A stretch of 64,000 nucleotides of DNA, taken from the NCBI GenBank assembly GCA_026419785.1, contig JAODTK010003721.1, positions 434,001-498,000 on the forward strand, given 5' to 3'. The position numbers and the translations under genes were made by a program. This stretch comes from Sclerodactyla briareus (taxonomy: Eukaryota; Echinodermata; Holothuroidea; Dendrochirotida; Sclerodactylidae). Each line of letters opens with the position of its first letter. Positions within the stretch are counted from its first letter, which is position 1. Shown in pieces: positions 1 through 64,000 of this stretch. The notes beneath the pieces are model-generated. The model made no database searches. It worked only from the letters and a program-made list of their open reading frames with translations, and was not told where the DNA came from.

Positions 1-1346
1 GGGGCTATCGAGGGGAGCCAGGATCAAGCGTTGTCCTCCGATCTCCACTGAGCCACTCCAGAATCAACCTGTTAATTAGGGATAGACTAAAGTTTGTTCA
101 GGGTCAAACAACAACTACTTTATACACAACCTTGGCCAAGAGAAACCATTACGAGATACGAGCTTAAAATTTATGGTGCCGTACCTTCAAGCTCCCCTTG
201 ATGCCGCTATAGTTGCTTAAAAAATATAATTGCGGAATGCTTTTCTGTTACAGCGGTTAGTACGTTACATTTACTTGTTTTGAGAGAGGGTAACTCAGCA
301 ACCAAAAGTATCGAAAAGAAGAATCAACAATGCTCGTGGAGTGTGGCGTCCGCGATATCTGAGCAAAAGAACCAGCCCTGTGTTTTTTGCTCTATGTGCT
401 TCATCTTCTATGTTATGGTGAGGCTTGACGCTCACTGTTGACTAGGGCTTGTGCCCTCACGATAATTTTCCATTAATCAATTTTAAAACGATTAATAATC
501 GATTAATCAAATTTGTTGTATTTGTTCTGGTAGGTATTGTCTGTATTACAGGGAGGGCTATATCAGTCTCTCCTGCACATTACCTGCCAATCGAATCATC
601 TAAATAAGGCTGACCGGTTTAGCTTTATCGGTACAATTATTAGGAGTGGTCTAGAGTCTAGACACTGGTTAGAAGAGGAAAGGAAGGAAACATTGCTCCA
701 TGTTTTAACTCCCGATTAATCGAACATGATAATTCTTAATCATTTTTCATTGTTCAACTAATACTCTATAAATCTTCATTTGAGCACGCTCTACTGTTGA
801 CGTGAGATGGTGATTGGATTCCTTTTGGACTACCACTTTGCCTCATTTGTTTTACTGCTGACAGCTAGTGCATTCAATGGCACGGTTTTCAGGAGGTAAG
901 GCATGGTAAGCCAACATTCCTTTTTTGGCATACGGCGCCCTCCCGCAGACGATCCTGCCACCAGCTTTTGTTGGTGGAACAGGAAATCCCACAGCACAGC
1001 TGGCAGGTACCCAGGCCTTTGTCATAAAAGACCTGTATAGTTGTCTATAGTTTTGTTTACGAACTGACTGCTATGCACTTCAAAAGTTTGTAGGCCATCT
1101 TGCTCATTTTGAGAGCATTTCGGGATGCAACTTAGCTATTCGAACGCTGGTAAGGTAATGCTGGACATGACACAGTTATGACGCACCCTTTCCAGGGGTT
1201 GGAGTGTGCGTCGTGCCATTAAAAAGTGCATAACATAAGTAAATCATTGTTTTCCAACAGCAAACCACATAAAAGGCCTAGCAACATACTCACATACCTA
1301 ATGAGTTCCTGAGGAACGCAATGGGGAGTACCGAGCCTAACGATAA
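1..1346. other. Anonymous non-coding stretch
   Basis: No recognisable gene, RNA or repeat is seen. Open frames are at chance length and have no family resemblance. Confidence 0.5.
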
Positions 1347-1613
1347 CGTCACCTTCTCTTCAAAGACCACCTCAAAGCACTCGCCATCCCGCAGAGTTCT
1401 TCCGCTGAAGAGGAGACCATTGTTGAATTCCTGACGACTTGTCCATCTCTCCGCAACTTGCCGTTCTCGGAGACCTTACCAACTGCCCGTGCTTCGAGTG
1501 GAACCGGTGCTCCCTCCGAAGGTCTGCCTCGTGCCAGACTGGCCATCATGAATCGTGGCCAACAGCGTGCGCCGTTACACAAACACCGTTGCCACCTGCC
1601 GTCACTTGACTGA
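1347..1613 (+). CDS. Possible coding exon without a start codon, unrecognised
   Basis: An open plus-strand frame of about 88 codons runs from just after a TAA (1344-1346) to a TGA at 1611-1613. Its composition is protein-like, rich in Leu, Ala, Ser and Glu, with readings such as FKDHLKALAIP and EETIVEFLTTCPSLRNLP. A pyrimidine-rich tract followed by AG lies near 1351-1366 and could be a splice acceptor, so the real exon might begin there. The opposite strand is also open for 92 codons, which weakens the case because this segment is simply poor in stop codons. I do not recognise the product. The TCPSLRNL reading loosely recalls leucine-rich repeats, but that is not enough to name it. Confidence 0.2.
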   Translation, partial: RHLLFKDHLKALAIPQSSSAEEETIVEFLTTCPSLRNLPFSETLPTARASSGTGAPSEGLPRARLAIMNRGQQRAPLHKHRCHLPSLD

Positions 1614-2910
1614 ATGGGTACATACAAACAAACCTAGAAAAGAAAATAACATGGCATATTGCTTAGCGTTCTATTCGCATTAATACTCGTTCCCATGACT
1701 GGGGAATAGCGTTCCATTTGCACGCATATAATGGTGTCAGTGGTGGACTGGGAGTAGGAAACCGCCATCGACTTCACAAGCAATCCAAACTGACTACATT
1801 TACCCAACTATCTGAAGGCAAATGAAGAATATCCGAGCAGTCTAAACGCAATCACTAAAAGCAACGACCATCAATGTCTATGCTTCAATGTCGATACCTC
1901 ACTTGATACTCATTTGTGTGGTAAACAGGAAATCATGGACGACTTAAAGAGAAATAAAGGGAGTACAGCTACAGGCACAGGTTCCGGGAGAGGAAGCTGA
2001 ATATAGTGCGTTTCAGCCTTTGGGAGCGATTCTAACTATTGAAGATGCGCGAATTAAAGATAATTGTCACTCCCAGCAGTCCTACGTTAGTACCACTTCT
2101 CTAATTTTCCCATGTCTGGAAAATCTGAGTCGTGTAATAAGACTGAGAGCAAATGAGATGGCACTGCGAGACCAACATAGTTTCACTACATAATTCTAAT
2201 GAGGGGAGGTAATTCATGAGAATGCCTTCAAGCTGACAGTGCACCCATGATAATATTAGTATCAGTCATCACATACCAGGGAGGAGAGCAAGCAGAACAA
2301 AAAATTAACTACACGGAGCTGGATAACGGAACAATGCAGGGAAGTCAGCCGATGTTATGTATGAAGTTCCGTGGCCCCTGTGGGCCGGAGGTGTAAGCGG
2401 CGGTACAGGACCCAACACTTGTAAGGTAGTGCAGACCAGTTAGACCAGGACCATTGTGTCATGCCACCCCTTGTAATAGGCAGTTTTTCAGCATTCTTGT
2501 TGTAATTTCATATTCTCTACTGTAATTTGACAGTTTGCCCAATAAGATGAAGTGATTTCGGTTTGGACCCACCATCTTTTGGGAAGATTTTCATATGTAG
2601 GAAAAATAACAGATCAATGGGGCTATAGGAGCCTCAACTATCTAGCCGATTTTCTGTTACAGACAGAACCAAGCCTAAACTGGTGAATTAGCTATCATTT
2701 TATCATGCACCCAGTTAAGCCTAAAAAACTAAATCCAACTTCTGAAGACGGAACGCGAACGATGTGCTTTAAACTTAGGTGTAATGCATTGACATGACCA
2801 GTTTACATGTCTGTTAGATCTTTTATCTTTATTTGGAAGAATTCAGATTGGTGTGTTTACATCGTTATTTTTCAGTGATTTGCTTCCAGAACACATGTAT
2901 ATAATATAGG

Positions 2911-2934
2911 AAAAAAAAAAAAAAAAAAAAAAAA
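2911..2934. repeat. (A)24 homopolymer
   Basis: Twenty-four consecutive A residues. No retroelement coding sequence is recognisable upstream, so I do not call it a retroposon tail. Confidence 0.9.
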
Positions 2935-3735
2935 CTAATACATTACCCGTCGCGAAATTATCACAACTTGTCCTTTTTGCTACAATCGGAATGCCCATAT
3001 GTTGTGCATAGACTGTGTAGTGTATTGTAAACATCGTACATCGTGTGCATGCCATGATCGATGTCACAATAACATATCGCCACCGGTGTCTTCAATACAC
3101 GCACATAAATCCACGGCATACGGTTGTGGATATGGCGTTCGCGCCCCGGCTACTGCACTCTAGCCAGCGTTCCATCACTACCGAATTGTGACGATGTGAA
3201 AAGTTGACGAATTTAGAATTTGAAAAAAATTTGATTTCCGGAACAATGTCAAATCAAGACAATCAGGTGGGAGATTTAACGTTTAGGAGGAGCCATGATC
3301 ATTACAAAAATATTCTTGATGGAGAGATGGTTGTCTGTCGGGCAACCAACCTCAAAGTTCTGTTGTCCGAAAGCAATTATGGTCGTCCGATCCCTCATGA
3401 CGATTGGATCAGACGACCGTATTTATAAATTGAGCCAATGGAAAGGAGGCCTTGTTACGTGTATGTGGAGTGTGGCAGTTTGCCTTGCACCTGCTCCAGC
3501 GTGAGGCGTACCATACCCTCTAGCGGGCCTGGCGCTGCACATTTTTCCAAAGCATAATAACGATGCGATGTTCGCTCATGTATTGTACGTACGTGCAGTA
3601 CTGACACAGCGCTCGCGGGTTTCGTGGGGAGCGCAGTCCATTTGCTCTCCTGTGTGTAGGAGGAGAGCAATTCATGTAGTTATTCTTAGGAAGCCGCTTT
3701 GATCGCACTGGTAATCAAAATTAGGATCGCAGAGG

Positions 3736-3749
3736 AGCGCGATCGCGCT
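3736..3749. repeat. 14-bp perfect palindrome AGCGCGATCGCGCT
   Basis: The sequence is self-complementary, CpG-rich, and sits in otherwise ordinary sequence. It is flanked by GGAGCGC-like and GCGCTCC-like words that extend the dyad imperfectly. Confidence 0.8.
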
Positions 3750-4620
3750 GGCGCTCCTTATAACGCAAGCCCCTGCTTGAGGGGGATACTACCAACTTCC
3801 CGGGGAACCTCAAGGAATAGGTCAGGAATAGGTTGTGCATGCAAAGGAAAAAAACATAATTAGTCATTTTTTGTGCTGGGAGAACTTTGACTGCCGCTTG
3901 GAACCTTCCGCTATCATTGATGTTTCACGATAGTTTCAGTTAAATTGTTCCAATCCCTGATCGTTTTCGGGAGAAGGAAAACTTGTAGCAATCCTTATTT
4001 GTTGATAGTGTTGTACAAGCTCTAGTGTTCGTATGCGGTGAGAGTCGATTAACAGGTGAATGTGATGGCACTTATGGGAATCGAAAGGTGACCATTGATT
4101 GCCTTCTAAAATTGTGAGCCCTCTAACACAATGCCTGGATGCAAGAGGCTGCCATCCCAACTCCATCATATTGGCAACGGCCTCGGAGGACCTAGATTAC
4201 ATTGCGACGGTTGCACAAAATGGCAGCATCGGACCTGTAATTCCGGTAAGAAAAACACGTTCTTCACATCTTATTCAGCACAGAATTTTGGTCTAGTACA
4301 AAATCTCTGCTAAAATCACACAAAGTGTCCACACAATCTTACAAGCACAGATCATTTCAGCACGCATCTGCCTTCCTTTGGAACAGTTTACCAGAGTCCG
4401 TCAACGCTAAAAAAATGCTAGGCATACTTCAGGTTGTCAGCTTCATAAATTGTTCTCAAGGACACATTTGTTTTCTTGTTTAAAGGTGTATTTGTTGTCC
4501 TGGTTGGTGTTTTGTCCGGCGCAGTGAGACTTCTTTGTGTAATCCTGGTAATGGCTATATAAGAACTTATTATTATTATATTGCACAACACTATACACTA
4601 GCACTAAACAGTTAGGCTTA

Positions 4621-4640
4621 GGCCTAGCCTAGGCTAGGCC
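4621..4640. repeat. 20-bp perfect palindrome
   Basis: GGCCTAGCCTAGGCTAGGCC reads the same on both strands. Flanking GGCTTA and TAGCCC words extend it imperfectly to about 34 bp. Related GGCCTAGG-type words recur near 16,770-16,800 and 22,733-22,742, so it may be a simple low-complexity motif of this genome. Confidence 0.85.
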
Positions 4641-5390
4641 TAGCCCCTAAGATGAAGCAACTGCCAAAGCCTTCGGGAACCAGTGAACTCACAGATTGGA
4701 AACAACATTGAAAGAATTAAATGTAAGAGGCAAGATGAGCATAATAATAGCAATAATATGAAAAGAAAACAAATGTAATTTACAGATGCAGTTCAACCAG
4801 AACCGCGAGGAGAGAGGAGCTGTTCGAAAACAGATGATCATTTTTCCCTCGTCGCGATATTCCAAACGCACAAAGTGTGTCTGAAATCAGTACTAGAATA
4901 AACTAACTTGGCTGGAGCTACAATTGCGGGGCTGGTGAGTGCCGATGATTCCATGATTATAATGAGAAATTAGCAATTTTTAGCTAAAACTGGTGCTTCT
5001 TTTAAATGTCCCATGACCCCAAATAAACGGGTTGGACTAGCCTCTGGCCTGTGTCCTGGGAACAAATCTGAACCCAAACAGCTCTTACTGTATGCAAAGG
5101 GTCCCCAATCCGCATAAGAAATGAGGACAACATCTGATCAAACCTTTTACTTTGTCAAATAAGCAAAGCCTGTTCGCGTTGAACACATTCCACCTGATTG
5201 AAGGAATTATTCGAGAGCTAAGCTATCGACAATATACGCAAAAAATATAAACAGTGACCGGAAACATTATATACGATACTTGAAATGAAAATCCAGTCTC
5301 ACAGTCATAAAATCACAGCGATAAAAATTACGTAGACGATAAAGCTGTCAATGACGAATAAACACATTTTCAACAGAGATCCGCATGGGC

Positions 5391-5462
5391 GGCCTGTTGT
5401 ATAGTGGCATGATTCTCGCTTTGGGGGCGAGAGAGGTCCGGGTTCGACTACCGGTAGGGCCC
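5391..5462 (+). tRNA. tRNA-Pro (anticodon UGG), possibly a pseudogene
   Basis: The segment has an A-box-like TTGTATAGTGG, a clear anticodon arm CTCGC-TTTGGGG-GCGAG whose 7-nt loop gives anticodon TGG, and a B-box-like GGTTCGACTAC. That layout and anticodon match eukaryotic tRNA-Pro, which would deliver proline to CCA and wobble codons. The arm after the anticodon carries an apparent extra GA. The acceptor stem is poor: only the outer GGCC/GGCC bases pair well and the inner positions mismatch. One or two base errors in the sequence could explain this, or it may be a decayed or retroposed copy. No CCA is encoded, as expected. It stands alone, with no tRNA cluster. Confidence 0.7.
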
Positions 5463-5744
5463 CAATAAACTTTTGATTTCTATAATTCACATAGTTTTGC
5501 CTGACATCGTACAAGTGCAACTGTGTCCCAACTTCGGTGCAACTGTCATCTTCAGTGTCGAAAATGTACTGAATCCAGGAAGAACGTATTCTATGAAAAG
5601 AATTTGATGAAATTATGAATTAATCAATTGTTGCATTCGCGAAGGTCCTTGCTGGAATGGTTTAATACTGGGTCATTAGCGAGGACTTTATTGTGGCCCA
5701 TGACCCTTGAAGCGGAGGATCAAAGCGGATGTGTACTCGAAGAG

Positions 5745-6345
5745 GTTAAGCATATCCCTACCCGTGAGTTGAGCTGTCTATAGTGACCTATCCTGGGCAA
5801 AGCATAGTACTCAAACCGCAAACAGTGCCAACCAAAGTACTTCGACTCCTAAAAAGGAATCTTGGAACTGTCCTCAGTCGGAAAAGGAGGTTGCCTATAA
5901 GGACCCTCGTTAGGCCTAAATTGGAATACGCCAGTGCGATGGGACTCCTTATCGTGGTAACATTAAAGATGCCCTTGAAAAAATACCAACGACGAGCAGC
6001 AAGGTTTGTTAAAAATGACTGCAGGCAGACCAGTAGTGTCAACAGTCATGTTAGTAGATTCAATGGGACAAGGCTAGGGAGAACGGGGCCAAGGCTCGAA
6101 TCGTCAGTGGTCAAGGAATCTACTGGTATCACCCCACGTACAGATGCGCTCCATCCAATTTCAACCTGTAGCTAAACACGTCTCTTCGCATGACTGAACT
6201 ATATTAATTCCCCAAGCTCAGAAAGATTGCTATGAAGTACTCCTCTATCCACGCACCATCCCCAGTGGAATGATCTTTCAGCGATCTCAAATCTGCTCCA
6301 GTGTGCTCTCCTTCAGCACTCCTGACAATTACATCTAACCTGGAA
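5745..6345 (+). pseudogene. CR1/L2-type non-LTR retrotransposon ORF2, C-terminal fragment
   Basis: This is the 3' part of a reverse-transcriptase polyprotein, downstream of the catalytic core, from a CR1/L2-like retrotransposon. The frame 5783-6175 reads KVLRLLKRNLGTVLS, then LVRPKLEYASA, then QRRAARFVKND, the usual post-RT order of these proteins (thumb-like 'TLVRPKLEYA...QRRAARFV'). After a shift the characteristic end motif YPRTIPQWN is read near 6235-6270. At least two or three frame breaks and the lack of any RT or endonuclease upstream mark it as a 5'-truncated dead copy. It lies about 300 bp after the tRNA-like gene on the same strand. The family call is solid; the exact clade is not. 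Confidence 0.75.
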
Positions 6346-6379
6346 AAAGAAGGACGACCACACGTCAACAGCCCACTGG

Positions 6380-6740
6380 GCGATTTTGTGTGGAATCAAG
6401 ATCACGAAAGATCAAGATCGAAGCGAGCTATCATCAGAAATGTTCTCCTGGGAAATGTACTTCAAGAGGTCAAGCACAACTATAGCGTATCTTGGATAAC
6501 GAGGGATTACTGGGCAGCCCCCCCCCCTCCCCCGCCGTATACAGAAGTACGGGAGTTCCATTGTATCATTGTAGGCCCTTTGGAGTTTGGATGTTTTGCA
6601 CCTACAATCATTATAATCCCCACTTCGGGATATGATGGTTTGCCTTCGTCATGTCCGCCGCGTCCGCCGCCGCCCGCGTCCTCCGCCGGAAGATTTCGCG
6701 TTAGCGCGATCCAACGCTTTACTCGATTTAGCTTAAACTT
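6380..6740. other. Anonymous GC-skewed stretch
   Basis: Contains a C-run near 6520-6534 and a CCG-rich patch at about 6650-6690. Frames on both strands stay open because of composition. No gene is recognised. Confidence 0.4.
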
Positions 6741-7985
6741 GGCACATCGGGTTTGACACCATGGAGATCTCGGATGCTTTTTCGAAAACTGGTATACCGT
6801 ACGTCCTGTGCCTCTCTTTGGTGATTTTATGCCAAATTTTTCAAGTTTGCCGATACACGACACTTGGTACCATGGGTGACAATTGGTCCCTAACACATTA
6901 TGGCATTTTCAAGGTCATCCGAGGTCACATTTGTGTATTTTTTGCGATTTTTTGAACATGTCGATTTGGCGAAACTTGGTTATAGGGTAACAGATTTCCC
7001 GAAAAAACATGACGCATTTTCACGGTCACCGAGTCAAATTTGCGATATTTTTTGCTTAAAGGTATTAAGGGTCCACTTAGGGGTCAAAAACTGATTTTGG
7101 TACTTTTTCCGCAATACACTTGGATTGTTCATCAGAATGCAAAATGCTCCTATAAGTGTATGTATCACATAAGAGTGACAATTTTCATAAAAACTGTCAT
7201 GTCATTGCAGGTCACTAAGGGGTCAAAAACTGTATCTGTGAAGGCTGGAAGGTTCACCAATTTGATATAGATTTTGACCTGCATGGTGTGTGACCTCTGC
7301 CTCAATTCGACTCTCTGTCTGGTGGTCATGTGGTTAAAGGTTGAGTCTTGAATAATTGCGCTTATTTTAATAGTTACTGGCAAAAAAATAGAAACGGTTT
7401 TTGGATATGGTGATAGACCTTTGTGTGCTTTATGGAGGAAACCACTCCGCTTCGTCGGACGCATACTTTGTGTAGTTACAAGGGTCAAAGTTTTAATTCA
7501 ATAGCTTTTTCGGATAAACATTAGTCTTGTTCTTGGAAAGCAATAGCTTCTAGGATGGATGCACACATGGAAAGTACCAATTTTTATAAAACAGCCATGT
7601 CATGAAGGTCTTAAAAGGTCACGTAGGGGTCAAAAACTGATTTTAATACTTTTGTGGCAATAGCAATGGGCAGGTTATCAAGAATGCACAATGCTCCTAG
7701 GCGTGGAAGTATCACATGGAGAGTTTTAAATGTTCATAAAACCTGCCATGTCATTAAAGTTCATTCAAGGTCACTTAGGGGTCAAAAACCTTTCTGGCCA
7801 TAATCGGAACATTGAATATTTGTGAAGGCTGGAAGGTTACCATTGTGATATAATTTTTGACCGCAGGTGTGGGACTCTGACCTCAATTTGACTCTGTTCG
7901 GGTGTCTGGGTTTTACAGGTTGAAGTCCTTGAATAAATGTGCTTATGCAAGGAGTTAACGGGCAAAAAAATAGAAACTGGTATCG
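6740..7985. repeat. Tandem array, unit about 570 bp, with 'aggggtcaaaaac' core
   Basis: The block at 7206-7405 recurs diverged at 7777-7980: both carry TGTGAAGGCTGGAAGGTT, a TTTTGACC word, a 'cctcaatt-gactctg' stretch and AAAAAAATAGAAAC. The preceding part (7070-7165) recurs at 7626-7780, sharing TAGGGGTCAAAAACTGATTTT and a 'caatgctcctag/cctataag' segment. The sequence from 6740 has similar low-level repeats. Frames of 64-107 codons inside it are repeat by-products. Confidence 0.75.
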
Positions 7986-8084
7986 GCAAGTGGGATATAC
8001 AAGTTGGCGTCATACCGCCAGGCGGTGTCTAGTCTCCAATTTATCTTGTGTATGATATACTACCCGGTTGTAACCAACTAACAT

Positions 8085-8705
8085 GCTAAATCAACCACTG
8101 AATGGATGAAGCTCATATTTCGTGTTTATATGTGAGTTCCCAGATGAGCACGTGGTTTGGGGTAAGGTCCGAGGCCCCTGAGGTCAGAAAAGGCAGAAAA
8201 TCCTTGTAAAGCTAAAATATGTTTGATCTGATCCAGCTGGAATTTAGGTGTTGGGGTTCCTTCAATATTCAAGAGCAACGGTACCCTATGTGTAAGGCAG
8301 CTGAGAAAGAGTGTAGTTATGGCTAATTAAGTGTAAAACGTGACAAATCGACTCCACCTGATGGATGAAGCTCATAACAGGTGTAGGTGTTCCCTACATT
8401 GATTCCATTATTTTACGGTCAGGTGAGGGGTCAACAGTGGTAAAAGTGTGAACATCTCGTTGAGAAAATGTGAAATTAAGTTGATAAATTGAACTAGTGT
8501 GTAACTGTCTTATCAAGGTGAGAGACTATTTGGTATTAGGATAGCACCTTTCTGTGTGGAAAAATTTTGGGAACATTATCAGATGTGTCATTCATAATGT
8601 TGCCCAAAATGAACTGGTACAATCTCACGTTTGTCCGTGTGGCTGGACATAGGTTTTCAGAAGAGTCGAGAGACCACTGAGCCTTTTGTTTTTGGTTTGT
8701 AGAAA
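8085..8705. repeat. Dispersed repeat 'G', copy 1
   Basis: Shares an ordered set of words with the copies at 11,505, 18,610 and 27,390: 'tggatgaagctcat', a 'ttccc-atga' stretch, 'ggtcaggtcagaggtca', and a distal block ending with a 'gagtcgagagaccactgagcctttt' type sequence. The 'gatggatgaagctcat' core occurs twice, near 8100 and 8358, so the unit is itself internally tandem. It carries no coding frame. Confidence 0.8.
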
Positions 8706-9234
8706 CGTGCACGGTTTAAGGGCTTAAACAGACCATAGCTCTTTTCATCTTCTTCTCCGAGTCCTCCGATTAACTAAACATAAGTCAGTATATGTTCTGC
8801 ATCGATAGGAAGCCATGGCGTCGCCAAGGGAGGGGGAGGAGGGGGGCAGGGGGAGCACACCCCCTCGAAAACCTGAGCCCCCGTGTCACCCTCCCCCACA
8901 CCCGATGAAATTTTTCAGTATTTTTCATCATTCAGATACCAAGTGTGAAATAGATTTGGCCAACAGAAAAATATCACAAGAAAGGCAGTAATTGTGTCAA
9001 CTTTGCACTAAAAAGTGAAACATTCTGTGCTCGGTGTTAACGTGGTGGATTCCGCCTCGTTGCCTCTCCCATTATCTCCGCACACTCTGTGAAAATTTCC
9101 GCCTCATTGGGACCTCTAACTGAACATATATGGAAGTGAAATTATAACAAACTACATTATCATGGACCTTCAAAAACTACAATCAACCTCTTTTGATGAG
9201 CTAATCTTTAGCCTCTGGTCCATTTCATCCTCCT

Positions 9235-9835
9235 CGTACCACGGCGATCGGAAAATACAGTAGCTAGGCTATCAGAATTGGATTTTCAAAACGCATGTTG
9301 TTCAGGTAATTGTACTCGAAAGTTCCATGCTCTCTCGGGCATGACGTCCATATCATGATTGGGACAGTAGAGCTGAAGCTAGCGAAAAATGGAGCCCAAT
9401 TTTTTTGGTGAGATCTGTTTCCGATGTGCCGGGAAAAACGGCAAAAATTTTCGCACTTCGCGCGCACTGTTGAACAATAGTATGGAGCACAAATTGTTTA
9501 ACATTCTAGCCAAAAAAATCAAAATCGGGGCAGCGATAAACCGAGGTTAGACGAAATTTTCCCCACCGTTACAAAATATTTGATTACAAAATGCCCAGAT
9601 TTGGAGCTCGGTACATGCAGCCTATCTAAAGCGCCGGCAAAGGTCATTCCGGTCATCTGGGGGGCTTGCGAAACCAACATTTTCTCGTACGCTCCGCGAC
9701 AACCAATGAGGGCGCTCGGCTTAGATGGTACTCTTGTCCTTCCCCTCCCCCCCACAAAGATGTCGTGCCCCCTTGGCCCCCTCCCCAGTATTTGTAAACA
9801 AGTCTGGTGACGCCACGTAGATGGCTCCATTGATT
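9235..9835 (-). repeat. Dispersed repeat 'F', minus-strand copy
   Basis: Its reverse complement aligns end to end with 44,470-45,060. Shared words, read in this copy's minus orientation, include TTTGTGCTCCA, TTTTTCCCGGCACAT, an 'agatctcacca-aaaaatt' stretch, CTGTCCCAATCATGATATG and a 'gcggagcgtacgagaaa' word. The two minus-strand frames of 67 and 103 codons fall inside the repeat and have no recognisable product. Confidence 0.85.
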
Positions 9836-10217
9836 GAATTATGCAAGAGCAACAAGCTACTGGTTACGCCGCACACAAAAAAAAAAGTAGAATTTGATCA
9901 CCGTGAAGTGCGGCGTACAACAGCTGTGAGAAACAAATTGTATTGTTGATATCACTATTATGAATGATATCAGCAATTATTACAAGGAGGAAAATGTGAA
10001 ATTACTGATCTCACCAAATCCGTTTGCTTGATAGGCCTATCACTAATTCATTTGGTGATTTTAACAGTAATTCAACTGTGAATTTGGCTTGGCACGTCAT
10101 CAGCGTGATAGCAGTAGTAGTGAGAGGGGCTGGCGCGGGCGTCCACATCTTGTGTCAGTGAACAGGATTCGATTGTTATGGGTGGGCTCCGGAACCGCAA
10201 AAAACATCTAATATTTC

Positions 10218-10490
10218 GTGGATTTGTGGCGTGCAGTTGCCACTTTGACAGGTGAGCTGACTCTAGTCACTCTACACAAAAGAAGTCGGGCCAAAGCACC
10301 CAGCCCTACAGTGAAGCAACAACCAACATATGCACCCGCTCTATCCTGCAGAGCTACCAAAACCGCCAGAAAGAGTCGTAGCAACTCATCTCTCTCAAAC
10401 AAGCCGGGTCTGTGTCCATTTAGTGTAATAACAAAAGTAGAGATAACACGACCGGGCGTGGAGTACCACGGGGAGGGGGATCAGACACAC
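10218..10490 (+). CDS. Doubtful open frame, unrecognised basic region
   Basis: The first 90 codons or so of a 181-codon open frame lie outside any repeat I can identify. They are rich in Lys, Arg, Ser, Thr and Pro, with readings such as KRSRAKAPSPTVKQQP and RATKTARKSRSNSS. The rest of the frame (10,490-10,763) lies inside a dispersed repeat, and the opposite strand is open as well. No domain, signal peptide or membrane segment is visible. It may be a basic, disordered exon or pure chance, and chance is more likely. Confidence 0.12.
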
Positions 10491-10790
10491 CCAGATCCGA
10501 GTGATAATGAATTTTCACACACAAAAACTTGGTTTTTGCAGTTCAGTAGACGCTTTTCAGCTGTATTCAGCAAATTTATGCAGACAGCAGGGGTTAGGGG
10601 CCCATACACAGTATTATTCGCCAATAGGGAGGGTGAGGCCATTGTGAGGGCGCATACCGTGGGTTCCGACATAAACCCCCACCCAGGGTTAGATCGAAAA
10701 TTCCGGAAAACGTCTTTCGAAATCCCAAACTACATCTCGGTTCAATGCTCCTATCGAAAATAATTGAGATAATTATTTACTGTGGAGCTA
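10490..10790 (-). repeat. Composite repeat 'C', internal fragment
   Basis: Matches 37,520-37,790 in the same orientation and blocks of 60,240-60,570 in reverse orientation. Shared words include 'tttttgcagttcagtagac', 'cagctgtattcagcaaa', TAGGGAGGGTGAGGCCAT and a 'cgtgggttccgac' stretch that runs into a C-run. The 3' half of a 181-codon plus-strand frame is repeat sequence. Confidence 0.8.
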
Positions 10791-11504
10791 TATCATTGTC
10801 ATCAAAAAAGCATTTAATTGATTGTTAGTATGGTTCCGTTCAAAATCGTTCAACTAGTGGAATGTCTTACATAATAACTTCGTTACGTCAAGCATGTAGC
10901 ATCATGATATGATGAGGGTATCGAACCAATGACTTCACAATTACATTGGGAAGATAACACTTATTGCAAACAGCTCAGCCGAGACTCACTGATTGGTTCT
11001 CTAGAAATACTTTCATTTTTCAATCAAATCTCATTCATCTGATTGTCAGCAGGTTCCAGTCAGAATCGGTTAACTCTAGTTTGGCTGGTATCGACGTTAT
11101 TGACTCCCTTACTACTGGTTTAATAACAAAAAGTCAGCACTGGAGCATTTGTCATCTGCCAAGAGCTTTGACACTGTGTCAATCCAGATTTATTTTGAAG
11201 AATCGAACCACTGTGTGTGAAGAGGGCTCCATAGATTCATTCAAAGGCTACCGGTACCTATCGATCTTAAGCAGTGTGTTTTATTTTTTTCATAAACAGG
11301 TATCAAACTTTCATAGCATCGAGGGACTGTTCCCCAAAGCTCTATTCTGGGACGATTCTAATTAGTAATATTATAATGAAAACATCTCACGGGCAAAATT
11401 CCACCGAAACGCTCATGGCACACACGAAGCTCGAACGAGAAAAAGCAATACAATTATTTTTCCTTGACGAAGTCAGAAGGAATGTGTGCAGTCATGCAGT
11501 TGTG

Positions 11505-11690
11505 TCAGCTTATGCATATTTTTGTTGCTGTGTTTTGTGTGTGTATGTAACGCGCTGTAAAACAATAACTAGACCCCACCTGGATAAATGAGCTCATACT
11601 TGGTATGTGTGTTCCCCATGATGAATACATTGACTACTTGGTTTGGGGTCAGGTCAGAGGTCACAGAGGTCAAAGTCTCACGCACTCTAA
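11505..11690. repeat. Dispersed repeat 'G', short copy 2
   Basis: Runs from a TGTGTGTATGTAACGC-type word through CACCTGGATAAATGAGCTCA and 'gtttggggtcaggtcagagg' to GAGGTCAAAGT. This is the same order as in the 18.6-kb copy. It lacks the distal block. Confidence 0.8.
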
Positions 11691-11699
11691 ATTTATTTT

Positions 11700-14320
11700 A
11701 AAAAAAATCCTATAAGCTATATGGAATAATACTCCTAATATTAGAGAAACTGGCCAATCAAATTCCTTGGGGGTGACACTTCGTAAACAAAAAAAAGCCT
11801 CGTGGCATTCAAATAAAAATCATCAACGGCAGCTCCAGGCGCGCACCGAGAGATTTGTCTTGGGGGGGGGGGGTCCTGAGGACGTACCAAATGGAAGTGC
11901 GCCAAATAAGGGCATGACCCCCGCTTGGCAAATAAGTACGATTTATGGGCCCCTATTCGCATGCTGCTGCAATATTTGCTTAAATAAACGCTGCAAAACC
12001 GTCCTGCAAAAAAGTGCAAAAAAACTCAGTTTTGTGTTGATTTTTTGGTCACTTGGGTAACGCCACTGTACGGCAGACTCACCATTTGTCACACTTCGAG
12101 AAAGTTATGGCAGATGTGGGGATTTTCGCGAAGCAACATCATCGAAGTATTACGAGAAAGGTTTTCCGAGAAAGGGGAAGTGGGGGCTGATTGTCGTGCT
12201 GTGAATCGAGTGCAGACAAATTCGGAAATTCCAAGTCCACGTCACGAGGGTGCGGCACGAAAAAAGTCCTTCCGGCGTCGGTCCAGGGCCAGCCTTCAGA
12301 GGGCGGGACACACTACAACGATATCGTGTCGTGCAACGTTCAATATTATTGGTTGAGGCCGAATAATACCGGACCAGGAAAATGACGACTGAAACACCCT
12401 GTCACATTGATTAAAGGACTTGATTCGCTATTTGCTAAACCATTCCGGTGGGAAGAGCCTTCCCCTCGTTTTGATACTCACATATTCCTTTGGATCGTTG
12501 AGTGAACGATTTATCGTACCGCTACTACGACCTTTTAATCGATATGACGTCATTATTAAGGTGATTCGTGTCGATGACAATTCGTTGAGAAGATAATATG
12601 AGGGTGCACTATTATTTATGACATTGTATTACAACACAGAACGCTCTCCTGGTTCAGCCTGCAATTTAAAAAGATCGTGTAGCAGAACGTAACCAAATCG
12701 TTATAGTGATGACGGCCCATAAGGGCCCTGAAAGCATAGTTAAACTTCTAGAGTCTCTATGTGCAGTTGAAGCGCATCTGTGAAAATTATCGTGATTGTG
12801 ATTGACAAATCATTAAGACATCATATAATCGGCATCATGAAACGGACACTGGGATAATATATAGCCGATGTTCACAATTGTTGATACGACGATACGATAA
12901 ATTTATCGGATGGAGTTACACACTGTGAAATGTCGTACGATAATTTCATCGGAAGTGCGCGCTCAACTAATGATAAAGGGTTGGAGTTGAGTGGAAGTTG
13001 TCTCTGTTATCATATAGGTCTAAGGGATACTTGGTCCGATGAGTTTTCGGAATAGCAAGAATTGCAATTCCAAAATAATTGTGCGCATTTTCTTTTGTTC
13101 AGGACTGGTATGCCCCCATTTTGAAAGGAATCAACAAACAATTCCACTCTTCTTTCAAATCGTGGAGCATTGTGCTGCACTCCTACGAGCTGCTAATATT
13201 TCAATACAGCTTGGGACACCAATTCCAAATTTAAAATTTAAATTAACCAAAATATATTTTAACCCTAGAACTTATCGCCATTACCCTCTAGTTTCCCGGC
13301 GTTCCATCTTATTTTCACCCCAATAGCCATTTGCTTCCTATCGTATCTGGGAAGGTTAACGCACCCACGCCCTCCCCATATACCTCTGTCGAGGCGATAT
13401 ACTTTCTTTTCAATCTTCAGAGTGGGTTCCCTGATTGCGCCCTCAGTGTAATACGCTGTGAATGTGTCACACCCGAAGCGGCGGGACAGAGGGCGCACAG
13501 ATCAGAGGGCTGTTTGAAATAGAGGGAGTACTGTATTTTCAAATGGTGAGCTGAAATGGGGATTTGCCAAACGTACAGAACAGGGAGATCCAATGCATGG
13601 CCGAGACGCCCTTGACAAAGCTACTCCCCCATACCGTCATCACTGGTCGCGCGGCATTTAATGTGAACGGCATTTCGAATTTAAGCTGAAATCCCAGACT
13701 TGTGATATTTGCAAATCCCATCATTCCTCATAGTTGCCTCTTGATCATACAAACATTAATATGTTGATTGAAATCTATTTTTTTTTACTAATGTTTGCAA
13801 CATTGTGTGTTGTATCTAATGAATAATTGAAAAGGATTGATGTGATTCCGCACAGTAATGCCACTCAGGGTTGGAAATGAGACAGGGTAACTGGGCAGTT
13901 TTCATTATTTATTTGTGATTGTTGATGGACATCAGATTAAGAGGAATGGTTGTATCCATATCCTTCGTGACAATTTGGTGTTATGATCGGTATGTGCTGG
14001 AAAGTATTGGAGAATCCTTGCATGAATGTACTAATGTCGAGACTCCTGACTCCTGGGCTATGTGGTAACTACAACAAAGTTGGTCATGTGGCACGACTGA
14101 CCACACAAGGCTTTGAAGGACGTTATGTCCCCGTTTTCATGTAACTTCATCTGCATCTGCCCAATTCATATTTCAGTTTCGTCCTCCATGTAACAGGTTC
14201 CTCATCAGACCTTTGGTCCTGCTCCAATGGAATATGACTAGGACGAAGTAGGCGGTCGCACTCCAACGTCCATGCAGTGGGATCCTGCAAGACAAAATTT
14301 GACACATTTAATAGTGACGA
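11700..14320. other. Anonymous stretch
   Basis: A G-run lies at about 11,863-11,872. The frames of 60-103 codons have no family features. No gene, RNA or repeat family is recognised. Confidence 0.4.
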
Positions 14321-14324
14321 TTTG

Positions 14325-14465
14325 ACTTGATTGTGACTTGACTTGCATTCAAGTCTAATTGACTTGACTTGGCTTGCTCTGCTCGTAACTTACTTGACTT
14401 GACTGAGCCGATGCGAATGACTTGTGATGACTTGGACTGCCCTCTCTGCCCGACTTGTAGACTTG
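14325..14465. repeat. GACTTGACTT-type minisatellite
   Basis: Irregular tandem copies of a 9-11 bp word around GACTTGACTTG. The word reappears in isolation near 15,992-16,010. Confidence 0.75.
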
Positions 14466-14494
14466 ACTCAGGCGCGGCGGATGTAATTTGTATT

Positions 14495-14580
14495 GCGGGG
14501 CGAATGTGACTGTTTAGCTAAGCGTAGCGCCACCATTTGTTGGCGCGTGCGTACAATAATTTTTTTTGGTTTCCAGGCCC
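14495..14580 (+). repeat. Dispersed repeat 'F', small fragment
   Basis: 'aagcgtagcgccaccatttg' followed by a 'ttggcgcg-gcgtac' word resembles 44,568-44,602 of the full plus-strand copy. Only this block is recognisable. Confidence 0.45.
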
Positions 14581-14599
14581 CTAAGGCCGGACAACGGCA

Positions 14600-17500
14600 T
14601 GTGCGGAGTGGCTGTGCTACAAATATCTAGGCATAAAATACCGTCTCATGTTGAAATTGCATGAATTCAAGAACAAAGCAGAGAAACACTGCAATTTAAG
14701 TTGAATACAGGGAGTTGAAAATGAAAAATGTCACTCCGTACAGGGTATTCATTTGATCCAGCCTATTTTACATTTAAAACACCCCTTCTAAGTATGCTAC
14801 GTGGTGACAGGTTGAGATGCGCTGTCGTTGCCGTGAATGTATAGCTATGCCCGTGTGAATCTATTTAAGCATATGTTAAACAACACATTTGAAGTTGCAA
14901 AATTTGAATATTGACCGACCAAGTAATCTTACACTTCTGCATGAGTGTGATCCCACCGAATTTTATTCTTTAAATTTGGTATCTCTTTTACTGAAATATA
15001 GCCTACCAACTTACTGTACACACATACATACCATTTTCAAAATGGATACTTTCATAATGTTAACTTAATATTTTACATCATTCTTAACTCATCTGAAGAA
15101 GGAAGCCCTGCTGAGAAGGAACATGTTTTTTCTTGATTCATCGAAAAGTTGTCACTCGTAATCACGTGACAAGGCATAATACCAGCGAAATAAATACAGG
15201 GAAATAATCCTGCACCACTGGGTTTATAATGCGTAGCCTATATATACAACCGAAGGGTACAATTGTTAAATTCATTTTAATGACCATTGAATTAGGTTCA
15301 TATTAGGTAGTAGTAATAGGCCTACGTCCTGCTGCATCCGCAACCTCGTTGATTTGATTTGATGGGTTGCCTGGGACAACAGTACCAACGGGCTTGAATA
15401 TGTGCACCCATATTATTAAGCACACCGCCAGTTAGATTTTTTGCATTTTTGAGTTTACTTCGCTGCATATTACCTATCTTGTCAGATTGTTTATTTCATT
15501 TTTGTACACTAATTTTGGCTGAAAAATGATCCCACGCAAAAAAGAGAGAACAAAAAAAGAGAAAATTAAAAACCCCCAGGAGGACTATCGTCCCAACGTA
15601 GACTAGCATGTGACTGTCAGATGTTTATCTATCCTCCATGAGTGTTCAGCGTTTCGAAGTAGGTGAATATGTCAAACCGTGGCGACGCGCAGTACAGGCC
15701 CTCTGCTCACGAGTATCACAGTACGGCCATTCGGGACCGCAAAGATGCAACTGGAAGATGACTCTATGCTATATATAGCCCAGAGTGCTTAATATGATAT
15801 GATGTCACTATCACGGAGATATTTAAAAGTTGAAATATTTATTTAAACCCTCAGGCCAATAGCAATTAATACAGACATTAATTGTTTTCTAACACTCTGC
15901 AAATATGGGGGGGGGGGCTAACAAGCGTTTGGCCCCCTCATTTTTTTTCAATGGGAGCGCGGCCCCCCAGCCCCCCCGGTCCGGCCGCCACCGACTTGAC
16001 TTGGACTTGCAAACAGTGACCTGTCACCATCTTCTGCTGGATACGCGCCTGTAATCGATGGCAGAAACATATTTCCACAATATTGCAAAATCCAATTATA
16101 CAATTAAGCGGAAATCATCGAGCAACACGGCACTCGTCGGTGTAAAATGTAAGGAAAATTGGAAAAAAAAGTTGGGAATTTGGTAAGATCGAATTTCCTC
16201 AGTTCATTCCTACATCACGCACTATTCGTCAATCGGACATATAGGTGCGTTAACGTTAAGAACCAATCACCGCGCTTGTTCATATTCGCCACATGCACAC
16301 TACACGACTACACTAAAATGGTGGCCCGCTGCAGGCAGAACTCATTAGCGTCGCAGGGACCCATTCCACGCAAATTTCTGCTGTATCTGTGTTATCAAAA
16401 GAGGAAATGATACTCTTCACAGATCTTGCTTGGGCTAGTTTTACCTGGAGCTTGTCGTCGAATGGAGCCCATTTTCATCCAATAAAAGATGTTGCTATCC
16501 GCGACCCTTGATAATGAATGCCTATGGCTAGTCCTACCTATGCCTACCAGTAGCTACTAATTACCTACGTTTTTCAAAGGCTACAGCTAACACAAAACTT
16601 GCCCAAAAGTATGCCCAGAGCATGCATCAAACTATCCACAGTGCACCGCAACATCCTATTTTGCGAAAAATTCCATGCAAGGAAGGCTCGCTCGTCGCGG
16701 TCCAGTTGTCATTTAATATTTAATGAGGCCTCACAAGCTTACTACTACAGTATCACTCTCAATTGTACCTAGGCCGGGCCTGGCCGAGGCCTAGCCCCCG
16801 CACTAAGGGTTACCAGTCCTCTTCTTACTGGCTAGCAGTCCGGCAACACGTCTTAGACTTAGAATAGTCGATGTCCGGATTTATTCCATTTGGCACAACA
16901 CTGTTTTTTTCTCACTTAGTGTTCGGGCTGAATATTTTGGAAAGTTACTATGACTCACAGGCAAAATACACCACATGAACATCCCTGGAATAGAAGCACA
17001 ATTTGATACATCATCATCGCAATCCTTACCAGCAAGGCATGCCACGTACATATAATCCTGCTCTAATATGGAATTATAAATTCTTCCTACAACCTTTGCA
17101 AACACTGGATTGTTCAAGAAAATTTTTGTGTTTCAACTGTGTGATTCTCTATTTACTATACTCGATGCGAGATTTTTGTTCGACTCCCATGAAGTGCTTG
17201 TGCTGTTGTTAGCAATCGCATTGCCGGCTGTAGTACAACCACGTGTGGCCAAAAATGAAATTTGTCGGAGCTGGAGTACAGCGCCGTGTCAGTGCGCTAG
17301 CCCTTTACTACTTTCCCGTTTCCCAGGAAGCGGTCAAACCTCGAAATCTGGCCGAGACAGCGTCAGGCTCACAGTATGATGATAAACCGTTGTACTGGAC
17401 GTATCTTTATCGCCGCTAGTATTGTCCCTGGATATCCCTCACATCAATTATTATGTGAACTTGAAGTAGCCTAATACATGTAAGATATTAGTGCCGGTAG

Positions 17501-18605
17501 GATCTACCAGGTGACTGCGTAGGCTAAGGCCCTAGTAAACAAAAAAAAATAGTTTCCCTCGTCCTAACTTTTCCACAATTTGGGCGTGAGGAACCTTTTT
17601 TTTTTTGTCATGTCGCTGCAGAGACACGGAATAACTGGCCAATTTCTATAACAAACATGCTGATCAGACGTCGCTGAAGACTAGGCGAGATGGTTGTTGC
17701 TGTCAGGCTAGCAATTTGGGGGGGGACGTAAAAATATTTCATTTTTGGCATATTTTAAAAAAAAACAACAACCACCATGCGGCGTGAAAAGAAGCGTGCT
17801 GGCGGGGACAAGAAACTGTTGTTTATTTTTTTATTCGGCCTAAACATGCAACGTCAAGCAGGTTGTCCTGATGCTCACACATGTGCTGTCCGACTGTGCA
17901 GGACATTAGAAAGTTAGGTCCTCAGAAAGTACTGCACATGGCGGTTTGAGGTTGTTCATGTCAATGTTGATATTGGATCATACAATGTGAGCGATTGCCT
18001 TGCACCATTGTACTGTACAATGCTCAGAACTCATTTTTCAGCATCCAATCCTGTTAGAGAATTTCCAAGAACTGAATGCTAGTGATCCTAATGCATTGAA
18101 CAACTCACTCCACCTGATCCCCTTTACAATTTCCATAGCCTATTGAAAAGCTAACCTTGTATTTAACATGGACATCTCTCTCAGTTGTTGACATTCCCTT
18201 AACTTGAAAATACCCAATCGTAACTTACACTGACTTTTACCTTTACCACATCCAAGTGTATTCATCAAAATGAATGTAACCAATACTTACCAGCACTTAT
18301 GTACCATCTATAATTCTTAATATGAGAGAACGTGTGTGATAACACCTTCTGACATAGTATTACGAGAATATAGAGAAATTGTTGTGTCTTCTTTTTGAAG
18401 ATTTTTTTTTTTTTCCGGAAAATTTTGTCCTTTTTCAAATTTATTACAAAACTAGGCCTGCAATCATTCATGTTGGGAGAACCTTGTAAAACATCACAAC
18501 ATTGCACCATATTTGCATCTAAACACCTTGAAGGAAATTCCAGAGGGGAGGGCCAACATCCCCCTGCCCCCCACTCCCCTTGACCCCTCCTACCTACCTG
18601 TCCCT
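14600..18605. other. Anonymous stretch
   Basis: Four kilobases with no recognisable gene. It holds G/C-runs near 15,907-15,980, A-rich patches and chance-length frames only. Confidence 0.4.
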
Positions 18606-18609
18606 TTTG

Positions 18610-19164
18610 ATTCCTTACGTAAGTCGATGAATCTTGCGGTCCTGACTGTGTGTGTATGTTTGTGTGTGTGGTATGTGACGCCTGCTTGTAAAACGATAAA
18701 ACTCGACCCTGCCTGGATGGATGAAGCTCATATTGGGAGTGGTTCCCATGATTGAGTCCATGAACCCTATTGTTTTGGTCGGTCAGAGGTCTCTGAGGTC
18801 ACCAGAGGTCAAGTCTGAAAACCTTGTAAACGACATGAAATCCAGAAAGGGTGGTCTCAGCAGGTTGAAATTTAGTTGTGGAGTTTTTTTATGGGGAGTA
18901 CGGGAACCTTATGTTTTGGTATAGGTCGCGGGTGAATTGGTCAAAAATATAAAATTTGTGGAGTCAATTTTGGCTAATTTTAGTTGTAAACACGATAACT
19001 CGACCGTGGATGGATGAAGCTCTTATTGGTATGTGTGTCCCTGTGGTACGAACCTAGTGTTTGGGGACAGGTCAGAGGTCATTGAGGTCGCATAGGTAAA
19101 GTGTGAAAATCTAGAATTTTCCCGCCCCCCCCCCGCTCCCCCGCCCCCCCCCCCCCCCCCCCCC

Positions 19165-19202
<38 letters not shown>

Positions 19203-19415
19203 ACCCCCACACCCCCCCCCCCCCCCCCCCCCCGTGGGAGCTTTATTATCAAGGTTAGAGGAAGTAGAACCCTATATGGTTGGTTGGGATAAGGGAAATT
19301 TGTCAGTGTTACTTGTTATATTGCCCATATGAGCCAGTGCAATCTCTCCCATTTGTCTCGGGTTAGGCTATAGGTTGTTCAGAAAGAGTCAAGGATACAC
19401 TGAGCCTTTGGGCTT
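18610..19415. repeat. Dispersed repeat 'G', copy 3 (longest)
   Basis: Starts with a TGTGTGTATG-rich segment, then CTGCCTGGATGGATGAAGCT, 'ttcccatgattgagt', 'ggtcagaggtc' and GAGGTCACCAGAGGTCAAG. A second internal unit begins near 18,990 (GTAAACACGATAACTCGACC). The distal block after the C-tract (19,255-19,415) matches 27,605-27,760 and 8520-8705. The C-tract at 19,121-19,233 is embedded between the two parts. Confidence 0.85.
19121..19233. repeat. 113-bp poly-C tract
   Basis: Almost pure C on the plus strand with rare G, T and A interruptions. Its length is probably unreliable in this assembly. Confidence 0.9.
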
Positions 19416-19520
19416 TATGTTGAAAAAAATGAATATTGTACCCCCTATCCAAGACTCAGGGGTAGTAAGGCTCCATTCATAGCTTCGGACAGGAATTTAA
19501 CAATAATTTTGTCTCCACAG

Positions 19521-19690
19521 TGCTGGACTTTGTTGAGGGGTGACTTCCCAGCCTTTGCAAAGGCCAGGGACATTGGGCGGGACTGGCCCTGGACTAACAC
19601 AAGGCTGGCTGTCGGGTGCGGCATGTGGACGGGAATTACCTGTGATCAATGCCCCGCACTTCTGGAACATGACCCCCGGGCTCTGGCCAG
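19521..19690 (+). CDS. Candidate internal exon, unrecognised product
   Basis: A 170-bp segment is bounded by a good acceptor (TTTTGTCTCCACAG just before it) and a consensus donor (CCAG|GTATGT just after). It is open throughout in phase 0 and reads, in pieces, WTLLRGDFPAFAKARDIGRD, WPWTNTRLAVGCGMWTG and ITCDQCPALLEHDPRALAR. It is richer in G+C than the flanks and two-Cys motifs are visible (CDQC). I do not recognise the family; a distant echo of MIB/HERC2-type domains (RDWPW) is too weak to use. It sits directly upstream of three tandem units that each carry a smaller exon-like segment, so it may be the first exon of a locally duplicated gene. Its length (170 = 56 codons + 2) would change the phase downstream. 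Confidence 0.4.
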
Positions 19691-19769
19691 GTATGTACCA
19701 TTATGGAAAATGAACTCCGCCACCCTCCCAAACCCTTGCCACATCTCCACACCCCACACTACCTAACTC

Positions 19770-21145
19770 ATGATAATCCATGACATCAAAGGTCTTATTT
19801 AAATACAATTCATTTTCCCGGTCACCATGAAACCTTACTTGGCATCACCAGACGGTTCAACTCCAACATCACAGAGTATGGAAGAGATTCTTTGGAGGTC
19901 TTATATGCTGCTAACACCTTCTGTTCTGACACTGAAAACTAATTAAACTTTCTTGCAGGTTCCCATTCAGCACCTGGGCAGGGGGAACACAGTAGAATTG
20001 GGTCTTTCCTCAAACACACTAGGGACGGCAAATCTGGGAGATTTTATTAGTAATCTATATATTGTGTCTTTTAGCTCTGTTTTATTCTTTTCTCAGCAGC
20101 TGTGTTTTGCTGAAAGGGGGACTCAGCAAAACACTACCAGCTGATGGACTTTGGCACAGCAGGGACACGAGCTTGGGTGAGACGTAGACAAGGACGAACT
20201 ACAAAGGGTCCAACACACTAGATAATCCTGACCTCAAAGGTAACATCTTAGCATTACCTGGAACTATTAACCTTCTCCACTGCATGTCATGATGCAATCA
20301 GTCAGAGGTTCAAAATCCAATCACAGAGTTATGGCCGAGATATTCAGAGGTCACAAGTATTGCGAGATAGCTGTTGACTATCCAAAACTTTCTTGCAACT
20401 TCCCCATCAGCACCTGGGCAGGGGGGAAACTAGAAGTTGAATCTTACTTCTAACACACCAGGACGAGTTGACCAATTCTGGGAGATTTAAACTACATATC
20501 ATGTTTTTTACCTCCTGTTTTATTTTTTTCTGCAGAGGTGTTTGCTGAAGGGCTCAGCCAAACACTAAACCAGCTGATGGACTTTGGCACAGCAGGGACA
20601 CGAGCTGGGTGAGCTACTCAGTAGGACAAGGAACGACTACCAAGGGCTCCAACACACTAGATAAATCCATGACCTCAAAGGTAATATCCTTAAGCATAAC
20701 TGTCACTATTAAAAAATCCTTCAACTGATCGTCATGAATAGCAATCAGTCCAGACGGTTCAACTCCAACATCACAGAGTGGGCAGAGATTATTCCGAGGT
20801 CACATGTATGTATGTGAGATATCTGTCTGAATAATCCAAACTTTCTTGAAACTCCCCATTCAAGCCCTGGGCAGGGGGGAAACTAGAAGTTGAATCTTAC
20901 TTCTAACACACACACCAGGAACGGTTTAAACCATTCTGGGAGATTAACTATCATTGACTCATAGTTTTTGACCTCCTGTTTATTTTTTTCTGCAGATGTG
21001 TTTTGCTGAAGGGCTCAGCCAAACACTAAACCAGCTGATGGACTTTGGCCGGCGGACAAACCTGGCTGTGGGTCAGATACCAGGAACAAGATGACTACCA
21101 AGGACTCTGACACACTGGATAAATCCATGACCTTACATTACAGGT
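19770..21145 (+). repeat. Three tandem ~440-bp units, each with an exon-like segment
   Basis: Units repeat at 436 and 460 bp spacing. Each contains 'cggttcaactccaacatcac', a 'cacctgggcagggggga' word, a pyrimidine tract ending in CAG (20,099; 20,535; 20,995), then GCTGAAGGGCTCAGC-like sequence, CTGATGGACTTTGGC and a donor-like end (CTCAAAG|GTAA at 20,239 and 20,680; CAG|GTAG at 21,143). In unit 2 the frame 20,538-20,609 reads EGLSQTLNQLMDFGTAGTR before a TGA. The open frames are short, and units 1 and 3 are shifted. The layout suggests duplication of an intron-exon segment, but the product is unknown. Confidence 0.7.
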
Positions 21146-21219
21146 AGATTTCCAATACCAATACATACCAATACAAGTACCATCATATTCCCTGCCACCA
21201 TTAACCCTTCTGCTCCTTT

Positions 21220-21440
21220 CGTACATGTCGTTCGATGTCAGGGTATTGTAGAATAGGTGTGCAGTGATCCCTGTCCTCTCACGGTCAGTACATGGTAAGA
21301 AATAGGTTAGCAGTCATTCCCTTCTCTCGAGGTCAGAATAAACATTGGTAAAACATGGTACTCATGCAGTATCCCTTGTCTCCTAATGTCAGGGTACATT
21401 GTGAATAGGTGAACACTTATTCCCTGTCCAGTTCCGACGT
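21220..21440. repeat. ~60-bp tandem repeat, about 4 diverged units
   Basis: Recurring order: 'tgtcagggta-att-gaataggt', a short spacer, 'atccctgtcctct', 'ggtcag'. It is visible at 21,235, 21,290, 21,330 and 21,395. Confidence 0.6.
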
Positions 21441-21700
21441 CAGTCAACGGAAACGATCCGTAAACGTGTCGAATCATTAGCCAGTAATCTTTCCGGTGGT
21501 GGAGAGCGATTAACGAGCAACTTTTCCTGTCGGCACTGATTCTCGACGGACCCTCAGAGCAGCCCCTCTCGGGAAACTTCGTCTGATGATATTCAGAGAT
21601 CTCATTGACTTCCGTTGACTTTGTTTCTGACGTCAACAATCATTCTTTCGCGAAATAGTCCGAATTTTCTCGAATGTCTTTCTACGAGGATTTCATAGTA
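21415..21700. promoter_or_regulatory. CpG-rich patch with two GACGTCA sites
   Basis: Compared with neighbours this patch has many CpG dinucleotides. It contains GACGTCA at about 21,436 and again at about 21,629 (CTGACGTCA), the core of cAMP-response elements. A 110-codon minus-strand frame overlaps it but resembles nothing known. It could be a promoter or first exon, or only a local compositional patch. Confidence 0.2.
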
Positions 21701-24700
21701 CCCAGTTAAAGAAGCGAGGTTCTGCTCCGTCGAAAGGGAATGTAAGTAGTCAAAACTGCTCGAAAATCATCTGTGACGTTTGCATATTAGCTAACATACT
21801 CCGTAAAAATATTTTTTCGTTTAGAAAATGAAGTTTTCTTATGCATAGAATGTAAGTTTCACAGAGGTACATTTCCCAAAAGAGCCATCGGGGCTTCGTA
21901 GTCAAGCAGTTCAATGCCATAAAATCGTTTAATTACATGGATGCATCCTAACAGAGGTAGAGCACAACACAGCGGTGTACGAGGCCTAGCTTTATATCAT
22001 TGATAGTTCACTCCTGCTTGGTCATTTCTGGCCGAAATTAGGCCCCACTGGGTATAGTCTGTCTAGTTTTTCGGCAAATTATGTTACAACTACAATACAG
22101 CAGAATTATTACAATTGTGAACCGTGCCGTACGTTGACAGTTTTCGCCATCTTTTGAACCATATTTGTGATTTGTATGTAAAACTCAACTCACTACTCAC
22201 TAGCCCTAGCCTATGTGTAGGTCCAACTACGCTAAAACGGTTTAGACATATTTAACTGCCATAGAGACTGAAGTGTCATCATCAATGAAAAAAAACATTT
22301 GCTTCCGCAGCAGCATCTAAGGCCACCTCCCAAAACATATCTCTTCTGATTGTCTCAGTTGATACACTGTACCCGATTCCATCGACAAGATTGGCTTTGA
22401 TGAGTTGTGACGAAACCGAAACATGGATCAATAATCAATGCTAATGATTGCTGCATACCTAAACAATTTGTTGCCAGCTGTGTTGTGTCATTTAATTTTT
22501 GGGTTTAATTCCACATGGCTTAGTAGCTTACATACACACGTCCTACTTCACTCCTAGGGCCCATTCCTAGGGCTGTTGATCCATGGCAAGACGTAGGTAT
22601 TCTAGGGCTACGCCGGCCGTGGCTGTTCATTGTCTTCTACAGAATAATGAAAGTTGGAACTTGTCGCATCATTTCTTTGAGATCCCACCGTGTTCACTTG
22701 TCCGCTTGGCTAACTTTGGGGTTCTCTATCTAGGCTAGGCCTGATGTACTCCTATCGTAGTATTTAGTATCAGGAATTTGTTGGCTGGCAATGAGGCACC
22801 AGGCAACCCACGTAAGTATAGGCCTAGCTCTAGACTAGTAATGGTATTGAGTTAAAATGTAGGAGATAATATGGGCTGGGGCCCTGGTACTGTGACTGAG
22901 CAATGGCCTAACCTACAGGCTGGTCATTTGTCAACCCTATAGGAAATAATGGGTTCCACTAGACCTTGCCCACCCCTTCTGGTACAGTACCTATGTAGTA
23001 TACTTGGCACGACCATCAGTCCCGTCCACCTAACTGTCACGTGACATCACTGGGTTATAATGCATATATGGCAATGACGACTCATGATACTGACCGACTC
23101 ATGATACACTCACTCTACACACCCTGTGTCCATGTAGGCCGCAACTCGTCCTCACCTTATATATAAAAGATGATGGGGACTGACATAACCAACTACATTG
23201 TTAAGTTTTCATCTTCCCACCCGGTAATCTGTTTTGAAATCCCAGGCGGTCATACCACTCACTTTAGAACAGGACCGTCTGCAGACAATTGGTGTGACGT
23301 ATCCAGGTCTGCGCCCTAGTTGGAACTTGAATAGGGTTAGATTCTCTGTTCGACAGCTGTATAATTTCCATAAAAAAATTCACACGCACAGTATGTAGGC
23401 TATCATCCCCACTGTCCAGTTTTGTTTTCATTCTCGTTTATTACTATACACTGAAGAGAATAAATAATGTAGAGAATGAATTTTTTCTTCAAACTAGGGT
23501 ACATGTCTTTTGTGGCCTCTAAGCTGTTAGGTTATCTCCTCACCATTATTGAAAATTCTGTTTGATGAATAATGACTAGTAACTCTGTGTACCAAGGTCT
23601 TTATTGTTAACAATTTGTTTATTTTTTTTATCTTCACAGGTTTCGTCTGCATGATTTGGGTGCAGTAATGTGCACTATTTGTCTACTATAATTCCCACGC
23701 ACGTGTGGCACCCACCTCAAGTTTAATTTCCCTTGCTCTCAGTTCAGCCCATCTTCTAACCAATTCACCTTGTTTCCCCTCCTTTCCCAATAGCAACACC
23801 AACCACACACTGCAACACAACTTTAACTGATGTGCCGATGTGTGCCACTGCCAGGAATGGGATTGCCAAGTTGTGCTTGGGTTTCCTTCCCACCACTTCA
23901 AGTTGTGAATATATAGCTCAGACAAATAGATGCACGAGGTAGTATCCCCTCTTGTGAATCGCAGCATTAGGTCTCGGGGGAAACAACATCATAAGCTTGA
24001 AGTAGCCCCTCTAATCACTGCCGCCCTAATCTAACCGCTCCTCCCCTCAGTCCATCATGTGGTTGTTGTGGTCCTGTCACCAGCCTGCCTATTATTTTCT
24101 TTCTTCTCCCCTGACTACGTAGAAACATTGTAACAAAGGGAAACATCATCATGGTTCTCTATCCGGTGTTTTTGTACAAGATGCCTTAAACTCCACCTCG
24201 TCCTCCTCCTCATCTTCCCTCTGCTTATCTGTGCATCCATGTGCATGTCCCAACCATTACAAACCCACCTTGATAATATTCTCACACTCACACTCTTGGA
24301 CTATTACCCTCCAGTGCTCTGGTTAGAAGGTTTGTGGTATTAAATTTGGAGATATATGTCTGGGGCAGTTGTCCAAGCTCTGTGTCCGGTCTCTTGTTTA
24401 TTCTGTTGTCCATGTTTGTGATCTTTCCGGCTGACATGCAATCCCAAGAAATGTGGGTTTGACAAACGACAATGGTGTGAAGTGTGTCAATCCTTCCTCC
24501 TGTGCTAGCAATCCAGCACATGTACATATACGTATACCGTATTCCTTCGTTAAGCGCGCGGCCATCATCCCAGATGCGCCGACCCCCTTTTTTGCAACAT
24601 AGTCCGCTAGTACCGAACTAGCCCTATAACCTGTGGGCCGTCTGCTGTGGGAGTTCCGTGGTCTTACTTCTCGCTACATGGACACACAACACCCACACAC

Positions 24701-24845
24701 ATAAAAAAAAAAAAACTCTTTGTCACTGTAAATGTTCCTGATCAATAATTTCCGTCATTTTAACATACGATTGGTGTAGGCCGCTATATACTCTCGTAAG
24801 CGCCCTCTCTAAAATTTTGCAAGCGCCCTGGGCGCGTAACGGAAT
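21700..24845. other. Anonymous stretch
   Basis: No gene is recognised. Palindromic GGCCTAGG-type words, an A-run near 24,703 and chance frames only. Confidence 0.4.
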
Positions 24846-24849
24846 GAAT

Positions 24850-26170
24850 ACGTAATATGTAAATAATGAATTCTGTAATTAGGTGAAAAATTGCCTATAT
24901 ATTCTGTATATAGCCTCCATTTTTTTGTGGGTTGGTCCTCTCGCAACTTGGCACAATCTGCTTGCTTTTAATGGTAAATTTTTCCTCTTCATTTCCCACC
25001 CTCTCCATAAACTGTGCGAAATGTTTTTATCACCATGGGCTTGGACGAACTTCCCCACTCTCACACTCCATCACATGTCATACACCAAGTCTTGTGGAAA
25101 TATTTGAAACGGACCATTATGTGTCTTGTAGATATAAGTAAATGAATACAAGTGCATTCTGCCATTAGTACAAATTGTGCTTGAAGGCGTGTTGCCAGAA
25201 GTGTGGGTTACTCCTATATATTAACCCTATTGTTTTGTGTCGGTCTTTAAACTATCCGATCACACTGAAAACTCCTTTTTTTGCTTCATATTCGCTTTTG
25301 GTGTCAGTTTGCCCGTTCATCTAATTGAACTTCCTAAACTGTGTATGCCCCTTAAGGTGAACTTTGAAAACCTACATTTTCAATTTTTCACAGTCCTTCA
25401 CATGTACATAGATTCCAAGTTTTGTTGCATGTTATTTGTAGCTTCCATAATCACTAACTTCATCACCATCAGTTGTAATAAAAACATGAATTCCTGTAAT
25501 TAGGTAAAAATTGCTGAAATAGTGTGTTCCATTTCCAGGAGTGAAGGGATATATTATCCATATGTTTGTGTCAGTCCTCCAAGCAACATTGACACGTCCT
25601 TTGTGGCTTTCATATCATGCTTTTTCCAGTTGCCAGGTATCCAATGAACTTCATGATAATGTGTTCAAATTTGAATACCAAGGGTTGAATTTTGGAAACA
25701 TAAATTTTTCAAGTTTTCACAGTCCTCACATTTCATATATATATATAGTAGTGCATGTAATTTGTAGCATTCCATATTCATAAACTTCGGCCATCATTTG
25801 TGAATAATACAACGAATTCTGTAATCAGTAAAAATTGCCTAAAGTAGTGTTCCATAAGTAAAGATATTCGTATATATGTCTCCAGTTGTTTGTGCCACAT
25901 GGGATTCTATCACAATTAGTTGTCAGTTTGTTTGTTCTCTTTGAAAACTGTGGTTCATATTTGCATACCAAGGGATGAGAGATAACCATTTTTTCCATTA
26001 CTGACATTTCCCTAAATTGTAATGAGAAAGCATTGTATGTTGATACCTATCATACTTCAACTGGAAGAAATAATCACCATAAGGTGCTTCGTGTTCGCAA
26101 TGGCTGTCATGTGTTGAAGAAACATGACAAGTGAACATTTTTTAATCATATAGAATTGTTAATTCTGTCT
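24850..26170. repeat. Tandem array, unit about 330 bp
   Basis: The word GAATTCTGTAATTAGGT-AAAAATTGC recurs, diverged, at 24,867, 25,489 and 25,815, and more weakly near 25,155 and 26,157. Between these, blocks with 'tttgtg-cggtc', 'caagtcttgt' and 'ttttcacagtcctcacat' recur in the same order. Several 60-88-codon frames in it are by-products. Confidence 0.75.
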
Positions 26171-27385
26171 TGAAATCACTCCAATCTGTTTTTCTTTTTG
26201 CACATCCAGGACCTCACCTTTTTTTCTATAGATAAATCATCACTTGGTCTTAACACATACGCAACTGTTTAAGCACCATTCCAAAAGAAGTCGCGAGCCT
26301 TGTCCATTGTCAACAACTTGTTTACCATGAAGTGCTATTTTTGCGGGGTTAATCCAGCCTAACGTTTTTCTGTCTTATGTGTGATTACTAACTAAGCATC
26401 TTCCTCTTTAACATGCCACACAGTGTATCTTGATTACAGTCCTGCCAATGTTCCCTGCTACTATATAGCCCTTGCTAACTTTTCACCAACCTGCTCACCT
26501 TTGCTGTGCTTCCATAGTTTTCCCTTTCAAAACTCACTCCTGCCAATCTACCGATATGTGTCAGAATCTTGTATAAGAGTAATGGAGTAAGATAACAGTA
26601 AATAAAAAGGTTGAAAGAATTATGTTTTAATGTTTTTCCTATACTCATTTTAGCCCCCCCCCCCACAGTGGATTGGGGGGGGGGTGGATTTTGTGTGAAT
26701 GAATGGTTGTTCTGGTGAGTAGTACAATACACTTTCTTTCAGAACCCTCATATGGATCAAGATTGCTTCTTGGGTTAGAGAATCTATTTGTTAGAGAATC
26801 TCATGTAGCAGCCAGTGGCAAAGGGTGTACGGGGTATATAAACGGTCTGGGAAAAAGGTAATTTAGCTCAGCATCAGGTTTGGGTCCTAGTATGCCTTGA
26901 ACTTTCCGCACGGCATGTGTTAATTTGGGACCTGTAAGGAACCTGAGTCAATCTGCACAGATAGGTTGCTGCCCTGCCATGGTCTCGCCTGGTGTGTACC
27001 GGTTTCCAGTGAAATGTGGTGTCAATGGCTAGCTCAATATGGGCATTGAAGACTATGACGTTATCATTGGCATTACAACCTTTAGTTTTGTTGATCAGTT
27101 TCATCTCGCATGACGATCACCAAAACTGTCTATGCTCTCAAAATCTGTATCAATCCAAAGAAGAAAGCTATATGGTTCGAACTCACAATCTAATCAATCC
27201 GGAGATTTTGGCTGTCACATGCTACAACTCCCGTATATTATGGGAGGGTTACGAGTGATACAGATGGTGGGATTCATTGGTGAGTCCAGGTGTGGAGATC
27301 ATGCTGCTTGGCTGTGGGGCGTGCGGATTATCTAGTGGCTGCCCTTGAAAGCGCCGGGTGACAAAAGTGCTCCTTTTTATTCCTC
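26170..27385. other. Anonymous stretch
   Basis: Contains a C-run/G-run pair at about 26,655-26,690. The frames on both strands around 26,870-27,335 have no recognisable domain. Confidence 0.35.
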
Positions 27386-27389
27386 GATG

Positions 27390-27765
27390 GTGTCTGAGGA
27401 ATCTCTGCAGTCATGACAGTGATAGTTTTATGTGTGTGCGTATGTGTCACCCAGGTTGTAAACATGATGACTTGTATCCACATGATTGGATGAAGTTCAT
27501 ACTCAGTATGTGGGTCCCCGATAGAGTACAGGGCCCTATTGGTTTTGGGTTCAGGTCACGGGTCGAAAGTCATAACCTTGAAAGTTGTAGGTGGTTGCTT
27601 TCTTATAGAGGAGTACAGGATCCCTGTTGGTTGGTTGGGAAATTTGTCGGACGACGTTGTTTCCCATAATGAGCTGTACAAACTTCCTTCCTTTTTGTCC
27701 TTGGCTATAGGTTGCCAGAGAGAGTCGAGAAATCAATGACCCTTTTGGCTTCCAAGTAACATATG
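27390..27765. repeat. Dispersed repeat 'G', copy 4
   Basis: Ordered match to copy 3: TGTGTGTGCGTATGTGTCAC, 'gattggatgaagttcatact', 'gttcaggtcacgggtc', then the distal block with GGTTGGTTGGGAAATTTGTC and 'ggctataggttgccagagag-gtcgag'. The frames of 66-103 codons here are repeat sequence. Confidence 0.85.
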
Positions 27766-27769
27766 GCAA

Positions 27770-29545
27770 TGCCTTCCACCAATCAACAGTCCGTTGTGGA
27801 CTGTCCATGGGACCTGGTGGTTTTTAGGCTGGGACAGCCTTATTTCTTTCAATCATGGTTGGCGCTGTGGGCGCAGTTCAGCAGGTAGCATTTCTGCTGG
27901 GGCAAAGGAGGATGGGTGTGTGACCTGATCTTCGTCAACCATCAACTGGAAGAGAGCTGCAAAGCTGTCAATCTGGGGCCACGAAGGAGGGTTACGAGGT
28001 CATCCTCATCTTTTGGATTCTTCAACTGTGGCTAAGAACACCATCAGCACCCGTCGCACGCAAAATCCGTTGTTAGCGTATTAATCCACAGGAAATTATT
28101 GCAGTGCCATACAGTTTGCAACAAGAATGCTGTGCTTGCCACATTCAATCAGAAGGCCTGAACAAAGATGGTTAAACATTGAGGCGTAGAACTAAATTTA
28201 AGTGTGCCTTTCATCAGCATAGCCCCATCTCAGTCGTAAAGCTCGTCCTCGCAGTCCCCGTGATTGACAAGAAATGTGATCACTAAGCATCACCATGCCT
28301 GATCCTAAACCACCGCAATAGCTGGCATTCGGTGTAAGGGAATTTTTCATTTCCCCAACATAACCAAAAAAGTACCATAGTACGAAGCCCGCTAGTATAG
28401 TATAGGCGTCAATCCTGGTTATATGATTCCAACCCTCAGCAAATCTTCAAATCAAACTGTTGCTCGGCGCTAATCAACGGGCGGCTGACAGTGCTCGGAA
28501 CCTAGTCTATTAAGACTACTGGGTGTGGGGGGGGGGGGGGCGGTGCTGAAATTAACTGTTGCGGATTATAAACAACAAGGTCTGGTGAGGGGGGGGGGGG
28601 TTGCCTATGCAGACCAACTACTCCACCGTCTGCTCAGAGCCATAAGCAAATTCCAGACGGGGTCCTGGGAGCATCCTCAAGATGGGGGGGGGGGGACATG
28701 TCCCCCCCTTACCCTCGCCCCCCCCCCCCCCACCCCCGTCCCCCAGGATGGACGCCCATGATCACAAACACTAAGGGCTGCACAGAACAAAAGTACCGAA
28801 CCCAACCCTCTCGCCGTATTGAATCGTGAGTTACGCCCCTTGTTATTGTTGTTTATCGCTTCGGCTTCCGACAGTCGTTCGCGTGAGTCAGCCCTAACCG
28901 CTACAAGAGCATCCAACTTTCCCGAACACCAGCCCTGTTTATATAACTTCCTTGCCGGCAGCTCAGACAAGATCTACGTCAAGCCAAATGGTGACCAATT
29001 GTTGATAACTGACACCTCGAATTCTCCAACAAGAATTGCGGCCTGGGACTGCGGCCGTGCGTAGCGAGCGACGTTTCCTCTGTGACTAGCCGTATTAGAA
29101 TTGGTCATATTGAACCCTCGAATACCTTGAAGAGAATTTTCTGAAGCACAATAAAACCTGAATTTGCAGTACGTTACTAGGCAGTGTTCAAGAGGCCTAT
29201 ATTTTAGACTATTTGTCACTGTCTTAGTGCTGCCCTAAAATTGCTCCGTATTTCATATCAATTCTTGCATATCCTTATGTGTATTATCCCTGTCTATTTT
29301 TTGTCAGATAATTTATTGCTACTTTGTGACGTTCTGTTTCGTTGAGCATAATTGGGCGTGATTTATTCGGCATCCATTTCCCTGCCACTTTGAATTTCCG
29401 GGGAATTCAAATCTGTGACGTCATATTTGTTTAATTAAATTGCGCATACCAGGTCAGAAAAACTTCCGACTGTGTATTTCGGAATCAGAGAATAAATCAT
29501 TATGCAACTCAGAGAACACGACATACTGATGTTGTTATGTCTCAT
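27770..29545. other. Anonymous stretch with G/C homopolymer runs
   Basis: G-runs lie at about 28,527-28,540, 28,590-28,600 and 28,683-28,694, and C-runs at about 28,719-28,745. These keep several glycine- or proline-rich frames open on both strands. No gene is recognised. Confidence 0.4.
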
Positions 29546-29555
29546 TTTTTGACAT

Positions 29556-29940
29556 TGTCTCTCCTGAACTTTGTTTAGGAGAGACATAGTGGTCACTTTG
29601 TTGTGTGTGTGTCCTGTCTGTCTGTCCGTCCTTCTGTCCGTCCGTCTGTCCGTCTGTCCGTCTTGTCTGTCTGTCCTTATGTTGCGGGTTCAATTCTCCT
29701 GACCGTGAAAGCCATCATGCCTGGACCTTTTTTGTGGAGTGCGCGTGAAGAGTTGCCAATGTGCATCCACTTTTCGTCCCGAAAGACCATACTCATTGCT
29801 TCAAATGCGCATATTTTAATGAAAATTGGCCCGGAAGCTTTGTACAGATATCTCTTGATCAGTAGATGCATTGGTGATGTCTTCAGAGTATATACCAACT
29901 ATGAAGATTACGAACTGATTTATTCCTAGCATGATATATG
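29556..29940. repeat. Dispersed repeat with 10-bp hairpin and TCTG/TCCG tract
   Basis: Begins with a perfect inverted pair TGTCTCTCCT (29,556-29,565) / AGGAGAGACA (29,577-29,586). A TGTGTG segment follows, then an irregular (TCTG/TCCG)n tract at about 29,611-29,680, then a single-copy-looking block containing 'gccatcatgcctgga' and 'ttttttgtggagtgcgcg'. This arrangement is familiar to me from repeats in other marine invertebrate genomes, from memory only. Confidence 0.6.
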
Positions 29941-30159
29941 CTAATTAAGTAGTCTAATTTGCATAATTCTGCGATATTTTTGTGAGCCTAATAGAAGCAT
30001 CAGTTACATGACAAATGTTTGAAACAAAGTTCTGTTGAAATTTCGTTGTCTCAATTTTGATGATCAGATATCCTTAGATATTCCTGATATATTGAGTGGG
30101 TTTACTTCGATATTTCGTGTAGATGCCTTCCTGCTCGATTCATTCCCGTTCATACAAAT

Positions 30160-30565
30160 AGTCATGTGTGTATCATTTCATAATTCCTATGAATAAACAT
30201 GCAGGCTTGTTGGTAACAGAAGTCATAGGTGTATCATTCATAATTTCATGAATAAACATGCAGGGTTGTATCAACTAGCCTATGTGTTAGCATTGTCATA
30301 ATTCCATGAATAAACATGCAGGCTTGTTTATACATTTGCCAGTATGTGGATCATTTCATAATATATGAATAAACCCCCAATGCAGGCTTGTTTATACAAT
30401 TGCCATATGTGTATCATTTCATAATTATATGAAAAAATGCAGGGTTGCTTATACATTTAATAGTCATATGTCTCATTTTCATATTCCATGAATAAACATG
30501 ACAGGGGCTTGTGTATAAATTGGTCATAGGTGTATCTGTCATTTCATATTTCCTAGGGAATAAAC
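30160..30565. repeat. ~60-bp tandem repeat, about 7 units
   Basis: Each unit contains 'tgtgtatcatttcataatt', 'ccatgaataaacatgcagg' and 'cttgtttatacaattg'. Units are diverged by substitutions and 1-2 bp indels. Confidence 0.9.
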
Positions 30566-30569
30566 AGAG

Positions 30570-31040
30570 GTTTAAGTGGTTTGGTGCATTGGATGTGCCC
30601 TTCATTAGAAGAAGGCAGTGTTCATTTTAATATTCTGCTACCGCTGTCAAAAAGACAATCAAAGTAATTGTATACAGGGCTGTACAATGCGACCAAAACG
30701 GTCGCATTGGCGACTATGTCGTCTGGACATGCGACCCCACAGATGTTCGATTAGGGCCGAGGCGAGTGAGGTTTTGTTGCTCACCTGTGAAAAAAATATT
30801 TATCAGACTTCATCGCAACAACAACTCTCTTGGCACTACAATTCCAAACAGTCCTTCTATCTTCGTACAGCCAAGCGAGCTTTTGAATAAACGTAGGATC
30901 TATTCTCAAACTCCGGAATTAATTCTCAAAGTCCGTATGCAGCTGTTGCCATCCGGGGCGTTAGACAGTCAGAATTACTCCCCGTCGATGTGCCTAGAAC
31001 ACAACATGGTAGCCAGGCTGCATACATGTACTGTACATAG
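30570..31040. other. Anonymous stretch between minisatellites
   Basis: Two overlapping plus-strand frames of about 90 codons are open here (30,618-31,044), with no recognisable domain. Being next to the hAT relic, this could be its 5' non-coding part. Confidence 0.3.
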
Positions 31041-31043
31041 TTG

Positions 31044-31240
31044 ACAGGGGACCAATGAGACGGGGACCAATGAGACGGGGGGGGGACCAATGGAGACGGG
31101 AATATGGACGGGGGGCCAATGAGACGGGGACCAATGAGACGGAATAATAAACCAGGGGGACCAATGAGACGGGGGATCATTGAGATGGGTTGTGTATCAA
31201 TATGGGACCAATGAGACGGGGACAATGAGACGGGGCGAGC
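31044..31240. repeat. ~15-bp minisatellite GGGGACCAATGAGAC
   Basis: About nine irregular copies of GGGGACCAATGAGAC. It ends some 40 bp before the start of the hAT transposase relic. Confidence 0.9.
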
Positions 31241-31281
31241 CTATAGGGCGGACCCCCGGAAGGTGGGGGCAAGGCCCCCCT

Positions 31282-33369
31282 ATGTCCGAAAAAGGCAGGA
31301 AATTTCAACAAGCGTGGCTTGTGGATTGTGACTGGATTGAATATAAAAAAAGGGTGGGACCAGTAATAGTAAGTACTGCAAGAGCCAGACCAAATGGTGG
31401 CAAATCGGATTTGTGGCAGGCGGCAAAAAGTTTCAACGAGGGAAACATTCAAGAGTGCATAGTAACAGTAGGAGACACCAAAGAGTGTGGAGGCCATGCT
31501 TGCGCCCCAGTATATCCGAGTCTGCTTGGCGAAAGGATTCTGAATCAGTAAGGAAAAGACACAGAAAAGTAAACTTGAGTTGGGAGTAGAAATGAACACA
31601 GCTTACTGCATTGCAAAGGAAGGATTAAGCTTCACAAAAATGAAAGAACTCCTATTACTGCAGGAAAAAATGGGGGACATAACGCCAACGTATGACAATC
31701 ATGTACGATGTGCAGAACGTGTTTATACATTGCCACAGAACACGTTGTGGGACCTACAAAAAATAAAGTTCAAAACGTCAATACTTCAGAATGTTTATGG
31801 GGCCAACTGATTACTGCCTCAAAATGAGAAATGAGGCAGTGATGGTAAACCGGTAGATAATGGAAGCCTATGAATCGTTGATTGCAGTGACAGAACTGCA
31901 GAGGTGCTAATGCAGAGGGGAGCGTGGCTGCTTGAATCTCATTTGAGGAGTTTGGGCCGTCCCAATTGGAAGGAAAATGCTTTGTAGGTATGTGGGCTGA
32001 TGGGCGCGCAGTGAACCTAGGTCGCAGGGGAGAGTTGTGAGTCAAGCTTAGAGAGGGAAGGGTCACATTTAATGACATCACATGCTTGGCACACAGGTTG
32101 GAATTGGCACATCCTGATATGCCAAAAAACAAGTGTTAGGTGGTAGGACAGGCTAAATGATGTGCTCAATATGAGTTACACAACATATTCACAGGAGCCC
32201 AAAAAGTGAGCGTGAACTTCAAGCCCTCTGTACTGAACTTGAGACCAGCTTCCACAGTCCAATCACAGTAAGGAACAAGGTGGTGTTCACAACTGGACAG
32301 GGCCACTAAAAGTGTTCCTGAAACAGAAGGGGGGGGTGACTGCATCAGTACTATGTCAGTACTCATCCATAGCAGCACATGGAGCATTTAAGCTGCTCAA
32401 ACAAGTAGGAATGATACTATGAGTGGCAGGTGCAAGATGGTTCCAGGAGATGAATCATATTACGTTTATGGTTTTATCAATTCATGGCTGCTGTCTTTGA
32501 GGAAGTTGCCAAACTTAGTCTCCAGTTCAGAGAGGAAGACTCATCCAGCACCATCAGCCAGGGTATTGGGGGAATGAATGTCAAGTTGGATTGATGAAGA
32601 CAACCTTCTCCCTGGTGGAAGCTGGAGAAGGTTTGATGAATAAAGTGCCTGGATAAGCAACATGATCAAAGGGACAAAGGCTCAGGGACTGAGATGACAG
32701 GTTGATGCAAGCACAGTGCTTCAGGATATTGATGGGAGCGGTGTTCGGTTATTGATATCAATCTGGATGAAATGCACAAGCGCTTGACAATCTTCTGGAA
32801 AGAACAGCACTGGGAGCACAGTATGTTATCACTGCCTTTAGGGCAGTTCCACCATGAACTTGGCCAGAGAGTAGGTCCGATCTTCTCTCATTTGGTTTGA
32901 AAGAGCTGAAACTTTTCTCCACTGACTGGGTATAAAACCAAGTAGGAAGAAGGGTGTGGGTATATTTGCACACTTACAGGGAATGGCGTAAAATGAAAAT
33001 GCTAGTTCAGAGCAACTTTCAGGACAAATCTACTCTTCCTTTGGCAAATGCTGCTGACCAAGTCACTTATAACCTGGACTGGGCCAATATCCTGCTGCAT
33101 CTGGTGAAGATTTTTGTTGTGCTCCCCATAAGCTCTGCAAATTGCGAGCGGCCTTCACGTGGACAGAAGAAGCGAATTAAAAGCCTCTTGAAGTATAGTA
33201 TGCACACCAGTACTCTGTCAGACTTGATACTGCTCTCAACAGAGTGTGCCCCGAGCTAGCCACATTTGACCCAACGGATCCATCCAACGTGGATAAGGGT
33301 GGATGCAGGAACACCAATGTGCAAGAATCAGGGCAGGAAAGGAATCATCATGCCAAGAAGCCTAAGTGA
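31282..33369 (+). pseudogene. hAT transposase relic, ZNF862-like family
   Basis: A DNA-transposase-derived protein of the hAT superfamily, broken by many frameshifts. The N-terminus from the ATG at 31,282 reads KGRKFQQAWLVDCDWIEY, the start of the TTF/BED-like zinc-binding region seen in ZNF862-like proteins; its Cys codons (YCK) lie in a shifted frame near 31,375. Next comes MNTAYCIAKEGLSFTKM (31,591-), then a middle part with MWADGRAVNLGRRGEL (about 31,990) and EEVAKLSLQFREEDSS (about 32,500). The C-terminal dimerisation domain follows at about 33,075-33,240, reading VKIFVVLPISSANCER and MHTSTLSDLILLST. The last frame ends at a TGA at 33,367-33,369. Family members run to roughly 700-850 residues, so this covers most of the length. 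I could not define terminal inverted repeats, so it may be an element copy or a decayed domesticated gene. Confidence 0.8.
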
Positions 33370-34670
33370 GGTCAGCCGCTGGCCATCAGGGGGAAGGCCA
33401 GAGTCTGATGCAAGGCTACTCAGCAGAGTAATAAAGAAGAGTGAGTACCAAATGTTATTTATTGACTTTCTTTATTCAGTTCAGTTCATCTTCCATGAGC
33501 CCAGCACGGCAGCGCTCCGCCTGAGGCCTGGTCAACAACAACATACAAATGATTAAAGCTTTCAGTAAAGTGACGTGGCCTTCGGCCAGCTGGGACTATT
33601 CATCAAGGTTGGCCAGTATCTTTTTTTATTTACTGGCCAGTGGCCAGTGCCCAGTCCTCACTTGTGTACAGCAATGATTGTATTTACACTATACAGTGAA
33701 AAAAAACCAAAACACTCTTCAAGGCACATGGTCATTCCAAAATCTTCATTAAAATCTTTCATAATTCTCTCGGGAAGTATTATCAAAAGAAGATGCAATG
33801 GCTCTTGATATTGCCAGCAACTGACTTCAATGACATAGAAACTTTGATTTAGTACCGTGCAGGGGACCGTGACGTACAAAGGATTTCTGCTAGATTGTGC
33901 GTGAGCTCTTATAAACAACAGCACGTCCAAAACGATACTAAAACATGGCTTGCCGAAACATGCACTCAGACGCGAGTGTTCAATGTTCATGCGCTAGTCT
34001 AACGTGATTGTGGAGAATCCGTTACAGTAACGGAAGCACACTTGCACATCTGTTCTCTGAAAGCAGGTTTGGCCACAACGTTTTGGGTTTTTTTGGGTGC
34101 GTGGAATGTAGGCAACGTGCTGGCTGCTCTTCAGTGAGTTTACTGGAATACAACAGTGCAGTAGTCTGGCCATTGGTATCTTTTGTGTGCGCTACTTGCA
34201 ACAAAAACTGAACGCATACAAGGCAAACAAATCCTGGATTACAACTGATTTGTTTGGTGTACTGAATAGGGACATTCACACAACGGTCTATGAGTTCAAA
34301 CAGAAATCCATTTCTGACCATTGTACTTTTAATGAGGGACAACACAATACAACATTCATGTATCAAGAATGATCATCTAGGGTTTTCAATCAACATTTGT
34401 CCTACATGGTCAGATGCTACAAAGTACTCCCTTCCAAATTCATCATGTTTTTTAATAAACATCATGTGAAGAGTGGACTTGGAGCAGAGGATTCCATTAG
34501 AAGACACATGGTGGCTTTTTACAAGGACTCTTCCCACGTCAACGCCAATCCATGTAATTGTCTATACAGTAAAAAAGGACTTTCAACCATTCTCTTTCAA
34601 TGTGGGGTTTAACTGACAAGAAATCTAGCATAATCTGTAATTATCATATAGGTTCTAACAGTATACATGA
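33370..34670. other. Anonymous stretch
   Basis: Frames of 60-114 codons occur on both strands, with no recognised domain. Part may be 3' non-coding sequence of the hAT relic. Confidence 0.35.
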
Positions 34671-34676
34671 GTGGAG

Positions 34677-35580
34677 GGGCACAAGGGCCACATTCCTTTC
34701 AGATAACATCGGCTTTCAGGGACCAAGCTCAAGAAAATCTCTCCAGTCACTAATCACAAGACTTTTATGTCTTCTGTGATGGCCTTTAGTACTAAATAGG
34801 AGATAGCCTCTTGGAAAGCGCATATATTAGGACAACATCTTACGGAATCCTCTTACAAAAAACTAAGCCAAAAACCATGGGTGTTCAGGGGAAAACAAAA
34901 AACAACCACAAACAAATGAGAGGTCAGACGCCCCATACCCAGGTCAGCATTTGGTTTGGACGGGGTTGATGACAAGGGCAGGGCATGGTCTGTGACATGG
35001 TTAGAGCCTGAATACACCCATGTCACCTGATACTCAGTGAACCGTTTACTGAACCAAACTATGTCAATGTCAACCATGGCGACCAGTATCCATCGGAATG
35101 TCGAAATGTGGCAGGTATTGTGGACAGGGTCCATGACATTAAAACTGAGTGAGTGAGAACTACTGAGTGGGGTCTCAAGTCTGGCCTGCTTACCACTGCC
35201 CGTGGACCATGTCGACATGGAATGCCAAACCTTTGACACACTCGGTGACAACTATGTTGGCGTGTCATGATTACGGGTGTTCATGGGTAATCACTCCTGT
35301 TTCACCCCTGATCAAGGGGGAAGCAACACATCTTTGCAGTGAGCCACCGGCGACGACACCCAAAATGTTTTTCGTCAGATTTTGTGATAGTGAATTGTCT
35401 AAAGGGTAGATAGGCACAAGTGAACATCATTCCAAAACATCTGCTTTTAGTGACCAAGCCCAAGATCAGAAAAATCTCTCGGACATCCTAATCACAAGAC
35501 GTGTCTCAGTGGCCGTTCAGTTACTATAATCTCTTAAATAGGAGAATAGCCTCTTGGACAAGTGCTATATAAGAACCAGA
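34677..35580. repeat. Pair of ~160-bp direct repeats, 735 bp apart
   Basis: 34,677-34,835 and 35,409-35,580 share 'ggcacaag', 'gaccaagc-caaga', 'aaaatctctc', CTAATCACAAGAC and TAGCCTCTTGGA in the same order. The second copy is diverged by indels. Confidence 0.8.
34970..35250 (-). pseudogene. Possible lectin-like exon (fucolectin/discoidin?), very uncertain
   Basis: Within a 132-codon minus-strand frame, combining two reading frames gives an order loosely like fucolectin/F5-8C-type domains: a Ser-rich stretch with SSSHS, then NTCHIST, a Trp-rich YWSPW, then VDIDIVWF and YQVTW. No single frame carries the whole pattern and the Cys pattern is incomplete. It lies between the two direct repeats described above. 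It may be a decayed exon or chance. Confidence 0.15.
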
Positions 35581-35599
35581 TATCATTATATTATTGATA

Positions 35600-37500
35600 T
35601 GGATGCACACAATGTCAAAATCAATAAATCAAAAGTGGGTAAGATCTATCATCATTGAACTATCATCTTAAATTCGCTCTCGCTCGGTCATCCAATAATC
35701 CACTATCTCAAGATGGTGTTTTAAACCACTAAATCTTCCATATACACAGTCTCTAATAATTTACAAAGCACTGACTGAGGGGCTCCTTCAGTCTGCCAAT
35801 TTACCAGATCTGACATTTCCCAGTACTCAGCATCACACAGACCCCAAAAAACGCCAAGGAGTACACTCTCTATCATCTGTGAGACTAATACACTAGATAT
35901 ATGTCCTACTTCAGTCTGCTCATATTAATACCCCAGTGCGACATCGGTATGTTGTGGTGCTTACAAACTTACAGGAGTTATGATTAGTATTGATCTCTTC
36001 CTACACACTGAATGGGAGAACTTTCCTGCGACCTCTAACTTCTGATATACTAAGCAAAGGGCATGGTGCTGATTTCGAGGGGGTATATACGGTAAAGGTT
36101 ATATGATGAGATTATGCTGCAAATACATGTGGTGTTACCAAAAATTAATAGACATACAGCAACATGGATGTATTGTACCCTGTGATGCAACAAATCAGTC
36201 GTGTAGAGAAAACATAATTCTTATAGGTACCACTGTATACGCAACAATATTAATGTTTGGCAAAACTTTATGCCAACTTCAAAAAGGCCTGTGCAAGGTT
36301 GAGCTTTCGATCACCTTACTTGTATATAAGTAATTATGTCAATTTTGGAATAGTTTTCAGCAATTTCAAAGCACAATTGCTGCTAACAATTTCGGTGAGT
36401 GTCAGAATGAATCAAAGTATGCTGTATGGGAAAAAAAAACAAAAAAAAAAAACACCTAACATTATTAAATGTATTAGTAAAAACCTAAAGCCATGCGGCA
36501 CAGCATAGTTAAGTTAGCTGCAAAAAGTCAAACAGTCAGATCTGTAAGTTTATAAACATCAGTCAAAACAATGTTAATTTAGGCCATTTTGAGAAAAACA
36601 ATGGAGCTTGGCAATGTTCAGCTTGCCATTTCTGACGGTTTGTAATAATATACAAAATTCTTCATATTCATACAGCAAAACTAGGCACTTGGAAATACAT
36701 CGGGGGGAACTTAATTATTCAATGGAGAGTGGGGCACCACCTCCCCCCTAGGACCCATTCCTCGTAAGGCAATCCATGGATGACATGCTCCCTCTACGAG
36801 AATACTACATCCAGTCCTGCTCGGCCCTCCTAGATTGGGAAGTCTGCCTATACGCTACTTTTTTCAAGGGCTATGATGGCGGGGCGGGGTCATCAGTGCT
36901 GTCTGAATGTTTAAATTTGTCAACCAATGTTACCATGTTTTTACATTCGCTCCTGATAAGGGGTATCACCAATAGGGAGTATGTGCTCCTGCCCCACCAC
37001 TCTCACAATCCCAACTTGACTCTTGCGTCATTCCTTGCATTTTAGGTGCTGCCACAAAATTCTATGCTTCAGGCCCCATGTCTGTCATATGGAAGGAAAA
37101 GTCAGCGCCGCATGTTTAGTCCATACTATAGGTTACAATAAAGTACCAATGTAATTGTTGGCATGTGTCAATGTAACACAGTGTGCTGGTGAATTGCTGG
37201 CAACAAACCAGTGGCCTAATTAATAGTTCATTTGTCGCCATAGAAATCTCTCTGTTCCTACCTGTTAAAATCTTTGTAGCCATGCTGGGTTGCTACCCCC
37301 TCTGGAAGTAGACTATATAATTAAGATCTGTGGGTTGGCCTATAAAATAGCTGTGGTACTCACTTCCCGTCAACAATACAGGGCATGTACCATTGCAATG
37401 TACCTATGTTCACATTCATGGCACTAATGACTTGGCAAATATTACATTCCAAAACACTTTGAATTGACTTTTTTAGACAAGGACAATAGGCAGTGGTGTA
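35600..37500. other. Anonymous stretch
   Basis: An A-rich patch lies at about 36,431-36,453. No gene, RNA or repeat family is recognised. Confidence 0.4.
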
Positions 37501-37790
37501 CCCATGGGGGCTGGGGGGGGGGGAGGGGGGGGGAGGGGTTGAAACCTCATGACCAAGTGAACCAATGGATCTTCTAACGCAAAAAACTGATTTTTGCAGT
37601 TAGTAGAGATTTGCAGCTGTATCTAGCAAAATTGCAGTAGCATTGTGTCTTGAGGCCCATTATATTGTACCGGTACCAATATAGGGAGGGTGAGGCCATT
37701 TATGCGTGCACACACCTTGGGTTCTGACCTCGAACCCCCCCCCCCCCCCAGACAAATTTCTCTGTACGCCGCCCTCATTAGCAGGTATGT
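37500..37790 (-). repeat. Composite repeat 'C', internal fragment
   Basis: Homologous to 10,490-10,790 in the same orientation: 'aaactgatttttgcagttag', 'gcagctgtat-tagcaaaatt', TAGGGAGGGTGAGGCCAT, 'ccttgggttctgacctcgaa', then a C-run (37,736-37,749). A G-run at 37,513-37,537 precedes it. Confidence 0.8.
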
Positions 37791-37799
37791 AACTTTTGA

Positions 37800-39390
37800 C
37801 AGGGCATGTAATGTTACATTCTTTGTTATCAATTTTGTTCACAGATTGACTTTAGCATTCAGGTAAACTACCAACAATTGTAAAATGCATTCTGCTCCGC
37901 ACTGGATTGTATTGGGGCTGGCAGAGGCAGACCTGCTAAAGGTATGACCATTAACATGTGTCAGAGAGTTTTGAAAAAGTAATCTATGCCTCCATGAATT
38001 TAGGTGAAAGGGAGGGGAATACATGCTTCCCCCCTAAACAATTAAAAGGAAAATTTACTAGAGGAACAACCAGTAAAGTGTTTATTACTGTTATATTAAA
38101 GTAGAGCAACTTTCGGAGAGTCAGCATGACCTCAGTCTGCATCCCTTCGGCACCTAATTAGAAGTTCGTACACATATGGATGGCAGAGAAGAAGAAAAGA
38201 AACGCACAAACCTTTCAATCCAATCATCAGTGGTTTGTTCACACAGTGTATTACAGTATGATAGACACATGAACTGTAATGAAATTGTCTGCCCCTGGAT
38301 TGAACATAAATACTTAGTGCGTTAATCAAGGCGGGCGGGTTATTCAACTGATCAGGCAAGACCGGGGGTAATTAAAGCGATGACAAGGCGCAGCTTTGAG
38401 TGCATCCCGCGGTTAGAATTAACCCCCGAGAAAGAGAAAGGCATTTTCTGTAGATGATGAAATAAAATGGGATGTTGATTAAACCCGTTCATTCATACAA
38501 CGAGAATTGGTTGGTATTGCATCAAATGGCCATGTGTTTACCACTTTACGATAATAAGAACCCCCGACTTGTAGAGAGTATGGTATATGTAGGGAATCAA
38601 ATAACAACAACGATATGAGCGTCTCTCAAATCCACCTGGAACGATAGGCGCGCACAAAAGCGTTGTGTTCTAGGTTTACAAATACGCGTAGAAATAATTC
38701 TCAACTCATACGCATCCTTGTGAGCAACAAGCATTTTACATGCGGTGAAACACAATTCCATCGCGCGTGTATTTTGCTCTACTGCCCGTGATGATACATG
38801 CACGTTCTATTCAAAACGTTTTCAAATGCTTGGGCTTTTTTTTTGATGGTAATCCCGCCCAATTTGTGACATAAATGCACAATGGATCCCTGTCCATAGC
38901 CAATAAGTGAGTAGCGCGTTCCATTTTTAAGGTGAGAAAATATGCGGGTGTGAAGTACAATAATCAAAATTCATACACCAGTTAACCACCCGTGCTGATT
39001 TACTGTGCATTAAAACATTGCACCGTGCATTAACACTGAGCATTAATGCTGGTTAATGCACAGTCAGCTGACCGATTCAGCCAATCGCAGGGAGTAGTAC
39101 AGCCAAGTAGTGAAAGAACAATGCATGATAACATTCTCTCTCCAAAATTTTTAATATATGGAAACAGAGGTAAATTCTATAAATGGCAAATAAAACAATG
39201 GGTACATACCCAACCCAAAAAAAATTAGTACATAACTACAGAGAAAAGAGGGACTCTACCTGATGATGACATTCAATTACCTCTAAATTGTAAGTTATAC
39301 TGCAGATGCAGTTTGTCTGTACCTGTTGTTATGACCCACAGGCCTTCATATTAACGCAAGCTGATATGGTTCAACACTAGTGGTGTCCTT
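37800..39390. other. Anonymous stretch
   Basis: No gene recognised. The only structure noted is the inverted pair at 39,004-39,062. Confidence 0.4.
39004..39062. repeat. 10-bp inverted repeat TGTGCATTAA / TTAATGCACA
   Basis: Arms lie at 39,004-39,013 and 39,053-39,062, with further GTGCATTAA and GCATTAATGC words in the loop. A short dyad of unknown meaning. Confidence 0.75.
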
Positions 39391-39397
39391 TGACTGT

Positions 39398-39563
39398 TTA
39401 TATAGTTATGCTTGATATAGTATTAATAGGATGAAACTGTAGACAGACCTGGGTCCGTACTAGGTTACTCAGTCTATTCGTCAGAAGGCCAGATGTGTAT
39501 AACTTCCTGCTATGAAATGTAGCTACCAGCAGCTTCTCTCCATCCTTGGGATTCCTGGTGTTA
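39398..39563 (-). pseudogene. TRIM-NHL gene, C-terminal piece cut off by a transposon
   Basis: Read on the minus strand from the element boundary, this frame runs NTRNPKDGEKLLVATF, then HSRKLYTSGLL, to a TAA at 39,398-39,400 (55 codons). 'PKDGEKLLVA...KLY' is the usual closing strand of an NHL beta-propeller in TRIM proteins. It continues the propeller that stops at 47,506 on the far side of the 7.9-kb element, in the same strand and order. The true stop is uncertain because the main part has several frame breaks. Confidence 0.6.
39556..39563. repeat. Candidate target-site duplication, left copy (TGGTGTTA)
   Basis: An 8-bp word directly abutting the first subterminal repeat of the foldback element. 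The right flank has TGGTTGTTA, one T longer. Confidence 0.6.
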
Positions 39564-39885
39564 CAACCGATAATGAAGTAATCAACCGATAAGGAATCAC
39601 AACCGATAATGATTATAAAATGGACCGATAAGAATCATTAAACGATAATGATATAAAAATTGACCGATAAGAGTAACTTTTCAAAACCGATAATGAATCA
39701 TGGGGATAACCGATAATGAAGAGTAACAAATTTTCTTAACCGAAATGAATCACCAATTTGACGATAATGCAGTAATTTTTTATGAATCACAACGATAATT
39801 AAATGATTAAAATTTGACCGAATATTAATGAATCACTAAACCGATAATGCAATAAAAATTGGACGATAATGAAGTACTTTTTAAT
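39564..39885. repeat. Left subterminal tandem repeats (ACCGATAATGA)n
   Basis: About 15 diverged copies of ACCGATAATGA separated by 'agtaac', 'atcac' and 'aaaatttg' spacers, giving a 15-20 bp period. Inverted equivalent: 47,222-47,490. Confidence 0.9.
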
Positions 39886-41676
39886 TTTTTCGAGGAATGG
39901 GTGGGGGGAGGGGAGGGGGTGGGTCACGGAAACCGTAACCATAACTACGTCAAACGAGGGTCCGATCGGGCTAAAATAGTTCCAATCGAGTTCTTATGCC
40001 AATTCTATCCGACAGTATTTTTTTTCAAACCTTTTACGGTCCCCGAGTACGCAAAGATTTAAAATGGCTGACAAGATGGGGGATTGCAGAAAAAAAATGG
40101 AACCGGGTCATTAGGATCCGTGAAATCCGAATTGAAGGTTCAGGTGAGAAATTACACTTCATCGATTATGACAAAACTCGATTTACATAGTTTCTAGGTC
40201 AAATTAACAGTGCCTCACAAGTAGTTTTCAGGCGGGATATGAGGCCAGGGAAGCTTCAAACGGCGTTTCGGAATTTATCTTAGCGACCAAGAGAATATAA
40301 CAACGTCGGACATATATGATGAGATTCAGCTATACCCCGAGTTCATTTTTGTGTCACTCAAAAAGCAAGATTCCTAAGCTGCCGTCGCTTATACATCTCA
40401 AAAAAATGAACAAGATATATGGGAAATGAATTGCGCCATTGTGTTTGCCGCCCCAAACAGCCTCAGTTCGGTTCTTTTATTTTGATCTTGAGTGGCAACC
40501 TGTCGGAAAACCATAGTGCCAAATCATGGCCCGCCCGCCACGTTGTGTGTGGTGTGTGTGTGTTTGGGGGTGGGGGGGGGGGTAACCACCCGAACCGTCG
40601 CGACCGGGTGTGTGGGGTCAACCTCCCCCCCCCAACTTGTGGCAGCAAATGGGAAATACGCCAATAGGCAAAGCAATGACAGTTTGCACGCGCCTCTGAA
40701 CCTCCGCCAATTTATAGGCTTGTAGGCTATCGGGGGCATGTAGGAAGGACCTATCGCTGAGTTAGTTGGCAAAAATACACTGGTCGGAATGTTCAATCCT
40801 CAGCTCACACATTGAATGGGCCTGTAATCATTGCGCAATATAAATGCATCCCGTTGAAATAAGACTTTGGGTATAGGTGTGAACGTCAAATGCATGCATT
40901 CAAATTATTACAATATCAAAACTGAGTCTTCGTAGAAAATTTGAATTTTGAGGTGTGATGCATGGGTCTGTACCAGAGTTGCCGCCGTTTTGATAGGCAT
41001 TCGCCGATACGAGATAATTCTCATAAATTTTGCTCCGCGGCCGGAACATACGCCCCCGTAATCGTGACACATGGATAGTGTTCGATGGCGGCCCATATGC
41101 CCGAAATGTCATTTGCATCGATCTGTGGTGTCAAAATGGAATGAAAAAAAACATTTCTTGTACGAATGCCCTTGACCACCCATTCTGCGCTCCGTTAGAT
41201 GTCTGCGCTTTTCGTAGGCAATAACGCCTGCGGGTTCCGACAACGCTTTTTTCTCTAACAGGAATGGATTATGATATAAGTATGTCGTGGTGAGTCCATT
41301 GGTTCTGGTTCGTACGAGACGTAACGGTAATCGATAAAAAGATCGATGTCCGTGGAACTGATACGGTATGGAAGCGATATAGAATTAGAAGGTGGGGAGA
41401 ACATTTGTGATGTATTGGTTTTCTGAAGTTTGTGGACGTCATCGTGCTATCATTAGCTGCACACAAAGTTAATTTCATAAACTACCATATCTTCATCACA
41501 TTATAGTCCGCTCAAAATAGCCTATACCACGCCTACGCCATCGGGGCATATCATCAAAACATGCTGTAGTAACCCGATCCTCCCAAAAACTGCAATTTGT
41601 TCATTCTGGAAGTGTAACCCTCCATGAGCATCCAATCTCAAGAACAGTGCTCATCAACATGTTGAACATAACGTTT

Positions 41677-41937
41677 TTAAGGATACATAAACTCCGATTC
41701 CAGAAGTTTCGTGATGCTGGTCACGGAATCTAGAATTGGTCGGAATAGGTGGGTTGTGCAGTGAAGTGCTAATACAAGACTTTCAATTACGAGGGAAGCG
41801 TACCCCATACCCATGGAAGTCTTGTGTTAGCACCAAGGAGCACATCCACACACACCTTTAAATTTTTTTTTCCAACCATTCTAGGTTCCGTAACCAGCAC
41901 CACGAAACTTCCCAGGAATCGAGTTATGATCCCTTAA
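41677..41937. mobile_element. 261-bp near-palindromic MITE with TTAA ends
   Basis: The left arm starts TTAAGGATACATAAACTCCG and continues through 'aagtttcgtgatgctgg', 'acggaatctagaa' and 'aatacaagact' to about 41,790. The right arm, from about 41,812, is its reverse complement and ends ATCGAGTTATGATCCCTTAA. Outer TTAA on both sides matches the target site of piggyBac-like and some Kolobok-like transposons, so this is probably a non-autonomous hairpin derivative. It has no coding capacity and lies inside the 7.9-kb foldback element. Confidence 0.8.
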
Positions 41938-42890
41938 CACTCGGAGGAGCCCAGTGTCCTCCAGTAATTGCTTCCATAGAGTAAACTTCTCATTGTACCA
42001 AGTGAAAGGAGCTGAGACATCCATACCAGGAGAACACGTAGCCATTTTTGCCGATTTTTCAGACGTATTTATAATAATAACGCTGATCGGATTGGATTAA
42101 ACTCATTCGGTCATTCAATCACACGCACTTCGATTCTTCGCGAAAAAAAATTCTTAATTACTTATCGACCAGGTAAACTTTACCAATATGACTGCGGCGC
42201 TATTTCTGTATGAAGGGCTATATGACAAAAGTCCGAATATGAATCCCTTTTCTGCACATGAAAGTGTTAATAAATCTGACTGTATGGACAGCATGACAGG
42301 ATGTTTTATATTATTAGGTCAATTCGCTATATAAAAGACTGACAGGTCAGGGGGCATACTGGGAAACCGTAGGAAAACATAAATCTGTCAATTTGCCAGT
42401 CGGGGTCATATGCCACAAATTAGATTTCCGGAGTAGAGCATTTTTGGGGATATCATGGTATTGGGTTGTAGACGCTGTTCGTCGTCTCCGCCAGTAGCGC
42501 TTGCGCAACAACTCTCAAAACGCTTCGTTTCCGATTGATTAAAATTAGGACATTTTCTGCCCTAATAGAATAGTGAGTTCGAAAGTGGGCGCCGCTGCGT
42601 AACTGCTGTCCTTTACGCGCTTGTTGGATGCTGAAATATCAAGTTTGTCCCGAATGGCAAGGAATTGGTGGGGGTAGACGATATAGTTAGCCTATAGAGT
42701 TCCTGAATCCTGTCGCCCCAATTTCCGTTTGTGGAGGACTAGTTATGTGATTTTCCTAACATTGCCAGATTTGAATTAGAAATGCTTGGTTCCAGTTGTC
42801 AGTGGCCTCGCCAGAGATCTAGGCGAGGGAGGGGGAGGGGTAGTAGGCACAATGAAATTCGCAATTCAAGAAATGTAGTGTATTGTTTTG

Positions 42891-42911
42891 TTTTTTTTTT
42901 TTTTTTTTTTT
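42891..42911. repeat. (T)21 homopolymer
   Basis: Twenty-one T residues, preceded by TTGTTTTG and followed by GTTTTT. A minus-strand retroposon tail is possible, but nothing adjacent supports it. Confidence 0.9.
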
Positions 42912-44469
42912 GTTTTTAACTCAGAAGCGTAGAATCATATAACTTAATTGTTGTTGAAGAATAGACAGCAAGAAATGTTCTTTCCACTGTCGGATAAGGT
43001 GCGGCGTATATACGGTGCTGTCCATTCTCTATATCGATTTATCACATAGGGGGGGGGAAAAAACCCCCCCCATGGCCGCTTCCGGTGACACTGTCGTTTT
43101 TTCTACAATCTTGGACAAAACTACTTGGAACACCTACAGGTTAGTAAGGTGATGTCATCCTGATCCCCTTTCCCCGTAAAAAGTTTGCATGACAGGCCTC
43201 AAACACAGCATAATCCCGTTGTTCAACATTTTATACCTTGGACATGTATTGATGATCATTGTTGCAGTAAGCGAAATCAGTGGGGTTCCAAGAGTTTTGG
43301 CCATATTGAGGGCTGCTGCAGATAAAAATTGTTCTGGAACCAAATGGTTTTATGGTATGTTGTGTTAGTTGTTATGCGTTCTTATTCTCATGAAAGTTTA
43401 TATGTATTTTCTCTAAAAATTTACGTCCAACTACTATTCCCGAAGTGACCGAAGGGAGCAAGCAGCAACGAGGTTGGTTGAGATTTCACATCTATACCGG
43501 ATTCAGGGACAACAATGACAGAACACTAAATCGATGACTCAAATTATTATCCAGTCTCCCCGTTGAAAATACAGTAATTATATGTGGTGTGACAGTTCGA
43601 CGGGTTTATGCGAAACAGTCAGTATATGTGACTTCCCTGTTAGTTAGGTCCGTGTACTTTCCGTGGGTGAGAGTTGTTTAAATAAAAAATTAGAAAAAAA
43701 CGGACAACAGTCCGTTTCACACGGTATAGCTATTTGGGAATTTCGTTCGTTCAATGCATATTTCATCGATTGCGGTGTTGGATTTTCCCATTATGAAGTG
43801 AAAACGGAAAGAACCCATTTGCCAGACACCCCCCAAGTGATTCCATGTCATCATTTTGAAAGTGCATACAGGGGCTTATAACATAAAAATTCTCAGGGGG
43901 GTGTGAACATTTTTGAGGGACCGACAAGATTTGCGTGAGACGATTATTATTATCGGGTTTTGTACCGAGGCGGCGCCGTGCTGTCGGGAGGATTACCCTG
44001 GTTCCACCGACTGGGGGCCATCGTTCCCCCCTCCCTTTGGAAATTTTTGCGAAAACCTGAACCCCTCAGACGCAAAAATGGTGCTATACTAGTACGATAT
44101 TCTATCATGTATTACCTATTAAAAATATTCGTTTTTTTCTGCCAACATATTTTTTCCCGAAGAACTGTGTGTTAAGATAACGTGTCAAAACTCGGTCTGT
44201 ACCTAGCTACATGAATAACCTGTGCACTCTTATTTGGTATCATATTAAGATTACTAGGTTGCTGTACGCTGCATATGAATTATGAAGTGACTTTTCGAAG
44301 TGGCTTGGACCTAAATTCAACAAATGATGGACTGGTACATGGAAGACTGAGGGAAGGAAGCACTCACATAATGGTCTTGCATAGCCCATCATAGGCGATA
44401 CCGATATTAATAATGTGCGATGGGGCTGAATACTTGGAACACATGTCCATCATATTTAATCAATTTTCC

Positions 44470-45060
44470 CACACCAGTGGCGCACTAGACTTTTCAAACT
44501 AGGAGGCCATAAAAGGGGGGGGGGCAGGGGGGGCACAGGAATTTTGTGGGGTGCGGCACGAGAACTATCTGAGCGTAGCGCCCCATAGGTGGCGCGGAGC
44601 GTACAAAGAAAGAAATTTTGGTTGCGCAAGCCGGCCCAGATGGCCGCGCAACCTCTCCCGAGTGTTGAGGCTGCATGTACCAAGCGTTCAAATCGGCATT
44701 TTGTGATCACCAAATTCTATAATCGGTGAAAATTGTTAATATTTGCAGACCTCAGTCTTTGATGCCAGGACTTTTTGGCCAGAATGTTCACTTAATTTGT
44801 GCTCCACATACTGTTCACCAGGTGCGCGATCGGCGGCGTATAAGTTTGTCGTAATTTTTCGGGGTTTTCCCGGCACATTTCTGAGGAGCAGGATCTCACC
44901 AGAAAAATTGTGACATTTCAGCTATCTCAGCTCAACTGTCCCAACCATGATATGACGTCAGAAGCAGTTACCTGGGGAAAAAACATCCGTTGAAAATTGA
45001 AGCAGTCTGGTAGCCTAAGCTACTGCAGTCCAAATCGGCTGTGAGTCGAGGGAGGGAGTA
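44470..45060 (+). repeat. Dispersed repeat 'F', plus-strand copy inside the foldback element
   Basis: Aligns along its length with the reverse complement of 9235-9835. Order here: a G-rich segment, AGCGTAGCGCCCCATAGGTG, 'gcggagcgtacaaag', TTTGTGCTCCACATACTGTT, 'ttttcccggcacat', 'ggatctcaccagaaaaatt' and CTGTCCCAACCATGATATGA. It was either inserted into, or captured by, the larger element. Confidence 0.85.
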
Positions 45061-45506
45061 GAAAACGAACGGAGGGCTAAAGGGTTTAGTAATTAAAAAG
45101 AGGTGGACTGTAGTTCTCACCGGTCACAATGATGAATGTTTGTGGATAATTCCAGTATTTCACCCTCACGAATATGTATAAGCTAGGGGGCAATGAGACA
45201 GAAATTTCTCATAGAGCTTGCGCGGAGATGACGGGAAAAGCGAGGAACAAAATCACACTACTAGTACACTCGCGAAGCCCCCGAATTTTTCCAATTTTTA
45301 TTAGCATCGAGGCGAAATTTGGCACAATTATGCCTTTCTTGTGATATTTTTTGTTGTGTTTGCAAAGATTATTCAAACTGGTAGTCGAATACTGACTACA
45401 GCATTTTTAAATATAGTCGGAGTAATGGTATATTTCAATCAATTTTTCACCTGACTCGAGTGGAGGACGCTTTTGTCGCCAGAGAGCCAGACTTCTGATT
45501 TTCACA

Positions 45507-45561
45507 GGGGGGGGGTTCACCACCCCCCCCCACCACCCCCCCCCCCACCCCCCCCCCCCTC
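45507..45561. repeat. G-run/C-run pair
   Basis: G(10), a short spacer, then about 40 nearly pure C. The C-run could fold back on the G-run. Confidence 0.85.
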
Positions 45562-47221
45562 CGTATTTACGCAACGGATGCATTAGGGTTTATGTAAGTT
45601 CAAAGGATTTGGGTTTGTGAGGAGGGCATATGATTGAGCATACCTAGATTTGTATAGCTCTCAGTTGACAGTCTTACAACCCACATCTACTTCTGGCACA
45701 CACCTGGGCCTCGTGCCGCTAATCATTGTGGGGGAAAGGAAATTATGATAGCCACGAGTTCACCCTTCGATTACGGGGCCACTCTTTTAGATTCAGCTGT
45801 TGGATTCACGGTCCAAGATATACAAAAGGCATCATCTCAACAAAGCCACCAAATGATGTCAATGTTGTAACGGAGCTTGGTGGATTCAGAAGCAGGGGCG
45901 GCGCCACACGGATTTCATGGAAGACAGGTGGCAAGATTTCCCCGACGATTCCCCCAATGAAATTGTTCGGATTTTAGCGCTGCGAAGTGCACCTCACCCT
46001 ATACTACACACAAACCTCCTTTTCATGTATTGAATTTTCAAACTTCATAATTTTGTTCATAATTTTTTGCTCTTTTTCCTTCGTCTCTCACAATCTCCCT
46101 TGTGTCCTTCTCCCCGATCCCACCCTCCCGACGCTCCCCGACACCCTCTCGATTTTTCCCCGAGGGGGGGTCACTGCGAGCTCCCCCCGAGAAGGGGCTG
46201 TCCCCCCCCTCCACCGCTGGCGTCGCCCCGGTCAAGAAGTTCACTAGCCTGCTAGAGCAGAGATATGGTACTGGAGGGAAATTCCCAAAGTATTCTTAGG
46301 GCCAAAATTCGTTTATAGGCTTAGGCCAAGCTCTACTTGTGTATTTGGACCGAGTACGTCCGAACTTATTCTGACGTACGTATTATACATATTGTCCAAT
46401 GGAAGCGTTCGGGGAGTGGAATGCCCAAACGGCCGGTTCAACACGCAAAATCGAAGTGATGGACACTTTGTCCACAACAAATATGGGGCCGTTTCAAGTC
46501 ACCCATGCTTTCACTCTTTGATAACTCGACGGTGGCCGAGAAAGGTCGATCCTAAAAGATCAGACCGCCCATCCTGTCAAAATTAAAAAAGAACGGAACC
46601 GTGGATAGTTTGGGCGGCGAACACAATGGCGCAATTCATTTTCCCTCACCGTGTTGTTCGTTATTTCAGATATGAGGCGAGGGTAGCTTGGAAATCTAGC
46701 ATTTATGAGTGACTGTAATCGGTTAAATGCAATATGCTATGAGCTTTGGGTTTATAGCTCATTGATCCGCGTGCTGAGATGGCATAAATATGTCCGAATT
46801 GGGTATTTTCACTCGGTCCCTGGAGGCGAGATTAAAAAAGCTGTGAAGCATGTCCTATCCTCAAACGCTGAAATAGCATTTTTAACAATATTGAATAGCA
46901 ACTATCCGAATAGGAGCATGTCCCAAATAAAAGAATGCAAATGGGCATCACGGGGGGGACCACGCACTTCGATTCTACGGTCCGAATTACAGGGGTTCAC
47001 AATATCTGTTTTGAAATCCGGCCACTTTGATTTTTTTGCACACTCGCCGTTAAGGGTTGTAAAAATACATAGTCGGATAGAAATTGCATTGAGAAATCGA
47101 TTGGAAAACCATTTTCAGTCCGATCTGACCTCGTTTGACGGAGGTTAGGTATGGTACGGTTTCCGTGACCCCACCCCCCCCCCCTCCCCCCACCCATTTC
47201 TCGAAAAAAATGGAAAAAACA

Positions 47222-47490
47222 GTTACTTCATTATCGGTCAAATTTCGTATCATTATCGGTTAGTGATCATAAAAAAGTTACTTCATTATCGGTGTCAAAT
47301 TGGTGATTCATATCGGTAAGAAAAATGTGACTTCTACGGTGTTAGACCCATGGATTCATTATCGGTTTGTAAAGTTACTTCATTAACGGTCAATTTTATA
47401 TCATTATCGGTTAGTGATTCATTATCGGTCAATTTTATATCATTATCCGTTAGTGATTCATTATCGGTTGGTTTACTCCATTATCGGTTG
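47222..47490. repeat. Right subterminal tandem repeats (TCATTATCGGT)n
   Basis: About 11 copies of TTATCGGT-type words at about 18-20 bp spacing, inverted relative to the left array. Spacers alternate between 'tagtgattca' and 'caattttatatca'. Confidence 0.9.
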
Positions 47491-47496
47491 TAAAAA

Positions 47497-47505
47497 TGGT
47501 TGTTA
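47497..47505. repeat. Candidate target-site duplication, right copy (TGGTTGTTA)
   Basis: Matches the left TGGTGTTA apart from one extra T. It directly abuts TRIM coding sequence on the minus strand. Confidence 0.6.
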
Positions 47506-49563
47506 TACACTGTGCATCCTATCTACCTTCCTGGCTGTCAGTAACTGACGACCATCTTGGACTGTACTGTGTGAGATACCCTCTCATGATTCATCCCCCA
47601 CACATGTAGATGTGGTAGTGCCTGTCAGTACACACACTCAAGGAACACAGCCCTCACCATCAGGTCTGGGAAAACTGATGGATACCTCAGCCTCCTCTCC
47701 CTCTATGACACTGCATATGATCTCTACCACCCCAATCACAGACAACAAAATGGTTGTCATGTACAGCTATATCTTTAGCCACCATGATTGATCTCAGGCA
47801 GCTTGATGGTACGACAGTAGTTAAACTGGTCATAAAGTACTAACACATCTCTTCACGTACCACCTACATAGATGTTGTTCATGCTGTCAGTGTAACAACA
47901 GGTTACCCCACAAGGCCAGTCGATGTCATATCTTCAATCGTTTCTCAATATTCACCATTGTGGTATCAAGAGGAAGACTGGGTTGGATGCATGCCACACA
48001 ATGTGCAGGAGGGGTGCTGTGCATGAATGACAGTAAAGGTATCTTCACCCTGCTATTTTCTGATCCTGCAGTACTTACTCCTACTGCTTTGTTAAAACTG
48101 TTATATGTGATTCATTCCACCCTGCCATCCCAGTAACCACTATATGACCATCATGATGTGGTTATATCCCATACCTCCCACCCCCTCCCAATCCCCTGTA
48201 TATCAACACCCCTTCTCATGCCTCTCTGTCATCCTTACCAGGCCTGATAACACAAATTGATCACTGACACCAGTTTTGGCCAGAGTTCCCAAATAACTAA
48301 ATTCCTTTCCTACATCTTCAATCAGTGTTTTCCCTGCTGATGTTATAGCCGGGAGAGACACTGTGCCTCCTCTGTCCAATCATGAGGGAGCCTTGTACTG
48401 CCAGGATGTTTCTGTAAAGTTCTCATACCGGTTCACTGTGTGGTTGCATGGTCAGCCACTCCCGAAGATCCTTTTCTCATTGTTGACTTGAGATGCCTTC
48501 ACATTCTCCTTATAGCGTGAGTCTCGATTCCAGCTTTTCTACTTAGCTGCACACTTGTCATCTCTAAGAATGTCACTGTGTAATCTATCCCTTCCACTGT
48601 TCCTCGATAACTATGCTCTTCTCTTTAAGATATTGTTGTATTTCCTTCAGTTTCTACATTTCTTCTTTTAGAACTACTTACCACGTCTCGAGTGCCTTCC
48701 TCTTCTTTGGATTATAACCTTGTTTCTTGTTTTTTTTCCAGGCATTTTCTGTCTCTCTCTGTCCATTCATAACTTTTTCTGATGATTCTCGATTTTGGAT
48801 CTCGCTTTCTCCATTTGCCTCTGACATTTGGCTGTGCCAGTGCCTTTGACGAACTCAGCCACTTCTTTGGGAGTTCATAGAGTATCTCTTCGCACTTTTC
48901 CAGCTCGGACATTGCAGTATTCACGTTTTTCTCTCTCAGCGATTGCTAGGATCTTCACGTAATGAGCCACATGACCTTAATGTTCTCCAAAAGTGAAATG
49001 CGACACAGATAGGGAGGTTTCCACATGTTTCACAGCACAACTGGGCAATGTTTTGACATGAACAGCACACCTTGGATTCGTCAGTGAGGGAGGTTGCACT
49101 TGATCCAGCGTAAGGCTTCTGACATCAATTGTACGAAGGTCCGAAGATGAGGTTCGATGTCCTCAACCATATTGTTGTTGAGATGAACTGGGTAGCACTG
49201 CTTGGCACAAGAAAGTCCTGCCACTTGCAAGCAGTAGCCCAGTGCTTCCTTCTGGTCTCTCACACCCCGTGGCACCTTTGCCATTGTCTTTCTTGTATGC
49301 TATCTGGCGTTGAAGAAATTTGAGGATGCTCTCGATGAAAAGTCAGCTGAAACCATCTACACCATAAGCTGGGATGCCAAAATTCTCATACAGACCGAGC
49401 GACAGTGAAGATTCTGTATTCTCCGCTATCACCATCTATAGACACTTCCTGCATTGACGATGCAAGCAGGGCAGTATCTTGGGGTCTTTCAAAGACTCTG
49501 AACAGACGTGAACATTGAAAAAAGTTCCTGATGTCACTTATCTTGCTTGAGGAGAAATGCCAT
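47506..49563 (-). pseudogene. TRIM/RBCC-NHL-type gene, frame-broken and interrupted at its 3' end
   Basis: A single-exon, minus-strand TRIM gene, probably encoding a cytoplasmic E3 ubiquitin ligase-type protein. From the ATG at 49,563: RING first half with HVCSESLKD and PKILPCLHRQCRKCL (C-x-H-x2-C-x2-C; about 49,435-49,520); RING end and linker FGIPAYGVDGF and KFLQRQIAYKKDNGKG (about 49,270-49,390); B-box-1-like LGYCLQVAGLSCAKQCYPVH (about 49,180-49,245); B-box-2-like SHFTFGEH-GHVAHY (about 48,960-49,010); a Lys/Glu-rich coiled coil (about 48,690-48,950); a segment with KTLIEDVGKEFSYLGTLA (about 48,270-48,340); and NHL propeller strands DSMNNIYVGG, RTIKLPEI and HDNHFVVCDWGG (47,600-47,930). 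There are at least six frame changes, many by one base, and the first RING Cys is kept only if one T is ignored. The last NHL strand lies beyond the 7.9-kb transposon at 39,398-39,563. Confidence 0.75.
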
Positions 49564-49569
49564 TTTCCC

Positions 49570-50740
49570 AAGTCTAGGGGAAAATAAAAAAGGAAAATGT
49601 CCTTTATATGTTTCAAATGTGTTAAATGTCTACAATTCACGTGTTTCAGTTGGGTGTTCTGTTATTTTTTTTGTTTTGGTCTTCCAAGAATGAGTTGAAA
49701 TTATGGCCTATGCGCATCACAACTTGGGCCAATGCTCTGATCAAACGGAAATGTACCAGTGGGTGTCGCATGAAGCTCAACGTCTCCGGCCTTTTTCATA
49801 ATAAGTGGTGTCGTTTAGAGTGTTGCCTTCATTATGTTTAATCAACCTGATCTTATAGATCGCAAGAGAGCAAATGCCAGTTACCAATCAAACATCACAA
49901 TATCAAAGCATATATAGAGATGACGATCCTAGTTTGCCAGCTCCCTTAATGTGAAACTATAAAACGCACTAATCAGTGGGCATTTCAATTAATTAGGACG
50001 GATTGTTGACACCATGTCTTAACCAATGATTACTACTTACTACGACAATGTGGCTACATTGGACTAAAACTATGCAGATTAAGTGAACCTGTAAAAAAAA
50101 AAAAATGGCTTACCAACCCTTCAAACCCTCCACAAAAACACAACAAAAGACAGTACTGAGACTCACCTCCCTGCTGTTCTGTCTCACTCAATGCTGAGTG
50201 TATATGCCCAGTTATGATTGGTTTAATATTAATGATAATGGTTCTGATTAGCGCAATAAATGTGAGGACATCAGACACGTCAATGGCCTTTAAACAAGAC
50301 AACAGATATACAATATCACAGCCATGAAAAAAAAAGTCAACAGATCCATAAGCAACTTTTGAAGAGATGTCCTTTTCACAGCAGATTTTTGAAGTGGTTC
50401 CCCATAGGCTTCTTCTTCTTCGATTTGGATGGGTTTCTGTCTGTGCATACCACAGTCTATTTATTACCCAATGCACATAAAGTTATTTGACATGCATGCT
50501 TGGTTTCCATTCAATGTTGGTTGATATCATCATGGAAAAGTAAGTTAGAGACTACTACTACGCTGAGGTTACAGTTGAATTCTCATCCAGTCTTACCAAG
50601 ACTTATGTAACTGACTGGATATTGTGTTTAATTCCACAGTAGGAGAATATAACTCCATTTCCCCAACACTAGATGAAAGATCACAGAAGGTTTTTGAAGC
50701 TTGAGCAAAGGTTGTTGCGGATAAATACCTTAACATGTCA
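49570..50740. other. Anonymous stretch upstream of the TRIM gene
   Basis: Would contain the promoter and 5' UTR of the minus-strand TRIM gene. I see no convincing promoter element. A 140-codon minus-strand frame (50,054-50,476) includes poly-A-derived Phe runs and resembles nothing known. Confidence 0.35.
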
Positions 50741-51480
50741 GAACATCTATGTAGACTACCTAACAAACTTAAGACAAATTTGCAATAACCTTCAACGGAA
50801 GAGCTCCATTTGATCCTATCGAGTGTCTAATGCTGATAGTTGACCCCCCTCCCTCCCCTCCCCCATCAAAGGGCATCTGTGTGTCCATGTCATTCATAAC
50901 AGTAGGTTAAGATCCAGTGATTCTAGTAGTTTTACTACATTTTTGTAATGTCGTATTTTACGTAGTAACAGCTAATAGCTATGCAGTTCCCCTACAGCAG
51001 GTGGACCAGTTTAAAAACAATTTATTACGCAAAGGATCCTTTTCTACCGACCGAACGTTGGCAGTTAACCCCCCTACTAGCTACGAGCTGCTGAGATCTG
51101 GCATATTCTTTTAACCCTCTGTTTTTTCCGTTTCATCTGCCATGAACAGAATGACAGCAGTGGTTGTTTTTTGTTAACCATAGGGTCAATTTCACCTGGT
51201 GAGGTGACACAATCCTTTCTAACAAAAAGTACAACGCTTGTGAATTCCATTCTGTAAGCTGAATTTGTGCAAGATTTGTATTGATACTTTGCATAGTGCT
51301 GCAAGATTCAAGTTGCATTTTTCGGACTTAACACTGAAGTGATAGGAATATATGCTAAAAGCTGATTATCAAAGTTTGGACTGAATTCTGGGTTTGATAA
51401 TAGTCCCTATGCAGTGTTTCCAATATCCCCTAAAATTTTTCACCACCGATGCAAGCGGATGTTCAGGTGGTCCTCAGATA
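50740..51480 (+). repeat. Composite repeat 'C', left part interrupted by a CR1 element
   Basis: 50,740-50,880 matches 55,160-55,310 ('gaacatctatgtagac', ATAACCTTCAACGGAAGAGC, 'ctgatagttgacccccctcc', 'aaagggcatctgtgtgtcc'). 51,235-51,480 matches 60,705-60,956 (CTGAATTTGTGCAAGA, 'agtgctgcaagatt', 'agtttggact', 'atgttcaggtggtcctcagata'). The match to the intact copy stops exactly where the (AAT)n tail begins and resumes at 54,965. Confidence 0.8.
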
Positions 51481-51481
51481 G

Positions 51482-51506
51482 AATAATAATAATAATAATA
51501 ATAATA
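51482..51506 (-). repeat. (AAT)n tail of the CR1/L2 element
   Basis: Eight AAT units on the plus strand. On the minus strand this is an (ATT)n tail directly following the end of the retrotransposon, the kind of short-repeat 3' end typical of CR1/L2-like elements. Confidence 0.8.
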
Positions 51507-51589
51507 GACATTAGAACGCTATTACAGAAGCATCACCCAGCGTTTACAAAAGCAAAAATCAATACAGATGGGATTTGAGCAACCTTGTA

Positions 51590-54380
51590 AAATTTGACAG
51601 TGATGCCGCGGAACGCCACATCCGAGGAAGCCTTTTCCACTCGTTGACAGAGTAGATAGTTAAATAGCTATCGCCGAGAGATATATATCGGTTGGAAATC
51701 ACCAAACGGTTAATCGTGCGATGACCTTAAGTACGTCCTGGGTCGTACCTTTGCAGATGGCAACTTAAGTAAGAGGGCGCAAGAGTTAGACTTGGTATAC
51801 AAAAACCAGATTCTTAAAAAAACAATACGCTTGGGAATCGTCAACCAGTGAAGTTATTAATAAATAGGGGTGGCACTCACTCGCTGCTTGCTTTAAAAGA
51901 ACGCCGGGCAGCGCATTCTGAAGACGCTGTAGAACGGCATGGTCTTTAAAGACAGATACGGAAAAACAGGCGTTACAAAATCGAGCAGGGATGTAAACTA
52001 AGGCGCGAAACTACATGGTGACAAGTGTTGACTCAATATATCTGCGGATACGCCAGATGTTCCTAATTGGAAGTTAACAGAGTGTCTTAGATGGAGTGAT
52101 GGGGGAAATAAATGACATCGAGGAGTTAAAGAGAACACGGAGGTTGCGAACAGCAACACTGGGAGTATATCGGATTCACCAATAGTAAGTTAAATTGGTG
52201 GAAGCAGCTTTGGATTTTGCTTGAGGCTGCAATGATAATCCGTTTAGAGTCATTAGTTTCAGATGGTTTTGACTCATCCAGGACCGCAATTCACAAATAC
52301 AGGAGGGTCCTGCAAAGATGATTGAGCGTAGCAGGAATGCATTCGACTCTGGATCAAAGGCATCATCCGACTGAAATCATCAGAGTATAGATGGACATTA
52401 ATATTGTGCTATGGATTATCTCGCCCACAAAAGTGATGTAGGTGGTGAAAAAAAGGGGGGCGAGACAGACCCTGGGGAGACACCACATCAGCAACAAGCG
52501 GATCAGATAGATGACCATGTACATTTACCTGGCTTGTCCAACCATTCAAATAGGAAGAGAACCCATTCCAAAGCGCTACCAAGGAACCCAAAAACGTCTG
52601 TCAAGGCGCTTTAGCAGAAATGGCCATGATGGCCTATGTCAAATGCCGCGCTCATATCTAACATAGCGAGGATCACGTTATTGCAATCCATTTCAGTGAC
52701 AATATTCCAGGCAACTTGGACAAGGCACTCTCAGTGCTGTGCATAGCTTTAACGCTGACTGGAGGGGATCATCAATTGATTAGCATTCAAATGTTGTGGT
52801 CAATTGGTTGCACGAATTCTCAATGACCTTAGCCCGAATACAACAGGTGCTGGACAGGTCTGTAATTTTGCAAGTCCTCTCTATCAAGGGAGGGCGTTTT
52901 AGCACCGGGATTATGATTGGCACGACGGATCATTAGGATACACACCGGTATTCAGCGATGAATTGAGATAGCAGGCAGTGCGAAACAAGATGCGAGACAT
53001 GCGCTTTAAGCAGCCAAGTAGGGAAGGGGTTGAGTAAGCAGGACGCATTAGAGGACGCAGATTTGACATACGAAGGCAGTCTTCAGTGGACAGTGGCAAA
53101 GTGAGTAAGAGGATTGCGATAGCAAGGGAACGAGGGCACCAGGCAGGCCCCGGACGGACAGAGTCGAGATCAAGATTCGACTCTACCCCCTCAGTATTTT
53201 ACGATCTTGGAAAGAAGGGGGGGGAACCTAGAAAACATGTTGCTAAGCACAACATGACTATGACAAGCAGGCTAGTGGTCAGATTGATTGTTCAACATAT
53301 TGTACAGTACTGCATAAAACCTTGTTGTAGCGTTAGAAAGAATCTCGGTGAAATAGTCCTGTTTCGCTGTGTTAATACATTTTTGACTTCCCTGTTCATA
53401 GAGGGAGGAAGTGCTCCCTGTCTTGTTCTCAGCGAGATTTCTGCCATTTACGTTGCCCTACGCCGCTCACACGGGAGTGTGGACATTGGCGTGTACCATG
53501 GCATAGCTTTCTGACTGGGCCTGCTGTTCGGAAGCAGGGCAATATTCATGAATAATTTTGGTGGTTGTTGAGTTGTACAATTGGAACAGTTCATCGACGG
53601 AGATCACCGCTGGAATACACTCAACATACTGGAAAAGGTATCGGAAAGCTGGTTTATCGATACTTTTGAATTTCTGTTTATTTGCACGATACGTCCAGCT
53701 GGTGGCTTGACGAAATTGATGTGAACCTTTACCACGGTGTTGATCAGAGATGAGGGTTTCATGATACGTCACAAACGATGATCAGCCTCAATCATCAGAC
53801 GTGAGCAAACATGTGATCCAAAATATGACATGATTGTGGTTGGGGTAGTTTACATGCTGATTGCCAAAACAACGGAGTACAAGGCCTCTACGTTTAACGT
53901 ACATCCGCTTTGATCATCCCAGTAGATGTTGAAATCACCAAACAAGTAGCAATTTACCCAGTAGCATTGATATGTCATCAAGGAAGGATTCAAACTCAGT
54001 AAGGAAGTCAGAGACTGTAAAGTCATTGGCTGTGGACGGCGGGGATCTAGACACACAAAAAGTGGAAACGGTTAGTAGTGTCAGTGACCGGATATGTTCA
54101 ACGTATGTGGTACCAGGGGGACTGCGGGATACAACACAGGTCCAGGTGAGACTTATAATTATATACCAATGCCACTCCTCGCAGGCCTGATGGTCAGGGT
54201 ACAGTGAGGAAGGTGTACCCTGGGGGAGTTCAAAACTCACAATGATGACGTTGTCGGTCATTCCGCAGCATGTTTGCAGTCAGAATCTTAGATCAATGTC
54301 AGCTCTGGCACAAATCAGCAATTAAGTTGTCTTATTGTTGACTGACCGAACGTTCCAAAACAAGGTACTGATCGAAGTTG
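51590..54380 (-). pseudogene. CR1/L2-like ORF2 (endonuclease-reverse transcriptase), frame-broken
   Basis: Read right to left in order. The AP-endonuclease domain shows NVIIVSFELPQGT (about 54,240), FTVSDFLTEFESFLDD (about 54,000) and its catalytic-region motif GDFNIYWDD (53,914-53,941). A linker follows with KSIDKPAFRYLF and DELFQLYNSTT (53,570-53,680). The reverse transcriptase shows QNYRPV (about 52,860), HSTESAL (about 52,730), a GVSPGSVSPPFFF equivalent of GVPQGSVLGP (about 52,470) and HLYSDD, the YADD-equivalent active site (52,376-52,399). The post-RT motif LHWLTIPKRI lies at 51,829-51,856. Stops and frame changes are frequent, so no intact protein is encoded. The domain order and motifs make the superfamily call firm; the exact clade (CR1, L2 or Rex1) is not resolved. 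Confidence 0.85.
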
Positions 54381-54964
54381 GGGAAGGGTGGTGTTCAACA
54401 ATACATGTCACGGGTTTAAGGTTTGAAAAGTTAACGCCCCGATGGACATGGCGACGGGACATTCTAAATTTCCTTTGGCGAGGTGACCCCCCTCTGGGTG
54501 CCAGGTATTAAAACAGATCAAGGATTTAAATCCGAAACAAAGCTGAGTCTGGTGACCTGAACAGTATGGAAGATTAAGCAATTGCTCCCTCGAATACACA
54601 ATGCGGTCCCGGGGAACACACAATGGATCTTCACGGTTAGGACCCATTGTGAAGTAGATTGAGCAAAAGTACGCGCAATACAAACTGTAAAACGTAATTG
54701 CCATCGCGAAACATACACTAGCAGCTTACCGTGGGAGTAAGGGAAGCTAGGGCTCAGTCACAATCAAAAAACCGTGGTATCAAGAATGTCCAAGTCGGAA
54801 AGTAATGGAAAAACACGCAAGAAATATATCGATTCTCCGATTAAGGTATAACGGTGTGATAGTAGATTTACTGCAGCAAACACTATTGCAATATGGTAGA
54901 GCAAAATGAACCCCCAGAAAACTAGGATGCAAAGTGGAGCAGGACAGACAGCGCCGTGGTATGG

Positions 54965-55830
54965 CTTTTTGAGATGATTTCCACCAACTGGTTCCGTCAT
55001 AATTCAAAAATGCCGATAGAGTGAAACCGCCAGAAGACGCAAGTAGAAAATGAACAGCCACATCTGAAGTGTATGCTGGATTAAAGGTCTGTGGCTATGA
55101 AACGTGCAGAGATAGGTTAGAACTGAGCATAGCTAGGTTGCTAGGTATCTCATGGTAAACAGGTCTGAACTCTTATCTAGACCACTGACGAACCTCTAGA
55201 CAACCTGTGAAATAACCTTCAAGAGAAGAGCTTCATCCGGCATATAAGTGTCTGCTGCTGATGGTTGACCCCCCTCCCATTCCCCACAAAGGGCCTCTGG
55301 GTGTCCTGTCAGTTAATAAGAGTATGTTATGAGCGAGGTGAATCTGCGTCACTATCATTACGCAGGGTTTCATCTAGTGAAGCCATGGGTTGGTTATCAT
55401 GCCAACTCCCGCAATTAAATGGAAAGACTGCAGAAATACAGTTATGTCTTGTCACCAAAATGAGTACACTATAAACTTAACTCCTTACATTCATACCCTA
55501 GCTAGCACTAATATGTGCGTTATTTTATTAAATATTGAGCATGAACTAGTATGACAGTGCAAGATTTATTGGGGGTTGGGGGTTGAGTCTGAGACCCATG
55601 TAAGTGTTGCTGTCATGCAGAAAAACCTCGCCCTCCCATTGGCAAATAAATGCAATTTTGGGCTCTAGAAAACATGACGATGCTGTAGCGTCATAAAATA
55701 ACAGGTAAAAAACGTCTACTGAAAAATGAAAAAAAGCGCTGCCCCCCCCCCCCCCCACCCCCCACCCACCCCCCCCCCCCCCGTGCCTCTGTGTATGTCA
55801 CTTAATATGGGATCATGTCCATTAAGGGTG
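54965..55830 (+). repeat. Composite repeat 'C', right part after the CR1 element
   Basis: Starts at the block that follows the break point in the intact copy (CCACCAACTGGTTCCGTCAT and 'gaacagccacatctga', matching 60,970-61,050). It then runs into the 'ataaccttcaagagaag' and 'ggttgacccccctccca' block, TTCATACCCTAGCTAGCACTAA (as in 60,080), 'agtatgacagtg' and CGTCTACTGAA, and ends with the poly-C tract and 'catgtccattaagggtg'. The order shows the unit is itself tandem. Confidence 0.8.
55742..55782. repeat. Poly-C tract in the composite repeat
   Basis: Forty-one bases, nearly all C. The equivalent position in the intact copy (60,603-60,620) is shorter and C/T-rich, so the tract is expanded here. 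Confidence 0.85.
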
Positions 55831-55989
55831 ACTCAGAAAAAAAGGGGATGCCAAAAAAGTATCTCGCTGGTGACGCGATCGGTGTTCTATTATTCAAGAT
55901 ACTACAAACTATACACAACCAACCTAGTTCATGCGGGGACCATAGTCATGTCAAAGAACATCACATCTTTTCAAATAAGACACAAAAAA

Positions 55990-56102
55990 TTCCTAAAATA
56001 AATGACCAATAAGTTGACTCTTATGACAAAAGTCCGTAACCCATATAAAAAGTCCTAAAATAACTGACCCATAAGTGAGTCTTATGACAAAAGTCCCTTA
56101 AG
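55990..56102. repeat. Two ~60-bp tandem units
   Basis: 'cctaaaataaatgaccaata', 'agttgactcttatgacaaaa' and GTCC recur as 'cctaaaataactgacccata', 'agtgagtcttatgacaaaa' and GTCC. Confidence 0.75.
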
Positions 56103-56104
56103 GC

Positions 56105-57235
56105 TTCTTTCTTATTCCATGCCCCCCCTCCCCCAATTTTCTCTCCATAAATACCAAATTAGAATAAAGTTTATCGCTCAGTCAAAACTTCTTTGACTCG
56201 TAAAATCCAAAAGGTTTAATCCCTTAGCAGGCCCAGGCTCTTCGCTTTTAATAATTTCCTTCAATTATTCATTGCCTTTTTTTAAGCAGCCAGGGCATGC
56301 CACCCCCTCCCCACGGTCAAGGCAGCAAACACCCTCAGCCTCTGCCACACACCAACGAACTAACCCCATGCAGCAATCAAGAATGTCCCAAAATATATCT
56401 TTAGGAAACCTCCCACATTTGTCCAGTCCCCGAGGAAGAGAGAGGAAGAAAAATGTTACACCAGTATTTTGAAGGGTTAATCAACCTAATCAAATTAGTT
56501 GGGGAAGAGAGGGTTTGCTTGTGGCAGCTCATAACGTACAATTGACAGGAGCTAGGTTACCATTCTCAGTGCTTCATGCTAACAGAAGCTATTATATGAT
56601 GGAATCATCAAATTCTGAACATCAAACACATTCAGATCAGAAATGTTAAAGGACCATACATACTGAGGTTGGCGAAAATCTTACCAAGTTGGAAATGGAA
56701 AATATGAAAATTAGGCAATACAAGGACTCTACTGGACCCAGTGTAACCTGAATCAAAGTGGATCACATCTTCCAAGTGATGTGGAAATCAAGCAAACTTT
56801 CAAAAATTGCCTCATTATGCAAATTAGATGCATAAATGACTCCAGTGACCCGACTTCACTTTTAAAATTTCTCGGGAAAACCATGGTAGACCTGCAAATC
56901 CACAAAGTTTGTGAATATCTGACAAACTTGAAAAATTCACATAAATTTATGCGAATTTGACCATTTAATTAGCATATTTCAGGCTGAAAATCTAATCAGT
57001 CCATCCACCTGTTATCCAGGTCCTACATACCAAACTACATAACTGCAGCACATACGGTTATTGCGGAATCTTGCTCTTCAACAATAAATGACATACAATA
57101 GGCTAATTACCCAAATTAATTAATGACTTTGCTGCCCAAAATCTAATAAGACGTGTACACCATCCCCAGTTGTACACACAAAATTTTCGTCATAATCAGC
57201 CCATGGTTGGGGAGGGATGACTCTGCTAACGAGAA
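56105..57235. other. Anonymous AT-rich stretch
   Basis: No gene, RNA or repeat family is recognised. Confidence 0.4.
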
Positions 57236-57238
57236 AGT

Positions 57239-57273
57239 GTGACACACAAACACACAAGCACACACACACACGT
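57239..57273. repeat. (CA)n microsatellite, interrupted
   Basis: ACACACAAACACACAAGCAC followed by a further (AC) run. Confidence 0.9.
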
Positions 57274-57517
57274 GCCAAAGTGATCACCAGGTCTCTTCCT
57301 GAATTTCATACATTGGGTAAGACTTGGTTAGTTTGGGGGGTCATCACTGACCAATGGTGTATAGAGGGTGCTCATGAATTTATGTTCCAGGGTCAAGTGT
57401 CAACCATTTTGTGAAAATAGGCAAAATTCTTCTCATCCTACAGATTAAATTGTTTTTCTCGTTAGTCAGTAGTATTATTAGCTCACCCAGCATGTGCTGG
57501 TGAAGCATTGTGATCCG

Positions 57518-57603
57518 CATGTCTATCTAATATCTATCTACTATCTATCTATCTATATATATCTATCTACTATCTATCTATTATCAGTCTATCGATTATC
57601 TGT
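57518..57603. repeat. (ATCT)n microsatellite, interrupted
   Basis: CTATCTATCTA-type repeats with TATA and ATTA interruptions. It lies just after a GCTCACCCAGCATGTGCTGG word. Confidence 0.9.
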
Positions 57604-57639
57604 CAACATTGATTAAAATTGCTACTCCCCTCAGTGTAT

Positions 57640-59680
57640 GGTGGAATCATGATGAAACTTGGTCACAGTGATTACTGAATGAAGGGCATCTGGGCTGTTC
57701 TGGAAGTCGAGGTCAAAGGTCATCAGGGGTCAATTTTGGCCATTTTGCTGAGAAAACTGCCAATACTTCTCTCCTACGTTCAAATCAGATTTTATGGAAA
57801 CGTGTCAGTATTCTCCGTGACCAATGTTTCATACGGGGTGTGCAGGAAATTGAGGTCAAAGGTCATTAGGGGTCATTTGGCGTAAAAGGTGATTTTGGGC
57901 TAAACAACAAAATGCCTTATCCTCCCCACAGATCGGATGAGCATGATAGTTGGTCAGCTTATCCTGACCAATGGTAATACGCGGTGTTCCGGAATTTGGG
58001 ATCAAAGGTCAATAGGGGTCAATTTTGGTCATTTTCGTTCAATGGTCAAGCGGTTCTTCTCCTACAGTTCAAATCGGATGGTCAAGAAAGTTGGATAGTG
58101 TTATCGAGATAATACTACATACTGGATGTTCAAGAATTGAGGTCAAAGGATATAGGGTATTTTGCCAAGAAGCTCATTTTTTTGGGTAAACAAACAAAAC
58201 GCTTCTCCTCCAAGAGATGAATTGGATGATAGGTTTATAGTTGGTCGTATTATCATGCCAATGGTACCTTCAGGGTGTTCAGATATTTGGGATCAAAGTC
58301 ATCTAGGGGTCAATTTTGGTCGTCGAACGGTCAAGATGATGCGTCACAGTTCAAAATTGGATGTTCATGAAAACTGGTCAGTATAATCGGTGACTAATTT
58401 ACATACGGGCTGTCAGGAATTTGAGGGGTTGACGGTCATCTAGGGGTCATTTTGGCCAAAATCTCATTTTTTGGTCAAACAAACAATTTTGGCCATTTGG
58501 TTCAAATGTTCAAGCGCCTTTCTTCTCCTTGTGGGACAGATCAGACTACCAAGAAAAGGGTCAGTATATTCATTGACCAGTGTTACTTATGGGTGTTTAG
58601 GAATTTGAGGTCAAGGTCATCTCGGTCAATTTGGCCCTTTGGGGGGGGGGGGGGGAAGGGGGGGGGTGTTCAAATGGTCAAGCTGTTCTCTTTCCTTCAG
58701 AATAGATTGGATGATCATGAAAGTAGGTCAGTGTAATCATTGACCATTGCACAATGGAGTGGTTTCGGAATTTGAGGTCAAAGTCATCTAGGGGTCATTT
58801 TGGCCAAAAGAGGTCATTGGAGAGTCAAACAATCATGATGCTTCTTCCCCCCAGATTGAATTGGATGATCATGATAGTTGGTCAGTATATCATTGCTCAA
58901 TGGTACATACTAATCAGGAATTTGAGGTCAAAGGCCATTTCTGGCCATTTTTTTCTAACGGTCAAGCGGCTACTCCTACAGTTCAAATCAAATATGCACA
59001 AAACTCGGTCAGTATCATCGGTGACCTATGGTCTATACGGTATCAGCTGCCTTCTACTGTACTACTACAGAATAGATAAGATGATCATAAATTATGGTTT
59101 ACTGTTACCATTGACGCTGGTCAATCTGGAGTGTTCAGGGATTGAGAACAGAGGCCATCTAGGGGCCAATTTCCAGCCATTTTGTTCAGATGGTCCTGAC
59201 TTCTACCCATTTATTAGAACACTTGTGCCGCTTCTCTTCTACCTAACTTTCTACAGAAAAGTTTGGAGAATCATATAGTTGGTACTTGACCTATAGTAAG
59301 CCTGTTCTTGACTGATGATACATATTATGTCAACGATCATGTAAACTATCTTTGAAACTTGTGCACATTTCCTACGCTCAACTGGTACAACATTGATAGC
59401 GTGAGGCTACCTTGCCATTGGCACTCTTGTTAACTAGTGTACCCTGTAGGGTGTCCAATGATTTGGGGTTTGGGGTCAATGGTCATTTAGGCATCATTTA
59501 TATCCCCAAAGGGTCACTTTTTGGGTCACATTAAATACTTCTCCTACAGTTTGATTTGGATAATCATGATGTGTGGTCAACGTCATCACTGACCAAATGG
59601 TACATACAGGGTGTTTAAGAATATTGGGTCAAGGTCATGTAGGCAGCATCTCGTTTGAATTTGTGGTATGAGCTTCTGAA
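57640..59680 (+). repeat. Satellite-like array, ~150-bp unit, about 12 units
   Basis: Each unit contains, in order, 'ttggatgatcatgatagttg', 'gtcagtataatcattgacca', 'atggtacatacagggtgttc', GGAATTTGAGGTCAAAGGTC, 'atctaggggtcaattttgg' and 'ccattttgttcaaatggtca'. Unit starts recur at about 130-180 bp. A G-run (58,641-58,667) interrupts one unit. The 174-codon frame at 58,754-59,278 spans several units and is a by-product of the repeat. Two units carry a perfect AGGTCAAAGGTCA. Confidence 0.9.
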
Positions 59681-59859
59681 CCATTGGTTCTCTGTTTCTG
59701 TCAGAAGCCATGTGTTGGTATCATGCTCATTACTACTTAAGGCTGATAGTCCTCAAAATATCAACTATTTACCGGTATAATCCGTCATGACTGTAGCATT
59801 GAAGAAGATTACTTTTGATGTTAGAGTGTGTTTCAATGCACACTATTTTATCATGAGTT

Positions 59860-61110
59860 TTAGTGTAGTAAACCACCCCCCCTCCCCCCCACCCCCCGCC
59901 TCCCCACCCCCTCCTGTAAACTACAGAAGGTGGACCACCAAACCAACATGTGGGAATTGGTTTCATGTGATGTACAGTTGATTCTCCTGCAATTCACGGA
60001 AAGACTTCAGAATTCCTGGTTTATGTCATTATTTGTTGCCGAATTGATAACAATAAACTCGACCTCATCACATTCATACCCTAGCTAGTACTAATATGTA
60101 ATATTCTTATTATTACAATGATACCTCAACCTTTCATTGCTATTGATGACCTTGACCATTTTTGTCACCTAATTGTTTGACGCTAATTCACCCAACATTC
60201 AGGCAGCTGGTTGGGGCGTGACTAGTATGGCAGTGTGAGACCTATTGGGGGGGGGGGGAGTTGAGGTCGGGACCCAAGGGGAATGCGCCGTCATTTATAA
60301 CTTCGCCCTCCCAAGAAAATGTGTACGACATCGACCACACCCTTGTAGTATGGCAGTAGCATATACCAAGAGACTTATTGGAGGAGGGGGGTGGAGGGGG
60401 GGTGGAGGGAGGGGGGAAGGAAATGCGCCATCATTCATAACCTCCCCTTCCCAATTGGCATATATATGGATGCAATGAATGGGTCTCTGGAAACATGTGC
60501 TGCAACATTTGATAAACAACAGCTGAGGAACGTCTACTGAATAGTAAAGAGAGTAGTTTTTGTGTTGGGAGTTCACTGCTACAAGAATCAAGGGGCTTCT
60601 GACCCCTCCCCCTCCTCCCCTCTCTGCGTACGCCATTGTCATCGTGTCCATTAGAGGTGTCCCAATATTTTCTAAAAGAACGTACTGTACACCAGCTTGT
60701 AACCCATTTTGTAGTCTGAATTTGTGCAAGACGTTGGATGCTTGCCTATAGTGCTGCAGTATTTGAGCTTTGCAAACAGCTGTATTTGTGAGTTAACACT
60801 ACAGTAATATTAGGTCTTAAGCTGTAGGCTGACCATCAAAAGTTTGGACTATTGAATCCTGTTTCGACTAAAAGTGCTCGTAGCCCACTTTGTTTTCCAA
60901 TAATCCCATAAATGTTCACTCAACGTAATAAATGATGTTCGGGACCGTAATCAGATATGATTGGATTTCCCACCAACTGGTTCAGTCATGAATTCCAAAT
61001 GTCTGAAAAGAGTGTAATCCTCCCAAACGACGGAAGTAGAACTGAACAGCCACGTCTGACAGTATGCTGGATTGAAGGTCTTTGCCTTATGGCTATAATG
61101 TGCACAGATA
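59860..61110 (+). repeat. Composite repeat 'C', uninterrupted copy
   Basis: The reference order for this family: a C/T-rich start (59,873-59,912), 'ttctcctgcaattcacggaaag', 'cattcataccctagctagta', 'gactagtatggcagtgtgag', a G-run, 'gaggtcgggaccca', 'aacgtctactgaatag', a C/T-rich stretch, CTGAATTTGTGCAAGACG, 'aagtttggact', CCACCAACTGGTTCAGTCAT and 'tatgctggattgaaggtct'. The 144-codon minus-strand frame inside it follows G/C-runs and is not a gene. Other copies lie at 10.5, 37.5, 50.7 and 55 kb. Confidence 0.85.
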
Positions 61111-61545
61111 GATAACCAACCCTCTTAATATTTCATAGGAGTGGACTTTGTTCCACACATGATCGTTTATTTGGATGGTTTTTGAACAGTACAAGTTATT
61201 TCTTCAGAGAAGTCACGGCAGCAGTAAATGGACCGGCGTTCTTATCCACTATTTATTAGCGCATGCTTACCATTCTAAATGATAGCCTAATGTGAAAGAT
61301 AGGCCCCATGGGTCAGACTTATTAATGTCAATTCTTCTGTCAACAAGAGAGATCTAGGTAATGGCAACCTGAAGAATTATTATTGGCATTAACAAGTAAT
61401 AAGACAGCCTATTTGTTTATAAGGTTCTGAAGTGTTACCTTCTTGCACTTTTTCTATCAGTTGTTGACTCTTGGCTTTATGGGCCTACGTACTGCCAGAG
61501 CTGTAAACACATTGAAGTTACACTAGAAGAGATATATAATAAATT
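61110..61545. other. Anonymous stretch
   Basis: Nothing recognised. Confidence 0.4.
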
Positions 61546-62060
61546 AGTTATATGGTAGGTCTACTTTGCTCTTTTCTCATAATCACAAACAGTTATTTGG
61601 TAGATGTTTTGACATGGTGGCTACCACACAACACAAAAACACAGGTGAACAGCACACACTGGGGTGAAATGGCAGAGGGTTTGTCCCAAGGGTTCAGGCC
61701 ATCTTTGATCTCTACAGCCAGTGCTCCCAGGGGCAAGGCGCTGTTCTAAGTCTCACAATAGTGCTTTATTCTTGGAATAAAAATTGAACACTCAACCACC
61801 CTCTTGCTCCTTCCTCATGTTAATAATTAGTTATATGGTTCTATTTTGACATGGTTGGCTAACTCCTATGGATTAGTCACATCCCAGAAAAACCTATTAG
61901 GTAGAGATGAGTTGAGATGATCCTTTAATGTTCTGTTAGTGGTGTATGTGTGGCATACAGTGATCTATACACAAGCACAGATTAGCTATTCAGTTGCTGA
62001 TGTACTAGGTCACATGGTTGACTAATTCAAATGGACCAGTCACATTCCGGTGAACTTATT
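61545..62060. repeat. Three strongly diverged tandem units (~200 bp)
   Basis: 'aattagttatatggt' followed by 'tgacatggttggct-a' and 'ccag-cacat-c-g-gaac' words recur near 61,545-61,650, 61,825-61,890 and 61,982-62,055. The similarity is low. Confidence 0.4.
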
Positions 62061-64000
62061 ATCCACAAACCGCTCCATCAAAACCAACTGTATGAGGTGA
62101 GGGATGAGTGTAAAATTGTTTGCGTTAATAATAGTTGTGTTCATTTTTCTCCATCAGCTATACAGCTATGTGGTTTCCACAGTATAGCTCTCTTTTGGCT
62201 AATTGAATACAGATGTGCTGTTTTCTGTCTGATTATGATGAAAATCATGCATCTAGTCAATAATGTGTTAATCAGTAGAATGCTTGTTCTACTCAAAAGT
62301 ATCACAGACTTCCACCATAGACTTTACAGTTTCACAGAATTCCACCAAAGACTTTTTACGGTTTCTCAATACAAAGACATCTGCCAAAACTTTCTACACC
62401 CCCATCTTTCAAATTGTATTTAATCTACATTTCAGTTAATCGTGAAGACTACCTCCATGATACGACTACAGGAGATGTTTTATGCTAGTTCAAAATTGAA
62501 TACGGTTTGAATTCCAACCTACCATCTTGGGACCAAATATTGGGACCACGTAGCCCAATATCCCTGCAACAAAACGATGTGGTTGTCCTGAAGCGATCTG
62601 GATCACAGGACTCCTGATCATATCAACCATTTCTGGCCCCCCCCCCCCCCCCCTTCCTCCCCCATGCAATTTTGTTTTCCTGATATTCCTATGACAAAGT
62701 ACCAGACATTGAACGGGGGAACGGGGTTGTCCCAAAGTATTTTGTTCCAAGATTGTGTGAGAATTTCTAACGGCATCTAATGCGTCCGGGCAAGAATATT
62801 TTTGGTGTCCATTCGCTCGGCATACACGTGTCATGGCTGCAGCCTGGTGTGTTGGGGTTAGGGGGAGGGTTAGGGTATGAGGGGGAGCAAATATATAGTG
62901 TGCTGTGTCTCGTGGGTCACAATAGGCCAAACGGACCTGCAAGAAACGTTGTATTATTGTGTAGTGTTCGCGCATGTCAATACTGCTATATTGAGAAAAT
63001 GGGCTCAATAAAAAAATTACGGGCGCCCTAGTGGATGGATGATCAGATTGTGCGTGGCTATCAATATTAATTGAAATAGTAGAGAACCTGATCTGTCATA
63101 TTTAATAAGACAAAAATTAATTGGGTCATAGCCTTTTAAAGTGAAAGTGTTTTTGGTCAGAAGTCGCATGGGAATGAGCTGTCGGGATAAAATTGTCTAA
63201 GACCTCGCTGCACACTGTGTTTTAATTCTGTGCACTTACTAACTCCGCATGTCGTATTTTGGTTGTATTAGTTAATGCGCTGTTAATTAATTAATCACAG
63301 ATAGTGAACTAGCCGACTTGAAATAAGAAATGGCAATGGCGGGAGTAATTCATTTTGTCACATTGCAACTTGAAGAACCGAGGAGGTTACCAGTTCAACC
63401 AAAATGAACGCACAAGTTTCGAAGCGCGGCGTAGGAGAATGCAGATAGCATTGGTTGTTAGCCCAAATTTTGGTGAAAAAGTACATACAAACAAACACCC
63501 AACGGTCTACCACGGAATAGATTAAAGTTTAACTAACGGTATCCTTTTTATTGAATTTAATGGTAGACCGTTGTAAATTTCATCTACATCACTCAAACGA
63601 CCCAATCTTTTCTACTTTTTAAAAGGAAACATAAAGATATCCTTTGCGAAGTCTATGACTACCATTCAAGAGTCGATAAACGGGTTGTTCTTGTACGTTT
63701 CCGCCGTCAAAATGACAGTATAGAGATCTGGTAGTCACATATATGTCCGCAACCGTCGACCCAAAAGACTTTCAATCGACATATAGTGCGGCCAATTTTG
63801 CTTACCCAAATAATATGAAACCATGCACATACATACCAAATTCCACAAAATCAAACTAATGTAACTCACACACACGGCGGTTTATATGAATCACGCCGCT
63901 GACAATATAAATCTTGTTGTTGTGTGCGTGGGGGTGGGTGGTTAGGGTTATTTGTAGAGTTGGCGCTACGGTATGATACATATTCTTATGTATTATTACC
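62060..64000. other. Anonymous stretch to the window end
   Basis: Holds a C-run at 62,637-62,653 and frames of 130 codons (62,031-62,423, plus) and 172 codons (62,490-63,008, minus), neither with any recognisable domain; the second depends partly on the G/C-run. A 14-bp inverted repeat is listed separately. Confidence 0.4.
63500..63573. repeat. 14-bp perfect inverted repeat, 46-bp loop
   Basis: CAACGGTCTACCA (from 63,500) pairs with TGGTAGACCGTTG (ending 63,573). The loop holds a TAACGGTATCC word. It could be a small hairpin or the core of a short inverted-repeat element. Confidence 0.8.

Follow-up and report, generated by a model that had tools for sequence, protein, structure and literature searches.

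The window, the whole 64,000-nucleotide stretch of Sclerodactyla briareus DNA that was analysed, very probably records a single insertion of a foldback transposon, mobilised in trans, into the last coding stretch of a tandem-array TRIM gene, with a target duplication of about 6 bp. The element occupies positions 39,559-47,495 (7.9 kb; boundaries set by aligning the ends of other family members), and cuts the TRIM gene some 25-30 residues short of the C-terminus. The coordinates that the original prediction had given for a minus-strand TRIM coding sequence and an inverted-repeat element hold under Pfam, frame-tolerant alignment and the match between the arms.

The main and 5' part of the gene was placed at 47,500-49,563 on the minus strand, up to ...DAQCITT, using Pfam RING, relatives, frame-tolerant alignment and profile, and comprises a RING, a B-box region, a coiled-coil-like region and a C-terminal domain. 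In frame-tolerant alignment, the relative P0005 covers 49,563-47,507 and P0001 covers 49,477-47,507, and scores were 629-1294 across 15 TRIM loci, compared with 74 for one shuffled control. Pfam recovered the RING from a hand-stitched piece of the window (zf-C3HC4, E 2e-6), and gave no B-box match in the window's own stitched piece; among six relatives, RING (zf-C3HC4) was above cut-off in five, and the B-box in three, with the other three below cut-off. On this evidence from the window and its relatives, the order that defines the TRIM family, RING then B-box, is found. In TRIM-NHL, the name first proposed, the NHL half is a guess at the fold, as the C-terminal NHL repeats of that subfamily reached the Pfam cut-off in none of six relatives, with weak signal in two (E 0.019 and 0.032). 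An initial protein search, using a short TRIM query stitched together, returned nothing at E 0.001, and phage records gave no match to the TRIM flank as query.

On the other side of the element, the 3' end of the gene (RNPKDGEKLLVATFHSRKLYTSGLL; 39,479-39,558, minus strand) adjoins, in paralogues, the upstream part, and is followed by a 3' flank (39,200-39,478, minus strand) common by BLAST to two neighbouring paralogues, L047 (332 bases, 79%) and L048 (310 bases, 83%), using a downstream query. A C-terminal profile was built from relatives only (29 relatives), and searched against the window's 3,397 six-frame fragments. The best match was the NPKDGEKLLVATFHSRKLY fragment (39,479-39,553, minus strand, E 2e-6), the second was the QDGRQLLTARKVD fragment at the end of the main part (47,506-47,583, E 1e-4), and the third had E 0.35. 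The profile ranks both pieces of the gene above every other fragment of the window, and their profile parts, 26-50 for the 3' end and 4-17 for the main part, are consecutive in the profile and lie on opposite sides of the element.

The search for a paralogue without the insert used 14 related genes fetched from the same genome (L045-L058), all of which were uninterrupted. In 11, both flanks were found side by side by BLAST, with order and orientation kept, and the other three (L049, L053, L055) ran uninterrupted through the junction, by eye. For the seven paralogues with both alignments reaching the junction, only 3-6 bp lay between the matches, as expected since 10 flank bases (47,496-47,505) were omitted from the query. 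Uninterrupted sites were seen in paralogues only, and none represents an empty allele of the window's own gene. Together with the profile order, the uninterrupted paralogues bear out the proposal of an insertion into a TRIM gene, and demonstrate that the flanks were once one gene with the element inserted between them. The proposal that the insertion also removed the last strand fared differently: the strand was separated instead. A Cys-to-EKL spacing of nine residues was found in 23 of 24 relatives having such a Cys (P0026 has 10; eight of 32 relatives are without such a Cys, and P0024 was scored by the nearer Cys), and the joined flanks of the window give the same nine residues when the shared CCA is counted once. 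By this alignment residues are neither missing nor repeated between the gene halves and, since the spacing equals that of relatives, the last strand was split off, not removed.

Another origin for the downstream piece, as cargo of the element or as a separate TRIM fragment that is not this gene's other half, is highly improbable. Loose C-terminal TRIM pieces could occur in a tandem array, but the piece runs into the 3' flank common to neighbouring paralogues, and the halves join cleanly. A TRIM profile (E 0.5) gave no match in the DNA around any of 20 other fetched element copies (many with about 1 kb of flank, some with one end), which makes cargo unlikely. Slightly less remote, and still very unlikely, is an assembly chimera, in which the repeat joined two different TRIM paralogues and the halves come from different genes. 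The element is multicopy and the contig crosses a repeat, TRIM genes lie in arrays, and the sequence is noisy; a chimera would nevertheless require two genes with an insertion at one and the same codon, and no interruption there was seen in the other 14 TRIM loci fetched. Remnants of a single target site flank both sides, and the best matches lie on the same contig for the 3' flank (L047 and L048) as well as for the gene body (L045-L047).

The interrupting element is a non-autonomous foldback-type DNA transposon belonging to a multicopy family. With 40 of 130 candidates scored, it matches at least 50 places on at least 32 contigs. The ends are conserved between copies, and two-ended copies are about 2.8 to 7.9 kb long, colinear with differing gaps, and variable in the middle. 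The two terminal inverted repeats, arm type A on the left (39,559-40,485, plus strand) and arm type B on the right (46,577-47,495, minus strand), were defined by arm alignment, in which 39,561-40,485 and 46,577-47,493 agree in 67% of about 1,000 columns (E 1.8e-89; arms of about 925 bp). In the left arm, ACCGATAATGA... units of about 20 and 39 bp repeat in tandem to form an outer domain (39,561-39,884, plus strand), the identical repeat type lies inverted at 47,216-47,493 (minus strand) in the right arm, and the tandem array is also present in other element copies. Family ends read TGTTACAACCG...CGGTTGTAACA, and other copies start with TGTTACAACCGATAATG; the right end here reads CGGTTGTAAAA, and the window copy's right end, TTTTACAACCG, differs from TGTTACAACCG. 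A 1.7-kb segment (43,868-45,597) is present in copy L042 and absent from L028, L033, L036 and L039, which keep both its sides, and is probably a nested insertion. The element gave no coding signal, and has 58 stop-free stretches of at least 55 aa, compared with 37-60 in ten resampled sequences; no Pfam transposase was found in the 20 of these 58 stretches scanned, two weak matches (E 0.092, 0.045) being below cut-off. Rfam at gathering scores gave no match in the window.

For the target site, the direct repeats first quoted as the duplication, TGGTGTTA (39,556-39,563) and TGGTTGTTA (47,497-47,505), were rejected because TGTTA belongs to the element, as its conserved end, and half of TGGTGTTA is element. 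The duplication is probably about 6 bp, CCATGG, judging from paralogue sites and family flanks. CCATGG is the commonest empty site, found in only 7 of 14 paralogues, and the window's duplication is imperfect, being altered on both sides (CCTGG at 39,554-39,558 on the left, ATGG at 47,496-47,499 on the right). Among 13 copies with both ends, the similarity of the two flanks is highest at 6 bp, with 3.15 matches per pair versus 1.55 in mispaired flanks (0 of 5000 permutations); values were 3.08 versus 2.28 at 8 bp (p 0.02), and 2.23 versus 2.53 at 9 bp (p 0.83), both comparisons being limited by indel noise. The window copy ranks among the poor cases in this test.

All 15 TRIM loci carry frameshifts, at 12.6-35.7 per kb. 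Counts of in-frame stops are soft, as the aligner can trade a stop for a frameshift at equal cost: by the better of two templates, there were 0-3 in 14 loci and seven in the window's gene, and with three templates the window's gene had 7, 4 and 3, and L052 reached 4 and 5. Stops common to all three templates numbered two in the window's gene versus 0-1 in any other locus, and those shared by two templates numbered three, as in L047. Random substitutions at 10-20% would give about 8-15 stops, and at 2% about 1.5. Transitions made up 36% of single-copy and 63% of shared substitutions among the TRIM genes, and 30% and 32%, respectively, of those between element copies. An old pseudogene was rejected as the source of the frameshifts, as these occur in all 15 loci with few stops; because, in addition, single-copy differences have no transition excess, sequence error probably accounts for much of the broken frames. 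The pattern fits technical error superimposed on true differences between paralogues. Two observations speak against a uniform error rate: an exon frame at another place in the genome stays open over 70 residues, and an element-like 8.5% substitution error would give about six stops, above most TRIM loci. The split gene may have undergone extra decay.

In the history we propose, a transposase encoded elsewhere would have moved the non-autonomous foldback into the final coding stretch of a single TRIM gene in the array, in one event, duplicating about 6 bp, probably CCATGG, and cutting the gene after ...CITT. The last 25-30 residues, predicted to close the C-terminal domain as its final strand, would now lie 7.9 kb downstream, and a transcript would enter the inverted repeat, giving a protein without the last strand, or no protein. 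The locus offers a before-and-after case, with an insert in the last-strand codons of a gene of a tandem immune-type family, and uninterrupted sister genes alongside. The foldback family appears active in an echinoderm-like gene array, and its ends and target size provide a handle for finding the transposase. Without better reads, a frameshift in this genome is no safe sign of pseudogene decay.

Searches of the literature on sea cucumber transposable elements and on foldbacks showed no title dealing with the present family. Sea urchin TU elements have short tandem repeats (15-bp unit) as the outer domain of their inverted repeats, a variable middle and 8-bp duplications. By this description they share an echinoderm host, the outer tandem-repeat domain and the variable middle with the present element, and differ from it in repeat unit and duplication length. 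Ends of the form 5'-TG...CA-3' with duplications of about 6 bp recall integrase-type insertion. In PMC4079207, foldbacks are reported from sea urchin, and the features listed there, long inverted repeats, internal tandem repeats, a variable ORF-less middle and a target duplication, are all found here. The Drosophila virilis foldback Tetris, as described in the same paper, likewise has long inverted repeats with tandem repeats, a variable ORF-less middle and no autonomous copy found. Tetris has repeat units of about 220 bp and duplications of 8-10 bp, compared with about 20 bp and about 6 bp in the present element. Most foldbacks are said to belong to the Mutator superfamily, for which PMC6446971 gives 8-11 bp duplications; matches here peak at 6 bp instead, in a test limited by indel noise. 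Placement of this family outside Mutator and P, the superfamilies usually tied to foldbacks, is a doubtful reading of these comparisons, and if true would point to a foldback line with a different, perhaps undescribed transposase type, recently mobile in an echinoderm genome. For the gene itself, TRIM56-like proteins of Holothuria leucospilota (P0014, P0016) and Apostichopus japonicus (P0002-P0013) cover 98-99% of the stitched query, and share the closing-strand type around EKLL; these holothurian proteins are continuous frames, whereas the window's gene is split by the element.

Most of a TRIM protein is encoded on the minus strand at 49,563 to ~47,500. A hand-stitched piece of this gene contained a RING finger (Pfam zf-C3HC4, E = 2e-6), and a second piece, from the B-box region, gave no Pfam match. 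A stitched 705-residue query matched at least 32 proteins at E ≤ 0.001 (7,996 candidates scored, P0001 being the top match among them), 27 of the 32 at 95–99% query coverage and 26–30% identity; all matches with a named species belonged to two sea cucumbers, Apostichopus japonicus and Holothuria leucospilota, so that this gene family suggests an echinoderm host. When six relatives were tested, RING exceeded the Pfam cut-off in five, B-box in three and NHL repeats in none, which makes the TRIM-NHL label of the original prediction a guess at the fold.

A C-terminal profile of the final 51 positions was built from 29 of the 32 relatives, leaving out P0028 and P0030 (differing ends) and P0032 (a distant protein), and was run on 3,397 six-frame fragments of at least 12 residues from the whole window. 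The relatives came from a query with both gene halves, and the profile itself was free of window letters. The top fragment (39,401–39,634, minus strand) matched profile positions 26–50 at E = 2e-6, the second (47,506–47,583, minus strand) matched positions 4–17 at E = 1e-4, and the third reached only E = 0.35. Judged from sequence, the order of the top two along the profile is that of a single gene cut by the element (39,559–47,495). In 23 of the 24 relatives with a Cys ahead of EKL, its spacing to EKL was nine residues, as in the window when the two flanks were read together; no part of the gene is therefore missing, contrary to the earlier claim that its last strand was removed.

The TRIM flank matched at least 28 places in its own genome (25 candidates scored; 319 Mb, 3,171 contigs, window at C2311:434001–498000), including further TRIM genes on C2311, the window's contig, at 352,936, 372,104, and 399,834 (plus) and 510,046 and 526,391 (minus), and a second group on contig C3122. 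With the window copy at 481506, C2311 carries six TRIM genes within ~175 kb (352936–528516), three plus and then three minus. Both flanks were matched by BLAST in 11 of 14 fetched paralogues (L045–L058), which, with the consecutive order of the profile parts across the element, bears out the prediction that the flanks were once joined. The gap between flank matches was 3–6 bp in L045, L046, L050, L051, L056, L057, and L058, the expected TAACAA, because the upstream query ended at 47,506, ten bases before the element, and 19–33 bp in L047, L048, L052, and L054, where alignments end early. The downstream flank had no BLAST match in L049, L053, and L055, and inspection by eye showed these continuing through the same motif. 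The typical empty site was GTATAACAACCATGGAAACAGAGGAGGGAGAGAAG, with variants, and exact CCATGG was present in 7 of 14 paralogues. In gene sense, the window reads GTATAACAACCAT on one side of the element and CCAGGAATCCCAAGGATGGAGAGAAG on the other, and comparison with the empty sites makes CCATGG the probable duplicated target, of which each side has lost bases.

Duplication was tested across 21 loci (20 fetched and the window), with both ends callable in 13; L029, L030, L036–L039, L041, and L042 were excluded because an end was missing or weak, weak calls at L031, L035, and L040 were retained, and flanks were compared at eight lengths with two measures. Left/right flank agreement over the 13 loci peaked at 6 bp (on average 3.15 identical bases per pair vs 1.55 for mispaired flanks, 0/5000 permutations), with p = 0.0024 at 5 bp, p = 0.022 at 8 bp, and p ≥ 0.15 at 3, 4, 7, 9, and 10 bp. 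By edit distance, the largest gap to mispaired flanks was at 5 bp (1.31 vs 2.61), with p < 0.02 throughout 3–8 bp. Exact 6-bp duplications flank L025 (a run of C) and L028, those of L024, L026, and L034 are off by one change, and L033, L035, L040, and the window agree poorly. At L031 (G000:C2903), the bases outside the element ends, GTGCTC and GAGCAC, form an inverted, not direct, repeat, which may reflect chance or a rearranged copy, one end call being weak.

The left 1,001 bases of the element match at least 50 places on at least 32 contigs, window included (40 of 130 candidates scored), at 72–85% identity, self-match aside, and the aligned ends agree on TGTTACAACCGATAATGAAGTAACCAACCGATAATGAATCACTAACC. 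All 10 copies with both arms typeable carry one type A and one type B arm, and the two types split with support 1.000 in a tree of 31 arm pieces, each forming a star with long tips. The middle region is colinear among copies, though shortened by differing amounts. A 1.7-kb segment (43,868–45,597) is common to the window and L042, which cluster in the arm tree (support 0.93), is missing in the four copies retaining both its sides (L028, L033, L036, and L039), and is likely a nested insertion; 880 bp of it recurs inverted at 8925–9786 (66%). The left half of the element also holds an inverted repeat (41677–41937, ~67% over 260 bp), found in L036, L038, L039, and L042 too. Elsewhere, the window contains a tandem repeat at 19772–21133 (~460-bp unit, 2–3 copies, ~75–82% alike) and a minisatellite at 30152–30566 (59/117-bp units).

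Element copies differed from their majority by 6–12% substitutions, 2–6% deletions, and 2–8% insertions (15 copies covering the 1.3-kb part used). Transitions made up 76/251 (30%) of single-copy substitutions in clean context and 74/231 (32%) of shared substitutions, near the one-third share that random error would produce; in the TRIM paralogues, they made up 104/288 (36%) and 475/753 (63%), respectively. All 15 TRIM loci carried 26–76 frameshifts each with few stops (better template). We read the differences and frameshifts as largely uncorrected long-read error, perhaps caused by repeats resisting polishing; the broken frames of the window gene, taken alone, are therefore no evidence of decay, and true divergence among element copies is probably below the apparent. 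Two observations speak against uniform error: an exon frame elsewhere in the genome stays open for 70 residues, and substitution error at 8.5%, as in the element, would produce about 6 stops, above the count in most TRIM loci. The CpG ratio, 0.94 within the element vs 0.60 for the remaining window, also fits a young insertion, other causes being possible.

The element showed no coding signal, so a transposase encoded elsewhere would presumably mobilise it. The insertion spares the RING, the B-box region, and most of the C-terminal domain and puts the closing strand outside the reading frame; the product may be unstable or absent. The sea urchin TU elements are a natural comparison. Mutator is said to include most foldbacks (PMC4079207), and its duplications are given as 8–11 bp (PMC6446971), which the ~6 bp found here misfits, with indel noise blurring lengths. 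The element shares the build described for the Tetris foldback in PMC4079207: long inverted repeats, tandem repeats inside, and a variable middle without an ORF.
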